DNA from: Lebetimonas sp. JH292
GTDB taxonomy: Bacteria; Campylobacterota; Campylobacteria; Campylobacterales; Nautiliaceae
Direction: 5' to 3'
Assembly (NCBI RefSeq): GCF_000523275.1
Contig: NZ_ATHQ01000002.1
Span: 1 to 64,000, forward strand
DNA: 64,000 nt
The notes beneath the pieces were generated by a model. It saw only the letters and a list, made by a program, of their open reading frames with translations. It was not told where the DNA came from and did not search any database. The translations under genes were made by a program, and so were the position numbers. This document shows, in pieces, positions 1 through 64,000 of the stretch (the first letter of the stretch is position 1; every line of letters begins with the position of its first letter).

Positions 1-438
<438 letters not shown>

Positions 439-569
439 GGACGTGAGACAAGACTTTTAACAGCTAAATTTATTAACAACTGTTTATTATTAATATCGAA
501 TTTAATCTATCTAAAGAGTTTAGAAAAAAGTAGAAATTATAAAAAATTATTGTAATTTATCTTTTAAAT
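439..569. other. Short AT-rich gap after 23S; no 5S rRNA in it
   Basis: The usual 5S rRNA would begin within about 100-250 bases of the 23S end. Here only 131 bases separate the 23S end from the convergent stop codon of aroC, and they contain neither the conserved 5S core nor a tRNA. The gap is A/T-rich and has no clear GC-rich terminator hairpin. Confidence 0.8.
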
Positions 570-1643
570 TTAATAATAAATTTTTTTAAAGTTATCTATT
601 CTCCTGGTTGAATTAATCATTAACATATCTGCAACTACACATGCTGCCATAGATTCTGCCACTACTGCACCTCTAATTGCAACGATTGGATCGTGTCTTC
701 CTTTTAAATTTACTTCAACCTCATTTTTATTAATATCTATAGATTTTTGTGTTTGAAAAATTGATGGAGTCGGTTTAAAATAAACTTCAAGTTCAATATT
801 TTCTCCGTTGCTTATTCCGCCTAAAATTCCGCCAGAATTATTGCTTAAAAATCCATTTTTATTAATTTCATCATTATTTTTACTGCCTTTTAATTTATGT
901 GAATTAATATTTCCAATATAAATTCCTTTTACAGCATTAATACTGAGTATTGCGCTTGCTAAAATATTATCAAGTTTATAATAAATCGGTTCACCAAGTC
1001 CTATAGGAGTATTTTTTATTCTAAGTTTTACAACTCCTCCTAAGGAATCGTGATTTTTTCTTGCTTCATCTATTAAATCCATCCAAATTTTTTCTTTTTC
1101 TTTATCTAAGGCTAAAATAGGAGAATTTTTTGAATAATTAAAATCAATATCTTCTGCTCTAATTCCTCCTATTTCAATAATTCCTGCTTCAATTTCAATG
1201 TTAAATTCTTTTAAAATCATTTTAGCTACTGCTCCGGCTGCTACCCTCGCGGCAGTCTCCCTTGCAGAGCTTCTCCCACCGCCTCTGTAATCTCTTATTC
1301 CGTATTTGTTAAAATAAGTAAAGTCTGCGTGCCCCGGACGGAAAATATCTTTTATATTTGAATAATCGTTACTTTTAGCGTTTTTATTAAAAATTACTAT
1401 TGCAATAGGAGTTCCTGTAGTTTTTCCTTTAAAAATCCCGCTTAAAACTTCCGGAAAATCCTCTTCTTTTCTTTGGGTCGCAAATCTGTTTTGCCCTGGT
1501 CTTCTTCTTTTAAGTTCATTTATTAAAAATTTTTCATCAAAATTGATTCCGGCCGGCACTCCGTCTATTACAACCCCTATTGCTTTTCCGTGCGATTCTC
1601 CAAAAGTTGTAAATCTGAAAATTTCTCCAAAACTGTTAAACAT
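570..1643 (-). CDS. aroC: Chorismate synthase
   Basis: The enzyme converts EPSP to chorismate using reduced FMN, the last step of the shikimate pathway in the cytosol. The 357-residue protein is of normal length and has the family signatures: GESHG at residues 15-19, RPGHAD near 102 and RGGGRSSARET near 121. It is the last gene of a minus-strand group rnhA-HDOD-rnc-aroC, 32 bases after rnc. rnhA-rnc-aroC order is known from Campylobacter and Helicobacter, which supports the taxonomic call. Chorismate also feeds the menaquinone gene mqnA found further along. Confidence 0.97.
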   Translation of the reverse strand: MFNSFGEIFRFTTFGESHGKAIGVVIDGVPAGINFDEKFLINELKRRRPGQNRFATQRKEEDFPEVLSGIFKGKTTGTPIAIVIFNKNAKSNDYSNIKDIFRPGHADFTYFNKYGIRDYRGGGRSSARETAARVAAGAVAKMILKEFNIEIEAGIIEIGGIRAEDIDFNYSKNSPILALDKEKEKIWMDLIDEARKNHDSLGGVVKLRIKNTPIGLGEPIYYKLDNILASAILSINAVKGIYIGNINSHKLKGSKNNDEINKNGFLSNNSGGILGGISNGENIELEVYFKPTPSIFQTQKSIDINKNEVEVNLKGRHDPIVAIRGAVVAESMAACVVADMLMINSTRRIDNFKKIYY

Positions 1644-1675
1644 ATTTCCCCTTTATTTTTACTATTGACCATTAA

Positions 1676-2356
1676 TTATAAATTAAGTTCTTTTTTTAAA
1701 ATATCAATAGTTTTTTTAGCTCCTTCTTGTTGGGCGACTTTTTTACTTTTGCCTTTTGCGCTTGCATATTTTTTACCCTGAATAAAAACTGCTATTTCGA
1801 ATTCTTTTTTATGATCAGGTCCGGAAGTGTTTACAACCCTATATTCCGGTACTTCTCCAAAATGTGCCTGAGTAATTTCCTGTAAATTTGTTTTATAATC
1901 TCTTAAAAGTTCTTCAGGCGTAATGGTAGGATAAACATTTTTTAATAAATTTAGGGCTATTTCTTTTGTTTTTTCAAAGCCTGCTTCCAAATACAATGCA
2001 CCGATAAGTGCCTCAAATGCACTTGAAAGAATTGAAGGTTTCTCTCTTCCTTCGTTGTTTTCTTCAGCATTGGAAAGGAGAAGATAATTTCCCAAGTTTA
2101 GTTTTTTTGCTAATCTTGTAAAAGATTCCTCATTTACCAATGCCGCCCTCAGTTTTGATAAAATACCTTCTTCAGCTTTGGGAAAGATAAAAAAAAGATA
2201 TTCCCCGACAATTAAATCCATAACCGCATCACCTAAAAATTCCAGTCTTTCGTTATTAAAATCTTTAGAGTAACTTCTGTGTGTAAGAGCCTCGGTTATC
2301 AATTTTTCATTTTTAAACTGATATCCCAGACTCTTTTGCAAATCTTTTGCTATCAT
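1676..2356 (-). CDS. rnc: Ribonuclease III
   Basis: This dsRNA-specific endonuclease processes rRNA precursors and structured mRNAs. The 226-residue protein has the catalytic signature [10 protein letters not shown] at residues 36-45, including the metal-binding Glu and Asp. A dsRNA-binding domain follows from about residue 155, with its basic [11 protein letters not shown] helix near the C-terminus. Its start lies 44 bases inside the upstream HDOD gene, so the two are probably translationally coupled. Confidence 0.96.
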
Positions 2357-3122
2357 TACTTATCCTTTCATAAGTTTTTGGAATATAATCAACACATTTT
2401 GGATTAAATTCTATTAAAGAATTTAAATCAAAAAAGGCCGGTTTGCTTGTTAAATAAAAAAATATAAAATGATTAAGAGCTGAAAAGGGATTATCACATA
2501 TTTCACATTCGCTTTTTTTAATTATTTCACATTTTTCTTTTTCTAAATCCCATATTTCAGCAATTTTGGCTGCAATACCAAAAAGACTCTCACCTGTTAA
2601 TCTTTTAAGAAGTGTTCCATATTCTAAAGGAGCTGAATTTAAAATAATATTTAATTTCTCTTTTTTTTCGCCAAGTAAACTATCGCATACGCAAACACTT
2701 GCAGGGATTATTGCACCGATTTCAGCATATTTTTTGTATATGTTTTCTCCAAATTCTAATGAGACAAATTCTTTATAAGAATTTAAAAATTCTTTTTGAA
2801 AATCGGTAAAATCAATTTTAAATATTTCCCAATTTTTAGGCATAAGAAGGGATACTAAATATGAATATACAATTGCCCTAATATTTTCAATTCCTAAAAG
2901 AGTAAATAACTGTAATATGTCTTTAACTTCTTTTCTTAAGGAAAAAGCTGCTGAATTTACTATTTTTTCCAATTGTTTTTTTAATATTAAATCATTTTTG
3001 ACAGCATTTGTCGCTTTTTTTATATTGCCTTCTTTTAAAGCATTCAAACATTCAAGCGCATATTTTGGAATGGGAGGAATATTTTGTAAATATTTTTCAA
3101 TGTCATTTTTGCTTATAAGCAT
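2313..3122 (-). CDS. HDOD-domain protein
   Basis: The 269-residue protein opens with an HDOD-like pattern: [14 protein letters not shown] near residue 16, then a helix bundle ending in a [22 protein letters not shown] stretch (residues about 86-107) like the conserved LG...VR region of the family. HDOD proteins are HD-like helical domains without the full metal-binding set and often act in signalling. The C-terminal half shows no second domain I can name. It contains the paired Cys motif CEICDNPF. The start codon overlaps the rnhA stop by one base (TAATG), and the end overlaps rnc by 44 bases. The specific role is unknown. Confidence 0.75.
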
Positions 3123-3544
3123 TAATTTTTCCTTTTTTGTGCTTCCTCTTTTGCAATTTTATCACAAATTTCGTTTTCCTTGTGGCCTGAATGCCCTTTT
3201 ATCCAGTTTATGTTGATTGTGTGTAATTTTTTTAATTCATATAATTCCTGCCACATTTCTTTGTTTTTCACATTTTTAAAATTTTTTTTAATCCAGTTTT
3301 CCAACCATTCGTTTATTCCTTTTAATACATATGTTGAATCGGAATATAAATTTATAATGCATGGCTCTTTTAATTGTTTTAATGCCTCAATTACTGCCAT
3401 AAGCTCCATTTTATTATTAGTTGTATAATCTTCTCCTCCGCTTATTATTTTTTCATGATTTTTGTATCTTAATATTGCACACCATCCTCCAGGTCCCGGA
3501 TTACCAAGAGAACTTCCGTCTGTAAAAACATCTATGTGTTTCAT
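3122..3544 (-). CDS. rnhA: Ribonuclease HI
   Basis: RNase HI degrades the RNA strand of RNA-DNA hybrids. The carboxylate active site is visible: FTDGSS, KMELMAVIEAL, LYSDSTYV and HSGHKENEICDKIAKEEA provide Asp, Glu, Asp and the C-terminal Asp. I chose the ATG at 3544, giving 140 residues, because an AAAGG ribosome-binding site lies seven bases upstream. A longer frame from 3571 adds nine residues that do not belong to the family. It is the first gene of the rnhA-HDOD-rnc-aroC group. Confidence 0.95.
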   Translation of the reverse strand: MKHIDVFTDGSSLGNPGPGGWCAILRYKNHEKIISGGEDYTTNNKMELMAVIEALKQLKEPCIINLYSDSTYVLKGINEWLENWIKKNFKNVKNKEMWQELYELKKLHTININWIKGHSGHKENEICDKIAKEEAQKRKN

Positions 3545-3612
3545 TATGTGCCTTTGATAATTTTTTTCCAATAATAAAATATAAATTTTATCTTTTTTTT
3601 ATTTTTTTATGT

Positions 3613-3618
3613 TATAAT
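3613..3618 (+). promoter_or_regulatory. Probable -10 box upstream of the superoxide reductase gene
   Basis: TATAAT lies 31 bases before the ATG at 3650. A strong AGGAGGG ribosome-binding site is at about 3640-3646. No good -35 hexamer is seen at the expected distance; the upstream sequence is a T-rich run. Confidence 0.5.
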
Positions 3619-3649
3619 ATATTACAAATTTTAACAAAAGGAGGGCAAA

Positions 3650-4037
3650 ATGCCAAAAATTAACAGATACGAAGATATTTCTCAAATTGACAGAGAAGCA
3701 AAAAGAGATTATATAGACAGAAACTCACCATTTATTCATTGTGAAGACACAGCAAAAAAAGATGAAAAATTTAAAGTTAAAGTAAAAGTAGGTCAAGATT
3801 TATGCCATCCGGCTGATTTTGACTATTTTATCGCAAATATGAAATTCAAGCGATGGTGAAGTGTTACTTGCTCAGACTAATTTAACTCCAAATTATGCAG
3901 GCGGACAATGTGAAAAAGTGCAAGTGGATTTTTATATTGTTCCTTCAAAATCTAAACTTAAACTTACAGCTATGTCTTACTGTACAAAACACGGACTTTG
4001 GGAGAGTGAAACTAAGGAAGTAATCGTTAGCGAATAA
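3650..4037 (+). pseudogene. Superoxide reductase (neelaredoxin type), frameshifted
   Basis: The first 66 codons (MPKINRYEDISQIDREAK...) and a second frame beginning DGEVLLAQTNL and ending in CTKHGLWESE together make a class II superoxide reductase-like protein of about 128 residues. The frame changes by +1 between 3843 and 3851, beside an AAA run. The iron site of the family is one Cys plus four His. The joined protein contains only three His in total; residues that align with two ligands appear to be Asn (in DRNSPFI) and Tyr (in DFDYFI). Cys and His of CTKHG remain. The gene therefore looks non-functional as a superoxide reductase even if the frameshift is an error. Confidence 0.8.
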
Positions 4038-4153
4038 TTCTCCCTTTTTTCTTTCCTGTATAAAAAATGGCCAAATTATATATAAATGAATCTTCATATG
4101 TATAAAAAGAGTATTTTTATTCTGTTTTTTTATTAATTTTTTATTAAAAACTA

Positions 4154-4182
4154 TTGACACAATTTAATTTTTGATTTATAAT
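4154..4182 (+). promoter_or_regulatory. Consensus sigma70 promoter of the cyd cluster
   Basis: TTGACA (4154-4159) and TATAAT (4177-4182) are separated by exactly 17 bases, a full consensus match. It lies 25 bases upstream of the DUF4492 gene and should drive DUF4492-cydA-cydB and the following small gene. No regulator-binding palindrome is obvious beside it. Confidence 0.85.
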
Positions 4183-4207
4183 TTTTATTAGCCTCGAAGG
4201 AGGGCTT

Positions 4208-4435
4208 ATGTTTAAACGCATCTTGTTTTTTTACATTGACGGGTTTAAAAACCTGTCCGACCTGGGTAAAAAAATCTGGGTCATCGTTATTATTAAACTT
4301 GTTGTGATTTTTGTAGTGCTGAAAGTTTTCTTTTTCCCGACAATCAATTCGCAGGTAAAAGGGGAAAAAGCAAAAGCACAGCTTTATGTTAAACAACTTA
4401 CAAAAATCACAACGAACCATAAAAAGGAGGAATAG
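4208..4435 (+). CDS. DUF4492 small membrane protein upstream of cydA
   Basis: The 75-residue protein has one hydrophobic helix (about residues 22-43, IWVIVIIKLVVIFVVLKVFFF) flanked by charged ends. It resembles the DUF4492 family, whose members are typically encoded immediately before cydA. An AGGAGG site precedes the ATG. The stop codon is one base before the cydA start, so the two genes are tightly coupled. An accessory, assembly or stabilising role for the bd oxidase is an inference from position; no enzymatic residues are visible. Confidence 0.8.
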   Translation: MFKRILFFYIDGFKNLSDLGKKIWVIVIIKLVVIFVVLKVFFFPTINSQVKGEKAKAQLYVKQLTKITTNHKKEE

Positions 4436-4436
4436 A

Positions 4437-6008
4437 ATGGATTATGCAATGCTAGAATGGGCAAGAGCCCAATTTGCAATGACAGCGTTGTTTCACTTCT
4501 TTTTCGTTCCATTTACATTAGGAATGTCGTTTTTAGTGGCATTTTTTGAAACTATCTATGTAAAAACCGGAAAAGAAGAGTGGAAAAACATTACACAGTT
4601 TTGGCAATTGATATTTGGTATTAACTTTGCCATAGGTTTAGCAACAGGTATTATTCACGAATTTGAATTTGGGACAAACTGGTCTACTTATTCATGGGTT
4701 GTAGGTGATATTTTCGGAGCACCTCTTGCGATTGAAGGTATTGTTGCATTCTTTATGGAGGCAACATTTGCGGCAATTGCATTTTTTGGATGGAAAAGAG
4801 TAAGCAAGGGTGTTCATTTAAGTGCATCTTGGCTGCTTGCAATTGGTTCAAACCTTTCAGCGCTTTGGATATTAATTGCAAACGGATTTATGCAACATCC
4901 AAGCAGTGAATTTTTGAGATTTTCTATTGATAACGCAAGAGCTGAAATGACTAATTTCTGGGCATTAATTACCCAACCGGTTGCACAGGTTAAATTTTTA
5001 CATACTATCAGTGCTAGTTATACATTGGCAGCGGTATTTGTACTTGGTATTTCTTCACTTTATCTGCTTAGAAAAAAACATGTTGATTTTGCGAAAAAAT
5101 CAGCTGCGGTAGCGGCAGCATTCGGTTTAATTGTTTCTATTTTTACTGTAATTATAGGTGATGAACACGCATACGAAGTTACAAACACTCAGCCTACAAA
5201 AATAGCTTCAGCAGAAGGGCTTTATGTAGGTGAAAAGGGTGCACCAATAGTGGCTTTTGGATTTCCAAAAGATTTAGATGCAAGAAATGTTAAATCAAAC
5301 GATGAAGCATGGAGTTTTAAAATCGAAATTCCAGGATTACTTTCACTTCTTGGAAAAAGAAATCCAAATGCTTATATTCCTGGACTTAGAGATTTAGTAA
5401 ATGGAAATGATAAATACGGTATTTGGCCATTTGCCAAATTACATCAAGTTGGTAAAGAAGCTATTGAAGATTTGAAAGCATATCACGTGGCAAAAGCCAA
5501 AGGTGACACTGCGGCAATGGAAGCAGCAAAAAGAGATTTTTATGCTCCAGTTACCACAGTTGATGGATGGACAGTTACAAAAGCAGATTTAATGGGTTAC
5601 GGATATCTTGATGATCCAACTAAACTGTATCCACCTGTGTCACCAGTATTTTATTCATTCCATATTATGGTTGCTTTAGGATTCTGGTTTATTATTTTAT
5701 TTGCATGGGCATATATTGCAGTTACAAAAGGAACATTTGAAAACAGTGCACTACTACAAAAACTTGCAGTACTTTCTGTACCACTTCCATGGATTGCAAC
5801 AAGCTTTGGTTGGATGACAGCAGAACTTGGAAGACAACCTTGGACAGTATTCGGATTGCTTCCGACAAAAATTTCAGCAACACCAGTTGCATTGCAAAAT
5901 GTTCAGGCAACATTTTTCTTATTCTTAAGTGCATTTGTAATTTTAGGTATTGCCGAACTTAAAATCCTATTTACGGTCGTAAAAATCGGACCAAAAGGAG
6001 CGCACTGA
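4437..6008 (+). CDS. cydA: Cytochrome bd quinol oxidase subunit I
   Basis: CydA carries the haems and the quinol site of the high-affinity bd oxidase in the inner membrane. The 523-residue protein begins MDYAMLEWARAQFAMTALFH; His20 matches the b595 ligand. KFLHTISASY holds the b558 His, SFHIMVALG the axial Met, and GWMTAELGRQPW the conserved loop. Length is close to E. coli CydA, suggesting the long Q-loop form. I chose the ATG at 4437 because an AAGGAGG site (4425-4430) precedes it; upstream codons overlap DUF4492. The stop overlaps the cydB start (TGATG). Confidence 0.97.
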   Translation: MDYAMLEWARAQFAMTALFHFFFVPFTLGMSFLVAFFETIYVKTGKEEWKNITQFWQLIFGINFAIGLATGIIHEFEFGTNWSTYSWVVGDIFGAPLAIEGIVAFFMEATFAAIAFFGWKRVSKGVHLSASWLLAIGSNLSALWILIANGFMQHPSSEFLRFSIDNARAEMTNFWALITQPVAQVKFLHTISASYTLAAVFVLGISSLYLLRKKHVDFAKKSAAVAAAFGLIVSIFTVIIGDEHAYEVTNTQPTKIASAEGLYVGEKGAPIVAFGFPKDLDARNVKSNDEAWSFKIEIPGLLSLLGKRNPNAYIPGLRDLVNGNDKYGIWPFAKLHQVGKEAIEDLKAYHVAKAKGDTAAMEAAKRDFYAPVTTVDGWTVTKADLMGYGYLDDPTKLYPPVSPVFYSFHIMVALGFWFIILFAWAYIAVTKGTFENSALLQKLAVLSVPLPWIATSFGWMTAELGRQPWTVFGLLPTKISATPVALQNVQATFFLFLSAFVILGIAELKILFTVVKIGPKGAH

Positions 6009-7205
6009 TGACTTGGGCACCAATTACAGTGGACGCGACACATTTTTATCTTCAGGTATATTTCTGGATAATTGTCGCGGTTTTAGGAGGGCTTTTTTTA
6101 TTTATGACATTTGTTCAAGGTGGACAAAGTTTAATGCATGTTGCAAAAGATGAAATGGAAGAAAGAGGTATTGTAAACTCCCTTGGTAGAAAATGGGAGC
6201 TTACATTTACTACTCTTGTATTGTTTGGTGGTGCGTTGTATGCAGCATTTCCATTATTTTATTCTGTATCATTTGGTGGTGCATACTGGGTATGGATGTT
6301 AATTTTATTTACATTTGTATTTCAGGCAGTATCATATGAATATATGAATAAACCCAATAACTTAATTGGTAAAAATACATATAAATTCTTTTTATATGTA
6401 AACGGTATAGTTGGTATGATTTTAATTGGTGCAGCTGTCGGAACATTTTTTACAGGAAGTAACTTCACATATGACCCAGTAACAAGAGTATTACATTGGG
6501 GAACAGCTGCTAATGGATTTAATTTAAGAGGGCTTGAAGCTGCTATAGATTTTGGTCACGGAGCTTGGTTTAACTTGGCATTTGGTGTATTAGTGTTTGC
6601 AGCAGCAAGAATTTTGGGTGCTTTATGGCTCATGAATGATTTAGACCAAAATGAATTTTCAGCAGTTCATGAAAGATTAAGAGCAGTTTTAAAAAGATGT
6701 TTTGTTGTATTGTTGATTGCCCTATTAATAGTACTTTACGGTTTATTAACAATGAAAGGATATTCTTATAATATCCATGACCCTGCCGGAAAAGTTACAT
6801 TGGTAGATGGCAAATATTTCCAAAATTTACTTGCAGTTTGCAGCAATTCCTTTGATTTTATTCTTGGTTGGAGTAGTTCTTTTTGTTATCGGAATATTCC
6901 AAGGAATTAAAGGTTCAACCAAAGGTATCTGGCCAGCAGGACTTGGAATTGTATTAATTGGAATTATTGTCTTTGTTATAGCTGGACTTAACGGAACTCC
7001 ATTTTATCCAAGCTACGCTGATTTACAAAGCAGCTTAACTATTCAAAACAGCTCAGGAAGTAAATATACTCTTGAAGTTATGGCATGGGTTAGTGTAGCG
7101 GTACCATTTGTATTGGCATATATTGTTTATGTCTGGTATCAGATGAAAAAAGGCGGACCTATCAGTATTGAAGAAATTAATGATTCTGAATCACATGCAT
7201 ATTAA
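6008..7205 (+). pseudogene. cydB: Cytochrome bd quinol oxidase subunit II, one frameshift
   Basis: The first frame (6008 to about 6830) encodes the N-terminal two-thirds of CydB, starting MTWAPITVDATHFYLQVYF. A second frame continues with LQFAAIPLILFLVGVV and ends SDSESHAY-like at 7205. Joining them by removing one base near the AAAA run at 6822-6825 gives a continuous protein of about 398 residues with the expected multiple membrane helices. No sequence is missing at the join. Because cydA, DUF4492 and the promoter are intact, a sequencing or assembly indel is more likely than real loss of the oxidase. Confidence 0.9.
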
Positions 7206-7214
7206 GGAGCGAAT

Positions 7215-7427
7215 ATGAAAAAATTTTTAACATTAATAACAATTTTCTTCGGAAGTTTCCTTTTCGCTTCTGATAAATTGTTGCCAAATGGGATTAATCC
7301 GGAAGCACAACAAATCAATACGACATGGGGAGTTATTTTATTTTTCATGTGGCCTGTATTGATTATAATTGCTTACAAATTTATAGAATTTACACTTAAA
7401 AAATCAGGTCTTGAAAAAGACCTTTAA
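7215..7427 (+). CDS. Small secreted/membrane protein, last gene of the cyd cluster
   Basis: The 70-residue protein has a Sec-type signal (MKKFLTLITIFFGSFLFAS) and a second hydrophobic helix at about residues 39-58, then a short basic tail. It starts nine bases after cydB with an AAGGAG site and ends in a terminator hairpin, so it belongs to the transcript. It does not match CydX, which is shorter and has no cleavable signal, and I do not recognise the family. Its position suggests a small oxidase-associated protein, but this is only inference. Confidence 0.6.
   Translation: MKKFLTLITIFFGSFLFASDKLLPNGINPEAQQINTTWGVILFFMWPVLIIIAYKFIEFTLKKSGLEKDL
7406..7423 (+). terminator. Hairpin terminator at the end of the cyd cluster
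   Basis: AGGTCTT (7406-7412) pairs with AAGACCT (7417-7423) around a GAAA loop. The hairpin overlaps the last codons and stop region of the small gene, and a T-rich stretch follows from 7431. Confidence 0.7.
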
Positions 7428-7452
7428 TCTCCTCTTTTTTTTTCATTTTTGT

Positions 7453-7458
7453 TATAAT
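7453..7458 (+). promoter_or_regulatory. Probable -10 box of pckA
   Basis: TATAAT in the 67-base gap before pckA, 36 bases from the start codon. The -35 region falls in a T-rich run and is not clear. Confidence 0.5.
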
Positions 7459-7494
7459 AATACTCCAAAAACCACATCAAATTAGGAGAATATT

Positions 7495-9069
7495 ATGTTA
7501 AGTTTAGAAGGTATTGATACCAGTAATAAAAAAATTATTCATAATCCAAGTTATGATAAAATCATTGAAGATACTTTAAAAAAAGGTGAAGTTGTAATAA
7601 CCAAAAGTGGGGCAACAGCAGTTGATACAGGTGAATTTACAGGAAGAAGCCCAGAAGATAAGTTTTTTGTAAAACAATCTCCAAGTGAAAAATATATAGC
7701 ATGGGGGGAAATAAATCATCCTATAACTCTTGAAACATTTAGAAAATTGGAAGCATTTACAAAAGAAGAATTATCAAAAAAAGATGAATTGTATGTTGTT
7801 GATGTATTTGTAGGAGCCAGCAAAAACAGCAGAAGAGCAATAAGATTTATAACTCCTATAGCATGGCAAGCACATTTTGTAATGAATATGTTTATTTTAC
7901 CGAGTGAAAAAGAATTTAAAAGTTTTGAGCCAGATTTTACTTTTTTGGTTGCAGGAGAAGCAAGATATCCAAAATGGAAAGAGGATGGTTTAAACAGTGA
8001 TATTTTTGTTGCATTTAATGTAGAAGAAAATACAGCTGTAATGACGGGCACTTTGTATGGGGGTGAGCTTAAAAAAGGTATTTTTACTATGATGAATTAC
8101 TGGCTTCCGCTTGAAGGTAAGCTCTCAATGCACTGTTCAGCTAATGTAGGTGAAAAAGGCGATGTGGCATTGTTTTTCGGTCTTTCAGGAACGGGAAAAA
8201 CTACACTCTCAACTGATCCAAACAGAAAACTTATAGGTGATGACGAACATGGATGGGATGATGAAGGTGTATTTAATTTCGAAGGCGGATGTTATGCAAA
8301 AGTAATAAACCTTGACAAAGAAAGCGAGCCTGAAATTTATAATGCAATAAAAAGAAATGCCCTTTTGGAAAATGTAGTAATAAATGAAGAGGGGGAAGTG
8401 GATTTTAACGACGCATCAAAAACAGAAAATACAAGGGTCAGTTATCCGATAGAACATATTGAAAATCATGAATGTACCCTAACAGGGGGACACCCTAAAA
8501 ATATAATATTCTTAAGTGCCGATGCTTTTGGAGTATTGCCTCCGGTTTCTAAACTTACAAAAGAACAGGCAATGTATTATTTTTTAAGCGGATATACTGC
8601 AAAAGTGGCAGGGACAGAAAGAGGTATTACAGAACCTGTTGCTACATTCAGTGCATGTTTTGGTGAGCCGTTTTTACCTCTTCATCCAACAGTATACGCA
8701 AAATTACTTGGAGAAAAAATTGACAAACACGGAGTAAATGTATATTTAGTAAACACAGGATGGACAGGCGGACCTTATGGAGTTGGGAAAAGAATGAGTA
8801 TTAAAGATACAAGAGCATGTATTAATGCAATTCTTGATGAAAGTATAAAAAATGCTGAATTTGAAATTTTACCAGTATTTAATTTAGCTATGCCAAAAGA
8901 ATTAGCAGGAGTTAATACAAAAGTTCTTAATCCGAGAAACACATGGGCAGATAAAAAAGCCTATGATGAGCAATTAAAAAAACTTGCAAATATGTTTATC
9001 GAAAATTTTAAAAGATATGAAGATGTAAAAGAAGGAAAAGAATACGAAAAAGCAGGTCCTAAACTTTAA
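7495..9069 (+). CDS. pckA: Phosphoenolpyruvate carboxykinase (ATP)
   Basis: The enzyme interconverts oxaloacetate and PEP with ATP/ADP in the cytosol. The 524-residue protein has the kinase loop [11 protein letters not shown] near residue 229, the metal/substrate motif GDDEHGWDD just after it, and RTENTR-like [11 protein letters not shown] further on. The start has a good AGGAG site. It stands alone between the cyd cluster and the tRNA cluster. In a reductive-TCA autotroph it would supply PEP; that lifestyle is inferred from the group, not shown here. Confidence 0.97.
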
Positions 9070-9075
9070 TTCTTC

Positions 9076-9104
9076 TTGCTTTTTTCACTATTTTTTTATA
9101 TAAT
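9076..9104 (+). promoter_or_regulatory. Promoter of the tRNA-Gly/tRNA-Cys pair
   Basis: TTGCTT (9076-9081) and TATAAT (9099-9104) are 17 bases apart and end 12 bases before the tRNA-Gly 5' end. Confidence 0.65.
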
Positions 9105-9116
9105 TTTAGTCCTTAA

Positions 9117-9193
9117 GCGGGCTTAGCTCAGTTGGCTAGAGCGCCACCTTGCCAAGGTGGAGGCCGCGGGTTCGAGTCCCGTAGCCCGCTCCA
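9117..9193 (+). tRNA. tRNA-Gly (GCC)
   Basis: Cloverleaf with acceptor GCGGGCT/AGCCCGC, anticodon stem CCACC/GGTGG around the loop TTGCCAA (anticodon GCC), and T-arm GGTTCGAGTCC. The 3' CCA is encoded. Confidence 0.97.
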
Positions 9194-9197
9194 GTAA

Positions 9198-9272
9198 GGC
9201 GCCATAGCCAAGTGGCTAAGGCGGGGGCCTGCAAAGCCCTGATCCCCGGTTCGAATCCGGGTGGCGCCTCCA
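9198..9272 (+). tRNA. tRNA-Cys (GCA)
   Basis: Acceptor GGCGCCA/TGGCGCC, anticodon loop CTGCAAA (anticodon GCA), T-arm GGTTCGAATCC, and CCA encoded. It begins four bases after tRNA-Gly and is probably cotranscribed with it. Confidence 0.97.
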
Positions 9273-9273
9273 C

Positions 9274-9302
9274 TTGACATAGGTATATATTTTAATTATA
9301 AT
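9274..9302 (+). promoter_or_regulatory. Perfect sigma70 promoter for tRNA-Leu
   Basis: TTGACA (9274-9279), 17-base spacer, TATAAT (9297-9302). The -35 box starts one base after the CCA of tRNA-Cys, and the -10 box ends 13 bases before tRNA-Leu. The tRNA-Leu and tRNA-Ser genes thus have their own strong promoter. Confidence 0.88.
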
Positions 9303-9315
9303 TCCTTTCACATTT

Positions 9316-9403
9316 GCCCGGGTGGCGGAAATGGTAGACGCAAGGGACTTAAAATCCCTCGGGAGTTTTTCCCGTGCCGGTTCAAGTCCGGCCCCGGGCA
9401 CCA
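9316..9403 (+). tRNA. tRNA-Leu (TAA)
   Basis: Class II tRNA with acceptor GCCCGGG/CCCGGGC, anticodon stem AGGGA/TCCCT around CTTAAAA (anticodon TAA), a long variable arm, and CCA encoded. Confidence 0.97.
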
Positions 9404-9443
9404 CCGTCAATCAAATATTTAAAATTATTTGTTTTGATTTATT

Positions 9444-9533
9444 GGAGAGGTGGGTGAGTGGTTGAAACCGGCGGCCTTGAAAGCCGTTGAACGGGCAACC
9501 GTTCCGTGGGTTCGAATCCCACCCTCTCCGCCA
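9444..9533 (+). tRNA. tRNA-Ser (TGA)
   Basis: Class II tRNA with acceptor GGAGAGG/CCTCTCC, anticodon loop CTTGAAA (anticodon TGA), a long variable arm (CGTTGAACGGGCAACCG), T-arm GGTTCGAATCC, and CCA encoded. Confidence 0.97.
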
Positions 9534-9596
9534 CTGCTAATTTTGTAATTTGTCTTTCTTCAAAAAATATTTTATCAGTAATTAATTTAGATATGG

Positions 9597-9602
9597 TATA
9601 AT
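9597..9602 (+). promoter_or_regulatory. Extended -10 box before the glycosyltransferase fusion gene
   Basis: TATAAT preceded by TGG (extended -10 pattern, 9594-9602). The untranslated leader to the ATG at 9683 would be about 75 bases and is A/T-rich with no clear structure. No convincing -35 box is present. Confidence 0.5.
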
Positions 9603-9682
9603 ATATTCAAACCTTAATATTCAATTGTTTTTTATTTAAATAATTTTTTTAATATTTTAAAAAATTAACGGAGCTTTAAAAA

Positions 9683-11800
9683 ATGAATATTCATTTAGAA
9701 AAAAAGAATAAAAAAATAATTATTTTTTATTCATCTATCGGTTATGGGCATATTAGCGCTGCTCAGGCTATTAAAAAAGAGATACATAAACATAATTCCT
9801 ATGCTGTTATTGTTTTGAAAGATATTCGTGATTTTATGAATCCATTGTGGCGTAAAATTGATGAAAAGCTTTATTGGCTCGTGGCCGGAAACTGTCCGGA
9901 GTTGTTTGATGTTCTTTTTCAAGAAATTCAAATGCGAGGTAACAGTGTTCCTTCACTTGCTTTATTACCAAATGATTATCCTGATGAAAAGGTTTTTGAA
10001 TTTATACAATCCAAACAGCCGGATGTAATTTTATCCACGCATTACGGAGCGGCACAGGTTCTCGGTAATTTAAGAGAAAAAGGTAAATTAAAAAACATTA
10101 AAATAGGATGGCTTCACACTGATTTTTTTCAAGGTTATTTTCCAAGAATTTCCAAACGAATAGATCAAACTTTTCTTGCACACAGTGAACTGTATAAAAT
10201 GTGGCTTTCGGCAGGCGTTCCCTCTGAAAAAATTATTACAACCGGTATGCCCGTATATGTGCCTGAATATGAGTATAAAGATCAAAAAACAATTTTAGAT
10301 AAATATAATTTAACAGAAGATATACCAATAATATTAATAACTTCCGGAAAAGAAGGGGTTGGAAATTATGTCGCTTTGGTTAAAGATATTGTGGCACATT
10401 ATAACGGAGCGTTGCAAATTGTTGCTGTTTGTGGAAAAAATAAAAAACAGCAGTTTTTGCTTAAAACATTAAAGAAAAATCTGCCCGATAAAATAAAACT
10501 GAAAATTTTTTCTTTATTAACGCATGATGATTTGCTCTCTTTAATGAATATATCTGATATTTTAATAACTAAAGCCGGAGGGTTAACTCCTGTGGAAGCA
10601 TTTTCTATAGGCGTTCCCACTATTCTTTTAAATATACTCAGCGGGCATGAAAGGGAAAACGCTTCTTTTTTTGCCAGGCTTGGAGTTGCCAAGCTTGCCT
10701 CCAATACAAATCAGGCTGCCGAACTGCTGCAAACATTTTTGTTTAACCCTGCGGAGAAAGAAGCTATCTGCAGAGCGCAGAAAAAATTTAAAGAAAATTT
10801 TAAAATAGAGCATATTGTCAGGTTTGCGCTTAATGATAATTTTATTTCATGTTCTTTACCGGGAGATTTTGGTGCTGAAAACGGCAATCCGGTTATTAAT
10901 GTCAATGATGCATTATCACAGCTTGATGCCAATTCTCCGGCTGAAGTTGAATTGCTTTTATCATATGCCACTTCCCAGTCTCCGCAGAGAATTATTTGGG
11001 AAAATCCATTCGGACACATTGCTATTCGCATAGATAAAACTGTTTACAGTGCAAATTATATTGCAAACCCTTCTGTTGATTCTAATTTTTTACAACATTT
11101 AAGTCTTGCGGATTATCTTTATGGGGTAAAACCGCCGTCTCCTTCACAAATACATACCAACACATACGGTATGGCTTATGGAAGGGAGACAATAGGCCTT
11201 CGTGTAGCCGGTGTTCCCGCACAGAATTTAACAGCTATGATAGCAGAAATTTATCGTATTGAAAATGATTTTAAAAAGGGAATTATAAAATGGGATAAAA
11301 CAAAATTTAACTGTGCCGATGTTGTTGATAGGATTCTTCAGGCTGGAGGTTACGGAGAGTCAAACATTTATGAAAAATTTAAATTACCTTCAATGCCTCT
11401 GGATTCATTTGAAAAAGCCAAAAAAATTTTTGAATCCGATGCCTCTTTAAAAACAGACCTTGTGGCTTATCATATGGTTCCCGGAGCTAATGCTGATTAT
11501 AACTATTGTCGTTTTCCTCTTTCATTGAAACAGCCCATACGCTCTTTAACTCGTACACTAAGCAATTCAAAAGATTTTCTTGAAATGTCAATTTCTAAGC
11601 ACTTAGTAGTATATTACGGTGACCCCCGTGTTTATTTTGAAAATTTACGTAGTGATTTTGAAAATAAAAATGCTCATTTTTATAATTCTCATCATTATGT
11701 TTATTATAAAGCTTTGGCAAACGATCTCAAAAAATTTTTTAAATTTAAAAAAGCTCCTCCAAAAATTAATTTTTGGAAAATAAGTTTTTTAAAGCAGTGA
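9683..11800 (+). CDS. MGDG synthase-like glycosyltransferase fused to a permuted papain-like domain
   Basis: The 705-residue protein has two parts. Residues 1 to about 385 resemble the MurG/MGDG-synthase/UgtP lipid glycosyltransferase group: SSIGYGHISAAQAI at 17-30, and KAGGLTPVEAFSIGVPTI from 297, the usual sugar-nucleotide site, followed by SGHERENASFF. The second part (about 430-705) carries FGHIAIRI with His445 and NCADVVD with Cys544, in the His-then-Cys order of permuted NlpC/P60, LRAT or DUF4105-type folds. No membrane helix or signal is seen. A glycolipid transferase joined to a thiol acyl-hydrolase or acyltransferase is a reasonable inference. The gene stands alone between the tRNA cluster and a convergent operon. 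Confidence 0.7.
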   Translation: MNIHLEKKNKKIIIFYSSIGYGHISAAQAIKKEIHKHNSYAVIVLKDIRDFMNPLWRKIDEKLYWLVAGNCPELFDVLFQEIQMRGNSVPSLALLPNDYPDEKVFEFIQSKQPDVILSTHYGAAQVLGNLREKGKLKNIKIGWLHTDFFQGYFPRISKRIDQTFLAHSELYKMWLSAGVPSEKIITTGMPVYVPEYEYKDQKTILDKYNLTEDIPIILITSGKEGVGNYVALVKDIVAHYNGALQIVAVCGKNKKQQFLLKTLKKNLPDKIKLKIFSLLTHDDLLSLMNISDILITKAGGLTPVEAFSIGVPTILLNILSGHERENASFFARLGVAKLASNTNQAAELLQTFLFNPAEKEAICRAQKKFKENFKIEHIVRFALNDNFISCSLPGDFGAENGNPVINVNDALSQLDANSPAEVELLLSYATSQSPQRIIWENPFGHIAIRIDKTVYSANYIANPSVDSNFLQHLSLADYLYGVKPPSPSQIHTNTYGMAYGRETIGLRVAGVPAQNLTAMIAEIYRIENDFKKGIIKWDKTKFNCADVVDRILQAGGYGESNIYEKFKLPSMPLDSFEKAKKIFESDASLKTDLVAYHMVPGANADYNYCRFPLSLKQPIRSLTRTLSNSKDFLEMSISKHLVVYYGDPRVYFENLRSDFENKNAHFYNSHHYVYYKALANDLKKFFKFKKAPPKINFWKISFLKQ

Positions 11801-11804
11801 ATTA

Positions 11805-12578
11805 TTATTGTGACAAAGCTTTGTAAATAATATTTTCAATATTGGGATAGTTATATATATTCCCGTGTTTTACCTTATCAAGGCAATAAATGTTTTTAAG
11901 ATTTTTAATCTTTTTAATAAGACTATTTAAACATTTTTGTGGAATTTTATCATCATCTTTTAAAGCAATAATACTAACAGGCATATTTGCGTTTGAAATA
12001 AATTTTGCTTCATTAAATTTGTATTTTAAAAGGAAAGACACCGGGAAAAAAGGATATTCCATTTTTGCTATACATCCGATAGAACTAAAAGGTGTAATTA
12101 ATAAAACTTTTTTAACCTTTCTTTTGCCGGCTACATAACTCGCAACCGCGCTTCCCAGACTTCTGCCTATTAAAATATCCGGTTTATATTTATCGAATAT
12201 TTCAAGGGCGTATTTTTCAATGCATTTTTCACAAGGCTTTCCAACGCTGCCTGCATATCCCGGATAATTAAAACCTAAAAAGTTAAAATTTTTTATTTTT
12301 GGGGCTATTTTATCTAAAAATTCTATTGCATTGTTTGCATTACCGCTGAAATATAGAACTAAAGGGAGATTTTCCCCATTTTTTGTCATTGCTCCTTCAA
12401 GTTTGAGTCCATCGCTTGTTTTATAATATATTTTTTTAGCTATTTTTGGAACGTAGGGCTTTGCCCATTTTTTATTGAAAATTTTTTTATCCTGAATCAG
12501 GTATAAATAAATACATGCTGCTAAATAAAGAAAGAAAAAAAGAAGAAAAAAAATAAAGATTAATTTGACAAGTTTCAA
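11805..12578 (-). CDS. Membrane-anchored alpha/beta hydrolase
   Basis: The 257-residue protein starts with one membrane helix (residues 5-27) followed by an alpha/beta hydrolase domain. The nucleophile elbow GRSLGS, an acidic KDDDKIP segment and a late KHGNIY His give a full Ser-Asp-His triad, similar to the ABHD13/Bem46 group. The substrate is unknown. It overlaps thiG by four bases (ATGA), so it is the last gene of the liv-thiG transcript. The catalytic part probably faces the cytosol or periplasm next to the membrane; the side cannot be decided from sequence. Confidence 0.82.
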
Positions 12579-13354
12579 AATTCTATAAGTCCTTCAAGTG
12601 GTGAAGAAGCTGTTGCATAAGGTTTTTTAGGAATTCTGCCTGCCTTGTAAGCCATTCTGCCTGCCATTACCGCATGTTTCATAGCTTCTGCCATTGCAAT
12701 AGGATTAGAAGCCTTGGCTATGGCGGTATTTGTCAATACTCCGTCGGCTCCAAGTTCCATTGCAACTGCCGCATCGCTTGCAGTTCCTATCCCGGCATCC
12801 ACAATTACAGGTACATTTACAGCATCTTTAATAAATACCACATTATATCTGTTTTGAATACCAAGGCCGCTTCCTATGGGTGCGGCAAGAGGCATTACGG
12901 CCGCAGCTCCCGCATTTTCAAGTCTTTTGGCCATAATAGGGTCGTCATTTGTATATGCCATAATGGTAAAATCTTCTTTTGCCAATGTTTCGCATGCCTT
13001 AAGTGTTTCCATAACATCAGGATAGAGTGTTTTTGCTGTATCCCCTATTATTTCCAATTTAATCAAATCGATTCCGAGGGCCTCTTTTACCAGTCTGAAA
13101 AGAGTTATCGCCTCATCGGCTTTTGTACATCCTGCAGAATTTGGCAGAATTTTTACATCGGTGTCTCTGAAATAATCCATTAGATTTTCTTCATTAGAAT
13201 CAAGAATGTTAACCCTTCTGACAGCTACGGTTATCATTTCGGCACCGCTTGCAAGTGTGGCGTCCCTTGTTGTTTTAAAGTCCGGGTATTTCCCGCTTCC
13301 GACTATAAGTCTGCTTGTAAATTCATATTTACCGATTTTCAAAATATCACTCAT
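12575..13354 (-). CDS. thiG: Thiazole synthase
   Basis: ThiG forms the thiamine thiazole phosphate from DXP, dehydroglycine and ThiS-thiocarboxylate. The 259-residue TIM barrel begins [23 protein letters not shown] and has [22 protein letters not shown] and [20 protein letters not shown], all family hallmarks. It overlaps livM upstream and the hydrolase downstream by four bases each, so it is embedded in a transporter operon rather than with thiS/thiH/thiF, which are not in this window. No TPP riboswitch is visible. Confidence 0.97.
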
Positions 13355-14385
13355 TTATTTCTCCTTATTTTAATATAATCCCAGATTTCCTTATTTCCCA
13401 TAATACCTCTTCTGGCAAAAAGCATAATTAAAAGTAAAATTAAACTAAACACAACCATTCTAAGACCAGGAATACCGTGGATTCCTGCAATGCTCCAGTT
13501 TGCATCATCAAGCGGTCTTAAAACTTCCATGCCGCCAATTAGTAAAAATGTTCCTATGATGCTTCCGCCCATACTTCCGAGTCCGCCTAAAACAATTATA
13601 ATCAGCAGTTGGAATGTAAGCATAAATGTAAACTGGTCGGGACTGATTGAACCGATTGAACTTGCCAAAAGTCCGCCTCCGACCCCTTCAAAAAAAGCGC
13701 TTGTCATAAAAGCCTGCGTTTTTGTTTTAAATGTATTAACTCCCATTGCAAGTGCCGCATCTTCATCGTCTCTTACAGCTTTCATGGCACGTCCGTGTTT
13801 GGAATAAACGATATTATACACTAAAATAACAGTAATTAAACAAACTATTCCTATCCAAAAATAACTTGCAAATCCGGGGATAGAATCGAGCCCCATTGAA
13901 CCGTTTGAAATGGAAGGGTTGTTAATTAGGAATATTCTTATAATAAATCCGAATCCAAGTGTTACAATTGCCAAATAATCCCCTCTTACCCTAAAAACGG
14001 GAAATGCAAGGGTAAGGGCTATAAGAGAAGAGACTATACCGCTGATTAATAACGTAAAAAACGGATTTGGAAGATAAATATCTTTTATTAAAGGAAGCGG
14101 ATCGGCTATCATATACATATCCGCTTTAACATCGGGGCTCAACATAAGAAGAGCCGTAACATATGCACCGATTGCCACAAAACCGTTCGGCTCCAATGAA
14201 AACTGGCCGGCAACCCCGTTTATTAAATTATAGCTGACGGCTAAAATTATAAATATATAAACATTTCCTAAAACAGTGGTTGTATAATCGCTGAATATTT
14301 TTGGAGAAATATATAAAAATCCGATAAAAACAGCTGTAACTATGACAATTAAAGTAAAATATTTACCAAGAGATAAATTATTCAT
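13351..14385 (-). CDS. livM: Branched-chain amino acid ABC transporter permease LivM
   Basis: Inner-membrane permease of the LIV-type importer, 344 residues with about nine hydrophobic segments. Typical LivM features are [23 protein letters not shown], the cytoplasmic loop [21 protein letters not shown] and [15 protein letters not shown]. It pairs with LivH, 43 bases upstream. The ATPases LivG and LivF, often adjacent, are not in this operon. Confidence 0.95.
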
Positions 14386-14390
14386 TTTCT

Positions 14391-14432
14391 CACTCCATTT
14401 TTAACTTTTAATTTTACACTTTTCATTTCTAA
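14391..14432. repeat. Heptad-repeat tract between livH and livM
   Basis: Degenerate 7-base units (TTTTAAC, TTTTAAT, TTTACAC, TTTTCAT) fill the gap. It belongs to a family of similar intergenic tracts in this window. Confidence 0.55.
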
Positions 14433-15343
14433 AACCTTTGTCTTTCAAAATCAATTCCCATAATACCTGTAGGTTTAAATAATAAAACAAAAATTAGGAA
14501 AATAAATGCAAATGCGTCTTTCCATCCTCCGAGTTCCGGGAAAAAACCGGGAATTGCAACTTCGGCAAAACCTAAAATAAAGCCTCCTATTACCGCACCT
14601 GTTACACTTCCGATTCCCCCTACAACCGCAGCGGCAAATGCTTTTAGTCCGACAAGCATTCCCATATAAGGATCAATACTCGGATAAGCCATTGCATAAG
14701 AAATTCCCCCTATTGCAGCAAGAGCCGAACCTAAAGCAAATACAAAGGCAATAATTTTATTTGAATCTGCACCCATTAGCTTAACGGTGTTTATATCAAA
14801 AGCCAAAGCTCTTATGGCGATACCTATTTTTGTTTTATAAAGAATATATAAAACAACCAATAATAAAATTAATGTCATTATAGGAATAATTAAAGTAAGC
14901 ACGGGAATTGTTAATGATTTTATATGTAATATTGCAGAAAACCATTTTGGAAAATAAAATGCCTGATACGTTCCTCCCAAATATTGATTTGCTATAACGT
15001 TAAAAAGGGATTCCAGGAAAAAAGAAATACCAATCGCTGTAATTAAAAGTGAAATTTTAGGAGCATTTTTATCAAGAAGGGGTTTATATGCACTGACATA
15101 TGTTAATATTCCGACAATAGCAGTTACTATAATAGATAAAGTTACGGCCACATAAAAATTAAGCCCCATAATTTTGAAAAAAATAAAAGCCATAAAAGCT
15201 CCAACCATCATAATGTCACCGTGAGCGAAGTTAATAAGTCTTAAAACTCCGTAAACCAGGGTATAACCGATTGCAATCAGGGCATACATACTTCCTAATG
15301 AAAATCCGTTTATTATTTGCTGCAATATAAAACTTAAACTCAT
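14429..15343 (-). CDS. livH: Branched-chain amino acid ABC transporter permease LivH
   Basis: Inner-membrane permease partner of LivM, 304 residues with about eight hydrophobic helices. It begins MSLSFILQQIINGFSLGSMYA and has the family run YGVLRLINFAHGDIMMVGA near residue 31 and the loop GIAIRALAFDINTVKLMG (EAA-like contact with the ATPase). It starts nine bases downstream of the GGDEF-like gene. Confidence 0.96.
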   Translation of the reverse strand: MSLSFILQQIINGFSLGSMYALIAIGYTLVYGVLRLINFAHGDIMMVGAFMAFIFFKIMGLNFYVAVTLSIIVTAIVGILTYVSAYKPLLDKNAPKISLLITAIGISFFLESLFNVIANQYLGGTYQAFYFPKWFSAILHIKSLTIPVLTLIIPIMTLILLLVVLYILYKTKIGIAIRALAFDINTVKLMGADSNKIIAFVFALGSALAAIGGISYAMAYPSIDPYMGMLVGLKAFAAAVVGGIGSVTGAVIGGFILGFAEVAIPGFFPELGGWKDAFAFIFLIFVLLFKPTGIMGIDFERQRF

Positions 15344-15352
15344 TTTTTTCCT

Positions 15353-15979
15353 TTAACAGATTATTTTATTTCTTCCGGAATTTTTTGCAATATATAATTT
15401 TTTATCTGTTTTGTCAATAAAATCTTTAATTTTATAGTTGGAATTATACTCAACAACCCCGCCACTTATTGTAATTTTTATATTTTTTTTGCAAAAACTT
15501 TTATTTTCAATAAATTCTCTGAATTTTTCCATTTTTATACAGGCGTCTTTTTGTGTTGTAAAAGGCATTGTAATTAAAAATTCTTCCCCTCCGTATCTGA
15601 AAACATAATCGCTTTGTCTAAAATTTTTTTCCATTTCTTTTGCCAATGATTTTAAAATACAATCACCCGTCAAGTGCCCATAAGTGTCGTTTACTCTTTT
15701 AAAGCACACTTCATTTTTTTTGACAGGGTTAATACCGCAGATTTCAATTTCCTCTATTGAAGGTATGTTCTGTTTTAAATAAAACAGAAAGCTTTTTAAT
15801 ATAAGATTTAAATCATACTGTGTTAATAAATTGTGAAAGATTTTTTTAATTAATTCATCTATTTTATTTAATATTTTTAAATCGCTTTCATAATCTCCCA
15901 TCAAATACAAACCGCATTCTGTCTGGCATTGAAATGGGTCATTTGGTATCAAATAGCCTACCCAGTATATATTCGGCAT
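15353..15979 (-). CDS. Degenerate GGDEF protein inside the liv operon
   Basis: The 208-residue protein ends in a partial diguanylate cyclase domain: FKRVNDTYGHLTGD, then RYGGEEFLITMPF and ISGGVV. The first part of the domain (the LTGLxNRR helix and the DIDxFK metal Asp) is missing; NEVCFKRVND stands where DIDNFKRVND is expected. The extreme N-terminus PNIYWVGYLIPNDPFQC resembles the start of flavodiiron-type metallo-beta-lactamase sensor domains, but that domain is almost absent. This looks like a sensor-GGDEF gene reduced by in-frame internal deletions. Cyclase activity is unlikely. It lies between livK and livH, nine bases from livH. Confidence 0.65.
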   Translation of the reverse strand: MPNIYWVGYLIPNDPFQCQTECGLYLMGDYESDLKILNKIDELIKKIFHNLLTQYDLNLILKSFLFYLKQNIPSIEEIEICGINPVKKNEVCFKRVNDTYGHLTGDCILKSLAKEMEKNFRQSDYVFRYGGEEFLITMPFTTQKDACIKMEKFREFIENKSFCKKNIKITISGGVVEYNSNYKIKDFIDKTDKKLYIAKNSGRNKIIC

Positions 15980-16050
15980 TATTTCTATGGGCTTGGAATA
16001 ATCTATTATAAAGCACTTTTTAACTGTTAATCCCCAAAGGGGAAAAATAA

Positions 16051-17190
16051 TTAAGGTTGTACCAATTCTTTAAATTCTGTTTTACCGTTTATAATTTGTT
16101 CTACAACGGCAGGTTTGTTAACTGGATTTCCAGTTTTTGGGTCGATTGTAAGATTTCCTGTTACAGCTTCGAGGTTTTTAGTATGTCTTATTGCATTGTT
16201 TACACATTGTTTAAATTGAAGGTTATTTTTTGTATTTGCTTTTGTGTCACATTGTTTAATTCCGTTATAAATCAATAAGTATCCGTCAGCCCCTGTTGCA
16301 GCAAATGCGCTTGGAAGCCTTTCGTATTTTGCTTTAAATTCTTTAATAAATTCTTTTGATAACGGAGTCGGAGCTTTTGCTGCGTCAAAATGGTCAGTAT
16401 ACATTACGCCGTTTGCCGCTTTTCCAGCAAGTTTTGTCAGAAGTGCAGGGTCTGCAATCCCGTCTCCGCCCATTACAGGTGCTTTTACTCCTGCAGCTCT
16501 GAGCTGTCTTAAGAAAAGGCCTTCTTCAGGAGCATAATTTGGCGTATAAACAAATTCCGGATTTATTCTTTTAATCTGGGCAACTTGTGCGTTAAAGTCT
16601 TTATCTCCAGTATTTATAAACAGTTTTTTAAGAATTTTCCCTCCGCCTTGTTTGTAAGCTTTTTCAAATGCTTTGGCAAGTCCTACTGAATAATCCTGTT
16701 TCATATCAAATACGATTACAGCATTTTTAAGACCGTGTTTAAGGGCGTATTTCGCCGCAACTGTTCCTTGAAAATCATCTGTAAAACAGGCACGTGTAAG
16801 ATATTTGCTACCTTTTGTTACCCTTGGGTTTGTGGCAATTTGGGTAACAGTCGGAGTTTTAGTGGCCCCTGCAAATCTTTTAACTGCAAGAGCCATGGAT
16901 GAAGCAAGAGGTCCTTCAATTGCTACAACTTTTTCTCCGCTGGCAAGTCTTTTGTAACCGTTAACAGTTTGAACTTTGTCAAATTGGTTATCTACAATAA
17001 CTAATTTAATTGTGTCTCCGTTTGGAAGTGTTGCATATTTTGAATGGATAAGTTTAATACCGTCAAGAGTTTTTTGACCAAATGATGCAATTGGTCCTGT
17101 TAGTGGCTGAAGCACACCTACTTTAATTTCTTTTGCAAATAATGTCGAAGCAACTAATGCACTGAGTCCGAGAGCGATTACTTTTTTCAT
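16051..17190 (-). CDS. livK: Branched-chain amino acid ABC transporter substrate-binding protein
   Basis: Periplasmic binding protein of the LIV importer. The 379-residue protein has a signal peptide (MKKVIALGLSALVASTLFA) and the type I fold features GVLQPLTGPIASFGQ, IEGPLASSMALAV and the FDMKQDYSVGLAKAF segment. Two late Cys (KQCDTKANTKNNLQFKQC) may form a disulphide, as in other family members. It is the first gene of livK, GGDEF, livH, livM, thiG, hydrolase. An AGGAGG site and an extended -10 box lie upstream. Confidence 0.93.
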   Translation of the reverse strand: MKKVIALGLSALVASTLFAKEIKVGVLQPLTGPIASFGQKTLDGIKLIHSKYATLPNGDTIKLVIVDNQFDKVQTVNGYKRLASGEKVVAIEGPLASSMALAVKRFAGATKTPTVTQIATNPRVTKGSKYLTRACFTDDFQGTVAAKYALKHGLKNAVIVFDMKQDYSVGLAKAFEKAYKQGGGKILKKLFINTGDKDFNAQVAQIKRINPEFVYTPNYAPEEGLFLRQLRAAGVKAPVMGGDGIADPALLTKLAGKAANGVMYTDHFDAAKAPTPLSKEFIKEFKAKYERLPSAFAATGADGYLLIYNGIKQCDTKANTKNNLQFKQCVNNAIRHTKNLEAVTGNLTIDPKTGNPVNKPAVVEQIINGKTEFKELVQP

Positions 17191-17220
17191 TTATCCTCCT
17201 TTTATGTTAAAATTCTCTAA

Positions 17221-17226
17221 ATTATA
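17221..17226 (-). promoter_or_regulatory. Extended -10 box of livK
   Basis: On the minus strand the gap between livK and serS reads TTGGTATAAT, an extended -10 motif 30 bases from the livK start codon. The -35 position is a weak TTTATT. Confidence 0.55.
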
Positions 17227-17257
17227 CCAAATAACATTTTAATAATAAAGGAATTTA

Positions 17258-18508
17258 ATGCTAAATTTAAAATTACTTGAGAGGGATTTTGAAAATGTTA
17301 CTAAAAAACTTAAATTAAAGGGAATTAACGAAAATCTATTAAAAGAAATTAAACAACTTTTTTCCAAAAAGAAAGAATTAAAAACCAGGCTTGATAAATT
17401 ATTTGAAAAAAGAAACATGCTTTCAAAGCAGATTGGAAATCTTGTAAAAGAGGGTAAAAAAGAAGAAGCTGAGAATTTAAAAAAAGAAGTGGCCGCATTA
17501 AAAGAAGAAATAGAAAAATTAAATACAAAATCCAAACAGATAGAGACTGAATTGGAAAATAAAGCATTAAATATTCCCAATATTCCGGATGATGATGTTC
17601 CTGTAGGTAAGGATGAAAATGATAATGTAGAAATTAAAAGATGGGGCAAAATTCCAGAGTTTGATTTTGAAATAAAGCCCCATGACGAACTTGGAGAAAG
17701 ACTTGGCTGGCTGGATTTTAAAAAGGGCGTGAAACTTGCAAAAAGCCGTTTTACTGTGTTAAAGAGCGATGCGGCAAGGATTGAGAGGGCTTTGATTAAT
17801 TTCTTTTTAAACCATAACAGGGAATACGGATTCGAAGAAGTTTATGTTCCTTTTATTGTAAACAGGGAGACTATGACGGCCACGGGTCAGCTTCCAAAAT
17901 TTGAAGAGGATCTATTTAAAATAGAGGGGGAAGAGCTTTATTTAATACCTACGGCCGAAGTGCCTTTAACTAATCTTTTCAGAGATGAAATAATTGAGGA
18001 TTTAAGCAAACCAGTAAAACTTACGGCATATACACCGTGTTTTAGAAAAGAAGCCGGAAGTTACGGGAAAGATACAAAAGGAATTATCCGTCAGCATCAG
18101 TTTGACAAGGTGGAACTCGTTGCCATTACCCGTCCGGAAGAGAGCGATAAAATGTTTGAGGAAATGGTTGAATGTGCAAGCAGGGTGCTTGAGAAATTAA
18201 ATTTGCCTTACAGGCAGGTAATGCTCTGCACAGGGGATTTGGGATTCAGTGCGGCGAAAACAATTGATTTGGAAGTATGGATTCCGTCTCAAAACAGATA
18301 CAGGGAAATAAGTTCTGTTTCCAATACCAGGGATTTTCAAGCCAGACGCGGAAAAATAAGATTTAAAGACGGTAAAAAAAACCGCCTTGTCCATACACTT
18401 AATGGAAGCTCTTTAGCAGTCGGCAGGACACTTGTAGCTATTATGGAAAATTATCAAAGAAAAGATGGAACAATTGAAATTCCTGAAGCGTTAAGAAGAT
18501 ATTTATAA
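17258..18508 (+). CDS. serS: Seryl-tRNA synthetase
   Basis: Charges tRNA-Ser. The 416-residue class II synthetase has the N-terminal coiled-coil arm (about residues 25-105, rich in Lys/Glu) that grips the tRNA variable arm, then [15 protein letters not shown], the motif 2 loop [21 protein letters not shown] and the motif 3 region near the end. An AAAGGA site precedes the ATG. serS directly before a pflB-like gene matches the order I recall for Campylobacter and Helicobacter. Confidence 0.97.
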
Positions 18509-18510
18509 AA

Positions 18511-18583
18511 TTATGAATGTTGAATGATGAATTATGAATGCAATAATTAAAATTCAACATCTAACATTCAAAACTTAACATTT
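18511..18583. repeat. Heptad-repeat hairpin between serS and pflB
   Basis: Units of the type TGAATGN repeat every seven bases from 18513 (TGAATGT, TGAATGA, TGAATTA, TGAATGC). They are followed by an inverted tract (TTCAACA, TCTAACA, TTCAAAA). The two arms can pair into a long imperfect hairpin just upstream of the next ribosome-binding site. Confidence 0.6.
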
Positions 18584-18594
18584 AAAGGTAATAA

Positions 18595-20770
18595 GTGGCG
18601 GAAGAAGAAAATGTAATAATCATTGAAGAAGACAATAAGAAAAAAAAGAAATATTTTTTAATTATCATTATTCTTCTGTTAATTGCATTAATACTGCTTT
18701 TGGCTTTGGCTTTCGCAGTAATAAAAAAGAAAAAAGAAAATAATGTCGAAAATAAAGAAATTACAGAAATTGCCAAAAAACTTGAAAAAAAGCATATACA
18801 AAAAGACACCCTTAAAACAATAATTAAAAAAGCCGCAATTCTTTATAAAAACGGGCAGAAAAAAAAAGCCCTGGAATTATTGAATAAAGTTTCTTCTTTT
18901 TCCCAGTCTCTTTCAAATTACAATCTCGGTGTGATTAAAATGAAAGAGGGTAAATTTAATAAAGCTTTAAAATTTTTTCAAAAAGCGATAAACAATAAAG
19001 AAAATAGGGTTGTGAGTGCTATAAATGCTGCTGTATGTGCATTGAAGCTTAAAAATAAAAAACTTTTTGATTATTATATAAATTTGGCATATATAACTCT
19101 CCCTGAAATTGCCAAATCAAAGAGTTATCCTTATTATTATGCCCTTGTGATGTATTATATGGGATATGAGCAAGAAGCGATTCCCGCTCTTAAAATGAAC
19201 ACTCCTTACAGAGAAGATTCTCAAAGGCTTTTAAGCGCAATTTACGAATATAATAATAATTTTATAAAAGCTCAGGATATTCAGAGGGCCCCTTTTTATA
19301 AAGGTCTTGATTTGGCGGAAATAGGTGAATATTCTTTGGCAAAACATTATTTGTCCCTTTCAGATAAAAAAAAGGCCAAATTTGCCTTGGCTTTGGTGGA
19401 TTTAAAACTTTCAGAATTTAAAGAAGCTTCAATACTCTTTAAAAATTTCGATGAAAACAATGTTTATCCTATCCGAATAAATTTAAAACCAAGTTTGTTT
19501 GACGTGAAAGTGGCACAAAAAGAGTTTAAAAACAGTTTTTTAGCTAAAAAAAGTGATTATTACGATTTGTTTTTTTATTTTGCCCCGTTTAAGGTTTACA
19601 GCCTGAACCAGACTATTGCATATTTAAAAAAGGGAATTGCCGGGATACCTATTGGGGCGATTGAAGAATCAAATTCATATCTTTCAAAAAGCGCTGTTTA
19701 TTCAGGGCTGAATTTGGAAATTTCAAAAGCAATAAAATTAGCTCTAAACGGGCATATTTATCTGGCGAATAAAAAATTTCAGACACTTATAAAAAAAAGG
19801 GACACTTCTTATATTCTGCATTATAATCTTGCTTTGACTTATGCGCAGCTTGGGGATTACAAACAAGCCTATTTTCATTTTTTAAGGGCCTATCATTTGA
19901 ATCCAGGTGATATGCTAAGCGGTATTTATGCACTTATGGCAGTTAGAAAAACAGGCAGAGACGATTCTAATTTACTTGCTTCTCTAAAAGAGGATTTAAA
20001 CGGCAAAAATGTTTTGGAATATGGGCTTATTTCTTTAATAAACAATAATACCGTGGGCATAGCCGCATTTTTGGAAAAAAACGAAAAGCCAAATCCTCTG
20101 TGGATTTTGGCAAAACTTGCCGGTAAAGCTGTTTTAAATGAAAATTATCTTGATGAAGCATTAAAATTAAAAAGTATGTTTAATAAGGATATTATTGCAA
20201 ATTTACTCTATTTTTATGCTGAGAATAAAAATTTAAGTGTTAAAAAATTAGCTCTTAATTTTCAGAGTCTGTTTCTGGAAAAAAACTGGGATATGAATGA
20301 TTTTTATTACGGTGCTAAAGTTGTGAGAGACTGGTATTTTGAATTTGCCAAAATTTCCGGACTTTTAAACAGAGGAAAGTTTTGATTTAGAAAAAAAAGC
20401 TAAAATAGAAAATTTTGATATTATACCTCTTTTAAAAAGACTTGCTTTTGCAAATCTATATACCAAACATTTTGAAGAATCTTATGTTATTTACAATGAT
20501 TTAATCAATAACAAAAATGTAGATGATCCTTTTACATTATACCAGGCTGCAGTTGCGGGAATAGGTGCCAATCATCATGCAAATGCAGTAGCTTTAATGG
20601 AACTTGCAAAATTAAAAAACCCGACATATTCAGAAGCAAGATACGGACTTGGACTTTTATGGCAGGAAGCCAATAACATTAGGGCAGCAAGAATTCAGTA
20701 TTCAAAAATTCCTGACGGTTTTGAGAGTAAATATTTCGATTTTAATATAAAACCTCCAAATTCATACTAA
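18595..20770 (+). pseudogene. pflB: PflB-like flagellar motor TPR protein, one frameshift
   Basis: The frame starting at a GTG (18595, with an AAAGG site) encodes an acidic-basic N-terminus, one membrane helix (about residues 21-43), then helical TPR-like repeats such as YILHYNLALTYAQLGDYKQA. It stops at TGA 20383-20385. The next frame continues at once with FDLEKKAKIENFDI and runs to 20770, ending in RAARIQYSKIPDG and a short tail; joined length is about 724 residues. The position after serS and the architecture fit PflB, the periplasmic disk protein of Campylobacterota flagellar motors. The frame change sits at TTT TGA after a GAGGA sequence, so it may be an extra T or a +1 recoding site. 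Confidence 0.75.
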
Positions 20771-20819
20771 ATTCATCAATATATAATAAAATCTTATAAA
20801 ATAAAACTGAGGAGGTAAA

Positions 20820-21545
20820 ATGAAATTTAGTTCAAGCGATTTTAAACAAGGGCTTTTTAATAAAACTATCACAAATGAAACAAATCATGCAATAGAAGAT
20901 ATTAATGTTTTTGTTAAAAAAACATATCAACTCTTAGCCGGAAGTTTAATTGCCGGGGCCGTTGGTGCATATGTAGGAATGGGTTTTGTATCTAATATGA
21001 TAAACCCGATAAGCGGAGGGCTTACATTTACATATTGGGGTTCTGTAATTTTGGAATTTGTTTTGCTTTTTGGATTATTGGCGGCAAAAAATAAGACACC
21101 GCTTAATTTGGTTTTACTTTTTGCGTTTACTTTTATGACAGGGTTTACATTAGCCCCGACTTTGGCTGTTTTTATAGCAAGAAATATGGGCTATGTAATT
21201 GGAGAGGCGTTTGGTTTAACTGCTGTTGCTTTCGGTGCTTTAACTGTTTTTGCAATGAATACAAAAAAAGATTTTACCACTATGGGGAAAATGCTTTTTA
21301 TTACATTAATTGTTTTAATAGTAGCAAGTATTGCCAATATTTTCTTACATCTGCCTATGCTTCAATTAATAATTGCAAGTGTAGGGGCGGTTTTGTTTAG
21401 TATGTTTATTTTATTTGACACTCAAAATATAATAAGGGGAAATGTAAGCAATGAAATAGAGGCTGCCGTTGCGCTTTATCTTGATTTTCTAAACTTGTTT
21501 ATATCTCTTCTTCAGATTTTGGGATTTTTAAATAATGAAGAATAA
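20820..21545 (+). CDS. Bax inhibitor-1/YccA family membrane protein
   Basis: The 241-residue protein has seven hydrophobic segments and the family ending FILFDTQNIIRGNVSNEIEAAVALYLDFLNLFISLLQILG, which contains the conserved acidic residues and the aromatic-rich last helix. Bacterial members are inner-membrane proteins linked to ion leak and to FtsH; the role here is not defined by context. An AGGAGG site precedes the ATG. It overlaps the following gene by 11 bases. Confidence 0.92.
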   Translation: MKFSSSDFKQGLFNKTITNETNHAIEDINVFVKKTYQLLAGSLIAGAVGAYVGMGFVSNMINPISGGLTFTYWGSVILEFVLLFGLLAAKNKTPLNLVLLFAFTFMTGFTLAPTLAVFIARNMGYVIGEAFGLTAVAFGALTVFAMNTKKDFTTMGKMLFITLIVLIVASIANIFLHLPMLQLIIASVGAVLFSMFILFDTQNIIRGNVSNEIEAAVALYLDFLNLFISLLQILGFLNNEE

Positions 21546-21951
21546 TTTGTATAGAAGCATTGATGCAAATATAAACAGGTTTAAAGAGGGTATAAGGGTG
21601 GTTGAGGATATTTTAAGATATGAATTTTCTTCTCCCCTTGCTCTTAAACTAAAAGAACTTAGACATATTAAAATTCCTGATTATGAAAAATATATAAAAT
21701 ACAGAGACTCAGCAGAGGATATTTTAAAAAAATCTACAAAAGATGAACTAAAACGATTAAATTTAAAAGACATAATTATTTCCAATTTAAAAAGAAGCCA
21801 GGAAAGTGCAAGGGTTTTAGAAGAGATTTTTAAATTATTTGATGTTAATTTATCAGAAAAGTTTAAAAAAGCGAGATATTTATTGTATAATTACGAAAAA
21901 GAAATCCTCTCTCTAATAGAAAGTGAAAAGTTAAAAAATGAAAATAATTAA
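21535..21951 (+). CDS. ThiD2-like protein (possible HMP-P kinase)
   Basis: The 138-residue helical protein has YRSIDANINRFKEGIRVVEDILRYEF near its start and NLKRSQESARVLEEIFK later. This pattern resembles the ThiD2 domain, described as an alternative HMP-phosphate kinase and often found fused to thiamine phosphate synthase (ThiE). Here it stands alone, without ThiE. Together with thiG on the minus strand it suggests dispersed thiamine genes. The family call is from memory of the motif and needs a profile search. It overlaps the Bax inhibitor gene by 11 bases. Confidence 0.6.
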   Translation: MKNNLYRSIDANINRFKEGIRVVEDILRYEFSSPLALKLKELRHIKIPDYEKYIKYRDSAEDILKKSTKDELKRLNLKDIIISNLKRSQESARVLEEIFKLFDVNLSEKFKKARYLLYNYEKEILSLIESEKLKNENN

Positions 21952-21986
21952 ATTTTTCATTTTACACTTTTAATTTATAATTTTAT
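21921..21986. repeat. Heptad-repeat hairpin before tRNA-Ala
   Basis: A tract of AAAGTGA, AAAGTTA, AAAAATG units at the end of the ThiD2-like gene faces an inverted tract (TTTTCAT, TTTACAC, TTTTAAT). It ends just before the tRNA. The arms can pair. Confidence 0.55.
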
Positions 21987-21987
21987 T

Positions 21988-22063
21988 GGGGACATGGCTC
22001 AGTTGGTAGAGCACTACGCTGGCAGCGTAGGGGTCACGGGTTCGAGTCCCGTTGTCTCCACCA
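21988..22063 (+). tRNA. tRNA-Ala (GGC)
   Basis: Acceptor GGGGACA/TGTCTCC, anticodon stem CTACG/CGTAG around CTGGCAG (anticodon GGC), T-arm GGGTTCGAGTCCC, and CCA encoded. The antisense strand is overlapped for 50 bases by the read-through end of the neighbouring phosphodiesterase frame. Confidence 0.97.
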
Positions 22064-22742
22064 AACTTCCAAAATCACTGAAAATCCCGTAAATTCCTAT
22101 TGAAAATAGTTTTTTGGCTTCATTCTTAGAATTTATTGTATATACTAAAACTCTATCTTTTAATTTTTCTAAAAATTCTTTTGTGACCAGTTTTTTTGAA
22201 ATATGAATTGAATCTATGTTTAATGTTTTTAAGTATTCCATTGAAAAAGGCTTGTCAAAAAGTGCTGCGGTGGAAATATTGTTTTGTTTAAAAAATCTTA
22301 AATATTTGTGTTCAAAACTTGAAATTAACACTTTATTTTCAAATTCAAATTTTTTTATGGTTTCTAAGATTTTTTCCAAAAAGACAGGTTCATTTTTAAA
22401 TACTTTTTTCAGTTCAATATTTACAGGCATATTCATTTCTTTGCACAATTCTAACGTTTCTTTAAGTGTTGGTATTTTTTCATCAGGATATATTGTAAAA
22501 TTTTTTAATTCTTTCAGTGTAAATTTGCAAACTTCCCCTTTGCCGTTTGTGGTTCTGTCAATTGTGTCGTCATGTATTACAACTATTTGATTATCTTTTG
22601 CAAATGTAACGTCAAATTCTATAAAATCGGCGTTGTTTTTAGCTGCTTTGAACGCATTTAACGTATTTTCCGGATACAAAGCGCTTAATCCCCTGTGGGC
22701 ACCTATAATATGAGTTTTATCGAAATTGTCGAAAAAATTCAT
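22014..22742 (-). CDS. Glycerophosphodiester phosphodiesterase (reads into tRNA-Ala antisense)
   Basis: The enzyme hydrolyses glycerophosphodiesters to sn-glycerol 3-phosphate and an alcohol. The 242-residue frame has the catalytic HRG (GAHRGLSALYPENT), the metal pair EFDVTF and HDDTIDRTT, and MPVNIELKK. No signal peptide is seen, so it is probably cytosolic. The family-like sequence ends at GIFSDFG near 22075. The last 15 or so codons are antisense tRNA-Ala and produce the familiar artefact TGLEPVTPTLPA. No stop codon intervenes, so the native end may have been lost. Confidence 0.88.
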   Translation of the reverse strand: MNFFDNFDKTHIIGAHRGLSALYPENTLNAFKAAKNNADFIEFDVTFAKDNQIVVIHDDTIDRTTNGKGEVCKFTLKELKNFTIYPDEKIPTLKETLELCKEMNMPVNIELKKVFKNEPVFLEKILETIKKFEFENKVLISSFEHKYLRFFKQNNISTAALFDKPFSMEYLKTLNIDSIHISKKLVTKEFLEKLKDRVLVYTINSKNEAKKLFSIGIYGIFSDFGSLVETTGLEPVTPTLPA

Positions 22743-22767
22743 TATAATTCCTTAAAAAAGGCTTGAT

Positions 22768-24459
22768 TTGCTTACATTTAAAAAAATATTAAAAGAAATT
22801 CAAAAATATAAAAAAGAATTTATTATTGCTCAAATTATAGCACTTTTGGCTACGCTTATCTCCATTCCTATACCACTTTTAATGCCTCTTTTAATTGATG
22901 AGGTATTACTCCATAAAGGCGGCTGGTGGATAGATTTTATTAACCGTTTTGAGAATTGCAATCCGTTTTGTTATGTGATGATAACTTTGTTTGCAGTGCT
23001 GATATTAAGGGGCTCTTTTATGTTTTTGAATATAGCCCAGGCATTTTTTTTTGAAAAAATAACAAAAGATATAACTTATAAAATAAGGTTGAGGGTAATA
23101 GAGCATTTAAAAAGAATTTCTCTTAATGAATATGAAAATTTAAAAACGGGGGATATTGCAAGTAGACTTATAAGCGATGTAAATACTCTGGAGGATTTTT
23201 TAATAAAATCGGTTTCTAAATTTGTAATTTCATTTTTGACGCTGATTGGAGTCGCTGTTGTTTTACTAAGTATTAATTTAAAACTTGGGCTTTTTATACT
23301 TTTGCTTAATCCTTTTGTTGTTGTTTTTTCAGGAAAACTGGCCAGAAAAGTTAAAAAATATAAACTTTCCCAAAATAAAACAATTTCTGTGTTTCAGGAA
23401 GCTTTAATAGAAACTCTGGAACTGTTTGACCAGATAAAAGCATACAACAAAGAAAATTTTTTCTTTAAAAGACTGTTTTTACTGGCGGGGGAAATGAAGA
23501 AAAAAGCATTTGAGTTCAGCTACAAAAGCGAAGCTTTTAACAAAATGAGTTTTTTAATGTTTTTGGTGGGATATGAAATATTCAGGGCTGCCGGAATTTT
23601 GGCGGTTGCATATGATGATTTAAGTATCGGTATGATGATAGCTGTATTTAGTTATTTGTGGTTTATGATGAGTCCTATTCAGGAAATTATAAATATTCAG
23701 TACTCTTTTTTCAGTGCAAAAGCGGCACTTGAGAGGATAAATAAATTGTTTGAACTTAAAAAAGAGCCTGTTTATGAGCATAAAAAAAATCCGTTTAATA
23801 AAAATATAGAAATTGAAACTAAAAATTTATATTTTAAATATAAAGATGATTGGATTTTGGAAAATGTGAATATAAAAATAATACCTTTTAAGATTACTGC
23901 GTTAATTGGTGCAAGCGGAGGCGGAAAAACAACATTTGCAAAATTAATCTCAGCTTTGCTGGTGCCGGATAGGGGAGATATTTTATATAATAAAATCAGT
24001 TATAAGGAGATAGGTTTAAATGAAATAAGAAAACATGTCGCCTTAATCTTGCAGGAAACTAAACTTTTTAACGATACTCTAAGGTTTAATCTGACATTAG
24101 GAGAAAATTTCGATGAAAGTGAGATAAAGAAAGCTTTAAAAAAGGCGGAATTTTTAAAGTCAGTAGATAAATTGCCAAAAGGGCTTGATACGTTTATAGG
24201 GAAAAACGGGGTGAAACTGAGCGGCGGGGAAAGGCAGAGGGTTGCAATAGCAAGAGCAATTCTTTTTAAACCTGAAGTTGTGATTTTGGATGAATCCACC
24301 TCAGCCCTTGATATAGACACAGAAGACAGGGTTTTTAAAAACATAGAAAATTTTTTAAAACAAAGAACATCAATTATTATTGCCCACAGGGCTGAAACAA
24401 TTGCAAAAGCGGATGAAATTTTAATGGTAAAAGAAAGAAATATTATAAAAGTTTCTTAA
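22768..24459 (+). CDS. ABC exporter, MsbA-like (fused membrane and ATPase domains)
   Basis: The 563-residue half transporter has six membrane helices in residues 1 to about 310, followed by an ATPase domain. The ATPase has Walker A GASGGGKTTF, signature LSGGERQRVAIARAI and Walker B VVILDEST. It starts at TTG (22768), seven bases after an AAAGG site; the frame has no ATG before the first helix. It is similar to lipid/peptide exporters such as MsbA, but the substrate cannot be assigned. It is divergent from the phosphodiesterase gene. Confidence 0.88.
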   Translation: MLTFKKILKEIQKYKKEFIIAQIIALLATLISIPIPLLMPLLIDEVLLHKGGWWIDFINRFENCNPFCYVMITLFAVLILRGSFMFLNIAQAFFFEKITKDITYKIRLRVIEHLKRISLNEYENLKTGDIASRLISDVNTLEDFLIKSVSKFVISFLTLIGVAVVLLSINLKLGLFILLLNPFVVVFSGKLARKVKKYKLSQNKTISVFQEALIETLELFDQIKAYNKENFFFKRLFLLAGEMKKKAFEFSYKSEAFNKMSFLMFLVGYEIFRAAGILAVAYDDLSIGMMIAVFSYLWFMMSPIQEIINIQYSFFSAKAALERINKLFELKKEPVYEHKKNPFNKNIEIETKNLYFKYKDDWILENVNIKIIPFKITALIGASGGGKTTFAKLISALLVPDRGDILYNKISYKEIGLNEIRKHVALILQETKLFNDTLRFNLTLGENFDESEIKKALKKAEFLKSVDKLPKGLDTFIGKNGVKLSGGERQRVAIARAILFKPEVVILDESTSALDIDTEDRVFKNIENFLKQRTSIIIAHRAETIAKADEILMVKERNIIKVS

Positions 24460-24519
24460 ATTTATATTTTTGCATTTTTAAGCTTAAAGTGTTAAAATAC
24501 AGGAAAAAAAGGACATAAA

Positions 24520-26208
24520 ATGAGAAGTGATGAAGTAAAAAAAGGATGGCATAGAGCCCCACACAGAAGTTTGTTTAGAGCTACAGGACTTAAAGATGAA
24601 GATTTTGAAAAACCTTTTATTGCCGTTGCAAACTCTTTTATTGAAGTAGTTCCAGGGCACTTTTTTTTAAATAAATATGCGGAAATTGTAAAAGATGAAA
24701 TTAGAAAAAACGGATGTGTGCCTTTTGAATTTAATACAATCGGTGTAGACGACGGTATTGCAATGGGGCACGACGGTATGCTTTATTCTCTGCCAAGCCG
24801 TGAGCTTATTGCAAATTCAGTAGAAACCATGATGAATGCTCATAAATTTGATGCGCTTATCTGTATTCCAAACTGTGATAAAATAACTCCGGGAATGGTT
24901 ATGGGGGCACTCAGGGTAAATGTGCCTACTATTGTGGTGACAGGCGGACCTATGAGAGCCGGGCATATGAAAGACGGAACACCGATTGACCTTGCTACAG
25001 TATTTGAAGGTCTTGGTAAATTTGAAAAAGGTGAAATTGATGAAAATACTTTATACGAATTGGAATGCAATGCATGTCCGGGGGGAGGAAGCTGTTCTGG
25101 TATGTTTACTGCTAATTCTATGAATACATTAATAGAAGCTATGGGACTTGCCCTTAAAGGAAACGGAACTGTTCCCGCTCTTACATCTGAGAGGGAAGAA
25201 CTTCTAAGACTTGCAGCCAGAAGAATCTGCGAAATTGCAAAAGACGAAAAACTTTATGAACAGTATAGAATAAAAAATATTATCAACGAAAAAGCGGTTC
25301 ATAATGCGTTTGTTGTGGATATGGCGATGGGTGGAAGCACAAATACCGTTTTGCATATGATGGCAATTGCAAAAGAAGCCGGAGTTGATTTTGATTTGGC
25401 TAAAATTAATGAAATCGCAAAACATGTAAGCCATATCGCAAAAATTTCCCCTTCACTTCAGACAGTTCATATGGAAGATATTAATAAAGCCGGCGGGATC
25501 AGTGCCGTTATGAAAGAAATTTCAAAAAGAAGCGATGTAATACTTTACACTGATAATCCTGTAATTGAAGGCGGAAGTGTTGCCGACAGGATTAAAGATG
25601 CTAAAGTGCTTGATTATTCTATAATTAAACCTGTTGAAAAACCGTTTAGTAAAGTAGGCGGGCTTGCCGTTTTATTCGGTAATTTGGCTGAAGAAGGGTG
25701 TGTTATTAAAACAGCCGGAATTGTCGGAAGTAGAAAATTTACTGGCCGTGCGGTATGCTTTAATTCCCAACAGGAGGCAATTGACGGAATTACAGGCGGA
25801 AAAGTAAAAGAAGGAGATGTTGTCGTAATCAGATACGAAGGACCAAAAGGCGGACCCGGAATGCAGGAAATGCTGGCACCAACAAGCCTTATTATGGGTA
25901 TGGGGCTTGGAGACAAAGTCGCTCTTATAACTGACGGTAGATTTTCAGGTGCCACAAGGGGGCTCAGTGTTGGGCATGTAAGTCCTGAAGCGGCTGAGGG
26001 CGGAATGATTGGACTTTTGAAAGACGGGGATATTATAGAAATTGATGCCGATAATTTTTCTATAAATGTAAAATTAAGCGATGAAGAAATTGAAAAAAGA
26101 AAAAAAGAATTCATTCCTATTAAAAAAGAGGTGCCAGGAAAATGGTTAAGGGATTACCGTGTCCTTGTTACAAACGCTGCTAACGGGGCGATACTTAAAG
26201 CGGATTAG
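24520..26208 (+). CDS. ilvD: Dihydroxy-acid dehydratase
   Basis: IlvD makes the 2-keto acids of valine and isoleucine synthesis using an Fe-S cluster. The 562-residue protein has the cluster cysteines in [12 protein letters not shown] and [20 protein letters not shown] and the late [20 protein letters not shown]. An AAGGA site precedes the ATG. Its stop (TAG) shares its G with the GTG start of the next gene. Confidence 0.97.
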
Positions 26209-27773
26209 TGAAAAAATATTTTTTTATTTTCTCTTCTTTTGTTTTTCTTACAAGTACAATACTGCTTTTTTTTATTGTTTTTGATTTTATAAATTATGCA
26301 AAAGCCAAAATGAATGAGGTTATTCATCAAAAAAGGATAAAAGAATATAATTTTATAATAAAAGAAAACAAAGATTATCTCTATTCATTAGCCAAATATT
26401 TTGCCAATTCTCCTTTGGTTAAAAAAGCATATAAAGAAAATAATCCTAATTTAATTTATAATGAATTTGCACCACTTTTTAATATTATGAATAAAAAAAA
26501 TCTTATTGAAGAGCTTCATTTTTTTAAATATCCCGCTGTTAATTTTTTGGATTTTCCAAACGACAATACAAAAATGTTTGACGCCTCAAAAAAAAGACTT
26601 GATATTTTAAATATAGAAACTGCAAAAAAAGGAGACGTTTTTTATTATATTTGCGCAAAATATCCTGGACTCAGGGCCGTTTTTCCAATAGAGGTTGATT
26701 CAAAAATTGTGGGCAGTGTTTCTTTCGCTCAGAAGATAGATTTTTTAATAAACAGATTTAAACTTTTGGGTGTTAAAAAAATATCAATTTTTTTAAATGA
26801 CAGACTGCTTAAATTTTTTTTAATGCCGAAATTTTATAAAAGTTATAAAAAATGCCCTTTAATTGAAAATAAATACAGATTGTTAGGGGATAAAATAAAA
26901 GAAAATAAATATTTTATTACTAAAATTGAATTAAAAGACTATTTCGGAAACGAACTGGGAAAAATAATTTTGGCCGATAGAAATGAAATAATGTTTAAAG
27001 ATATTGTGGTACATATTTTGGGTTATGTTTTTATATTTGTATTAATAATGTTTATGGGATGGTTTTTTTATTTTAGAATGTTAAATTATATTATAAAAGA
27101 GCTTAATAAAACAGATATTTATGTAAAGTTGTTAAAAAATCAGGAGTTTGACAAACTTCCTAAAACTTTTGAAGTAAGAAATGAAATAAACGTACATCAA
27201 AAAGCCATAATAGACGCTGCAAAGGAAATAAAAGCATTTATAAATATTTTACGCTCAAAAAAAGAAGAATATTACAACAAAGCTTATATAGATATTTTAA
27301 CCGGTGCATTTAACAGAAGGTTTTTAGAAGAAAAAGAGCATGAACTCTTTTTGAAATACAAAACATTAAAAAAACAGGTTTCGGTATTAATATTTGATAT
27401 AGACGATTTTAAAAAAGTAAACGATACATACGGACATGATGTAGGGGATATGGTTTTAAGCGAAATAGGAGAAATTGTAAAACAGATTTTAAGAAAAAAT
27501 GATATTTTTATACGTTACGGAGGGGAAGAGTTTGTAATAATCTTAGAAGATGTTAAATTAAAAGAAGTCGTTAAAATTGCTGAAAAATTAAGAAAAGCCA
27601 TAGAAAATAAAAAAATAAAAATAAATGACGAAAAAGAGATAAGTGTCAGCGTTTCCATCGGAATAAGCGAATTAAATTACGAAACTGACAACAATTTGTT
27701 TGATACGATAAAACGGGCGGATGAAAAACTGTATATAGCAAAAAGAAACGGTAAAAACAGGTGGGAAGTATAA
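26208..27773 (+). CDS. Membrane sensor diguanylate cyclase (GGDEF)
   Basis: The 521-residue protein has two membrane helices (about 5-27 and 267-290) enclosing a periplasmic sensor region with a Cache-like appearance. A cytosolic linker and a complete GGDEF domain follow. Intact features are DILTGAFNRRF, FDIDDFKKVNDTYGHDVGD and RYGGEEFV. Cyclase activity to c-di-GMP is expected. The GTG start overlaps the ilvD stop by one base and no separate promoter is seen, so it may be read from the ilvD transcript. No clear inhibitory RxxD site was identified. Confidence 0.92.
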   Translation: MKKYFFIFSSFVFLTSTILLFFIVFDFINYAKAKMNEVIHQKRIKEYNFIIKENKDYLYSLAKYFANSPLVKKAYKENNPNLIYNEFAPLFNIMNKKNLIEELHFFKYPAVNFLDFPNDNTKMFDASKKRLDILNIETAKKGDVFYYICAKYPGLRAVFPIEVDSKIVGSVSFAQKIDFLINRFKLLGVKKISIFLNDRLLKFFLMPKFYKSYKKCPLIENKYRLLGDKIKENKYFITKIELKDYFGNELGKIILADRNEIMFKDIVVHILGYVFIFVLIMFMGWFFYFRMLNYIIKELNKTDIYVKLLKNQEFDKLPKTFEVRNEINVHQKAIIDAAKEIKAFINILRSKKEEYYNKAYIDILTGAFNRRFLEEKEHELFLKYKTLKKQVSVLIFDIDDFKKVNDTYGHDVGDMVLSEIGEIVKQILRKNDIFIRYGGEEFVIILEDVKLKEVVKIAEKLRKAIENKKIKINDEKEISVSVSIGISELNYETDNNLFDTIKRADEKLYIAKRNGKNRWEV

Positions 27774-28597
27774 TAAAAACAGCTTTAGTTATAATAAAAC
27801 TTGTTATTCCTTTTTATATTTTGGCTGATGTTTTAATCTATTTTCATGTTTTAGAACATATATCTTTTTTGTTTAAACCTTTTACTTTTATTTTAGGCTT
27901 TGATGATAAGCTCGCTTTGAGTCTGGCTGCCGGGTTGCTTTTTAATATTTATGCCGGGATTGCATTTGCCGCACCTTTGAATCTCAGTCCATATGAATGG
28001 ACTGCCCTTGGGCTTTTTATGGGTATTGCTCATGCTTTGCCTGTTGAAAATGCAATAATGAAAAAACTTGGAATTTCTGTTTGGTATTCAACTATCTTAA
28101 GAATAAGCGGGGCAACCTTAGCGGTGTATATATTTAAATTATTTAATTTTCATTTAAATGATGCGGTAGTTTCAAAAAATATTGAAATAAGTCACTATAA
28201 CAGTTTTTTTAATATGCTTTTGCATTCTGTTTATAATGCTTCAATACTTGCTTTAAAAATTATTGTTTTAATCTCAGTTATCATAATCTTTATGGATTTT
28301 ATAAAAGCTAAATTTTTTAAAGATAAAAATATAAGTTCACATTTTTCAATTGTAACAGGTTTGATTCTCGGAATAACTTACGGGGCAGGAATATTGATTA
28401 AAGAAAAAGAAAAACTCTCAAAAAAAGATATACTGTTTATCGGAACTTTTTTAATGATATGTCATTCGGTTATTGAAGATACCGCCCTTTTTGCCATTTT
28501 TGGGGCAAGCATATGGATATTGATTTCTATCAGGCTGATTTTGGCAATAATTATCTCTTTTTTAGTTGTAAAACTATATAACAAATCTAATTTTTGA
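27761..28597 (+). CDS. Nucleoside-recognition (gate) domain membrane protein
   Basis: The 278-residue protein has about seven hydrophobic helices and two Gate-like halves (residues about 20-110 and 205-275). It resembles the SpmA/FeoB-C-terminal-type 'nucleoside recognition' family. Conserved-looking segments are GIAHALPVENAIMKKLG and GTFLMICHSVIEDTALFA. It begins at a GTG overlapping the GGDEF gene by 13 bases. Probably a membrane transport or scaffold protein; the ligand is unknown. Confidence 0.72.
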   Translation: MGSIIKTALVIIKLVIPFYILADVLIYFHVLEHISFLFKPFTFILGFDDKLALSLAAGLLFNIYAGIAFAAPLNLSPYEWTALGLFMGIAHALPVENAIMKKLGISVWYSTILRISGATLAVYIFKLFNFHLNDAVVSKNIEISHYNSFFNMLLHSVYNASILALKIIVLISVIIIFMDFIKAKFFKDKNISSHFSIVTGLILGITYGAGILIKEKEKLSKKDILFIGTFLMICHSVIEDTALFAIFGASIWILISIRLILAIIISFLVVKLYNKSNF

Positions 28598-28661
28598 TTT
28601 TTAAAAAATTTTCTATTATTATTTTTGTGTTTTATCTTCTGTCTGTAAAAAAGAAGAAAAA

Positions 28662-29231
28662 TTAATCTTCTTTAACTTCTATTGCCTGATAAGTATAAAT
28701 TACCGGATGATACTGCAAACAATCCCCCGGAAGTCCCGCTTTTAAGCAAAGATGTGCAAAAAACAGATCAAAATTTGGAAGTTCCTCCCATACGCTTGGC
28801 AAAAATGTCGCCTGATGATTTGCAAGCTGAAGTATTACCCCGTCAACCCCTGGTCTTATTTTACTTCTTAAATCATTTACGTCTTCATATTCAAGTTTTT
28901 CAGGAATAGTAAGTACGCTTACATCAATTTCTATTTCTTCAAACTCTTCTGGTCTTAGCGGTTCAAATCTTGGGTCGCCAAAGGCTGCTGCTTTTGCATT
29001 TTCAATAACATCATCTATTAAAGGTCTGTATGGTAAAATTGAACCTATACAACCTCTAAGATTAGAACCTCTTGGCAGATTTTTCTTTTTTAATGTTACA
29101 AAGCAAGCTCTTTTTTCAGCTAAAAAAGGATATTTTTGGAGCCACTCATTTTTATCAATTAATTTTTTACCTTCAAACTCTTCTAAAATTGAAAGTCTTG
29201 CAATTTTTGGTAAAATTTTTAAATCTTCCAT
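28662..29231 (-). CDS. AMMECR1-domain protein
   Basis: The 189-residue protein has the family core NLRGCIGSILPYRPLIDDVI, then AAFGDPRFEPL, EIEIDVSVLTIPE and the late FLPSVWEELPNFDLFFAHLC. In other bacteria the gene is often beside the MEMO and AmmeMemoRadiSam genes; neither is here. A strong AAGGAGGGG site precedes the start. Biochemical function is not established. Confidence 0.93.
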   Translation of the reverse strand: MEDLKILPKIARLSILEEFEGKKLIDKNEWLQKYPFLAEKRACFVTLKKKNLPRGSNLRGCIGSILPYRPLIDDVIENAKAAAFGDPRFEPLRPEEFEEIEIDVSVLTIPEKLEYEDVNDLRSKIRPGVDGVILQLANHQATFLPSVWEELPNFDLFFAHLCLKAGLPGDCLQYHPVIYTYQAIEVKED

Positions 29232-29267
29232 TTTCCCCTCCTTTTATATTATTTTACCAAAATTGAT

Positions 29268-29442
29268 AACTACAAAGATAAAAATATTACAGCTCAGAGC
29301 TCCATTTTGCTAACGCACCGCTCAAATTTTGCTAAAAATTGCAAACAGCTACGCAGGCCCTAAGGGCTCGGTGCAATTTTTTTAACGTAAAATTTTTGCT
29401 AAATTCCGCTACGCTGTCATATTTTTACTTTTTCATTATTTA
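29268..29442. repeat. Palindromic repeat element, copy 1 (~175 bp)
   Basis: This segment shares a similar order and sequence with 35151-35324. Its ends are inverted repeats: AAGATAAAAATATTACAGC on the left pairs with GCTGTCATATTTTTACTTTT on the right with few mismatches. Its centre holds the small palindrome GCCCTAAGGGC. The whole unit can fold into one long imperfect hairpin. It contains no open frame of note and lies between the AMMECR1 gene and the 3' end of flhX. Confidence 0.85.
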
Positions 29443-29505
29443 GTCAGTGTCTTTCACTTAAAACTTGGCCACTTGGAACTTGTTTACTCGGCACTTGGAA
29501 CTTTT
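29443..29505. repeat. Heptad-repeat tract adjoining palindromic element copy 1
   Basis: Units such as ACTTGGA, ACTTGTT and TACTCGG recur about every seven bases between the palindromic element and the flhX stop codon. Confidence 0.5.
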
Positions 29506-29784
29506 TTATTTACTAAGCTGTGCTCTCTCTTCTAATTTATAAAGCCAAATAAACACTTCAACAACTGCTTCATACATTTTTGGAGGTATCTCTTCCCCTA
29601 CTTCTAAGCTTAGAAGCATATTTGCAAGTTCTTCATTTTGAAATAAAGGCACATCAAATTCTTTTGCTTTTTTAATTATTTTTTGTGCTATTTCGCCTTT
29701 TCCTTTTGCAATAACTTTTGGGACCATGTCTTCATAAGCCTTATATTTTAAGGCAACCGCTTTAGTATTTGTAAATTTTTTCAT
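29506..29784 (-). CDS. FlhX (stand-alone FlhB C-terminal domain protein)
   Basis: The 92-residue protein matches the cytosolic C-terminal domain of FlhB/YscU export-gate proteins: AVALKYKAYEDMVPKVIAKGKGEIAQKI, then IIKKAKEFDVPLFQNEELA. The autocleavage NPTH motif is replaced by NTKAVAL at the N-terminus, as in FlhX, which resembles the fragment released by FlhB cleavage. It has no membrane helix. It probably contributes to flagellar type III export. Its start region overlaps the end of the broken thpR. Confidence 0.88.
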   Translation of the reverse strand: MKKFTNTKAVALKYKAYEDMVPKVIAKGKGEIAQKIIKKAKEFDVPLFQNEELANMLLSLEVGEEIPPKMYEAVVEVFIWLYKLEERAQLSK

Positions 29785-30176
29785 AAATAGGGCCTTTTTT
29801 GGTTAAAGTTGATTTATATAAATATACTTCAAGTGGAAAGTTAAGTTTAAGTTTTGCCATTTTTGAAGTTTTTCTTTTAACTTATTTTTTATCTATGTTT
29901 TTAATTCTGCAAAGTGTAATGTGAGCTAAAAAGGGTTTATCGTTTTTTAAATTAAACTTTTTATTTATTTCTTTATTTATTAAATCATTCTTAAACATGC
30001 AAATCTAAAATTTTATTTTTTATTTTGTATTTCTCCGGTTCGTCTTCTCCAATAAATTTATGCGTTAAATGTAAATTCCACCCTTCCACCCATTTGCCAT
30101 CAATCACATCTTTAAAATCGTTTTTAATAGCTTGATAAATTGGCAATTTTATTGGAGTTGCTATAAACAGTCTCAA
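29762..30176 (-). pseudogene. thpR: RNA 2',3'-cyclic phosphodiesterase ThpR, broken
   Basis: From a TTG at 30176 the frame reads LRLFIATPIKLP and the first catalytic motif HLTHKFIGE. It then stops near 29991. A second frame carries the second motif HITLCRIK, and a third frame carries the C-terminus STLTKKGPIYEKIYKY, ending at 29762 inside the start of flhX. Both catalytic HxT motifs survive, but at least two frame changes are needed (one beside an A6 run). The joined length of about 137 residues is short for the family (usually 170-190), so some coding sequence is also lost. Confidence 0.75.
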
Positions 30177-30383
30177 TGCATAATCCTTGATATGATATAA
30201 AAAATAGCACTTAAAACAATTGAAATTAATAATTGATGATGTGATTGGAAAATAAAAACTAAAATTTTCTTTTTGAATCACAATATCACCCGGCAGATGA
30301 AACAGCGGAAAATCTTTAAAAAAATATAAAATAAGACCAATTATTATAAAAACAACTCCTGTAAAAATAAAGATTTTAGCCAT
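30173..30383 (-). pseudogene. DUF2905 membrane protein, frameshifted
   Basis: The first 52 codons encode a two-helix DUF2905 protein (FTGVVFIIIGLILYF, FHLPGDIVIQKENFSFYFPI). A +1 change near 30226-30233 restores the second helix LISIVLSAIFYIISRIMH and a stop (TGA) overlapping the TTG start of thpR. The joined protein of about 69 residues has the normal length, so this may be a single-base sequence error. Uncorrected, the frame runs on into thpR and looks like a fusion. Confidence 0.75.
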
Positions 30384-30444
30384 TTATCACCTTTTTGTTA
30401 TTATTATAGCAAATTGATATAATTCCAATAAAAAAAGGATTTTT

Positions 30445-31736
30445 ATGCCTATGACAATTACTGAAAAAATATTTGCTCAGCATTTAGGTAGAGTTGTTAA
30501 ACCTGGTGAAATTATAATGTGTGATGTTGATATGACTATAGGAAATGATATAACGACTCCAATTTCTATTAAAGCTTTTAGAGAAAGTGGAGCAAAAAAA
30601 TTAGCAAAACCTGATAATTTTGCAATAGTTTTGGACCATTTCATTCCCCCAAAAGACATTGCAAGTGCAAATCAGGCAAAAATAAACAGGGATTTTGCAT
30701 ATGAGCATAATTTAAAAAATTTTTTTGATGAAAAAGATATGGGAATTGAACACAGATTATTGCCGGAAAAAGGGCTTGTAATTCCGGGGGATGTAATAAT
30801 AGGTGCTGATAGCCATACTTGTACTCACGGAGCACTTGGGGCATTTTCAACAGGTATGGGAAGTACCGATATTGCATTTTGTATGATTACAGGAAAAAGC
30901 TGGTTTAAAATACCAGAAAGCATAAAAGTGGTATTTACTGGCAAAAGAGGTGAGCACGTTTATGGAAAAGATTTAATACTTGAGTTAATCAGAAGAATAG
31001 GAGTTGCCGGGGCGTTATATAAAGCTCTTGAATTTACAGGCGAAGTAATAGAAGAATTGCCGATGGATGACAGGATGAGTTTGTGTAATATGGCTATTGA
31101 AGCGGGTGCAAAAAACGGAATTATTGCTTATGATAAAATAACTGAGAAATTTTTAAAGAAGAAAAAAAACTTAATCCATTGAGGTCTGAGCCTAAAATCC
31201 ACTATTCAGATCCTGATGCTAAATATTCAAAAATAATTGAAATAGATGTAAGTAAACTTGAGCCGCTTGTTGCTTATCCATTCCTGCCAAGCAATGGAAA
31301 ACCGATTAGCGTTGCTGTAAAAGATAATATTAAAATTGATCAGGTGTATATCGGAAGCTGTACAAACGGAACTTTAAGCGACCTTAGAACTGCAGCAAAC
31401 ATTCTAAAAGGAAAAAAAGTTCATAAAAGAGTTAGGTTAATAGTAACGCCTGCAACCCAGAGAATTTACAAACAGGCTGAGCATGAGGGAATCCTCGATA
31501 CGTTAATAGATGCGGGTGCTGTTGTTGCCAATCCTACCTGCGGAGCTTGTCTTGGTGGATATATGGGGATATTGGGAGACAGAGAAAGAGCTGTGGCTAC
31601 AACAAACAGAAACTTTAGAGGTAGAATGGGAAGCAGGGAAAGTGAAGTGTATCTTAGCAATTCAGCAGTAGCTGCTGCAAGTGCGATTGCAGGTAAAATT
31701 GCTGACCCGAGGAAGTATATAGTGAGTGGTGAGTAG
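30445..31736 (+). pseudogene. leuC: 3-Isopropylmalate dehydratase large subunit, frameshift at an A8 run
   Basis: The first frame encodes the N-terminal part of an aconitase-superfamily LeuC: DVDMTIGNDITTPISI, GADSHTCTHGALGAFSTGMGS. After the A8 run (31162-31169) the frame ends, and a -1 frame continues as [18 protein letters not shown], then [13 protein letters not shown] and [11 protein letters not shown], which hold the Fe-S cysteines. The joined protein of about 430 residues has normal length with nothing missing. The shift site is A AAA AAC, a classical -1 slippery heptamer, but a missing A in the assembly explains it equally well. LeuD is not in the window. The last codons and stop lie in a heptad-repeat tract. 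Confidence 0.88.
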
Positions 31737-31757
31737 TGAGTTGTGAGTGGTGCATTA
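31722..31757. repeat. Heptad-repeat tract at the leuC stop
   Basis: GTGAGTG, GTGAGTA, GTGAGTT, GTGAGTG units run in series. The tract encodes the last leuC codons and stop. A 23-base stretch starting at 31720 is identical to one at 36491. Confidence 0.7.
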
Positions 31758-31774
31758 TGAAATAAGGAGAATTT

Positions 31775-32554
31775 ATGAATATAATTGACAGTGTTATTTT
31801 AGGGATAGTAGAGGGAATAACAGAATTTTTGCCTATTTCTTCTACTGCCCATTTGATTATAACTTCAACCCTTTTAGGATTAAAACAAACTCTTAGCAAT
31901 GTAGCTTTTGAAGTTATTATTCAATTAGGCGCTACTCTTGCAATTGTTATGATTTATCTAAATAAAATTAATTTTAAAGAATTTGAACTCTGGAAAAAAG
32001 TAATTTTAGCTTTTTTACCTCTTGCAGTTATAGGATTTCTTCTTAGACATCAAATAAAAGAGCTTTTTACGGTTACAACTGCAGCCTGGATGTTTATAAT
32101 AGGCGGGATTGTCTTTTTTATAGTTGAAAAACTGTATAATGAAGAAAATAAAATAGATGATGTTGAAAAAGTTAGCTACAAACAGGCGTTTATAATAGGT
32201 GTTTTTCAGGTATTTGCCTTAATTCCGGGCACCAGCAGGAGCGGTGCTACTATTGTAGGCGGAATGCTGGGCGGCCTTAGACGAAAAACGGCGGCGGATT
32301 TCAGTTTTTTGCTTGCAATTCCCACAATGTTTGCGGCAAGCGGATATGAATTTGTAAAAAACATCTCTTCTTTTAAAGACCAAAACGGCTTAATTTTGGC
32401 TGTTGGATTTATTATAAGTTTTATTTCAGCCTATATTGCCGTTAAATGGTTTTTAAAATTTGTTGAAAAATATACGCTTATTCCCTTTGGAGTTTACAGG
32501 ATTGTTTTTGGACTGGCTCTGATTTATTTGATTCACATAGGATTTATTGCATGA
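31775..32554 (+). CDS. uppP: Undecaprenyl-diphosphate phosphatase
   Basis: Recycles undecaprenyl diphosphate to the monophosphate carrier for cell-wall synthesis. The 259-residue membrane protein has the two conserved motifs [14 protein letters not shown] (residues 12-25) and [18 protein letters not shown]. About seven to eight hydrophobic segments are present. AAGGAG precedes the ATG. Its end overlaps the start of the broken permease gene by four bases (ATGA). Confidence 0.96.
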
Positions 32555-33809
32555 AGAAAATAGGATTTTGGGAAGCCTATTCCATAGGTATCGGCGGTAT
32601 GATAGGAGGCGGTATTTTTGCCGTTTTGGGACTTACAATCCGGCGGGGCTCCAATTTCATTTATTTTTGCGGGCATTATAGCCCTTATAACTTCTTATTC
32701 ATATGCCAAGCTTTCTGTCAGATACCCATCAGAAGGCGGAACGGTTGAATTCTTGGTGAGGGCTTTTAAAAATAACCTGTTTACAGGTCTGCTTTGTTTT
32801 TAGGCGGTGAAATGGATTTGGCCAAAAAAATATTTATAGTTATAGTAATTTCATTTTTTACCATAATTAATTTTTTTGGTGCATATGGAGAGTTTATTAA
32901 ATTTAATGACAGGCGGTCTTATAATATTTTTAGCTTATGAGGGGTTTGAACTTATCGCAAATACAGCCCAGGATGTGGAAGATCCTGAAAAAACACTTCC
33001 AAAAGCCTTTTACGCAGCTGTGTCTACAACTATTTTTATTTACGTTTTAGTCAGTATTGTAAAGGTAGCAAATGTATCTTACGAAGATGTTCAAAAATAC
33101 CAGGATTATGTCTTGGCTGTGGCGGCCAAACCTTTTTTGGGAAAAGCGGGATTTATATTAATAGGAATTGCCGCACTTCTATCCACTTCTTCCGCTATTA
33201 ACGCCACATTATACGGGAGTGCCAGGGTCAGTTATCTGATAGCCAAATTTGGGGAACTTCCAAAAAATTTAACTAAAAATATCTGGAAACACGGAACCGA
33301 GGGTCTTTTAATCGGAAAATATTTCAATTGCAGGAAGTCTGGGATTTTTTTTTCTTTTGTTAATCTTGCCAATTTTAAACTTTCAAAATACACAGATTCT
33401 AATCCTTTTATACCGTTGGCTGGATTTTTAGTTTCTTTAGTTTCTATCATTACTTTAATATCTTATAATTTAAAAACAAATCCTAATTCCCTTGCTTCAT
33501 CCTTTGTAGTGTTGGTGCTTACTTTTTTGTTTGAGGTCGCTTACAGGTTTTTTACAGACGTGAGGCTTAAAGAAACTGTTGTGCTGAAAAATATAAAGAA
33601 AAAATTTCATCCGCCGTTAAAAACAGTGTTTCTGATTCTGAAGTTTATCTTGTGGGTAAATATATGATAAATTAAAAGTGGAAAAAATAAACAGTGCCGT
33701 GGAAAAAATAGAAAAAGATTTGAATTTACCGATATATAGCCCCTTTAATATTAAAGTTTTAAATAAATCTCAAAAAAATCAACTTCCAAAAGAAAATAAA
33801 AAACTATGA
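32551..33809 (+). pseudogene. APC-family amino acid permease, heavily damaged
   Basis: The opening [26 protein letters not shown] is the APC consensus substrate site. The following helices occur in other frames: APISFIFAGIIALITSYSYAKL, then GGEMDLAKKIFIVIVIS, then LMTGGLIIFLAYEGFELIANTAQDVEDPEKTLPKAF and onward. A last frame (KVEKINSAVEKIEKDLNLP) ends at 33809, overlapping the next start. Several frame changes plus missing codon blocks between helices 3-5 and after YGSARVSYLIAKFGELP show genuine decay rather than one sequencing error. The substrate cannot be told. Confidence 0.85.
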
Positions 33810-34777
33810 ATTATTTAGTGCCTGAATGGGAAAAGCAAAGTTTTGTACAACTTGTTTTTCCACATAAAGAAACTGACTGGATATGTTGTTTAAATGAAGC
33901 ACTAAAGACTTTCACTGAAATTGCGTATGCAATTGCTCAGTTTCAAAAGGTGTTAATCTGCTATTGGGATGAAAATACGATAAAACATTTAAAACATAAA
34001 AATTTTATTTTTAAAAAAATTCAAAACAATGACACATGGGCAAGAGATTTTGGAGCTATAAGTATAAAAATAGATAATAAAATTAAACTTCTTGATTTTA
34101 AATTTAACGGATGGGGGTTAGAATTTCCAAGTAATTATGATAATTTAATTAGTAGAAAAATTTTTCAAATACACAAAAGTTATAATTTTGTTTTAGAGGG
34201 TGGAAGCATAGATACAAACGGGGAAGTTTTACTTACCACATCTAAGTGTCTGCTTGAAGAAAACAGAAATTATCCGATGAGTAAAACTGAGATTGAAAGT
34301 TTTTTAAAAAGTGAACTTTTTGTAAAAGAAGTTATTTGGCTTAATCACGGATTTTTGGAAGGGGATGATACAGATTCACATATTGACACTCTTGCAAGAT
34401 TTGTAAATAAAGATACGATAGTTTACTCTTTATGTGAAGATAAAAATGATATTCACTATAATGAACTTAAAAAAATGGAAAAAGAGCTTAAAAAAACAAA
34501 GTTTAATTTAATCCCTCTACCTCTTCCTTCTCCTAAAATATATGAAGGTGAGAGACTTCCTGCAACGTATGTCAATTTTTTAATAATAAACAATGCGGTG
34601 CTGCTTCCTGTTTATGAGGATGAAAAAGACAAATATGTTTATGATTTGTTTTGCGAAATTTTTCCGGACAGGGAAATAATTCCTATTAATGCAAATGTGT
34701 TAATCAGACAGCATGGAAGTGTTCACTGTATAAGTAAAGAGTATTTTAATGAACCTGAGCAAATTATCATTAGATGA
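33806..34777 (+). CDS. aguA: Agmatine deiminase (porphyromonas-type deiminase family)
   Basis: Hydrolyses agmatine to N-carbamoylputrescine and ammonia, a route to putrescine. The 323-residue protein has the guanidine-modifying motifs NDTWARDFGAI, LEGGSIDTNG, GDDTDSHIDTLARF and, for the catalytic Cys, HGSVHCIS. It is somewhat short for the family (about 330-370) but has every motif. It overlaps the dead permease at its start and the next gene by 29 bases. With nspC further along, it supports polyamine synthesis in this organism. Confidence 0.92.
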   Translation: MNYLVPEWEKQSFVQLVFPHKETDWICCLNEALKTFTEIAYAIAQFQKVLICYWDENTIKHLKHKNFIFKKIQNNDTWARDFGAISIKIDNKIKLLDFKFNGWGLEFPSNYDNLISRKIFQIHKSYNFVLEGGSIDTNGEVLLTTSKCLLEENRNYPMSKTEIESFLKSELFVKEVIWLNHGFLEGDDTDSHIDTLARFVNKDTIVYSLCEDKNDIHYNELKKMEKELKKTKFNLIPLPLPSPKIYEGERLPATYVNFLIINNAVLLPVYEDEKDKYVYDLFCEIFPDREIIPINANVLIRQHGSVHCISKEYFNEPEQIIIR

Positions 34778-35138
34778 GCTAAAAGAGCTGCTTGAAGAGG
34801 TAAAAGCTGAGATTAAAAAAAGAAAAACAAATTGGTTTTCTTTTAAAACTCCCAAATGTTTTAACCCTTTAAAACACGGTCCGGCTTACATTGCAAAACT
34901 TTATATGGTGGATGAGCGGATTGAGAGGGAATTTTTTAACGACAATGGAAAAGAATGGTGTAAAAAGAAAAAATATTACAAAACTTCGTGGGATGTTGAG
35001 CTTAATGAAGGCGATGTAATTGAATGCAGGCTTGAAAACGGGGGCAAATTTGACAAAAGAGAGTGGTATATAGTGGAAAATGGAGAATTACAACCTCTTA
35101 GCGATTTAAGCGAGGCTATTGAAAAACTTAAAAACTAA
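34749..35138 (+). CDS. Hypothetical protein
   Basis: The 129-residue soluble protein is not one I recognise. It begins with an amphipathic charged helix (LSLDELKELLEEVKAEIKKR) and continues with a Trp/Lys-rich basic region (TNWFSFKTPKCFNPLKHGP, EWCKKKKYYKTSWDVEL). It ends in beta-like and acidic segments (GDVIECRLENGG, EWYIVENGELQPL). It overlaps the agmatine deiminase gene by 29 bases, which suggests coupled translation. The palindromic element copy 2 follows. No transmembrane segment or catalytic motif is visible. Confidence 0.6.
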   Translation: MNLSKLSLDELKELLEEVKAEIKKRKTNWFSFKTPKCFNPLKHGPAYIAKLYMVDERIEREFFNDNGKEWCKKKKYYKTSWDVELNEGDVIECRLENGGKFDKREWYIVENGELQPLSDLSEAIEKLKN

Positions 35139-35150
35139 TAGTTAGTAAAA

Positions 35151-35324
35151 AACTACAAAGATAAAAATATTACAGCTCAATGCTTCATTTTGCTAACGCA
35201 CCATTCAAATTTTGCTAAAAATTGCAAACAGCTACGCAGCCCTTACGGGTTAAATGCAATTTTTTAACGCAAAATTTTCGTTAAATTCCGCAACGCTGTA
35301 ATATTTTTACTTTTTCGTTATTTA
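35151..35324. repeat. Palindromic repeat element, copy 2 (~174 bp)
   Basis: Second copy of the element at 29268-29442, in the same orientation. The terminal inverted repeats are at 35158-35176 and 35295-35315 (AAGATAAAAATATTACAGC against GCTGTAATATTTTTACTTTT). The centre CCCTTACGGG corresponds to CCCTAAGGG in copy 1. It fills the gap between two convergent genes and provides the last codons and stop of the cupin gene (35318-35324). Confidence 0.85.
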
Positions 35325-35629
35325 AAAGTATTATATATATGAATAGCAAGCCAGATGGCAATTTTTTTGGTTTTTAAAAGAGTATGCGGTGTATTTGCAG
35401 GAATAAATAAAGTATCTCCACTTTTTAGCTTTTTAACAACTCCGTTTATTTCTATTTTGGCACATCCTTTTAGTAAAACCACAAATTCATCCTCTTTTTG
35501 AATAAAAGTTTGTGGTGTTTTTAGAGTGTTTGAGATAATTTTTTTAATTTCAATGTTTTTGTGTTTTAATAAAGTTTTAAATAGTTCGTTGTCAATTTCT
35601 GGTAATTTTTCTATTTCGTAAATATTCAT
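35318..35629 (-). CDS. Small cupin-domain protein
   Basis: The 103-residue protein is a single cupin barrel: KEDEFVVLLKGCAKIEINGVVKKLKSGDTLFIPANTPHTL. It has the second cupin motif (GDTLFIPANTPH), but the first motif has Glu without the usual His pair, so metal binding is doubtful. GGAGAAAAT precedes the ATG, which lies 38 bases inside the 3' end of mqnA. Its stop codon is inside the palindromic element. Confidence 0.82.
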   Translation of the reverse strand: MNIYEIEKLPEIDNELFKTLLKHKNIEIKKIISNTLKTPQTFIQKEDEFVVLLKGCAKIEINGVVKKLKSGDTLFIPANTPHTLLKTKKIAIWLAIHIYNTFK

Positions 35630-36229
35630 CTGATTTTCTCCAAAACAGTTTAAGGGCTTTTTTCTCCCTCCATCCGAGAGGATAATAAATAATATTGTCT
35701 AAATAATCTTTTGCCTCTTTTGTGGAAATTCCAAGTCTTGTAGCATATTTTTTAAGTGTAAGAAAAGGCACTTTTTGTTTTTTTCTTAAAAATTTATTTA
35801 TCAGTTTTTTATATTCTTTTTGGTTTTTATTTGCGCAAAAAAGAGCAAATACAAAAGGAAGTTTATATTTTTGATACCAAATTTCGGCTAAATCAATGCA
35901 GTTTTTTTCCCTGAAAGCTTTGTCTCCTATTACAACCTGCCCTTTTAAATTTAAAACATTTTTTAACATATTGGATGTTTCGCTTTCAGTATCCATCCCT
36001 TCTCCCGGGCACAATAGAACCGTTTTTACTTTTCTTTTTGCTACAATCCCCGCATCAAAACATTGTTGTTTTTTGCCCGGATGGAAGAGATAAAGGCGGC
36101 TTCGATTTTTCTTTTTTTATATAATTGATTTATATTTGAAGGAACGCCCTTTATCATAAATATATTATTTTTTTTCAAAAATTGGTAAAATGGTAAAAGG
36201 TTTAAATAATTGATATGACCGATTTTCAT
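35592..36229 (-). pseudogene. mqnA: Chorismate dehydratase MqnA, frameshift at an A6 run
   Basis: MqnA starts the futalosine route to menaquinone. The first frame, from the ATG at 36229 (AAAGG site), reads MKIGHINYLNLLPFYQFLKK, then GVPSNINQLYKKRKIEAAFISSI. The second frame continues FDAGIVAKRKVKTVLLCPGEG, SNMLKNVLNLKGQVVIGDKA and so on to 35592. The break is at A AAA AAC (minus strand, 36074-36068), and a -1 step gives a continuous protein of about 213 residues. Nothing else is missing. Menaquinone should be needed, so either the assembly lacks one A or slippage restores the frame. Confidence 0.87.
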
Positions 36230-36267
36230 ATTGACCTTTTTTTGAAATTTTAACATAAAGGAATCAA

Positions 36268-36489
36268 ATGGTAAAAGTAGAATTTTTAGGACCAATTAAC
36301 AAAAAAGCCATAGAAGTGGAAGTTAAGAGTCTAAAAGAATTAAGAGAAATTTTGAATAAAGACAAAAATTTAAAAAAATGGCTTGAAAATTCGGCTGTAG
36401 CTTTAAATGATAAATTGATTAATACGCTTGAAATAGAATTAAAAGACGGAGATAAAATATCTATTTTACCCCCTGTTTGCGGTGGGTGA
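36268..36489 (+). CDS. moaD: Molybdopterin synthase sulfur-carrier subunit
   Basis: MoaD is a ubiquitin-like sulfur carrier with a C-terminal Gly-Gly thiocarboxylate, visible here as PPVCGG. It has 73 residues and starts MVKVEFLGPINKKAIEV with an AAAGGA site. It is divergent from mqnA and lies just before moaE, its enzyme partner. The moaE gene is 59 bases away, the gap being a heptad-repeat tract. Confidence 0.93.
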   Translation: MVKVEFLGPINKKAIEVEVKSLKELREILNKDKNLKKWLENSAVALNDKLINTLEIELKDGDKISILPPVCGG

Positions 36490-36492
36490 AAT

Positions 36493-36545
36493 AGTGAGTG
36501 GTGAGTAGTGAGTGGAGAATGCAAAATAAAGTGAAAAATGAAAGG
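36493..36545. repeat. Heptad-repeat tract between moaD and moaE
   Basis: GTGAGTG, GTGAGTA, GTGAGTG units followed by AAAGTGA, AAAATGA-like units. It shares 23 identical bases with the leuC-end tract. An apparent N-terminal extension of moaE translated from this tract is not credible. Confidence 0.7.
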
Positions 36546-36548
36546 AAT

Positions 36549-36980
36549 ATGATGGTTGAGGTTTTTAAAGGCGGTGTTCCCGTAATTGAAACGCTTGAGA
36601 GATGGTATGAAAATTTTAAATTGGAAGGTTTTGGCGCAATGATTCCGTTTATCGGCATAGTCAGACCCGATAAAGGGATTGATGGGCTTAGTTTTGATTT
36701 ATATCTTCCTATGCTGAATCAGTGGTTTAAAAAATGGACAAATTTGGAAGATGCGAAAATAATGATGGCCCACAGTTTTGGTGACGTTATGGTGGGGGAA
36801 ACAAGCTTTTTGTGTGCGGTTTTTACAAAACACAGGCGTGAGGGCTTTAAATATTTAGAAGAATTTGTAGAAGATTTTAAAGCAAATGCACCAATTTGGA
36901 AATATGATTTAATTAATGGGAAAAGGGTTTTTGCAAGCGATAGGGCAAAACCACTGCCACAGGCTGGGATACTTAGATAG
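36549..36980 (+). CDS. moaE: Molybdopterin synthase catalytic subunit
   Basis: MoaE transfers sulfur from MoaD to precursor Z to make molybdopterin. The protein of about 143 residues begins MMVEVFKGGVPVIETLERWYENF. It contains GAMIPFIGIVRPD, MMAHSFGDVMVGETSFLCAVFTKHRREGF and the late WKYDLINGKRVF. The ATG at 36549 was chosen because AAAGGAAT precedes it and upstream codons come from repeat sequence. The gene is followed by moeA. Confidence 0.9.
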   Translation: MMVEVFKGGVPVIETLERWYENFKLEGFGAMIPFIGIVRPDKGIDGLSFDLYLPMLNQWFKKWTNLEDAKIMMAHSFGDVMVGETSFLCAVFTKHRREGFKYLEEFVEDFKANAPIWKYDLINGKRVFASDRAKPLPQAGILR

Positions 36981-37012
36981 TTAAAAGTTAAAAATGAAAA
37001 GTTTAAAATTAA
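36979..37012. repeat. Heptad-repeat tract between moaE and moeA
   Basis: TTAAAAG, TTAAAAA, TGAAAAG, TTTAAAA units fill the 41-base gap up to the moeA ribosome-binding site. Confidence 0.55.
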
Positions 37013-37021
37013 GGAGATAAA

Positions 37022-38212
37022 ATGGCACATATAAGTTTTGAAGAGTCACAAAGAATTTTAAAAGAGAATTTACCAGAAGTTAAAGATATTGAAAAAGTTT
37101 TTTTGGATAACGCCCTGAATAGAATTTTAGCCCAAGATATAGTAGCAAAATATGACAATCCTTATATGCCGACCGCTTCTATGGACGGGTATGCAATAAA
37201 ATATGACGACATCGACAAAGAAATAAAAATAATAGGCAAAAACCCTGCCGGAAGTTTTGAATTTAATAAAATAAGTAACGGCGAAACCGTTAAAACATTT
37301 ACAGGTTCGTTTATGCCGGAAGGGAGTGATACTCTTGTCCCTATTGAAAATGTTGAAGTTATAAATGACAGATTAATAATAAAAGAAAAAGTTGAAAAAG
37401 GGTATTCAGTGAGACCTGTGGGGGAGGATTTTAAAAAAGGGGAAATTTTATTAAAAAAAGGGACTATAATAAAAGCCGGTGAAATTGGCGTTTTGGCAAG
37501 TTTAGGAATAAGCAGCGTATATGTGGTAAGAAAACCTGTTGTTTCAATTATTACCACCGGGGAGGAAATTGCAGATATTAATGATGAAGTAAGGCTTGGG
37601 CAAATCAGAAGCTCCAATAATTATACCCTGAATGCTCTTGCACGAAGTTTGGGGTATGAATCTCATAATTTGGGAATTGCTGGGGATAAAAAAAATGAAA
37701 TAAAAGAAAAAATTTTAAATGCGCTTGATTCAAGTGATATTGTTGTTACCACGGGGGGTGTCAGTGTGGGGGATTTTGATTTTGTAAAAGAAGTTACGGG
37801 TGAATTTGATGTTTTGTTTCACGGGGTCAATATAAAGCCTGGCCAGTGGATTATGGTGGCAAGGGCCGGCAGTAAATATATAGTTTCGCTTCCAGGGTTT
37901 CCATACAGTTCGTTTGTTACGTTTCTTTTGTATGTTGCTCCTATTGCCGACAGTTTTGAAAATAAAAAATCTGTTGAATTCTTAAGTGCAACTCTAAGGG
38001 ATGATTTTAAAAAGGTTTTTAAAAAAACACAGTTTGTTGCTGTGAATTTATCTTTTGAAAATGGTAAATATATTGTAGATATTAGAGGTAAAAAAAGCGG
38101 CAGCAGTGCCATTTTGACCAATCTTATAACAACAAAGGCCCTGATGTGGCTTGATGAGGGGCTTTATGAATTAAAAGCGGGAAGCGAAGTTAGAATTATT
38201 AAATTTTATTAA
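37022..38212 (+). CDS. moeA: Molybdopterin molybdenumtransferase
   Basis: MoeA inserts molybdate into adenylated molybdopterin. The 396-residue protein has TASMDGYAIK near residue 50, the domain III nucleotide pattern TTGGVSVGDFDFVK, and GKKSGSSAILTNL near the end. AGGAG precedes the ATG. It follows moaD and moaE, so this is a compact cofactor cluster. Other moa genes are outside the window. A molybdenum enzyme such as a periplasmic nitrate reductase or formate dehydrogenase is implied but not present here. Confidence 0.95.
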   Translation: MAHISFEESQRILKENLPEVKDIEKVFLDNALNRILAQDIVAKYDNPYMPTASMDGYAIKYDDIDKEIKIIGKNPAGSFEFNKISNGETVKTFTGSFMPEGSDTLVPIENVEVINDRLIIKEKVEKGYSVRPVGEDFKKGEILLKKGTIIKAGEIGVLASLGISSVYVVRKPVVSIITTGEEIADINDEVRLGQIRSSNNYTLNALARSLGYESHNLGIAGDKKNEIKEKILNALDSSDIVVTTGGVSVGDFDFVKEVTGEFDVLFHGVNIKPGQWIMVARAGSKYIVSLPGFPYSSFVTFLLYVAPIADSFENKKSVEFLSATLRDDFKKVFKKTQFVAVNLSFENGKYIVDIRGKKSGSSAILTNLITTKALMWLDEGLYELKAGSEVRIIKFY

Positions 38213-38223
38213 AAAGGATTTAA

Positions 38224-39336
38224 ATGATAAAAACTCCGGCTTATATAATAGAAGAAGAAAAATTAGAAAACAATTTAAAAATACTTGAATATGTACAAAA
38301 ACAGGCAAATTGTAAAATACTTTTGGCTCTTAAAGGATATGCCGCATGGTCTACATTTGATTTATTGGAAAAATATTTAAGCGGAGCTACCGCGAGCGGT
38401 CTTTGGGAAGCAAAGCTTGGGAATATGAAACCCTGGGAAGTTCATACCTACTCACCAGCATATAAAGAAGATGAAATAGATGAAATAGCCGATATTTCCC
38501 ATACAGTTGTTTTTAATTCATTTAATCAGCTTGAAAGATTTGAAAACAGGGTTAAGGATAAAGCTTTAATAGGGCTTAGGATAAATCCCGGTGTTTCAAG
38601 CGCCCCTGTGGCGCTTTACGACCCTTGTGCCCCTTTTAGCCGTCTTGGAATTACAAAGGAAAATTTTAAAGCAAATAAATTAAAAAATATAAGCGGTCTG
38701 CATTTTCATGCTCTCTGCGAGCAGTTAGACACTGCTTTGGAGAAAACTCTTGAAGGGTTTGAGAACAATTTCGGTGAATACATTAAAGATATGGAATGGG
38801 TAAATTTTGGTGGGGGTCATCATATTACAAGAAAAGAATATAATGTTGAAAATTTAATAAAATTAATTAAGGAATTTAAAAACCGTTATCCTAATATCAA
38901 AGATGTTTATCTCGAACCGGGCGAAGCGGTAGGGCTAAATGCAGGATATCTTGAAACAGAGGTGCTTGATATAATTGATAACGGAATGAAAATAGCAATT
39001 CTTGACACTTCGGCGGAAGCCCATATGCCTGATGTCCTTGCTATGCCTTACCGCCCGGAAGTTAGAGGCGCTGGAAAAGGGGGTGAGAAAAAATATACTT
39101 ACAGGTTTGGTGGAGTTACATGTTTGGCCGGCGATGTCATAGGAGATTATAGCTTTGATGAGCCTCTAAAAGTAGGAGATAGGGTTATATTTGAAGATAT
39201 GGCAATTTATACTTATGTGAAAAACACTGCATTTAACGGGGTAAGACTTCCTTCAATTGTAATAAAAAGAAAAAATGGAGAGTTTTTTGTATCCCGTGAA
39301 TTTCATTACGAGGATTTCAGGGATAGGCTCAGTTGA
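38224..39336 (+). CDS. nspC: Carboxynorspermidine/carboxyspermidine decarboxylase
   Basis: PLP enzyme that decarboxylates carboxy(nor)spermidine, the last step of the alternative spermidine route common in Campylobacterota. The 370-residue protein starts IKTPAYIIEEEKLENNL and has LLALKGYAAWSTFDLL with the PLP Lys, GATASGLWEAKLG, NFGGGHHITR and the late TYRFGGVTCLAGDVIGDY with the active Cys. The partner dehydrogenase is not in the window. With agmatine deiminase nearby it suggests arginine-to-putrescine-to-spermidine synthesis. Confidence 0.94.
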   Translation: MIKTPAYIIEEEKLENNLKILEYVQKQANCKILLALKGYAAWSTFDLLEKYLSGATASGLWEAKLGNMKPWEVHTYSPAYKEDEIDEIADISHTVVFNSFNQLERFENRVKDKALIGLRINPGVSSAPVALYDPCAPFSRLGITKENFKANKLKNISGLHFHALCEQLDTALEKTLEGFENNFGEYIKDMEWVNFGGGHHITRKEYNVENLIKLIKEFKNRYPNIKDVYLEPGEAVGLNAGYLETEVLDIIDNGMKIAILDTSAEAHMPDVLAMPYRPEVRGAGKGGEKKYTYRFGGVTCLAGDVIGDYSFDEPLKVGDRVIFEDMAIYTYVKNTAFNGVRLPSIVIKRKNGEFFVSREFHYEDFRDRLS

Positions 39337-39393
39337 TTTTTTAATAAATAATTAATATAATTTTTAAGTCATAAAAAATTAAAGGAGAAAGAG

Positions 39394-39546
39394 ATGAAAG
39401 GAAAAGTGTTAGATTTTAATCTTCAGGAGGGAAAAGGTGTAATAAGCGGAGATGACGGCAAAAGATATGAATTTGAAATAAAAGAGTGGAAAGAACAGAC
39501 TCCTCCGCAAAAAAACGATACTGTGGATTTTGAAGTAAATGAAGAA
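39394..39546 (+). repeat. Coding direct repeat, unit 1 (second unit 39850-40002)
   Basis: The 153 bases from each ATG through codon 51 differ at only six positions. Beyond codon 51 the two genes are unrelated. Confidence 0.9.
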
Positions 39547-39846
39547 GGCAGGGCTGTAGGAATTTATTATGATTTGGAAAATTCTCCTTCATCAGGTGAA
39601 AAAAGTAAAATAGTTGCATTTTTATTGGCTTTCTTTTTAGGAGGTTTTGGAATACACAAATTTTATTTGGGATGTAATAAAGAAGGCATAATAATGTTGG
39701 TTGTTTTTCTTGTGGGTATTTTTTTAGCGGGAATTCCTTCTTTTGTAATTGCGGTAATTGCATTTATTGAATCATTAATATATATATTTAAATCTGATAA
39801 AGATTTTGAAGAAATTTATGTTAAAAATAAACGATGCTGGTTTTAA
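39394..39846 (+). CDS. TM2-domain membrane protein with N-terminal cold-shock-like domain
   Basis: Residues 1 to about 60 form a small beta-rich, cold-shock/S1-like domain (GKVLDFNLQEGKGVISGDDG). Residues about 70-135 are a TM2 domain: KSKIVAFLLAFFLGGFGIHKFYLG, then a second helix. The 150-residue protein is probably an inner-membrane protein with the N-terminal domain in the cytosol. The first 51 codons are duplicated at the start of the next gene with six base differences. AAAGGAG precedes the ATG. Function unknown. Confidence 0.75.
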   Translation: MKGKVLDFNLQEGKGVISGDDGKRYEFEIKEWKEQTPPQKNDTVDFEVNEEGRAVGIYYDLENSPSSGEKSKIVAFLLAFFLGGFGIHKFYLGCNKEGIIMLVVFLVGIFLAGIPSFVIAVIAFIESLIYIFKSDKDFEEIYVKNKRCWF

Positions 39847-39849
39847 TAA

Positions 39850-40593
39850 ATGAAAGGAAAAGTGTTAGATTTTAATTTTCAGGAGGGGAAAGGTATAATA
39901 AGCGGGGATGACGACAAAAGATACGAATTTGAAATAAAAGAGTGGAAAGAACAGACTCCTCCGCAAAAAAACGATACTGTGGATTTTGAAGTAAATGAAG
40001 AAAAAGCACTAAAAATTTATCTGTTGGAAACTCCGGATAAAAAAATAAAAGAAAATATTAAAACATTTGGAGGCAGCGGGGGAGTATTGCTGCTGATAGC
40101 CGGATTTTTTTCACCCATTCCACATATAGGGGCGGCTATTTCTTTGCTTGCGAGTGTGGTCGGGTTTATACTGATGGCTATTGCAATCAAGCAGCTTTCC
40201 GAATTTAAAAAAGATGAAAAAGCTTTTAAAAATTTTATAATAGCAACAGTGCTTTATTTTGTAAATTCTTTTCTGTTTTTATTTTTGATACTCGGTTTTA
40301 TTATTGCAATAATTGCCGGAAGCGACAATTCTTCCGATGAAATGACTTCCGTTTTGGTTTTTGTCTCAATAATAGGAATTGTGTTATATATTTTGGGTAT
40401 AGTTAGTTCGCTGTTTTTTAAAAAATGTTTTAATTCTTTAAGCAAAATAACAAATGAAAAAATGTTTTCAACGGGTGGAAATCTTATTTTTATCGGAAGT
40501 TTTTTAACAATAATACTTGTTGGTTTTATAATTATATTAATAGGCTGGATTTTTGTTACCGTGGGATTTTTTTCTTTAAATTCAAACAGTTAA
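39850..40593 (+). CDS. DUF996-type membrane protein with the same N-terminal domain
   Basis: The 247-residue protein begins with the same cold-shock-like domain (GKVLDFNFQEGKGIISGDDD), then continues into about five hydrophobic helices. The helical part (GGSGGVLLLIAGFFSPIPHIG, FILMAIAIKQLSEFKKDEKAF) resembles DUF996. It begins three bases after the previous stop with no separate promoter. Two different membrane modules thus carry a near-identical N-terminal domain, which points to recent duplication or gene conversion. Confidence 0.72.
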   Translation: MKGKVLDFNFQEGKGIISGDDDKRYEFEIKEWKEQTPPQKNDTVDFEVNEEKALKIYLLETPDKKIKENIKTFGGSGGVLLLIAGFFSPIPHIGAAISLLASVVGFILMAIAIKQLSEFKKDEKAFKNFIIATVLYFVNSFLFLFLILGFIIAIIAGSDNSSDEMTSVLVFVSIIGIVLYILGIVSSLFFKKCFNSLSKITNEKMFSTGGNLIFIGSFLTIILVGFIIILIGWIFVTVGFFSLNSNS

Positions 40594-40594
40594 T

Positions 40595-40623
40595 TTGACT
40601 TTTTTTCTTTTCATAAATATAAT
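40595..40623 (+). promoter_or_regulatory. Promoter of topA
   Basis: TTGACT (40595-40600), 17-base spacer, TATAAT (40618-40623). It is 21 bases before the TTG start, leaving a very short leader that contains the AAAAAAGG ribosome-binding site. Confidence 0.75.
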
Positions 40624-40644
40624 TGCGGCTAAAAAAGGCCTGTA

Positions 40645-42822
40645 TTGAGTAAGAATTTGATAATAGTAGAATCTCCCGCAAAAGCAAAAACAATTAAAAA
40701 TTTTTTAGGTAAAAATTATGAAGTTGTGGCGAGTAAAGGGCATATAAGGGATTTGCCCAAAACTTCTTTTGGTATAAAAATAGAAGATGATAAATTTTTT
40801 CCTCAGTATCGCGTTACCAAAGACCATCAGGATATTGCAAAAAAACTGAAAGAACTTGCAAAAAAATCAGAAAATATCTATATAGCCACTGATGAAGACA
40901 GAGAAGGTGAGGCGATAGGGTTTCACATAGCAAACGTAATAGGCAAAAATCCGGAAGAACTTCCTAGAATTGTGTTTCATGAAATTACAAAAACCGCTAT
41001 AAAAAATGCATTAAAAACACCAAAAAAGCTTGATATTAACAGAGTAAACGCCCAGCAGGCAAGAAGACTTCTTGATCGGATTGTGGGTTATAAACTCTCA
41101 CCCCTACTTAATAAAAAAATTCAAAAAGGTTTAAGCGCCGGCAGGGTTCAAAGTTCTGCTCTTAAACTTATAGTGGACAGAGAAAGGGAAATCAAAGCGT
41201 TTGTTCCTCAGGAATACTGGAGTATAGAAGGTGTTTTTAAAAACAAGGCCGGAAGTTTAATTAAATATAACGGCAAAAAACTTGATAAATTTGATATAAA
41301 AACAAAAGATGAAGCGGGAAAAATTGTAAATGAATTAAAACCTCTTGAATATACAGTAACTAAAATAGAAAAGAAAAAAACAAAAGTAAAATCCCCAGCT
41401 CCTTTTATGACTTCAACACTTCAGCAGGTTGCAAGCAGCGAGCTCGGATTTGGCCCGAGAAGAACAATGCAGATAGCGCAAAAACTTTATGAAGGTGTTA
41501 AAACCCCTGTGGGCGAGACTGGTATTATCACCTATATGAGAACTGACAGTTTAAATATTGCAAAAGAAGCCCAGGATGGGGCAGTGAAATTTATAAAAGA
41601 AAATATAGGTGAAAATTATGCCCAGGCTAAAACATACAAAACTAAATCATCAGGTGCCCAAGAAGCACATGAAGCAATAAGACCGGTTGATGTGAGACTG
41701 ACTCCGGAGGATTTAAAAAACTATTTAACTAAAGATGAATTAAAATCATATACTTTGATTTATAACAGATTTTTGGCATCTCAGATGAAAGATGCCGAAT
41801 ATGAAACTCAAAATATTTATATTTCCAATGAATTAGGTGAATTTAAAATAAGCGGTAAAAAACTGATTTTTGACGGATTTTATAAAGTTTACGGAAAACC
41901 GAGCGCAGATGAATTATTACCTGAATTCAGTAAAGGCGAAAAATTAAAACCGGATGATGTAAAAGCAACCCAGCATTTTACAAAACCGCCTGAAAGATAC
42001 ACGGAGGCAAGTCTTATTAAAAAACTCGAATCTCTTGGAATCGGAAGGCCTTCCACTTACGCCCCGACCGTCACTTTGCTTCAAAACAGAAATTATGTTG
42101 AGGTAAAAGATAAAAAACTTTTTCCGACAGAAATTGCCTTTAATGTTATTGAAACGCTTGAAAAACATTTTCCAAATATAGTGGATGCGAATTTTACTGC
42201 GAATATGGAAGAAATGCTCGATAAAATTGCGGAAAACAAAAAAGACTGGCAGGAAGTGTTAAAAGAATTTTACAAACCTTTTATGGATATGATTGATAAA
42301 GGATATAAAGAAATCCCCTCACAAAAAATTGCAAAACCAATTGATGAGACATGCCCTTTATGCGGGGCGCCTCTTGTTATCAGAAAAGGGAGATTCGGAG
42401 AGTTTATAGCCTGCAGCAGCTACCCGAAATGTAAATATACAAGGCCATTGGAAGAAGAAAAAGTAAAAAAAGCCGATGTCAAATGTGACAAATGCGGGGC
42501 CGACATGGTTATTAAAAAAGGAAAAAACGGGGAGTTTTTGGCATGCAGCAATTATCCGAAATGTAAAAACACAAAACCGCTTAACCCTCCCGAAATTCTT
42601 GAAGATGTAAAATGCCCGGAATGTGGCGGGGATATAATAAAAAGAAAATCCCGTAGAGGCGAGTTTTACGGTTGCAGCAATTATCCGAAATGCAAATTTA
42701 TTTCCAAATATCGTCCCACCAATGAAAAATGTCCGGAATGCGGATATTTAATGGCCAAGCGTACATACAGGGGAAAAGAAGTACTTGAATGTATAAAATG
42801 CAAAACAAGGAAAGATATTTGA
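40645..42822 (+). CDS. topA: DNA topoisomerase I
   Basis: Relaxes negative supercoils through a 5'-phosphotyrosine intermediate. The 725-residue protein begins at TTG (AAAAAAGG upstream): SKNLIIVESPAKAKTIKNFLG. It has the Toprim acidic motif ATDEDREGEAIGFH and active Tyr297 in IITYMRTDS. The C-terminus has four Cys4 zinc ribbons (CPLCG...CSSYPKC, CDKCG...CSNYPKC, CPECG...CSNYPKC, CPECG...CIKC). Order topA then bioB nearby resembles Campylobacter. Confidence 0.97.
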   Translation: MSKNLIIVESPAKAKTIKNFLGKNYEVVASKGHIRDLPKTSFGIKIEDDKFFPQYRVTKDHQDIAKKLKELAKKSENIYIATDEDREGEAIGFHIANVIGKNPEELPRIVFHEITKTAIKNALKTPKKLDINRVNAQQARRLLDRIVGYKLSPLLNKKIQKGLSAGRVQSSALKLIVDREREIKAFVPQEYWSIEGVFKNKAGSLIKYNGKKLDKFDIKTKDEAGKIVNELKPLEYTVTKIEKKKTKVKSPAPFMTSTLQQVASSELGFGPRRTMQIAQKLYEGVKTPVGETGIITYMRTDSLNIAKEAQDGAVKFIKENIGENYAQAKTYKTKSSGAQEAHEAIRPVDVRLTPEDLKNYLTKDELKSYTLIYNRFLASQMKDAEYETQNIYISNELGEFKISGKKLIFDGFYKVYGKPSADELLPEFSKGEKLKPDDVKATQHFTKPPERYTEASLIKKLESLGIGRPSTYAPTVTLLQNRNYVEVKDKKLFPTEIAFNVIETLEKHFPNIVDANFTANMEEMLDKIAENKKDWQEVLKEFYKPFMDMIDKGYKEIPSQKIAKPIDETCPLCGAPLVIRKGRFGEFIACSSYPKCKYTRPLEEEKVKKADVKCDKCGADMVIKKGKNGEFLACSNYPKCKNTKPLNPPEILEDVKCPECGGDIIKRKSRRGEFYGCSNYPKCKFISKYRPTNEKCPECGYLMAKRTYRGKEVLECIKCKTRKDI

Positions 42823-43331
42823 AAATAGGTATTATTTCAGATACACATAAAAAACCGGGAAGGGCCAAAAAAGCAATAGATTTGCTTTTGAGCAAAAATA
42901 TAGAATTTATGCTTCATGCGGGAGATATTGTTAGAGTCGAAGTTTTGGAATATTTAGAAAAGAAAATCAGATATGTGGCTGTTCTTGGTAATAACGACCA
43001 CCATTTATACAGTGTAATTGATAAATATAATCTTGTAACAGAACCTTATTATTTTAAACTTGCAAACAAAACATGGAAATTAATGCATTATCCAAAATAT
43101 ATGTTTCCTTTGGAAACCGATATAATTGTTTACGGGCACACGCATGATGTGGATATAAGCTATAACGGTAAAAATTTGATTCTTAATCCGGGTGAAGTTT
43201 GTGCAAGAGACCACGGATTTTCTACATGTATGACTTTGGATATTGAGCCTCATAAATATATTGTAACGCTTTATTACAGAAAAGTTGGTGATAGTGAATG
43301 GAAAGAAAAGAAAAAAGAATTTATTTTTTAA
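42819..43331 (+). CDS. YfcE/MJ0936-type metallophosphodiesterase
   Basis: The 170-residue calcineurin-like phosphoesterase has all metal motifs: IISDTH, HAGDIV, LGNNDHH, MHYPKY (in place of the usual GH) and YGHTHD. Family members cleave phosphodiesters with Mn; the natural substrate is often unknown. I chose the TTG at 42819, which overlaps the topA stop (TTGA) and has AAGGAAAG upstream. A longer frame from 42789 would overlap the zinc-ribbon codons of topA. Confidence 0.88.
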   Translation: MKIGIISDTHKKPGRAKKAIDLLLSKNIEFMLHAGDIVRVEVLEYLEKKIRYVAVLGNNDHHLYSVIDKYNLVTEPYYFKLANKTWKLMHYPKYMFPLETDIIVYGHTHDVDISYNGKNLILNPGEVCARDHGFSTCMTLDIEPHKYIVTLYYRKVGDSEWKEKKKEFIF

Positions 43332-43357
43332 TGCTATAATTAATAAAAAGAAAAATT

Positions 43358-44386
43358 ATGGAATTAAGATTAATTGAAGCTGTTTTACCAAAAGAAAAAA
43401 AAGAAGATATACAAACCTTGCTTTCAAAAGAAAATATTGTCGATTTTTGGCGTGAAGAAATTGTTGAAGATAAAATTATTTTTCAAATTTTGGTAGATGC
43501 GATATTATCCGAAAAACTGATTGATAAGCTTTCAAGAAAATTTTCAAAAGACGAGAGATTTAGAATTGTCAGCATGGATGTAAAAACAACCCTTCCGCTC
43601 CCCCAGCAGGAAATTTCAAAAACCAAACACATAAGAGTAAGTATTCCGGAACTTTACAATGCCATTGTTTCATCGATTGAAATAAATTATATTTTTATAA
43701 CAATGATTGTTCTTTCAACAATAATTGCAGCATTTGGGCTTTATAAAAACAGCGGGGCAATTATAATCGGCGCCATGGTGATAGCCCCTTTGCTCTCTCC
43801 CAATATTGCCGTTTCGTTTGCCACGGTTTTAGGAGATTTGGAACTTGAAAAAAAAGGAATTGCGGCTTTTTTGATCGGCTGTTTTATTGCTCTGCTTTTA
43901 TCGGTTGCAATAGGGTTTTTTCTAAATATTGATGTTGACAATTTTGAAATAAAAAGCAGAATAGCTGTAAATTATCCTGATTTGATTATTGCTTTTGTTT
44001 CAGGGGTTGCCGGAACATTGGCGTTTACCACAGGTCAGATGATGGGACTTGTGGGTGTTATGGTTGCAATTTCCCTGCTTCCCCCTTTGGTTAACACGGG
44101 ATTATTAATATCTAACGGATATTTTTTATATGCAACAGGGAGTTTTTTACTTTTTTTGGCAAACTTTGCAAGTTTAAATCTTGCCGGTGTTTTGACATTT
44201 TTGTTTCAGGGTGTTAAACCGAGAAAATGGTGGGAAGAAAAAAAAGCAAAAGAGCATAGAATAAAAGCTATTATTTTATGGATGATTTTAATTTTTATTT
44301 TAATATTTGCAATTTTTGCGGAAAAAAAATTTTTGGCAAAGAAAAGACTGTTTCAGGAGAATAAAATATTTTATTTTAAAAAGTGA
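43358..44386 (+). CDS. DUF389 membrane protein
   Basis: The 342-residue protein has a soluble N-terminal part (about 1-100), followed by about six to seven hydrophobic helices including NSGAIIIGAMVIAPLLSPNIAV, the DUF389 core, and AISLLPPLVNTGLLIS. Function is unknown. The last codons (IFYFKK and stop, 44364-44386) lie in a 30-base repeat shared with the tRNA-Lys 3' end, so the original C-terminus may have been altered by an integration event. Confidence 0.85.
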   Translation: MELRLIEAVLPKEKKEDIQTLLSKENIVDFWREEIVEDKIIFQILVDAILSEKLIDKLSRKFSKDERFRIVSMDVKTTLPLPQQEISKTKHIRVSIPELYNAIVSSIEINYIFITMIVLSTIIAAFGLYKNSGAIIIGAMVIAPLLSPNIAVSFATVLGDLELEKKGIAAFLIGCFIALLLSVAIGFFLNIDVDNFEIKSRIAVNYPDLIIAFVSGVAGTLAFTTGQMMGLVGVMVAISLLPPLVNTGLLISNGYFLYATGSFLLFLANFASLNLAGVLTFLFQGVKPRKWWEEKKAKEHRIKAIILWMILIFILIFAIFAEKKFLAKKRLFQENKIFYFKK

Positions 44387-44393
44387 CCCGTGT
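44364..44393. repeat. 30-bp direct repeat, distal copy (attachment-site-like)
   Basis: Identical over 30 bases to 44847-44876. It contains the last bases of tRNA-Lys (antisense GTGACCCGTGT). It marks the far end of a 483-base segment downstream of the tRNA. Confidence 0.85.
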
Positions 44394-44420
44394 ATCTACT
44401 GTTATAATTGTTCTGATTAT

Positions 44421-44618
44421 TTAGGTATTAGGCTTGATAAAGAATTAGAGAATAAACTTGAAACAATAGTAAAGCAGACTAAAAAATCAAAAAGTTTTTT
44501 TATCAGGGAGGCTTTAAAAGAATATCTTCAAAAGTTAGAAGATGAAGAGATTTTAAAAATAGAGTATCTTATGAAAAATCCGGGGGATAAAAGAATTAAA
44601 AGCCATTCAAAAGGTTAA
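44421..44618 (+). pseudogene. Ribbon-helix-helix antitoxin-like fragment
   Basis: The frame reads LGIRLDKELENKLETIV, KQTKKSKSFFIREALKEYLQKLEDEEIL and ends in a basic tail. This is a CopG/RelB-type ribbon-helix-helix domain as in antitoxins. No start codon lies at the expected place; upstream codons come from the direct repeat. A linked toxin gene is not intact. It lies inside the 483-base segment bounded by the 30-bp repeats. Confidence 0.7.
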
Positions 44619-44846
44619 AAGTGAAAATATTCTTATTGATTTATTAGATGGAAAAAGAGAAAAATTGACTTTTTTAGAACTCATTTAGAATATTATTTAT
44701 ATACCAGTTGCGATATATTTAACCACAATTAATTCTATAACTCCTATAAAGTAATAAAGAAGCCAAACAAGCCATTGATTTAATGAATGAAGATAAAAAA
44801 TTTAAAGACTTTGAAGAAAAAACTAAAATCGGATTATATGATATTG
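44619..44846 (+). other. Remnant DNA inside the tRNA-Lys scar
   Basis: Short coding traces only: ENILIDLLDGKREKLTFLELI, then QAIDLMNEDKKFKDFEEKTKIGLYDIE running into IFYFKK and stop in the second direct repeat. No integrase, no complete gene and no promoter could be identified. Confidence 0.55.
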
Positions 44847-44876
44847 AAATATTTTATTTTAAAAAGTGACCCGTGT
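44847..44876. repeat. 30-bp direct repeat, tRNA-proximal copy (attachment-site-like)
   Basis: Second copy, overlapping the 3' end of the minus-strand tRNA-Lys by ten bases. It is the usual geometry for integration into a tRNA 3' end. Confidence 0.85.
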
Positions 44877-44939
44877 GGGAATCGAACCCACAACCCTCGG
44901 ATTAAGAGTCCGATGCTCTGCCAGTTGAGCTAACGAGTC
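44867..44939 (-). tRNA. tRNA-Lys (CTT), CCA not encoded
   Basis: Acceptor GACTCGT/ACGGGTC with one G-T pair, anticodon stem TCGGA/TCCGA around CTCTTAA (anticodon CTT), and T-arm GGGTTCGATTCCC. After the discriminator A the sequence is CTTTTTA, so CCA must be added by tRNA nucleotidyltransferase. The other five tRNAs in this window encode CCA. Confidence 0.93.
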
Positions 44940-44971
44940 GTGTGGTATAATTATATCAAAAAAGAAGGTTT

Positions 44972-45802
44972 ATGGATAAAGTATATTTATGTGCTATATC
45001 AAATATTAGAAGCGGGGCGTGCAGGGAAGACTGCAGATTTTGTACCCAGAGTGTCAAATGGGGTGCTAATATAAACAGATACAGGGAAAAAAGTATTAAA
45101 ACTATTGTTTATGAGGCAAAACTTGCAAAAAAAAACCGGGCAAGCGGATTTTGTCTTGTTACAAGCGGGAAAGGTCTTGATGACAAAACACTTGAATATG
45201 TAGGCAGGGCAAGTAAGGCAATACTCAAAGAAGTGGATATAACTATTATTGCATGCAACGGAATTGCAAGCAAAGTTGCATTAAAGGAACTTAAAAACTG
45301 CGGTATAAAAATTTATAACCACAATCTTGAAACAAGTCAGGAATATTATCCTAAAATCTGTTCAACCCACAGCTGGGATGAAAGATTTAAAACATGTGAA
45401 AATATAAAATCAGTGGGTCTTGGACTTTGCTGCGGAGGAATTTTTGGAATGGGAGAAAGTGAAGAGGATAGAATAAGTCTTATTAATTCACTAAAAAAAC
45501 TTAATCCTGAAGGAATACCGATAAACTTTTTTATAGAAAATCCAAAACTGCCTCTAAAAGCAACCCACACAAAAGAATTTGCAGTTAATATAATTAAAAA
45601 AATAAGGAGCGAATTTCCAAATTCCATTGTAATGATGGCGGGAGGCCGGGAAATTGTATTTAAAGAGACTTGGATTGAAGGAATAAAAGTAGGTGCTAAC
45701 TCTATAGTTATCGGGGATTATCTGACAACAAAAGGCGAGAGACCCGACAGGGATATAGAAATATTAAAAAAAGAAAATATAGAGATAGCAAATGCATGCT
45801 GA
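44972..45802 (+). CDS. bioB: Biotin synthase
   Basis: Radical-SAM enzyme that inserts sulfur into dethiobiotin. The 276-residue protein has the cluster motif CREDCRFC, then the second-cluster residues in NHNLETS and the late MMAGGREIV. It is shorter than E. coli BioB (346), as is usual in this group. AAGAAGG precedes the ATG. It overlaps the antiporter gene by 11 bases. A second biotin gene, bioF, is at 54332-55409. Confidence 0.94.
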   Translation: MDKVYLCAISNIRSGACREDCRFCTQSVKWGANINRYREKSIKTIVYEAKLAKKNRASGFCLVTSGKGLDDKTLEYVGRASKAILKEVDITIIACNGIASKVALKELKNCGIKIYNHNLETSQEYYPKICSTHSWDERFKTCENIKSVGLGLCCGGIFGMGESEEDRISLINSLKKLNPEGIPINFFIENPKLPLKATHTKEFAVNIIKKIRSEFPNSIVMMAGGREIVFKETWIEGIKVGANSIVIGDYLTTKGERPDRDIEILKKENIEIANAC

Positions 45803-46940
45803 GTTTATTTTGATTTTATCATTAGCCGTAATTATTCTTATTTCACCTTTTATAAGTTCTATATTTCGTTTTCCCATTTTGGCGGTTGAAATTATTTTGG
45901 GAGCAATTTTCAGTTTTATAGGATTAATTGGGGAAAATGAAATTTTTAGCTTACTTTCTGAAACAGGTTTTTTATATTTAATGCTGCTTGCCGGGATGGA
46001 AATAAACTTAAAAGAGATGTTTAAACTTGAAAAAAAGATATTTATCTATGCTGTTTTATTTTTGATATTAATGTATCTGCTTAGTTTATTGAGCGTTTTT
46101 TTCTTAGGATTCAGTAAAATATTTATTGTTGTTTTTCCTTTGGTTTCGGTTGGGCTTATACTCTCTTTGCAACAGGAAATCGGCAAAAAAGAGTGGCTTG
46201 AACTTGCAATGAAAGTAGGGGTAATTGCCGAGGTTGTTTCTATTATTGTTTTGACGCTTCTTAGCAGTTATTTTGAATTTGGCTTTACACACAGATTTTT
46301 TGTAAATATTTCTATATTAATGGCAGTTTTAATTTCCCTTGCGGTTTTGTTTTTTATAATGAGAACACTTTTTTGGTGGTTTCCCGAGATTAAATTTTAT
46401 CTGATGCCGGGAATTGATAAATATCATCAGGATGTGAGAATTGCGATTAGCCTCTTTTTTATAGTAATTGTTCTTTTGTATAAAATAGGTATTGATGTGG
46501 TTTTGGGGGCTTTTGTGGTAGGGGTGTTTTTGAAAACGTTTTTTGAGCATAATAAATCGCTTGAGCACAAATTGGCACCTTTTGGATTCGGTTTTTTGAT
46601 TCCAATATTTTTTGTGCATGTGGGTTCAAGTCTTGATATAAAACTTCTTTCTTCAAAAATGCTGGTTGACAGTTTTTATATCGTGCTTTTAATGATTTTA
46701 ATAAGAATTTTTGCTTCATCTGTTTTTTTCCGTGTTTTGAATTTAAACAGTATATTGTTTGGTATAAGCCTTTCCATGCCTCTTACTCTAATGATTGCCG
46801 TTGCCGCACTTGCACATCAGAATCATACAATAAATGATTATTGGTATAATGTTTTGGTTGTTGCGGCCGTAATGGAAGTTATTGTTGTGATGGTAGGAGT
46901 TAAAATATTGAATAAATTAATAGTTAAAAGTGAAAAATGA
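45792..46940 (+). CDS. Kef/CPA2-type cation:proton antiporter
   Basis: The 382-residue membrane protein has about twelve hydrophobic helices in the CPA2 pattern (FPILAVEIILGAIFSFIGLIG, LMLLAGMEINLKEMFKLEKK, VVLGAFVVGVFLK, FGFGFLIPIFFVHVGSSLD). There is no C-terminal TrkA-N domain, unlike KefB/KefC. Na+/H+ or K+/H+ exchange is likely. The start overlaps bioB by 11 bases. Confidence 0.87.
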   Translation: MHAEFILILSLAVIILISPFISSIFRFPILAVEIILGAIFSFIGLIGENEIFSLLSETGFLYLMLLAGMEINLKEMFKLEKKIFIYAVLFLILMYLLSLLSVFFLGFSKIFIVVFPLVSVGLILSLQQEIGKKEWLELAMKVGVIAEVVSIIVLTLLSSYFEFGFTHRFFVNISILMAVLISLAVLFFIMRTLFWWFPEIKFYLMPGIDKYHQDVRIAISLFFIVIVLLYKIGIDVVLGAFVVGVFLKTFFEHNKSLEHKLAPFGFGFLIPIFFVHVGSSLDIKLLSSKMLVDSFYIVLLMILIRIFASSVFFRVLNLNSILFGISLSMPLTLMIAVAALAHQNHTINDYWYNVLVVAAVMEVIVVMVGVKILNKLIVKSEK

Positions 46941-47002
46941 AAAATTTAAAATATTAAGATATTGTTCTTAACTTTTCACTTTTAATTTTTCATTATTAAT
47001 AG
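46922..47002. repeat. Heptad-repeat hairpin between the antiporter and gltX
   Basis: A left arm of TTAAAAG, TGAAAAA, TGAAAAA units faces a right arm of CTTTTCA, CTTTTAA, TTTTTCA units, with about 15 bases between. The arms pair into a long imperfect hairpin. Confidence 0.65.
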
Positions 47003-47032
47003 TTGGTATAATTTCACAAAAAAAGGAAAATA

Positions 47033-48418
47033 ATGGTAATTACAAGATTTGCTCCCTCCCCTACAGGGTATCTGCATATCGGCGGGCTTAGAACCGCTCT
47101 TTTTAACTGGCTTTGGGCCAGAAAAAACAACGGAAAATTCAAGCTAAGAATAGAAGATACGGACCGGAAAAGAAATAAACAAGAAGCAGTTGAAGCCATA
47201 ATAAAAGCATTTGATTGGAGTGGGCTTAATTATGACGGGGAAGTGGTTTTTCAAAGTGAGAGGTTTGATGTATATAAAAGATATATAAATGAATTACTTA
47301 AAAAAGGTTTTGCATATAAATGTTACCTCACAAAAGAAGAGCTTGAAATAATAAGAAACGCCAAAATGAAAGGTGAAGAACCTACGATTGACATAAGAAA
47401 ATACAGGGATTTTAAGGAGGAGCTAAATAAACCTTATGTGATAAGATTTAAAACACCTCTTGAGGGAAAAATCTGTTTTGAAGACGGGGTTAAGGGAATG
47501 CAGTGTGTGGATGCAAAAGAAATTGAAGATTTTGTAATTGCCAGGGGTGACGGAACTCCTACATATAATTTTGTGGTTGTAATTGACGATTATGAAATGG
47601 GTTTGACGGATATTATAAGGGGGGATGACCATTTAAGAAATACATTCAAACAGATGCTGCTTTATGAAGCGTTCGGATGGAATGTACCGAAATTTTACCA
47701 TGTGCCTATGATTCATAATGAAAAAGGCGGCAAAATGAGTAAGCGTGACGGAGCTGTGGATGTGATGGAATATAAAAAAGAAGGCTTTCTTCCGGAAGCT
47801 TTGCTAAATTTTTTAGTGCGTCTCGGATGGTCTCACGGAGATCAGGAAATTTTCAGCATGGAAGAGATGATAAACCTGTTTGATCCGAAAGACATCAATA
47901 AAGCCCCGAGCAGATTCAATAAAGAAAAGCTTGAGTGGCTAAATAGCCATTATATTAAAAATTCTCCTAATGAAAGACTTGAAATTATATTAAGGGACGA
48001 TTTCGGGGTTGATATATTAAATCATGACAGAAAAGAGATTTTAATAGATGAGCTTAAAGAAAGGGCAAAAACCATAAAAGAAATGGCCGTGGAAATTGAA
48101 AAAATATTAAATGAGCCAAGTGAATATAATGAAAAAGCCGTTAAAAAATTTATAAAAGATGATGTTTTATCTAATTTAAATGAATTCGTAACATTTTTAA
48201 AAGATAAAAATCCAAAACTGCCAAGTGAATGGCATGACGCTATGCATGAATTTTTGGAACTGAAACAGATTAAACCCAAATTTTTAATGCCGCCTCTTAG
48301 AATCGCAATGGTGGGGGATACCAAAGGGATTGACCTTGCGGCAATGTTAAGCGTCCTTGGAAAAGATGAGGTGATAGAAAGAATAGGAAAATTATTAGCC
48401 TCTTTTGAAGTTTTTTAA
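47033..48418 (+). CDS. gltX: Glutamyl-tRNA synthetase
   Basis: Class I synthetase of 461 residues. HIGH-type motif SPTGYLHIGG at residues 7-16, NWLWAR, RIEDTD near 44, and KMSKR (K234 onward). AAAGGA precedes the ATG. Campylobacterota often have two GltX paralogues, one charging tRNA-Gln as well; which one this is cannot be decided here. Confidence 0.96.
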   Translation: MVITRFAPSPTGYLHIGGLRTALFNWLWARKNNGKFKLRIEDTDRKRNKQEAVEAIIKAFDWSGLNYDGEVVFQSERFDVYKRYINELLKKGFAYKCYLTKEELEIIRNAKMKGEEPTIDIRKYRDFKEELNKPYVIRFKTPLEGKICFEDGVKGMQCVDAKEIEDFVIARGDGTPTYNFVVVIDDYEMGLTDIIRGDDHLRNTFKQMLLYEAFGWNVPKFYHVPMIHNEKGGKMSKRDGAVDVMEYKKEGFLPEALLNFLVRLGWSHGDQEIFSMEEMINLFDPKDINKAPSRFNKEKLEWLNSHYIKNSPNERLEIILRDDFGVDILNHDRKEILIDELKERAKTIKEMAVEIEKILNEPSEYNEKAVKKFIKDDVLSNLNEFVTFLKDKNPKLPSEWHDAMHEFLELKQIKPKFLMPPLRIAMVGDTKGIDLAAMLSVLGKDEVIERIGKLLASFEVF

Positions 48419-48420
48419 AC

Positions 48421-48435
48421 CTCTTTAAAAAAGAG
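48421..48435 (+). terminator. Weak hairpin after gltX
   Basis: CTCTTT pairs with AAAGAG around AAA directly after the gltX stop; a T-rich stretch (TTTGTTTTTT) follows. Confidence 0.4.
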
Positions 48436-48464
48436 AATTTGTTTTTTAAAATTTTCAAAGCGTG

Positions 48465-48893
48465 TAAGAGCCGCAACATATAAATTAAGAGCCATTATGC
48501 ATATGCTGTATAAGGCATTACTTTTGATGCAATTATTACAAGTGAGTAACAACCGCTTTAAAAAAGTCGTTTTCATTTTTAAATTCATGTGATATATGGC
48601 TCAGTGCCTCTATACCCACAAAACACCAAAACACAATTCCGAGTGAAAAAACAGATAATAACTTGTGATTGTAATTGTTATAAAAATATTTATATTTAAC
48701 AAATGTAGCGCTTCCTCCTGCACTGGGATACATTTTGCCAAATTTTCCGAATACAAACGCCACAGGTAACCGCTGTTAAAAACCATGCAATTAACGCCTG
48801 TAAGTTGCGCTTATTGCGGGGACTATAAACACTCCGCTTCCAAGAAGTGTAATTACAATGGTGGCGATTTCTTGAATTAAATTAATTAAATAT
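48465..48893 (-). pseudogene. APC-family permease remnant
   Basis: On the minus strand the first piece reads LIQEIATIVITLLGSGVFIV, then PAISATY, the start of an APC transporter. A second frame reads AFVFGKFGKMYPSAGGSATF, then FWCFVGIEALSHISHEF and stops after FFKAVVTHL. Later helices survive only as short traces. At least two frame changes and large deletions are present. It resembles the YjeH-type amino acid exporter group, but the specificity is not recoverable. Confidence 0.75.
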
Positions 48894-48939
48894 CTTTTTT
48901 AAATTTATATAAGAATACATAATATTTTGTTATAATTCT

Positions 48940-49334
48940 TACTGGGCCATTGCCGAAATTTTAGGTGTTCCTTTTGGAGAGCTTGTAGGCGAGGGTGAAA
49001 TAAAAGAAGAGGGTGTGAGCGTTACACTAATTTAAAATAAAAGATTCATTTGAAAGGGAAGTATCACAGTAGGGAAAGTGGATGATCCAAAAGAAATTAA
49101 CCAGGGAGATGTTGTTGAATTTGATGCCGATTGTACCCATTTATACGTGCTAAAAGCGCTTCAACGCTTATAATTACTATTTATTATTCTAAAAGCAGGT
49201 ATTTTAGTGAAGATGTTTTTGTTGATGTATTTGACAGGGATGTTTATGAAGAACTGAATAATTTAGTTAATTCAGGAGTTGAGGTTATAAGAGTTATTGC
49301 CAAACATGACAAATATATTTTTAAATACAAATAA
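48940..49334 (+). pseudogene. XRE-cupin transcription regulator remnant
   Basis: The left part reads YWAIAEILGVPFGELVGEGE, the end of a helix-turn-helix domain of the XRE class. It is followed in other frames by DDPKEINQGDVVEFDADCTH, a cupin strand pattern, and by a last frame YYSKSRYFSEDVFVDVFDRD ending at 49334. The N-terminal helices are missing. The order HTH then cupin fits XRE-cupin regulators, which often control nearby transporters such as the permease and EamA remnants on either side. Confidence 0.6.
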
Positions 49335-49354
49335 AGAAGGTTTAAATTTTTTGG

Positions 49355-49818
49355 AATTAAAAATATAAATTTTGAAAAAGTATTATTTTGCATTTTACAG
49401 CGTTTAGGGAAAAGAAATTTTTAATTTAGGTCCTATATTTACCATTATTTTATCTGTAATTTTTTTAAAAGAAAAACTAACAATTAATTTGATAATTGCC
49501 ATGTTTTTTGCCCTTTTAGGTGTGATTTTCAGTGTAAAAGGCGAAATTGAAGTAAATAAATTTGTTTTTATTGCCTTGCTTTCAGTCATATTACAATTCA
49601 GGGAATTGTCGTTTCAGCCGTTACCGGAGTTGTCCATACCGCACTGGCACTTTTTCTCTGGTATGATTCCATAAATTATATAAAACATTCTTTTTGCAAT
49701 GATTCTTGCGTGGCTTATTTTAGGCCAAGTGCCTAATATTTATCAGATAACAGGTGGATTTTTAGTGTTTTTGGCAGGTGTGTTTATGAGTATGGGGGAA
49801 ATAAGGAAGAGAAAATGA
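49355..49818 (+). pseudogene. EamA/DMT-family transporter remnant
   Basis: Pieces in several frames match the second half of a DMT exporter: NLGPIFTIILSVIFLKEKLT, IIAMFFALLGVIFSVKG, then GIVVSAVTGVVHTALALFLW and ILAWLILGQVPNIYQITGGF, ending GEIRKRK. The first half is gone. Its TGA (49816-49818) overlaps the ATG of the response-regulator remnant. Confidence 0.75.
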
Positions 49819-50221
49819 AAATATTGTTAGAATATCTGCAAAATTTTTATGAAATAGATGGGAAGAAGCTCTAAAAAAAGCTTACGAAAATAATTATGAT
49901 TTAATGATTTTTGATGTAAAGCTTCCAAAAATGGACGGATTTAGTGCAGTAAAAGAGATCCTTGATAGTGAAAAAGATATTGAAGAAGGTTTTTTAAGCG
50001 GCGGGGATGATTATATAAAAAAACCTTTTTCCTTAAAAGAACTCAAATACAGAATTGATGCAATTATCAAAAGGGCAGAAACAGGGGTTGTAAGTAAGGA
50101 GGAAATTTTTGAATATCTGTATGGATTAGATGAACCAAATGAAAAAGTTTTAGGAAAAGATAGTATTGAGACAATAAGTGGCAGGGGATTTAATTTTTTT
50201 GTCTGGAAAAGAAGGCTTTAA
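49815..50221 (+). pseudogene. OmpR-family response regulator remnant
   Basis: The receiver core is recognisable: EEALKKAYENNYDLMIFDVKLPKMDG with the phosphorylatable Asp, then GGDDYIKKPFSLKELKYRI. Residues of the first strand and of the LTA segment are missing. The winged-helix domain is reduced to VSKEEIFEYLYGLDEPNEK joined to GKDSIETISGRGFNFF. One frame change and at least three in-frame deletions are present. It is paired with the kinase remnant that follows. Confidence 0.8.
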
Positions 50222-50229
50222 GGAGGTTT

Positions 50230-50933
50230 TTGCTAATTTATCTAGTATCTACAATTTTTTTGATAGGTATAGGAGAGTTTTTTTATTATAAATTAGCTTA
50301 TAAAAATATTATTGAAAGTGAAATTAAGTCAATTACAGAGGAATGTTTATAAAAATAATCAATTGTAAGTTTTCTTTTCCTTTAAAGATTGTAAAATAGA
50401 AGATAATTAATATATTCGAAATTTTAATCCTGAAAAAGTATATTTTGATAAAACGTTTTGGATTAAAAGAAAATATATTTATTACAGGTTTGAAATGATT
50501 AAAAGATGGGGAATAATAGATGTTATATTAAAGTTTTTTGATATTTAATATTATCTTTTTCTTTGTTAGGAAGAGTATTTTTAGCTCCTATGAAAGAGGT
50601 TATAAATGTTTAGAAGACGGCATACGAGATTCAACTCATGAAATGAATACTCCTATTAGCATAATTCTTACAAATATTGAGATGATTAAAGAAAAACCAA
50701 ATAAAAAAGCTATAAAAAGAATAGAAGAAGAAGATTTAATTAGAATTATTGATAATTTACTTTCAAATGCAATTAAATATGCTCCTAATAATTCAACTAT
50801 TGAGATTAAACTTAAAAAAGGAAAATTTTGTACAAAAAATATTGGTGAAATTAACAATATTGAAAATATTAGTAGTGAGGGCGGTTTTGGGCTTGGACTT
50901 GATATTGCTAAAAAAATAACAGATGATTATTAG
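50230..50933 (+). pseudogene. Sensor histidine kinase remnant
   Basis: The gene starts with a membrane helix (LIYLVSTIFLIGIGEFFYY) and soon stops. Further on, FNIIFFFVRKSIF gives the second helix, DSTHEMNTPISIILTNIEMI the H-box, RIIDNLLSNAIKYAP the N-box and GFGLGLDIAKKI the G-box. The periplasmic domain and most of the spacing between boxes are lost. It resembles, in a collapsed form, the intact kinase at 58672-60498. Confidence 0.8.
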
Positions 50934-50966
50934 CAGTCTGTTTACATTTTGTTTAACTTCCTCTTT

Positions 50967-50972
50967 TATAAT
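50967..50972 (+). promoter_or_regulatory. Possible -10 box before the DUF2202 remnant
   Basis: TATAAT 26 bases before an ATG with an AAGGAG site (50986-50992). No good -35 box. Confidence 0.4.
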
Positions 50973-50997
50973 TTTAGAAAAAATTAAGGAGAAAGAA

Positions 50998-51814
50998 ATG
51001 AAAAAATTATTAAGCGCTTTTAGGAGTTTTATTAAGTAGTGCCGCCGATTGAAAATTATGTATTAAGTTTACCTAAAGAGAGTTTATCAAAAGTTGAAAT
51101 TAATGACTTACTTCATATGCAAGGGATGTTTCTCTCACTTTATATAAAAAATGGAAACTGCCGGTATTTAAAAATATTTCAAAAAGTGAAAATTGGCATA
51201 TGCATATGATTAAATTGCTTTTAGATAAATATGGTTTAAATGACCCGGTTGAAAAAACAGGAGACAGGGTAGGTGTATTTGAGAGTAAAAAGCTTCAAAA
51301 ACTTTATAATGAATTGGTTGAGAAAGGCTCAATGAGTTTAAAAGACGCTTTAATGGTAGGAGCTACAATAGAAGATTTGGATATTAAAGATTTAGAAGAA
51401 GCAATTAAAAGAAGTAATAATAAAGATATAAACTTAGTTTATCAAAATCTTGAAAAAGGAAGCCGTAATCATATGAGAGCTTTTGTTGGAGTGTTAAGAA
51501 GATATGGCGGGGATTATACTCCACAATTTATTTCTATGAGTGAATTTAATCAAATTGTAAGTTCAAAACACGAAATGGGAATGATGAAAAGTTCTAAGTA
51601 CTACAATAATGAGTTTTATGGAGTTGTTGAGAGAGTTTATACAACTTTAAAAGTAGCAATTGCACCTACTTGGACTTTACAAAATATCAATATAAGGCCT
51701 GGGGATAGAGTAGAAGTAAAAGGTTATAAGGGAATGTATAGTTTTATAACTTGTGAAATAGAAGATAAAACAACAAGTTTGGAGTATAAAAGTAAATCTA
51801 GGAGATGTAAATGA
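50998..51814 (+). pseudogene. DUF2202 ferritin-like protein, N-terminal part broken
   Basis: A signal-like start (KKLLS, then ALLGVLLSSAAD in the next frame) leads to ENYVLSLPKESLSKVEINDLLHM. The codons for the usual EEEKLARDVY metal helix are partly deleted (HM joined to ARDVSLTLYKKW). From 51200 the frame is open: NWHMHMIKLLLDKYGLNDPV through NLEKGSRNHMRAFVGVL, characteristic of DUF2202. A C-terminal extension (about 80 residues, with NINIRPGDRVEVKGYKG) looks like a small beta domain. At least two frame changes and one deletion affect the N-terminus. It overlaps DUF4405 by four bases. Confidence 0.75.
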
Positions 51815-52392
51815 GAAAATGGATTGATCTGTTTTTGTTTTCAACGATAATTATCATTTTTAGTGGAATTGTATTATACATAATGCCTCATGGAAGGGTG
51901 GCTTATTTTACAGGTTGGAAGTTTTTAGGTATTGATAAAGACGGATGGGATAATTTGCATGTAATTTTTGGATTTTTTATGGGGCATATTGTTGTTAATT
52001 GGAGGGCTTTAAAAAAATATCTTTTTTTAGAATCAGTGTTTGCTCTTTTAATTATAGCTTTGGTATCTATTGGGACAATAAAGAATATCCAACCCTTTAA
52101 GAGTGTAAGTGATTTAGAAGAGTATATTAAAAATTCTTGGGAAGTTTCAAAAAGTGAGATACCAATTGCACACGGAGAGCTTTTGAGTTTAAAAGATGTT
52201 TTTGATAAATTGAATATTCCTTTAAATCAAGCGACAGATAAATTAAAAGAAAGAGGCATTCAATTTAATGTAAACGAAACTTTAAAAGAAATTGCCAATA
52301 AAAATAACTTAACCCCTGTTAAAATTTATGAAAAAATGAAAACTAAAAAAAATCCTATAGACATAGTAAAAATTATTACTAAAGAAAATTAG
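51811..52392 (+). CDS. DUF4405 membrane protein
   Basis: The 193-residue protein begins RKWIDLFLFSTIIIIFSGIV and LYIMPHGRVAYFTGWKFLGI, the DUF4405 hallmark, which resembles cytochrome b-type membrane proteins. The stretch IFGFFMGHIVVNWRALKKYL is several residues shorter than usual, so a small in-frame deletion may have removed part of helix 2. A periplasmic-type tail follows, with LLSLKDVFDKLNIPLNQA and a late ENETLKEIA-like helix. Start overlaps the DUF2202 remnant (ATGA). It is convergent with pbp1A and overlaps its stop by four bases. Confidence 0.75.
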   Translation: MRKWIDLFLFSTIIIIFSGIVLYIMPHGRVAYFTGWKFLGIDKDGWDNLHVIFGFFMGHIVVNWRALKKYLFLESVFALLIIALVSIGTIKNIQPFKSVSDLEEYIKNSWEVSKSEIPIAHGELLSLKDVFDKLNIPLNQATDKLKERGIQFNVNETLKEIANKNNLTPVKIYEKMKTKKNPIDIVKIITKEN

Positions 52393-54335
52393 AAAACCGG
52401 TACGTAAGAGCTTTGTTTTGGAGGGGGAGAAAGAGGGGTAAAAAGTTCTTTTTTGCCGTTTGGCAGGGTAAATGTTTTAACTTCTTTTGGCTTTTTAAAA
52501 TGCCTAATCAGTTCCGGATGAAGGGTTAAGAGTTTTTTATAAAATTCTTTGAATACTGGGGCACTTACCCTGCCGCCTGGCATTTTATCTCCGAGTGTTG
52601 TATAATCGTCGTTTCCAAACCATATGAGAGTTTGAGTGTTTGGTGTAAATCCGCAAAACCATGCGTCTGTAAAGTTATTTGTTGTCCCTGTTTTACCTGC
52701 TATTTCAATGCCTTTAACTTTAGCATTTCTACCAGTTCCTTTTTTTACAACATCCTTTAAAATATCTATCATCAAATATGCCTGATAATCAGGCTCGATA
52801 TATTCGTATTTCGGCTCTGTTTTTATAATAAGCCCTTCTTTTGGCAAAATGATTTTTTTTACTATATGAATATAGCTTTTTGTGCCGTAGTTGCTGAATA
52901 TTGTATAAAGCTGGGCGAATTTCCACATTGGAATTCCGACGCTTCCAAGTGCAATGCTTAAATTGTTGGGAAGTTTGTCGAATCCGAAATTATAAAGATT
53001 TTTTATAACACTGTCCAGTCCCATAGACATAACAAGGTTTATAGTCGCAAGGTTTCTTGAATGGACAAGGGCTTCTCTTAATGTAATAAGGCCGAGGGTG
53101 TTTTTTTCATAATTTTTAGGTTTCCAGTATTTATCTTCTTGGGGGGTGTCGCTTGGGATTTTAAATGTTCTTTTAATGTCTGGAATAAGGCTTGCCGGAT
53201 TATAGCCTATATTCAAAGCTGTTTGATAAATAAACGGTTTTATTGCGCTTCCCACGCTTCTTCTTGACTGAATTACCCTGTTGAATTTGCTTTTTGAATA
53301 GTCAATTCCGCCAATTAATGCTAAAACATCCCCGTTTTTTTGATTTAAACTTATCATTGCGCCGTTTAAGGTGCTTTTGTTTAAATCAGGATTTAGTTTT
53401 AAAAGTCTTTGATAATTATCTTTTATAGATTCGTTCGCCGCTTTTTGTATATTGGTATCTATTGTCAGATAAATGTCATATCCACGTGAAAGCAGATTTT
53501 TGTATTTTTTAGAGAGTTTGTAAATTGCGGCATCTACTGCATAGCCTACCAAATTTTTTATTTTCGGCTCAATCATATATTTATATACTTTCGGATGTGA
53601 AAGTATCGCTTTTTTATATTCTTCGGGGGTAATCCATCCTAAAAGATAAAGCCTTTTAATAATTGAATCGGCCCTTTTTAAATTAAGCTCATAATGTCTG
53701 GTCGGGTCATATAAACTCGGCCCTTTTGGAAGTGCGATAAGCATTGCAATTTCTTTAAGGCTCAAATCTTTTAGTTTTTTGTGAAAATATCCGTAAGATG
53801 CTGTGGCAATCCCGTAATATCCGTTACCAAAATAGATTTGGTTTAAATATCTCTCGAGAATTTCCTCTTTGGTTAAAAAATGTTCGACTTTTAAAGATAT
53901 TATTATTTCTTTTAGTTTTCTTTTTAATGTTTTTTTTCTGTTTAAATAAATGTTTCTTACAAGCTGCTGGGTTATTGTCGAAGCCCCTTCAACTTTTCTG
54001 CCGGCTTTTATATCCGTAATGAGGGCTCTTAAAATTGCATTTATATTTATACCTTCATGCTCAAAAAAAGAGGTGTCTTCTGTTGCAACCAGTGTTTCTA
54101 TGACACGTCCGGGAATGTCTTTGTATTTTACATAAAAACGGTTTTGTTTAGAAAACCTGACATCTATTAATTTTTTGTTTCTGTCAAAAAACCGGGCTGA
54201 AACAGGCGGGTTGTAATATATTATTTTTGCCGCAACGAATCTTGTGTCGTTATATAAATATAAAAAATACCCTAAACCTGCAATAACTGCAGCCGTTAAA
54301 GATATCAATAAAAAAGTAAATATTTTTTTTATCAT
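52389..54335 (-). CDS. pbp1A: Penicillin-binding protein 1A (bifunctional)
   Basis: Polymerises and cross-links peptidoglycan in the periplasm. The 648-residue protein has an N-terminal membrane anchor (about 5-27) and a glycosyltransferase domain with Glu86-Asp87 in ATEDTSFFEHEG and EGASTITQQLVRN. The transpeptidase has Ser363-xx-Lys366 (SAIK), SRN at 426-428 and KTG at 548-550. It starts by overlapping bioF by four bases; the same bioF-pbp1A pairing is known in Helicobacter. Confidence 0.96.
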   Translation of the reverse strand: MIKKIFTFLLISLTAAVIAGLGYFLYLYNDTRFVAAKIIYYNPPVSARFFDRNKKLIDVRFSKQNRFYVKYKDIPGRVIETLVATEDTSFFEHEGININAILRALITDIKAGRKVEGASTITQQLVRNIYLNRKKTLKRKLKEIIISLKVEHFLTKEEILERYLNQIYFGNGYYGIATASYGYFHKKLKDLSLKEIAMLIALPKGPSLYDPTRHYELNLKRADSIIKRLYLLGWITPEEYKKAILSHPKVYKYMIEPKIKNLVGYAVDAAIYKLSKKYKNLLSRGYDIYLTIDTNIQKAANESIKDNYQRLLKLNPDLNKSTLNGAMISLNQKNGDVLALIGGIDYSKSKFNRVIQSRRSVGSAIKPFIYQTALNIGYNPASLIPDIKRTFKIPSDTPQEDKYWKPKNYEKNTLGLITLREALVHSRNLATINLVMSMGLDSVIKNLYNFGFDKLPNNLSIALGSVGIPMWKFAQLYTIFSNYGTKSYIHIVKKIILPKEGLIIKTEPKYEYIEPDYQAYLMIDILKDVVKKGTGRNAKVKGIEIAGKTGTTNNFTDAWFCGFTPNTQTLIWFGNDDYTTLGDKMPGGRVSAPVFKEFYKKLLTLHPELIRHFKKPKEVKTFTLPNGKKELFTPLSPPPKQSSYVPVF

Positions 54336-55409
54336 TTTTCTCCCAAAGAATTTAATGTTTCATGTATTATATCAAGACTTACATTTAATCTTAAAATTAT
54401 TCTGAAAATGGGGCTTTTTACGGTAGGGGGGCGTATTGCCCCTATTAAAATATTTTTTTCTAAAAGTTCTTTTTGTTTTTTTAGTAAATCTTTGTTTGAA
54501 AGGGAAGGGATTATTTTTATTAAGGATTGGGAATCAAATAATTTTTGTCTTTTTTTTATTTTTTCTTTATAAAAATTAAGATTATTTTCAATATCTTCAA
54601 CGGCATAAAAAGCTAAAAGGGAATCAACGGGGCTTAGGGCTGTTGTATAAATAATGCTTCTTGCTTTATTTATTAAAAATTCTATTATTTCCTTATTTGC
54701 TAAAATATACGCCCCGTAACTTCCGAGTGACTTTTCCAAGTGTTCCCATTTTTACCGTTTTATTTTGGTTTAGTTTGTATTCGTCTGTAATTCCCATTAA
54801 ATTGTCTCCTGTAATTCCTACGCTGTGAGCCTCGTCTATAATCAGGTATCCGATTTTCTGGGCGTAATCGGTTATTTCTTTTTTTACCTTGTCCCCCATC
54901 ATGGAATAAATCCCTTCTACCACTGTAAAAACCCTGTTGTATTTTTTATAATCTCCGCTTATTTTTTTTAAATTTTTAAAATCGTTGTGTTTAAAAAATT
55001 TGACTTCGGCATTTGTCAACCTGCTTCCCACTATTCCGCTTGCGTGATATTCTTCATCTACATAAAAAACGTCCCCCCCTCTTCCAAGCTCAAACAAAGC
55101 CATATTTGCCAAAAATCCGCTTCCTATAATTATTGCTTCTTCAAAATTATTAAGTTCTTTTAGTTTCTCTTCAAGTATTTTATGAGCCGGATGATATCCG
55201 TTTACAAGCATTGACGCTTTTGCCGAATGGGAGTGGTATTCTTTTGCCTTTTCATATGCTTTTTCTAAAATGTCTTTTTTTTCAGCAAGGCCCAGATAAT
55301 CGTTGCTTGCCAAATCTATAATATTATCATTATATATTTTTCTTTTACGGAGTCTGTTTTTTTTCTTTAAAATATTCAGTTCTTTTTCATATAACTTTTC
55401 ACTTTTCAT
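54332..55409 (-). pseudogene. bioF: 8-Amino-7-oxononanoate synthase-like PLP enzyme, one frameshift
   Basis: The first frame (55409 to about 54730) reads IIDLASNDYLGLAEKKD, GSGFLANMALFELG and IIDEAHSVGITGDN. The second frame continues SLGSYGAYILANKEIIEFL to 54332. Removing one A from the A4 run (plus-strand T run 54732-54735) gives GTLGKSLGSYG, the exact PLP-lysine motif, and a protein of about 358 residues. Nothing else is missing, so a single extra base in the assembly is likely. The fold is alpha-oxoamine synthase; with bioB in the window, AONS is the best call, though KBL is possible. The start lies in a heptad-repeat tract and has no clear ribosome-binding site. Confidence 0.87.
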
Positions 55410-55440
55410 TTTTCACTTTTCATTTTCATTTTATTTAGTT
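55395..55440. repeat. Heptad-repeat tract at the bioF/alaS divergent gap
   Basis: CTTTTCA, CTTTTCA, TTTTTCA, CTTTTCA units run through the bioF start region towards alaS. Confidence 0.6.
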
Positions 55441-55465
55441 AAAATTTTATCAAAAAAGGCCATTT

Positions 55466-58017
55466 ATGGATATAAGAAAAGAATTTTTAAATTTTTTTGA
55501 AAAAAAAGGGCATAAGGTCTATCCTTCATCACCTCTTGTGCCGGATGATCCGAGTTTACTGTTTACAAATGCCGGAATGGTTCAGTTTAAACCTGTTTTT
55601 ACAGGAGAAAAACCGGCACCCGAGCCTCCCAGGGCATGCAGCAGCCAGCTTTGTATGAGAGCTGGCGGAAAACATAACGATTTGGAAAATGTGGGTTATA
55701 CAAACCGCCACCATACACTTTTTGAAATGCTTGGAAATTTTAGTTTCGGAGATTATTTTAAAGAAAAAGCAATTGAATATGCGTGGGAGTTTGTAACGGA
55801 TGTTTTAAACCTTGATAAAAGCAGGCTCTGGATTACAATTCACGAAAGTGATGATGAGGCCGGCAAAATCTGGGAGAAGTATGTTCCAAAGAAAAGAATT
55901 GTAAAAATGGGGGATAAAGACAATTTCTGGCAGATGGGAGATACCGGTCCATGCGGTCCTTGCAGTGAAATACATTACGACCAGGGGGCGGATAAATTTA
56001 ATTCCCCTGAAGATTATTTAGGAGGAGAAGGGGACAGATTCCTTGAAATATGGAATCTGGTTTTTATGCAGTATAACAGAGATAAAAAAGGCAAATTATC
56101 TCCTCTACCACGTCCAAGTATTGATACAGGAATGGGACTTGAAAGAATTACGGCTATAAAAGAAGGTGTTACAAGCAATTATGAAACGTCTATTTTTAAA
56201 CCTTTAATAAACAAGGTTGTTGAAATTACAGGAAAAGAATATTTTACGGATTCAAAAGGAGCGTCACACAGGGTAATAGCCGATCATATAAGAGCCGTTA
56301 CGTTTCTTTTGGCCCAGGGGGTCAGGTTCGACAGAGAAGGCAGGGGGTATGTTTTAAGAAGAATTTTAAGAAGGGGCGTAAGACACGGATATATGCTGGG
56401 AATGAAAGAACCTTTTATGTATAAAATCGTAGATACCCTGGTTCAGGAGATGGGGCATCAGTATCCTTATTTAATTGAAAAAAAAGAGGCCGTTAAAAAC
56501 GCTATGAAAATGGAGGAAGAGAGATTTTTTGCCACAATTGATAAGGGAATGGAACTGTTTAAAGAGGCTCTTTCTAAAACTGTCGGGGATGTTTTCAGCG
56601 GTGAAATAGCATTTAAACTTTATGATACATACGGATTTCCACTTGATTTGACTCAGGATATGCTAAGAGAAGTGGGGAAAAAAGTTGATGTAAACACATT
56701 CGAAAAACTTATGCAGGAGCAAAAGACAAGAGCTAGGGCAAACTGGAAAGGAAGCGGGGATAAAAAAATTAATTTAAAAGATTTGGTTAAATATCCGGTA
56801 AATAAGTTTGTGGGTTATGAAAAAACGGAGTGTAAAACAAAAATAAAAGCCCTTTTTGACGAAAATTTTAATGAAGTAAATGAACTTAACGCAAACGGCT
56901 GGGTGATGCTGGAAGTTACTCCTTTTTATGCCGAAAGCGGAGGACAGGTCGGAGACAGGGGGGTAATTAAGTGTAAAATGGATAACGGAGAATGAGACAG
57001 TGTGCAAAAGTAATTGATACCAAAAAATTTGACGGAAAAAACTTATCAAAAATAGTTGATGCCAGATTAAAAGTAGGTGATGAGGTTGAAGCTGTTGTGG
57101 ATGAATCAAGAAGAGAAATTGCCAAACATCATTCAGCCACGCATTTACTGCAGGCGGCTTTAAGAAAAGTGTTGGGTGAACATGTAACGCAGGCCGGAAG
57201 TTTAGTGGAAGCAAACAGGTTAAGATTTGATTTTACCCATCCAAAAGCATTGAGTAAAGAAGAACTTTCTAAAATTGAAGATATGGTAAATAATGTAATA
57301 GCAAGAGGGATTGAAGGGGAAGTTGCCGAGATGCCGATTGATGAAGCTAAAAAACTTGGAGCCATGGCACTTTTTGGGGAAAAATACGGCGATATTGTAA
57401 GGGTTGTTAAGTTCGGGGATTTTTCAATAGAGCTTTGTGGTGGTACGCATGTAAAAAATACATCTGAAATTGGAAGTTTTTATATAACAAAAGAAAGCGG
57501 CGTAAGTGCAGGGGTCAGAAGAATTGAAGCGGTTGCAGGGATAAGTGCATATAAATATGCCAAAGCTTACAGGGACATGGCGGAAGAAATTAAGCATGAA
57601 AACAAAACAAAAGATATTAAAATATTTATAGAAAAACAAAAAGATGAAATTAAAAAATTAAAAGATGAAATTAAAACCCTTCAAAAAGCGGCTGTTAAAG
57701 AGATAAAACCGCTTGAAAAAGACGGAATTAATTTTGTAATTGAGAGAATTGATAATGCAAATTTACGTGAAATAGCAACAGATTTGAAAGGAAAATACGA
57801 GAATTTAGTTGCATTTTTGGCTGGAAGTAGTAATGGAAAAGTTAGTATTGTAGCTGTTAGTAAAGTGCCTGAAATAAAAGCCGGGGATTTAATTAAAGAA
57901 TTTGCCCCGATTGTAGGAGGAAAAGGTGGAGGAAAAAGCGATTTTGCACAAGGTGGCGGAAAAGATGCAGATAAAATAGATGAAATGATTAGTAAAGTAA
58001 AAGAAAAATTTTTATAA
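55466..58017 (+). pseudogene. alaS: Alanyl-tRNA synthetase, one frameshift
   Basis: The first frame encodes the class II catalytic core: [49 protein letters not shown] and the start of the editing domain ([15 protein letters not shown]), ending at TGA 56993. The second frame, from about 56992, continues with [49 protein letters not shown] and the C-terminal coiled-coil and DHHA1 region ([16 protein letters not shown]). Inserting one base near 56990 gives a normal 850-residue protein with nothing missing. AlaRS is essential, so this is very probably a sequence error. Confidence 0.93.
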
Positions 58018-58034
58018 AAGGAGTAAAAAGGGGG

Positions 58035-58685
58035 ATGGATATATTAATAGTAGAAGATGATTTGCCTTTGGCAAATGTATTAAAAAAGGTATTGGAAAAA
58101 AATGGATTTAATGTAAATATTGCAAGTGACGGTGAAGAGGCATTTAATGAAATTCTGGAAAAAAATTATGATTTATATTTGTTGGATATTAATTTACCGA
58201 AACTTAACGGGCATAAATTATTGAAACTTATAAAACACAAAGACGAAAATGCCATTGTAATAATGATTACGGCTTCGGCCGAAATAGAAGATATAGAAAA
58301 AGCGTATAATTACGGATGCAGTGAATATATAAAAAAACCGTTTCACGCCAAAGAATTGTTGATAAGAATAAACAATTTAATAAATAAAAACGAAATAAAT
58401 GATGAAATAATTGTTGATAACATAAAATTTGTAAAAAATACTATGGATTTGTTTATAGACAACAAACCGGTGGAACTTAGAAAAAAAGAAAAAAGACTTT
58501 TATATATTCTTTTGGACAATCTTGATAAAACGGTTACAAAAGAAAAAATTATTGAATTTGTCTGGGAAGGTGAAAAAAAAGATTCCTATCCCCTCAGGCA
58601 ATTGGTAAGTACTTTAAAAGCAAAACTTTCAAATCATAATATAGTCAGTGTCGTAGGAATAGGATATAAGTTTGTCAAAGTATAA
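58035..58685 (+). CDS. OmpR/PhoB-type response regulator
   Basis: The 216-residue protein has a receiver domain (DILIVEDDLPLANVLKKV, Asp51 in LYLLDINLPKLNG, Lys in YIKKPFHAKELL). A winged-helix DNA-binding domain follows (ELRKKEKRLLYILLDN ... VVGIGYKFVKV). It follows alaS by 17 bases with an AAGGAG site and overlaps the kinase gene by 14 bases. Targets are unknown. Confidence 0.93.
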   Translation: MDILIVEDDLPLANVLKKVLEKNGFNVNIASDGEEAFNEILEKNYDLYLLDINLPKLNGHKLLKLIKHKDENAIVIMITASAEIEDIEKAYNYGCSEYIKKPFHAKELLIRINNLINKNEINDEIIVDNIKFVKNTMDLFIDNKPVELRKKEKRLLYILLDNLDKTVTKEKIIEFVWEGEKKDSYPLRQLVSTLKAKLSNHNIVSVVGIGYKFVKV

Positions 58686-60498
58686 ATTTTCAATTAACCA
58701 AATTATAGTAATTTTTTTCTTTACCTTTTTTTTATTAATGGGGTCTATAGTATATATTCAATATTATAAATCTGAACAAATTCTGAGAAACAATTTTATA
58801 AACAAACATAAAATAGAAGCCCTTAAAATTAAGGACAAATTTAAAAATATTTTTGATAAGGCTTTATATATATATAAAATTCATGAACAATTAAACATTA
58901 AAAATACATTTAAATTAAACAAGTTTTATAAAAATGGAAAATTCAATATTTCTCAGGCGGCAAAAATTTTAAATTCATCTCTTGAAAGGGGGAAATATGA
59001 GATTTTTCAAATAGACAGAAATTATAAAATAATAAACGGCACGTATCAGCCGGATATAGGTTATGATTTGGGCCATTTCCCAGCTTATAAGAAAGTTTTA
59101 GATAATGTTTTCAACGGCAAAGAAAAAATAGATATTTCTTATATACATCTGGATATTGCTTCAAAAAATTTAAAAAAATATTATTTAATCCGTTCTTCGG
59201 ACGGTAAATATCTGCTTCAATCGGCTTATGTGTTGGATATTTACTCAAAATTAAAAAAAATTTATAAATTTATAAAGCCTGCTCTTAACAATTTAAAAAT
59301 TTATTTTGTGGACAGATATCTGGTCTATTCCATAAATTTTAAAAACCGTTATCAGAAAAAACTTTCTGTAAATGAGCTTTGTAATTATTCAAAAAATTTT
59401 TTATTGTATTTTAGTAATAATAAAGACATCGCAAAAAAAAGCAATATTGAAATATTAAATAAAATCGTGTCTGTTTTTAAAAAGCATAACAATATGATTT
59501 ACAAAATAAGAGGCAACACCCTTAAAATATTTGTGTTAATAAACGGGATTATAAACAATAAAGACAATAGGATGATAATTGAAACAGATTTTAACCTAAC
59601 TCCTTTAAAAACGGCTGAAAGAAGACTTTTTAAAAATTTTTGGATAATTTTTGTTTTAATGGCTGTATTTATTATTTTAATGTATTTTTTTGCAAAAAAA
59701 TATTTTATTAAAAAGTTGGATTTATTGACCAAAGCGTTTAAAGACAACAGAAAATGTAAAATGAATGAATCTTTTATAAAAGAAATAGCGGAACTTCAAA
59801 CCAGTTACAATAAACTTTTTGAAAAATTAAATGATGAAATAGAAAAAAATAAAAAACTTTTATATTTAAATAGAAGATTTGTTGTAGATACCATACATCA
59901 GATAAGAACACCTCTTAATGTTATTTTGTTAAATGTGGAACTGCTAAGGGAATCCTGTAGGGAAGAAGAAATTTTAGATGAAATAGAAGCTTCTGTTTCC
60001 ATGCTCAGTAATTCTTATGAAGATTTGGCTTATATATCTTCGAATAATGTTGTTGAATATAAACCAGAAAATATTGACATTGCATTGGTACTGAAAGAAA
60101 GAATAGAATATTTTTTCAGCATCGCAAAATCTCATAATAAAAATTTTCTCTCAGATATTGATGAAAACTGTATATTTAATATAAACAAAATAGAGCTTGA
60201 GAGGGTTATTGACAATAATATTTCAAATGCCGTTAAATATTCAAAAGGTAAAGAGATTATTGTTTCATTGAAAAAATATAAAAATAAATTTGTTTTAAAA
60301 TTTGAAACTTATGGAGAAAAAATAAAAGATTCAAAAAATATTTTTGAAAAAAATTACAGGGAGCAGCCCCATAAAAGAGGTTTGGGAATAGGGTTGAATA
60401 TTGTTAAAAAAATTTGTGAAAAATATAATATTAAATATTCTCATTTTTATCAAAATGAAAAAAATATTTTTGAATATCAATTTTTGGTAAAATTTTAG
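58672..60498 (+). CDS. Membrane sensor histidine kinase
   Basis: The 608-residue protein starts at TTG inside the end of the regulator gene. A membrane helix (about 6-27), a periplasmic sensor of some 290 residues, and a second helix (NFWIIFVLMAVFIILMYFF, about 322-340) precede the kinase core. His409 lies in VDTIHQIRTPLNVILLNVELL, RVIDNNISNAVKYSKG is the N-box, and HKRGLGIGLNIVKKI the G-box. It is the intact counterpart of the decayed pair at 49815-50933. The ligand is unknown. Confidence 0.9.
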   Translation: MSKYKFSINQIIVIFFFTFFLLMGSIVYIQYYKSEQILRNNFINKHKIEALKIKDKFKNIFDKALYIYKIHEQLNIKNTFKLNKFYKNGKFNISQAAKILNSSLERGKYEIFQIDRNYKIINGTYQPDIGYDLGHFPAYKKVLDNVFNGKEKIDISYIHLDIASKNLKKYYLIRSSDGKYLLQSAYVLDIYSKLKKIYKFIKPALNNLKIYFVDRYLVYSINFKNRYQKKLSVNELCNYSKNFLLYFSNNKDIAKKSNIEILNKIVSVFKKHNNMIYKIRGNTLKIFVLINGIINNKDNRMIIETDFNLTPLKTAERRLFKNFWIIFVLMAVFIILMYFFAKKYFIKKLDLLTKAFKDNRKCKMNESFIKEIAELQTSYNKLFEKLNDEIEKNKKLLYLNRRFVVDTIHQIRTPLNVILLNVELLRESCREEEILDEIEASVSMLSNSYEDLAYISSNNVVEYKPENIDIALVLKERIEYFFSIAKSHNKNFLSDIDENCIFNINKIELERVIDNNISNAVKYSKGKEIIVSLKKYKNKFVLKFETYGEKIKDSKNIFEKNYREQPHKRGLGIGLNIVKKICEKYNIKYSHFYQNEKNIFEYQFLVKF

Positions 60499-60512
60499 TT
60501 AAAAAGGGTTTT

Positions 60513-61067
60513 ATGCTGATACTTTGTTCTTCTTCTGTTACAAGGGCTGAATTATTAAAAAACGCCGATATTGATTTTGTTCAAAAAAACTGCAGTTTTG
60601 ATGAAGACAAACTGGTATTCAAAGACCCGTATGAATTTGTGGTAAATGCAAGTTTTGGAAAATTTAAAGAATGTATTAAATGTTTTAATGATAATATTAT
60701 AACCGCCGATACTGTTATAAGTAACGGCAGAAATATTTTAAGAAAAGCCAAATCACGTGAGGATGCAAGAAAAATACTTTTACAACAAAGTGGAGAAAAT
60801 ATTAAAATCATAACTTCCATGTGGATTAAAATAAATTCTAAAGTTTACGGAAGAGTTGATGAAACCGTTTATGAATTTTATGAATTTGATAAAACTGATT
60901 TGGAAAATTATTTAAATTCCAATGAATGGGTGGGGAAAGCCGGAGCATGTATGGTGGAAGGGTTTTGTAAAAAATATATAAAAAATGTAAAAGGGTATGA
61001 ATCAACTGCCATGGGACTTTGCATTGAAGAATTAGTAAAAATATTAAAGGAAGAAAGATGTATATAA
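60513..61067 (+). CDS. maf: Maf-family nucleotide pyrophosphatase
   Basis: The 184-residue Maf/Ham1-type protein begins LILCSSSVTRAELLKNADIDF, has TADTVISNGRNILRKAKSREDA with the metal Asp, and ends in the typical GYESTAMGLCIEEL. Family members hydrolyse non-canonical NTPs and can affect septum formation. AAAGGG precedes the ATG. Linkage to alaS is known in Campylobacter. It overlaps the next gene by ten bases. Confidence 0.93.
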   Translation: MLILCSSSVTRAELLKNADIDFVQKNCSFDEDKLVFKDPYEFVVNASFGKFKECIKCFNDNIITADTVISNGRNILRKAKSREDARKILLQQSGENIKIITSMWIKINSKVYGRVDETVYEFYEFDKTDLENYLNSNEWVGKAGACMVEGFCKKYIKNVKGYESTAMGLCIEELVKILKEERCI

Positions 61068-61954
61068 AAGAAATTCAGGATTTTCAAAAAATCAGAAAAG
61101 AGGCAAGAGCCTATTTTTGTTATTTAATGCAAAGAAACATACCAAACAAATTGCCAAATATCGGGGTTGATGTAATATATGAAGGGTTAAAAAGAATTAT
61201 AAATGAACTTCCCGAAGCCAACGCCGCTTATATTTTGGATGCGAGCGGAAAACAGATAAGCAAAATGATTACAAATAAAGAGAGTTTCAAAAATTATGAT
61301 ATAGAATTTAACCAGTCAAACAGGACATATTTTTATAAAGCTGTAAAAGAGAAAAAATGTATTTTGACAGATCCTTATCCAAGTCTGATAGGAGGGGAAA
61401 TTGTTGTAAGCGCGGCTTTGCCTGTTTTTAATGACAGGGGGGATTTGCTGTATGTGGCTGTAATTGATATTCCTTTGGAGAAAATTTTGAAATTTATTCA
61501 CAAAGAAAAAGGTGATGTCTGGTTTAATAATTTCAACAGACTTATTTATGCAATGTTCAGCGCCGCACTGTTTGCCATTGTGGTTTTATTGTTTTATTAC
61601 GGTGTTAAAATGTTTTTTGTGTATACGATTAACAATATCGATGTCAAAAAAATGTTTGAATCGACAATTTTAATAACACTTTCTTTAGCAATATTTGATT
61701 TGGTTAAAACCATATTGAGCGAAGAAGTGGTTGGAGAAAAGGAAGAACACCCTTTTGCAATTCATAAAACGATGATTAAATTTTTGGGAAGTATTATAAT
61801 AGCTTTGGCAATCGAAGGGCTTATGCTTGTATTTAAATTTGCCATGGTCGCCCCGCAAATGCTTATTTATGCGGCAATTTTAATAAGTGCGGTAACGCTT
61901 CTTTTATTCGCTCTGGCTTATTATATGAAAAATGTGGGTAAAGACATAAAATAG
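61058..61954 (+). CDS. Cache/PDC sensor membrane protein
   Basis: The 298-residue protein has an N-terminal PDC/Cache-like ligand domain (about 1-150; AAYILDASGKQISKM, FNQSNRTYFYKAVKEKKCILTDPYPSL, VVSAALPVFNDRGDLLYVAVIDIPL). Four hydrophobic helices follow (about 168-190, 202-225, 240-265, 268-288). No kinase, GGDEF or chemotaxis output domain is attached. The N-terminal domain has no signal or helix before it, so its side of the membrane is unclear. Similar proteins occur in Campylobacterota. Function unknown. Confidence 0.75.
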   Translation: MYIKEIQDFQKIRKEARAYFCYLMQRNIPNKLPNIGVDVIYEGLKRIINELPEANAAYILDASGKQISKMITNKESFKNYDIEFNQSNRTYFYKAVKEKKCILTDPYPSLIGGEIVVSAALPVFNDRGDLLYVAVIDIPLEKILKFIHKEKGDVWFNNFNRLIYAMFSAALFAIVVLLFYYGVKMFFVYTINNIDVKKMFESTILITLSLAIFDLVKTILSEEVVGEKEEHPFAIHKTMIKFLGSIIIALAIEGLMLVFKFAMVAPQMLIYAAILISAVTLLLFALAYYMKNVGKDIK

Positions 61955-61974
61955 TGAATGGTAAGTAGTGAGAA
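61951..61974. repeat. Heptad-repeat tract before hisH
   Basis: ATAGTGAATGGTAAGTAGTG resembles the leuC-end and moaD-end tracts with a few substitutions. Confidence 0.5.
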
Positions 61975-61989
61975 AAAAAAAGGAAATAA

Positions 61990-62601
61990 ATGATAGGAAT
62001 AGTTGATTATAATATGGGAAATTTGGCAAGTGTAAAAAACGCTTTTGATAAAATCGGTGTAAAAGCTGAGGTTGTTAAAGAGCCTGAAAAATTGAAAAAT
62101 TTTGACAAATTAATTTTTCCGGGAGTCGGAGCTTTTGGTGATGCGGCTGATTATTTAAAAAAAACGGGTCTGGATGAAGCCATGGGGGAATTTATAAATA
62201 CCGGCAGGCCTGTTTTGGGGGTGTGCCTCGGAATGCAGCTGTTGTTTGAAAAAAGTGAAGAATTCGGCATGCATGAAGGGCTTGGAATTATAGAAGGCGA
62301 AGTGGTTAAATTTGACAAAAGCAGGGTGAAAGGGCATAAAATTCCGCATGTGGGATGGAATAAAATGTTTTTTGCCAAAAATTCGCCTCTTTTTAATGAT
62401 TTGGACAATCCGTATTTATATTTCGTCCATTCTTATCATGTGGTATGTGATGAAAAATATGTTATAGGTAAAACAATTTACGGTTATGAATTTGTCAGTG
62501 CAGTGAATAAAGACAATGTTTACGGCTTTCAGCCCCATCCTGAAAAAAGCCACAACGCTGGGCTTAAAATACTTGAAAATTTTGTAAAAGGTATCAAATG
62601 A
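61990..62601 (+). CDS. hisH: Imidazole glycerol phosphate synthase, glutaminase subunit
   Basis: HisH supplies ammonia to HisF in histidine synthesis. The 203-residue class I amidotransferase has FPGVGAFG, the nucleophile Cys in [15 protein letters not shown], and the His-Glu pair in [17 protein letters not shown] precedes the ATG. It overlaps hisA by four bases; HisF is not in the window. Confidence 0.96.
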
Positions 62602-63314
62602 TAATCTTTCCTGCAATAGATTTAAAAGACGGTAAGGCCGTAAGGCTTACAAAAGGCGAAATGGACAGTGCAAAAATATACAGTGAAAACCCGCTAAATT
62701 TTGCAAAACAGTTTGAAGATATGGGGGCAAAATGGCTTCATATGGTTGATTTAAACGGGGCATTTAAAGGAAGTCCCCAGAATATTAAAGCAATTGAGGA
62801 AATTAGAAAAAACACATCTTTGAAAATTCAGCTCGGAGGCGGAATAAGAGATGAAGATACAATAAAAAAATATTTGGATTTAGGTATTAACAGATTGATT
62901 TTGGGAAGTGTCGCCGCAAAAAATCCCGAAATGGTTATAGAATTGGCTGAAAAATATCCTATTGCCGTCGGAATAGACGCAAAAGACGAATATGTGGCCG
63001 TAAGCGGATGGGGGAAAAAAGAAAATATAAAAGCCGAAGAGTTGGCTAAAAAGTTTGAAAAATCCAAAATTGAATGTATAATTGCAACAGATATAAGTAA
63101 AGATGGCACTTTAAAAGGACTTAATCTCGATTTTGTTTTAAATATTCAAAACACTTCTAAAAAAAAGGTTATTGCAAGCGGCGGGGTGGCGAATGAAGAA
63201 GACATAATAAAAGCTAAAGAAAAAAATATTTACGGAGTAATTGTCGGAAAAGCTTTTTATGAAGGAAAAATAGATTTAAAAAGATTATTTGAGTTATTTA
63301 AGGAGGAAAAATGA
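62598..63314 (+). CDS. hisA: ProFAR isomerase
   Basis: HisA carries out the Amadori rearrangement of ProFAR in histidine synthesis. The 238-residue TIM barrel begins [19 protein letters not shown] with the catalytic Asp, has [13 protein letters not shown] and [10 protein letters not shown], and the second Asp in [14 protein letters not shown]. It overlaps hisH upstream and cheY downstream by four bases each. Confidence 0.96.
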
Positions 63315-63688
63315 AAATTTTGGTTGTGGACGACAGCTCAACTATGAGAAGAATTATTCAAAATACGTTGGCAAGACTCGGATATAAAGATGTAATTCAG
63401 GCGGCAGATGGTATTGAAGCATGGGACGCACTTCAGTCAAATCCCGATATAGAAGTGGTTATAACGGACTGGAATATGCCCAATATGAACGGGCTTGAAC
63501 TTGTGAAAAAAATAAGGGCAGAAGAGAGATATAAATCTCTACCTATAATTATGGTAACAACCGAAGGTGGTAAAAAAGAGGTTATCACAGCACTTAAAGC
63601 TGGCGTAAACAATTACATTGTAAAGCCTTTCACGCCGCAGGTTTTAAAAGAAAAGCTTGAAGGGGTTCTTGGTAAAAATGAAGGATAA
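63311..63688 (+). CDS. cheY: Chemotaxis response regulator CheY
   Basis: The 125-residue single-domain receiver switches flagellar rotation when phosphorylated. It has the acidic pair VVDDSS, Asp53 in [13 protein letters not shown], Thr in MVTTEGG and Lys in YIVKPF. It overlaps hisA by four bases (ATGA) and overlaps prmA by 11 bases. The order cheY-prmA is typical of Campylobacterota. Confidence 0.94.
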
Positions 63689-64000
63689 TTATTTTGAATT
63701 AAGTGTTCAGACCGATTCTTTTAAAGATGAAATAGAAAATTTTTTGATTGAAAGGTTTAATAACGGTATCGAAGAGAAAGAAAACACTCTTATTTTAAGA
63801 AGTGAAAATAATTTTGAGTCATTAATTGAAGAATTAAAAAAATATGTGAGTGCATTGGAAGAGATTTTTAATACAAAAATAAGTTTAAATATAAATGTAG
63901 AAAAAAAATCAAATATTGACTGGATAGAAAATTATAAAAAATCGATAAAACCTATTGAAATAGACGGGTTTTATATTCATCCGAGCTGGTATGAAAATAA
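63678..64000 (+). CDS. prmA: Ribosomal protein L11 methyltransferase, N-terminal part (runs off the right edge)
   Basis: The frame from the ATG at 63678 reads [21 protein letters not shown] and, later, SNIDWIENYKKSIKPIEIDGFYIHPSWYE. This matches the N-terminal substrate-recognition region of PrmA; the AdoMet domain lies beyond the window. It overlaps cheY by 11 bases. The call relies on the W-x-x-NYK and I-HPSW pattern and on gene order. Confidence 0.85.
   Translation, partial: MKDNYFELSVQTDSFKDEIENFLIERFNNGIEEKENTLILRSENNFESLIEELKKYVSALEEIFNTKISLNINVEKKSNIDWIENYKKSIKPIEIDGFYIHPSWYEN

Follow-up and report, generated by a model that had tools for sequence, protein, structure and literature searches.

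We found that the gene at positions 9683 to 11800 (forward strand) of the window, that is, the whole 64,000-nucleotide stretch of Lebetimonas sp. JH292 DNA analysed here, is an intact open reading frame of 705 amino acids with an ATG start, in which a glycosyltransferase of the GT28/MGDG-synthase type is joined to a C-terminal domain resembling permuted NlpC/P60 enzymes. In the reading that we favour and consider somewhat probable, its product is a horizontally acquired bifunctional enzyme that would glycosylate a membrane lipid and, via an acyl-enzyme formed at Cys544, would transfer or hydrolyse a fatty acyl group. Its parts are of known kinds, and the C-terminal family as well as the architecture appear undescribed; in the literature, we found no open-access paper in which an NlpC/P60 domain is paired with a glycosyltransferase of the MGDG type. 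In covalent linkage with a glycolipid synthase, a permuted NlpC/P60 domain would extend the roles of this fold to the tailoring of glycolipids, and the glycosyltransferase partner offers a ready guess at the substrate of the C-terminal domain.

Two of 397 sampled Campylobacterota genomes carry the fusion, namely that of the window and a congener (59 % identity, 62 % in the aligned C-terminal domain); within the window's family it is confined to this single genus and is thus not a trait of that family. The earlier note had proposed a search for the same two-domain architecture in Nautiliales and beyond, and it indeed recurs in three phyla. The fusion is encoded on two conjugative Polaromonas plasmids, pPNAP01 of P. 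naphthalenivorans and plasmid 2 of Polaromonas sp. JS666 (55 % identity, ~53 % in the C-terminal domain), as well as in a Gracilibacteria MAG, where the gene is split over contigs C124 and C54 and has in-frame TGA as predicted by code 25. The two Gracilibacteria halves (L003 2419-3813 and L014 3-617) hold 24 and 10 in-frame TGA codons, respectively. Given these codons and the homologues in standard-code bacteria, the gene was either recoded since its transfer or originated there. Furthermore, a stand-alone homologue of the C-terminal domain (384 aa, 27 % identity), with a signal-peptide-like N-terminus, is present on two Cupriavidus plasmids; in both records it occupies positions 5947-7101 (L006, L007), where no gene is listed. 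For this census, contigs were scanned with a single-sequence query and Burkholderiales chromosomes were left out. The fusion gene is horizontally distributed, and its G+C content (0.337) is close to that of the window (0.324), indicating that the acquisition was not recent. A prophage or viral origin was discarded, as neither phages nor viral contigs yielded a match. Between the two congeners, dN and dS (NG86) amount to 0.35 and 1.5 for the one domain and to 0.32 and 1.55 for the other, with dS near saturation; as judged from these values, both domains are under purifying selection. Because of this selection and the recurrence in three phyla, the fusion cannot be attributed to chance. A frame artefact was likewise ruled out, as the identical fusion occurs in three lineages.

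On both Polaromonas plasmids, the fusion gene stands in the same company: TetR, a hypothetical protein, DUF883, DUF6781, a UbiB-like kinase, the fusion, a patatin phospholipase, a polyprenyl-synthetase-like protein, and an RND efflux system (adaptor, pump, TolC). This operon (L004 1187-14876, L005 1227-14870), for which we found no describing paper, looks like a transferable membrane-lipid module. The order in Gracilibacteria is RND pump, VTT-domain (DedA-like) protein, fusion, patatin, and MFS. Thus, a patatin gene lies directly 3' of the fusion in two phyla, and this arrangement connects the protein with the turnover of acyl esters in lipids. The Polaromonas and Gracilibacteria patatins share 34 % identity and reach 193 bits with each other, compared with at most 147 bits to patatins of the window's family, and patatin relatives in Paraburkholderia and Sinorhizobium have no fusion gene adjoining. 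Counting against our favoured explanation, however, the fusion has no patatin gene beside it in the genome of the window, whose two patatin genes both lie elsewhere.

The first half had been read in the earlier note as a lipid glycosyltransferase of the MGDG-synthase/MurG type, and Pfam, NCBIfam, and PDB searches agree on this. Within the module (residues 1-390, positions 9683 to 10852, forward strand), the top Pfam hit was MGDG_synth (PF06925; residues 23-191, E 3e-17, 63.6 bits versus a cut-off of 25), accompanied by Glyco_tran_28_C (PF04101; residues 216-352, E 4.5e-10, 40.2 bits versus a cut-off of 22); both models also match the Polaromonas and Gracilibacteria fusions above the curated cut-off. 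Like YpfP/UgtP and MGDG synthase (GT28), the fusion possesses the whole N-terminal module with the G-loop (SSIGYGHISAA) and donor-binding motif (GGLTPVEA), but the named known members have no C-terminal thiol-enzyme domain. The nearest NCBIfam family was diglucosyl-diacylglycerol synthase (PRK13609-like), although the score of 165 bits falls under the 500-bit cut-off of the equivalog NF010135. Glycosyltransferase-only relatives on plasmids share only ~25 % identity with the fusion, and the Caballeronia glycosyltransferase-only homologues have a different gene context. By sequence search of the PDB, the best solved relatives are the processive diacylglycerol beta-glucosyltransferase 9wde (E 4e-25) and plant MGD1 4wyi (E 4e-22), both of which outrank MurG and make a lipid the likely acceptor. 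These two relatives, together with MGDG_synth as the top Pfam hit, also render it fairly unlikely that the acceptor is not diacylglycerol but, for instance, a polyprenol, a carotenoid or a lipid A precursor, even though such an acceptor would fit the RefSeq label of the Polaromonas protein (UDP-GlcNAc-LPS GlcNAc transferase), the score far below the diglucosyl-diacylglycerol synthase cut-off, and the polyprenyl-synthetase-like and UbiB-like genes in the Polaromonas operon.

The C-terminal domain (residues 395-705, positions 10865 to 11797, forward strand) contains a putative permuted NlpC/P60-like core at about residues 420-570, as delimited by hhalign and secondary-structure order, and fell into no named family in our searches. 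Relaxing the E-value threshold did not bring up any Pfam or NCBIfam family for these residues, and a sequence search of the PDB was likewise without a match. Peptidase_C92 (YiiX, PF05708) gave no match above 27 bits in the domain and none in the window's own genome, and Lnb_N (DUF4105, PF13387) gave no Pfam match above 22.2 bits in the domain. The previous remark that no named family is known with this pairing is therefore borne out in the libraries searched (Pfam, NCBIfam), and the second half by itself has no named family there either. Likewise, the two residues pointed out earlier, His445 in FGHIAIRI and Cys544 in NCADVVD (here FNCADVVD), are present as described, with His preceding Cys. 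The codon of the predicted catalytic His445 (GHIA, 11015 to 11017, forward strand, as are those following) lies at the start of strand 2, and that of the predicted nucleophile Cys544 (11312 to 11314) at the N-terminus of a helix. By its position at +13 from His445, Asn458 (SANY, codon 11054 to 11056) is a candidate for the third polar catalytic residue. Trp537 (codon 11291 to 11293) stands at -7 from Cys544, where PPPDE1 has its signature Tyr and Lnb has a Tyr, too; all fusions carry Trp here, and the stand-alone form from Cupriavidus carries Tyr. When the four full-length fusions are aligned with both Cupriavidus proteins, the residues that never vary include His445, Asn458, Asp538, Asn543, Cys544, Pro572, and Asp574. 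His445 and Cys544 are also kept in the two Gracilibacteria halves, and thus in every copy covering them, including the 27 %-identical stand-alone proteins. A chance co-occurrence of His and Cys was ruled out by this conservation.

To which fold does this domain belong? Using the seven-member domain family as hhalign query and 18 Campylobacterota YiiX/C92 proteins as template, we obtained a score of 26.1 (E 0.006 for a single comparison), with His aligned to His and Cys to Cys. None of 400 column-shuffled C92 templates reached this score (highest 21.4), and the E-value was 0.001 when three looser rows were included. With YaeF/YiiX (Peptidase_C92, PF05708), the domain shares the order of His, polar residue, and Cys in an aligned core of ~90 columns with the catalytic residues in register. 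However, it differs from YiiX/C92 in having no Pfam match, Trp in place of Tyr, no GD motif, and ~13 % identity, as well as in being joined to a glycosyltransferase and extended by a C-terminal region of ~120 residues. The match to Lnb_N/DUF4105 scored 21.6; this value was reached by 11 of 300 shuffled templates and 4 of 300 shuffled queries and is hence not significant alone, and the alignment is in the correct register (FGH-FGH, SANYIA-SYALNYAA, NCA-NCS). Lnb/DUF4105 (PF13387) resembles the domain in this GH...(A)NYxA...NC register, in an aromatic residue at -7 from Cys (Tyr in Lnb), and in a P-L-D stretch after the Cys helix, but its His-Asn spacing is 19 rather than the 13 of the fusion. 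Among 11 other family alignments built from the same loci and scored, Lnb_N came first and C92 second, and only these two cover the whole core. LRAT/HRASLS and LnsA have their His and Cys in the same permuted order as the domain and likewise an NC motif where the Cys helix lies; a Campylobacterota LRAT-like set aligned in hhalign over 18 columns around NC only. LRAT-like proteins of one Campylobacterota genus (HTGIYVG...YNCHCFVYECL; L081-L085) were weakly caught by the Peptidase_C92 model.

Of the PPNE hallmarks, the fusions exhibit a His N-terminal to the Cys, a third polar residue, and profile similarity to C92, but have Trp at -7 instead of the signature tyrosine, which is found at -7 from Cys in PPPDE1 and at -13 in YiiX (PMC3142127); the GD motif of the permuted NlpC/P60 class is absent from the fusions. 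Taken as a whole, the evidence makes it very probable that the domain is a member of the permuted NlpC/P60 superfamily.

According to the model that we favour, the GT28 module would first work at the cytoplasmic face of the inner membrane, where it would use a nucleotide sugar to attach a hexose to a lipid of the diacylglycerol type, as family-level evidence suggests. The C-terminal domain, with His445, Asn458, Trp537 at the Tyr position, and Cys544, would then attack an ester of a membrane lipid, and the resulting Cys544-acyl thioester could pass its acyl chain to a fresh glycolipid, to another acceptor or to water. The fusion would keep both activities on one membrane lipid, and the adjacent patatin phospholipase of Polaromonas and Gracilibacteria may handle the turnover of the lyso-lipid or fatty acid. 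That the protein acylates or deacylates its own glycosylated lipid is what we infer from its relatives and from the conserved patatin neighbour. For instance, acyl-thioester chemistry is known for LRAT/HRASLS and LnsA (PMC3142127, PMC7387801), a bound fatty acid was found in the YiiX pocket (PMC3142127), and both Lnb (DUF4105) and Tox-Act1, the latter recently shown to be a phospholipase, act on acyl groups (PMC12994826).

The same relatives could also suggest a permuted NlpC/P60-like thiol enzyme acting on proteins or peptides, for example in lipoprotein N-acylation or as an amide hydrolase, uncoupled from the glycolipid. Lnb (DUF4105) is a lipoprotein N-acyltransferase (PMC12994826), LnsA is or contributes to one (PMC7387801), the motif register is shared with Lnb_N, and the Cupriavidus homologue looks periplasmic. 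However, the fusions have no signal peptide, and in the Polaromonas forms a single N-terminal TM segment precedes basic residues, a topology that would place both domains in the cytoplasm. Lipoprotein N-acylation takes place outside the cytoplasm, and Lnb is periplasmic; the predicted placement of the fusions thus argues against lipoproteins as their substrate. As the N-terminus of the Cupriavidus homologue is signal-peptide-like and the fusions look cytoplasmic, the substrates of the two may differ. With the fusion to a lipid glycosyltransferase and the patatin neighbour pointing to lipids, we regard a protein or peptide substrate as quite improbable.

An unrelated new fold, in which His445 and Cys544 are kept for a metal site or for structure, is in our view very improbable. 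Such a fold would account for the missing sequence matches in Pfam, NCBIfam, and PDB and for two poor AlphaFold models, each from two input sequences only, one of the core (pLDDT 48, pTM 0.55) and another with pLDDT 37, neither of which gave a Foldseek hit at E<=0.001. Nevertheless, the low-confidence core model runs b-b(His)-b-b-a-b-a-a(Cys) followed by a short helix, the first helix being short, the second long, and the third bearing Cys544 at its N-terminus. This strand/helix order fits the five-stranded sheet and Cys helix of the PPNE core and is that described for permuted NlpC/P60 enzymes (Xu et al. 2011; PMC3142127). Furthermore, a C92 score above all shuffles with the catalytic residues in register, and C92 and Lnb_N as the top two against real-protein decoys, stand against a new fold. 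The permuted papain-like second half proposed in the earlier note is supported by the C92 profile match and the Lnb/DUF4105 register, but is structurally unproven. Least probable of all, a lipid-binding domain that lacks catalytic activity or has a regulatory function and directs or controls the glycosyltransferase, to which the Trp at the signature-Tyr position, the lacking GD motif, and a basic C-terminal tail of the fusions might point, is hard to reconcile with His, Asn, and Cys being invariant from Cupriavidus (27 %) to Gracilibacteria, as inactive domains usually lose the nucleophile.

Extending the bifunctional lipid enzyme to its widest form, we tentatively suggest, as a doubtful but conceivable case, a mobile single-chain family that glycosylates a diacylglycerol-type lipid and then (trans-)acylates the product by a permuted NlpC/P60 thioester mechanism, yielding an acylated glycolipid that these bacteria are not known to make and moving between phyla in the company of a patatin and, in some cases, an RND exporter. 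Its occurrence in groups as scattered as Campylobacterota, Gracilibacteria, and the hosts of betaproteobacterial conjugative plasmids suggests that a trait for membrane editing is passed from host to host. As the Pfam copy used does not contain the domain, members of the family are annotated as glycosyltransferase only or left unannotated.

In the window, the fusion gene starts 150 bases after a cluster of tRNA-Gly, -Cys, -Leu, and -Ser (9117 to 9533, forward strand) and is followed by a convergent alpha/beta hydrolase gene (11805 to 12578, reverse strand) and then thiG. The hydrolase is probably not part of the system; most members of the family have it beside thiG but do not have the fusion gene. 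An operon with this downstream hydrolase was ruled out, the gene being convergent and vertically inherited in the family. Relatives without the fusion carry a diguanylate-cyclase or another gene between tRNA-Ser and hydrolase-thiG. Thus, with hydrolase-thiG widespread in the absence of the fusion and other genes at the same site, the fusion gene is an insertion in one genus. From the tRNA cluster to hydrolase-thiG (window 9117-9683; L059, L060, L063), the genes differ from genus to genus, as expected of an insertion hotspot. With these flanks and a promoter-like extended -10 box, TGGTATAAT (9594 to 9602, forward strand, DNA motif search), the gene stands alone as described earlier, and the box is likely its own promoter. 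The scan picked up no consensus -35 for it; if used, it would give a 5' UTR of ~75 nt, and GGAG stands upstream of the ATG. In the window (1-64000), 17 extended -10 boxes of the form TGNTATAAT were counted, versus 5.6 expected by chance and a maximum of 12 in 100 shuffles.
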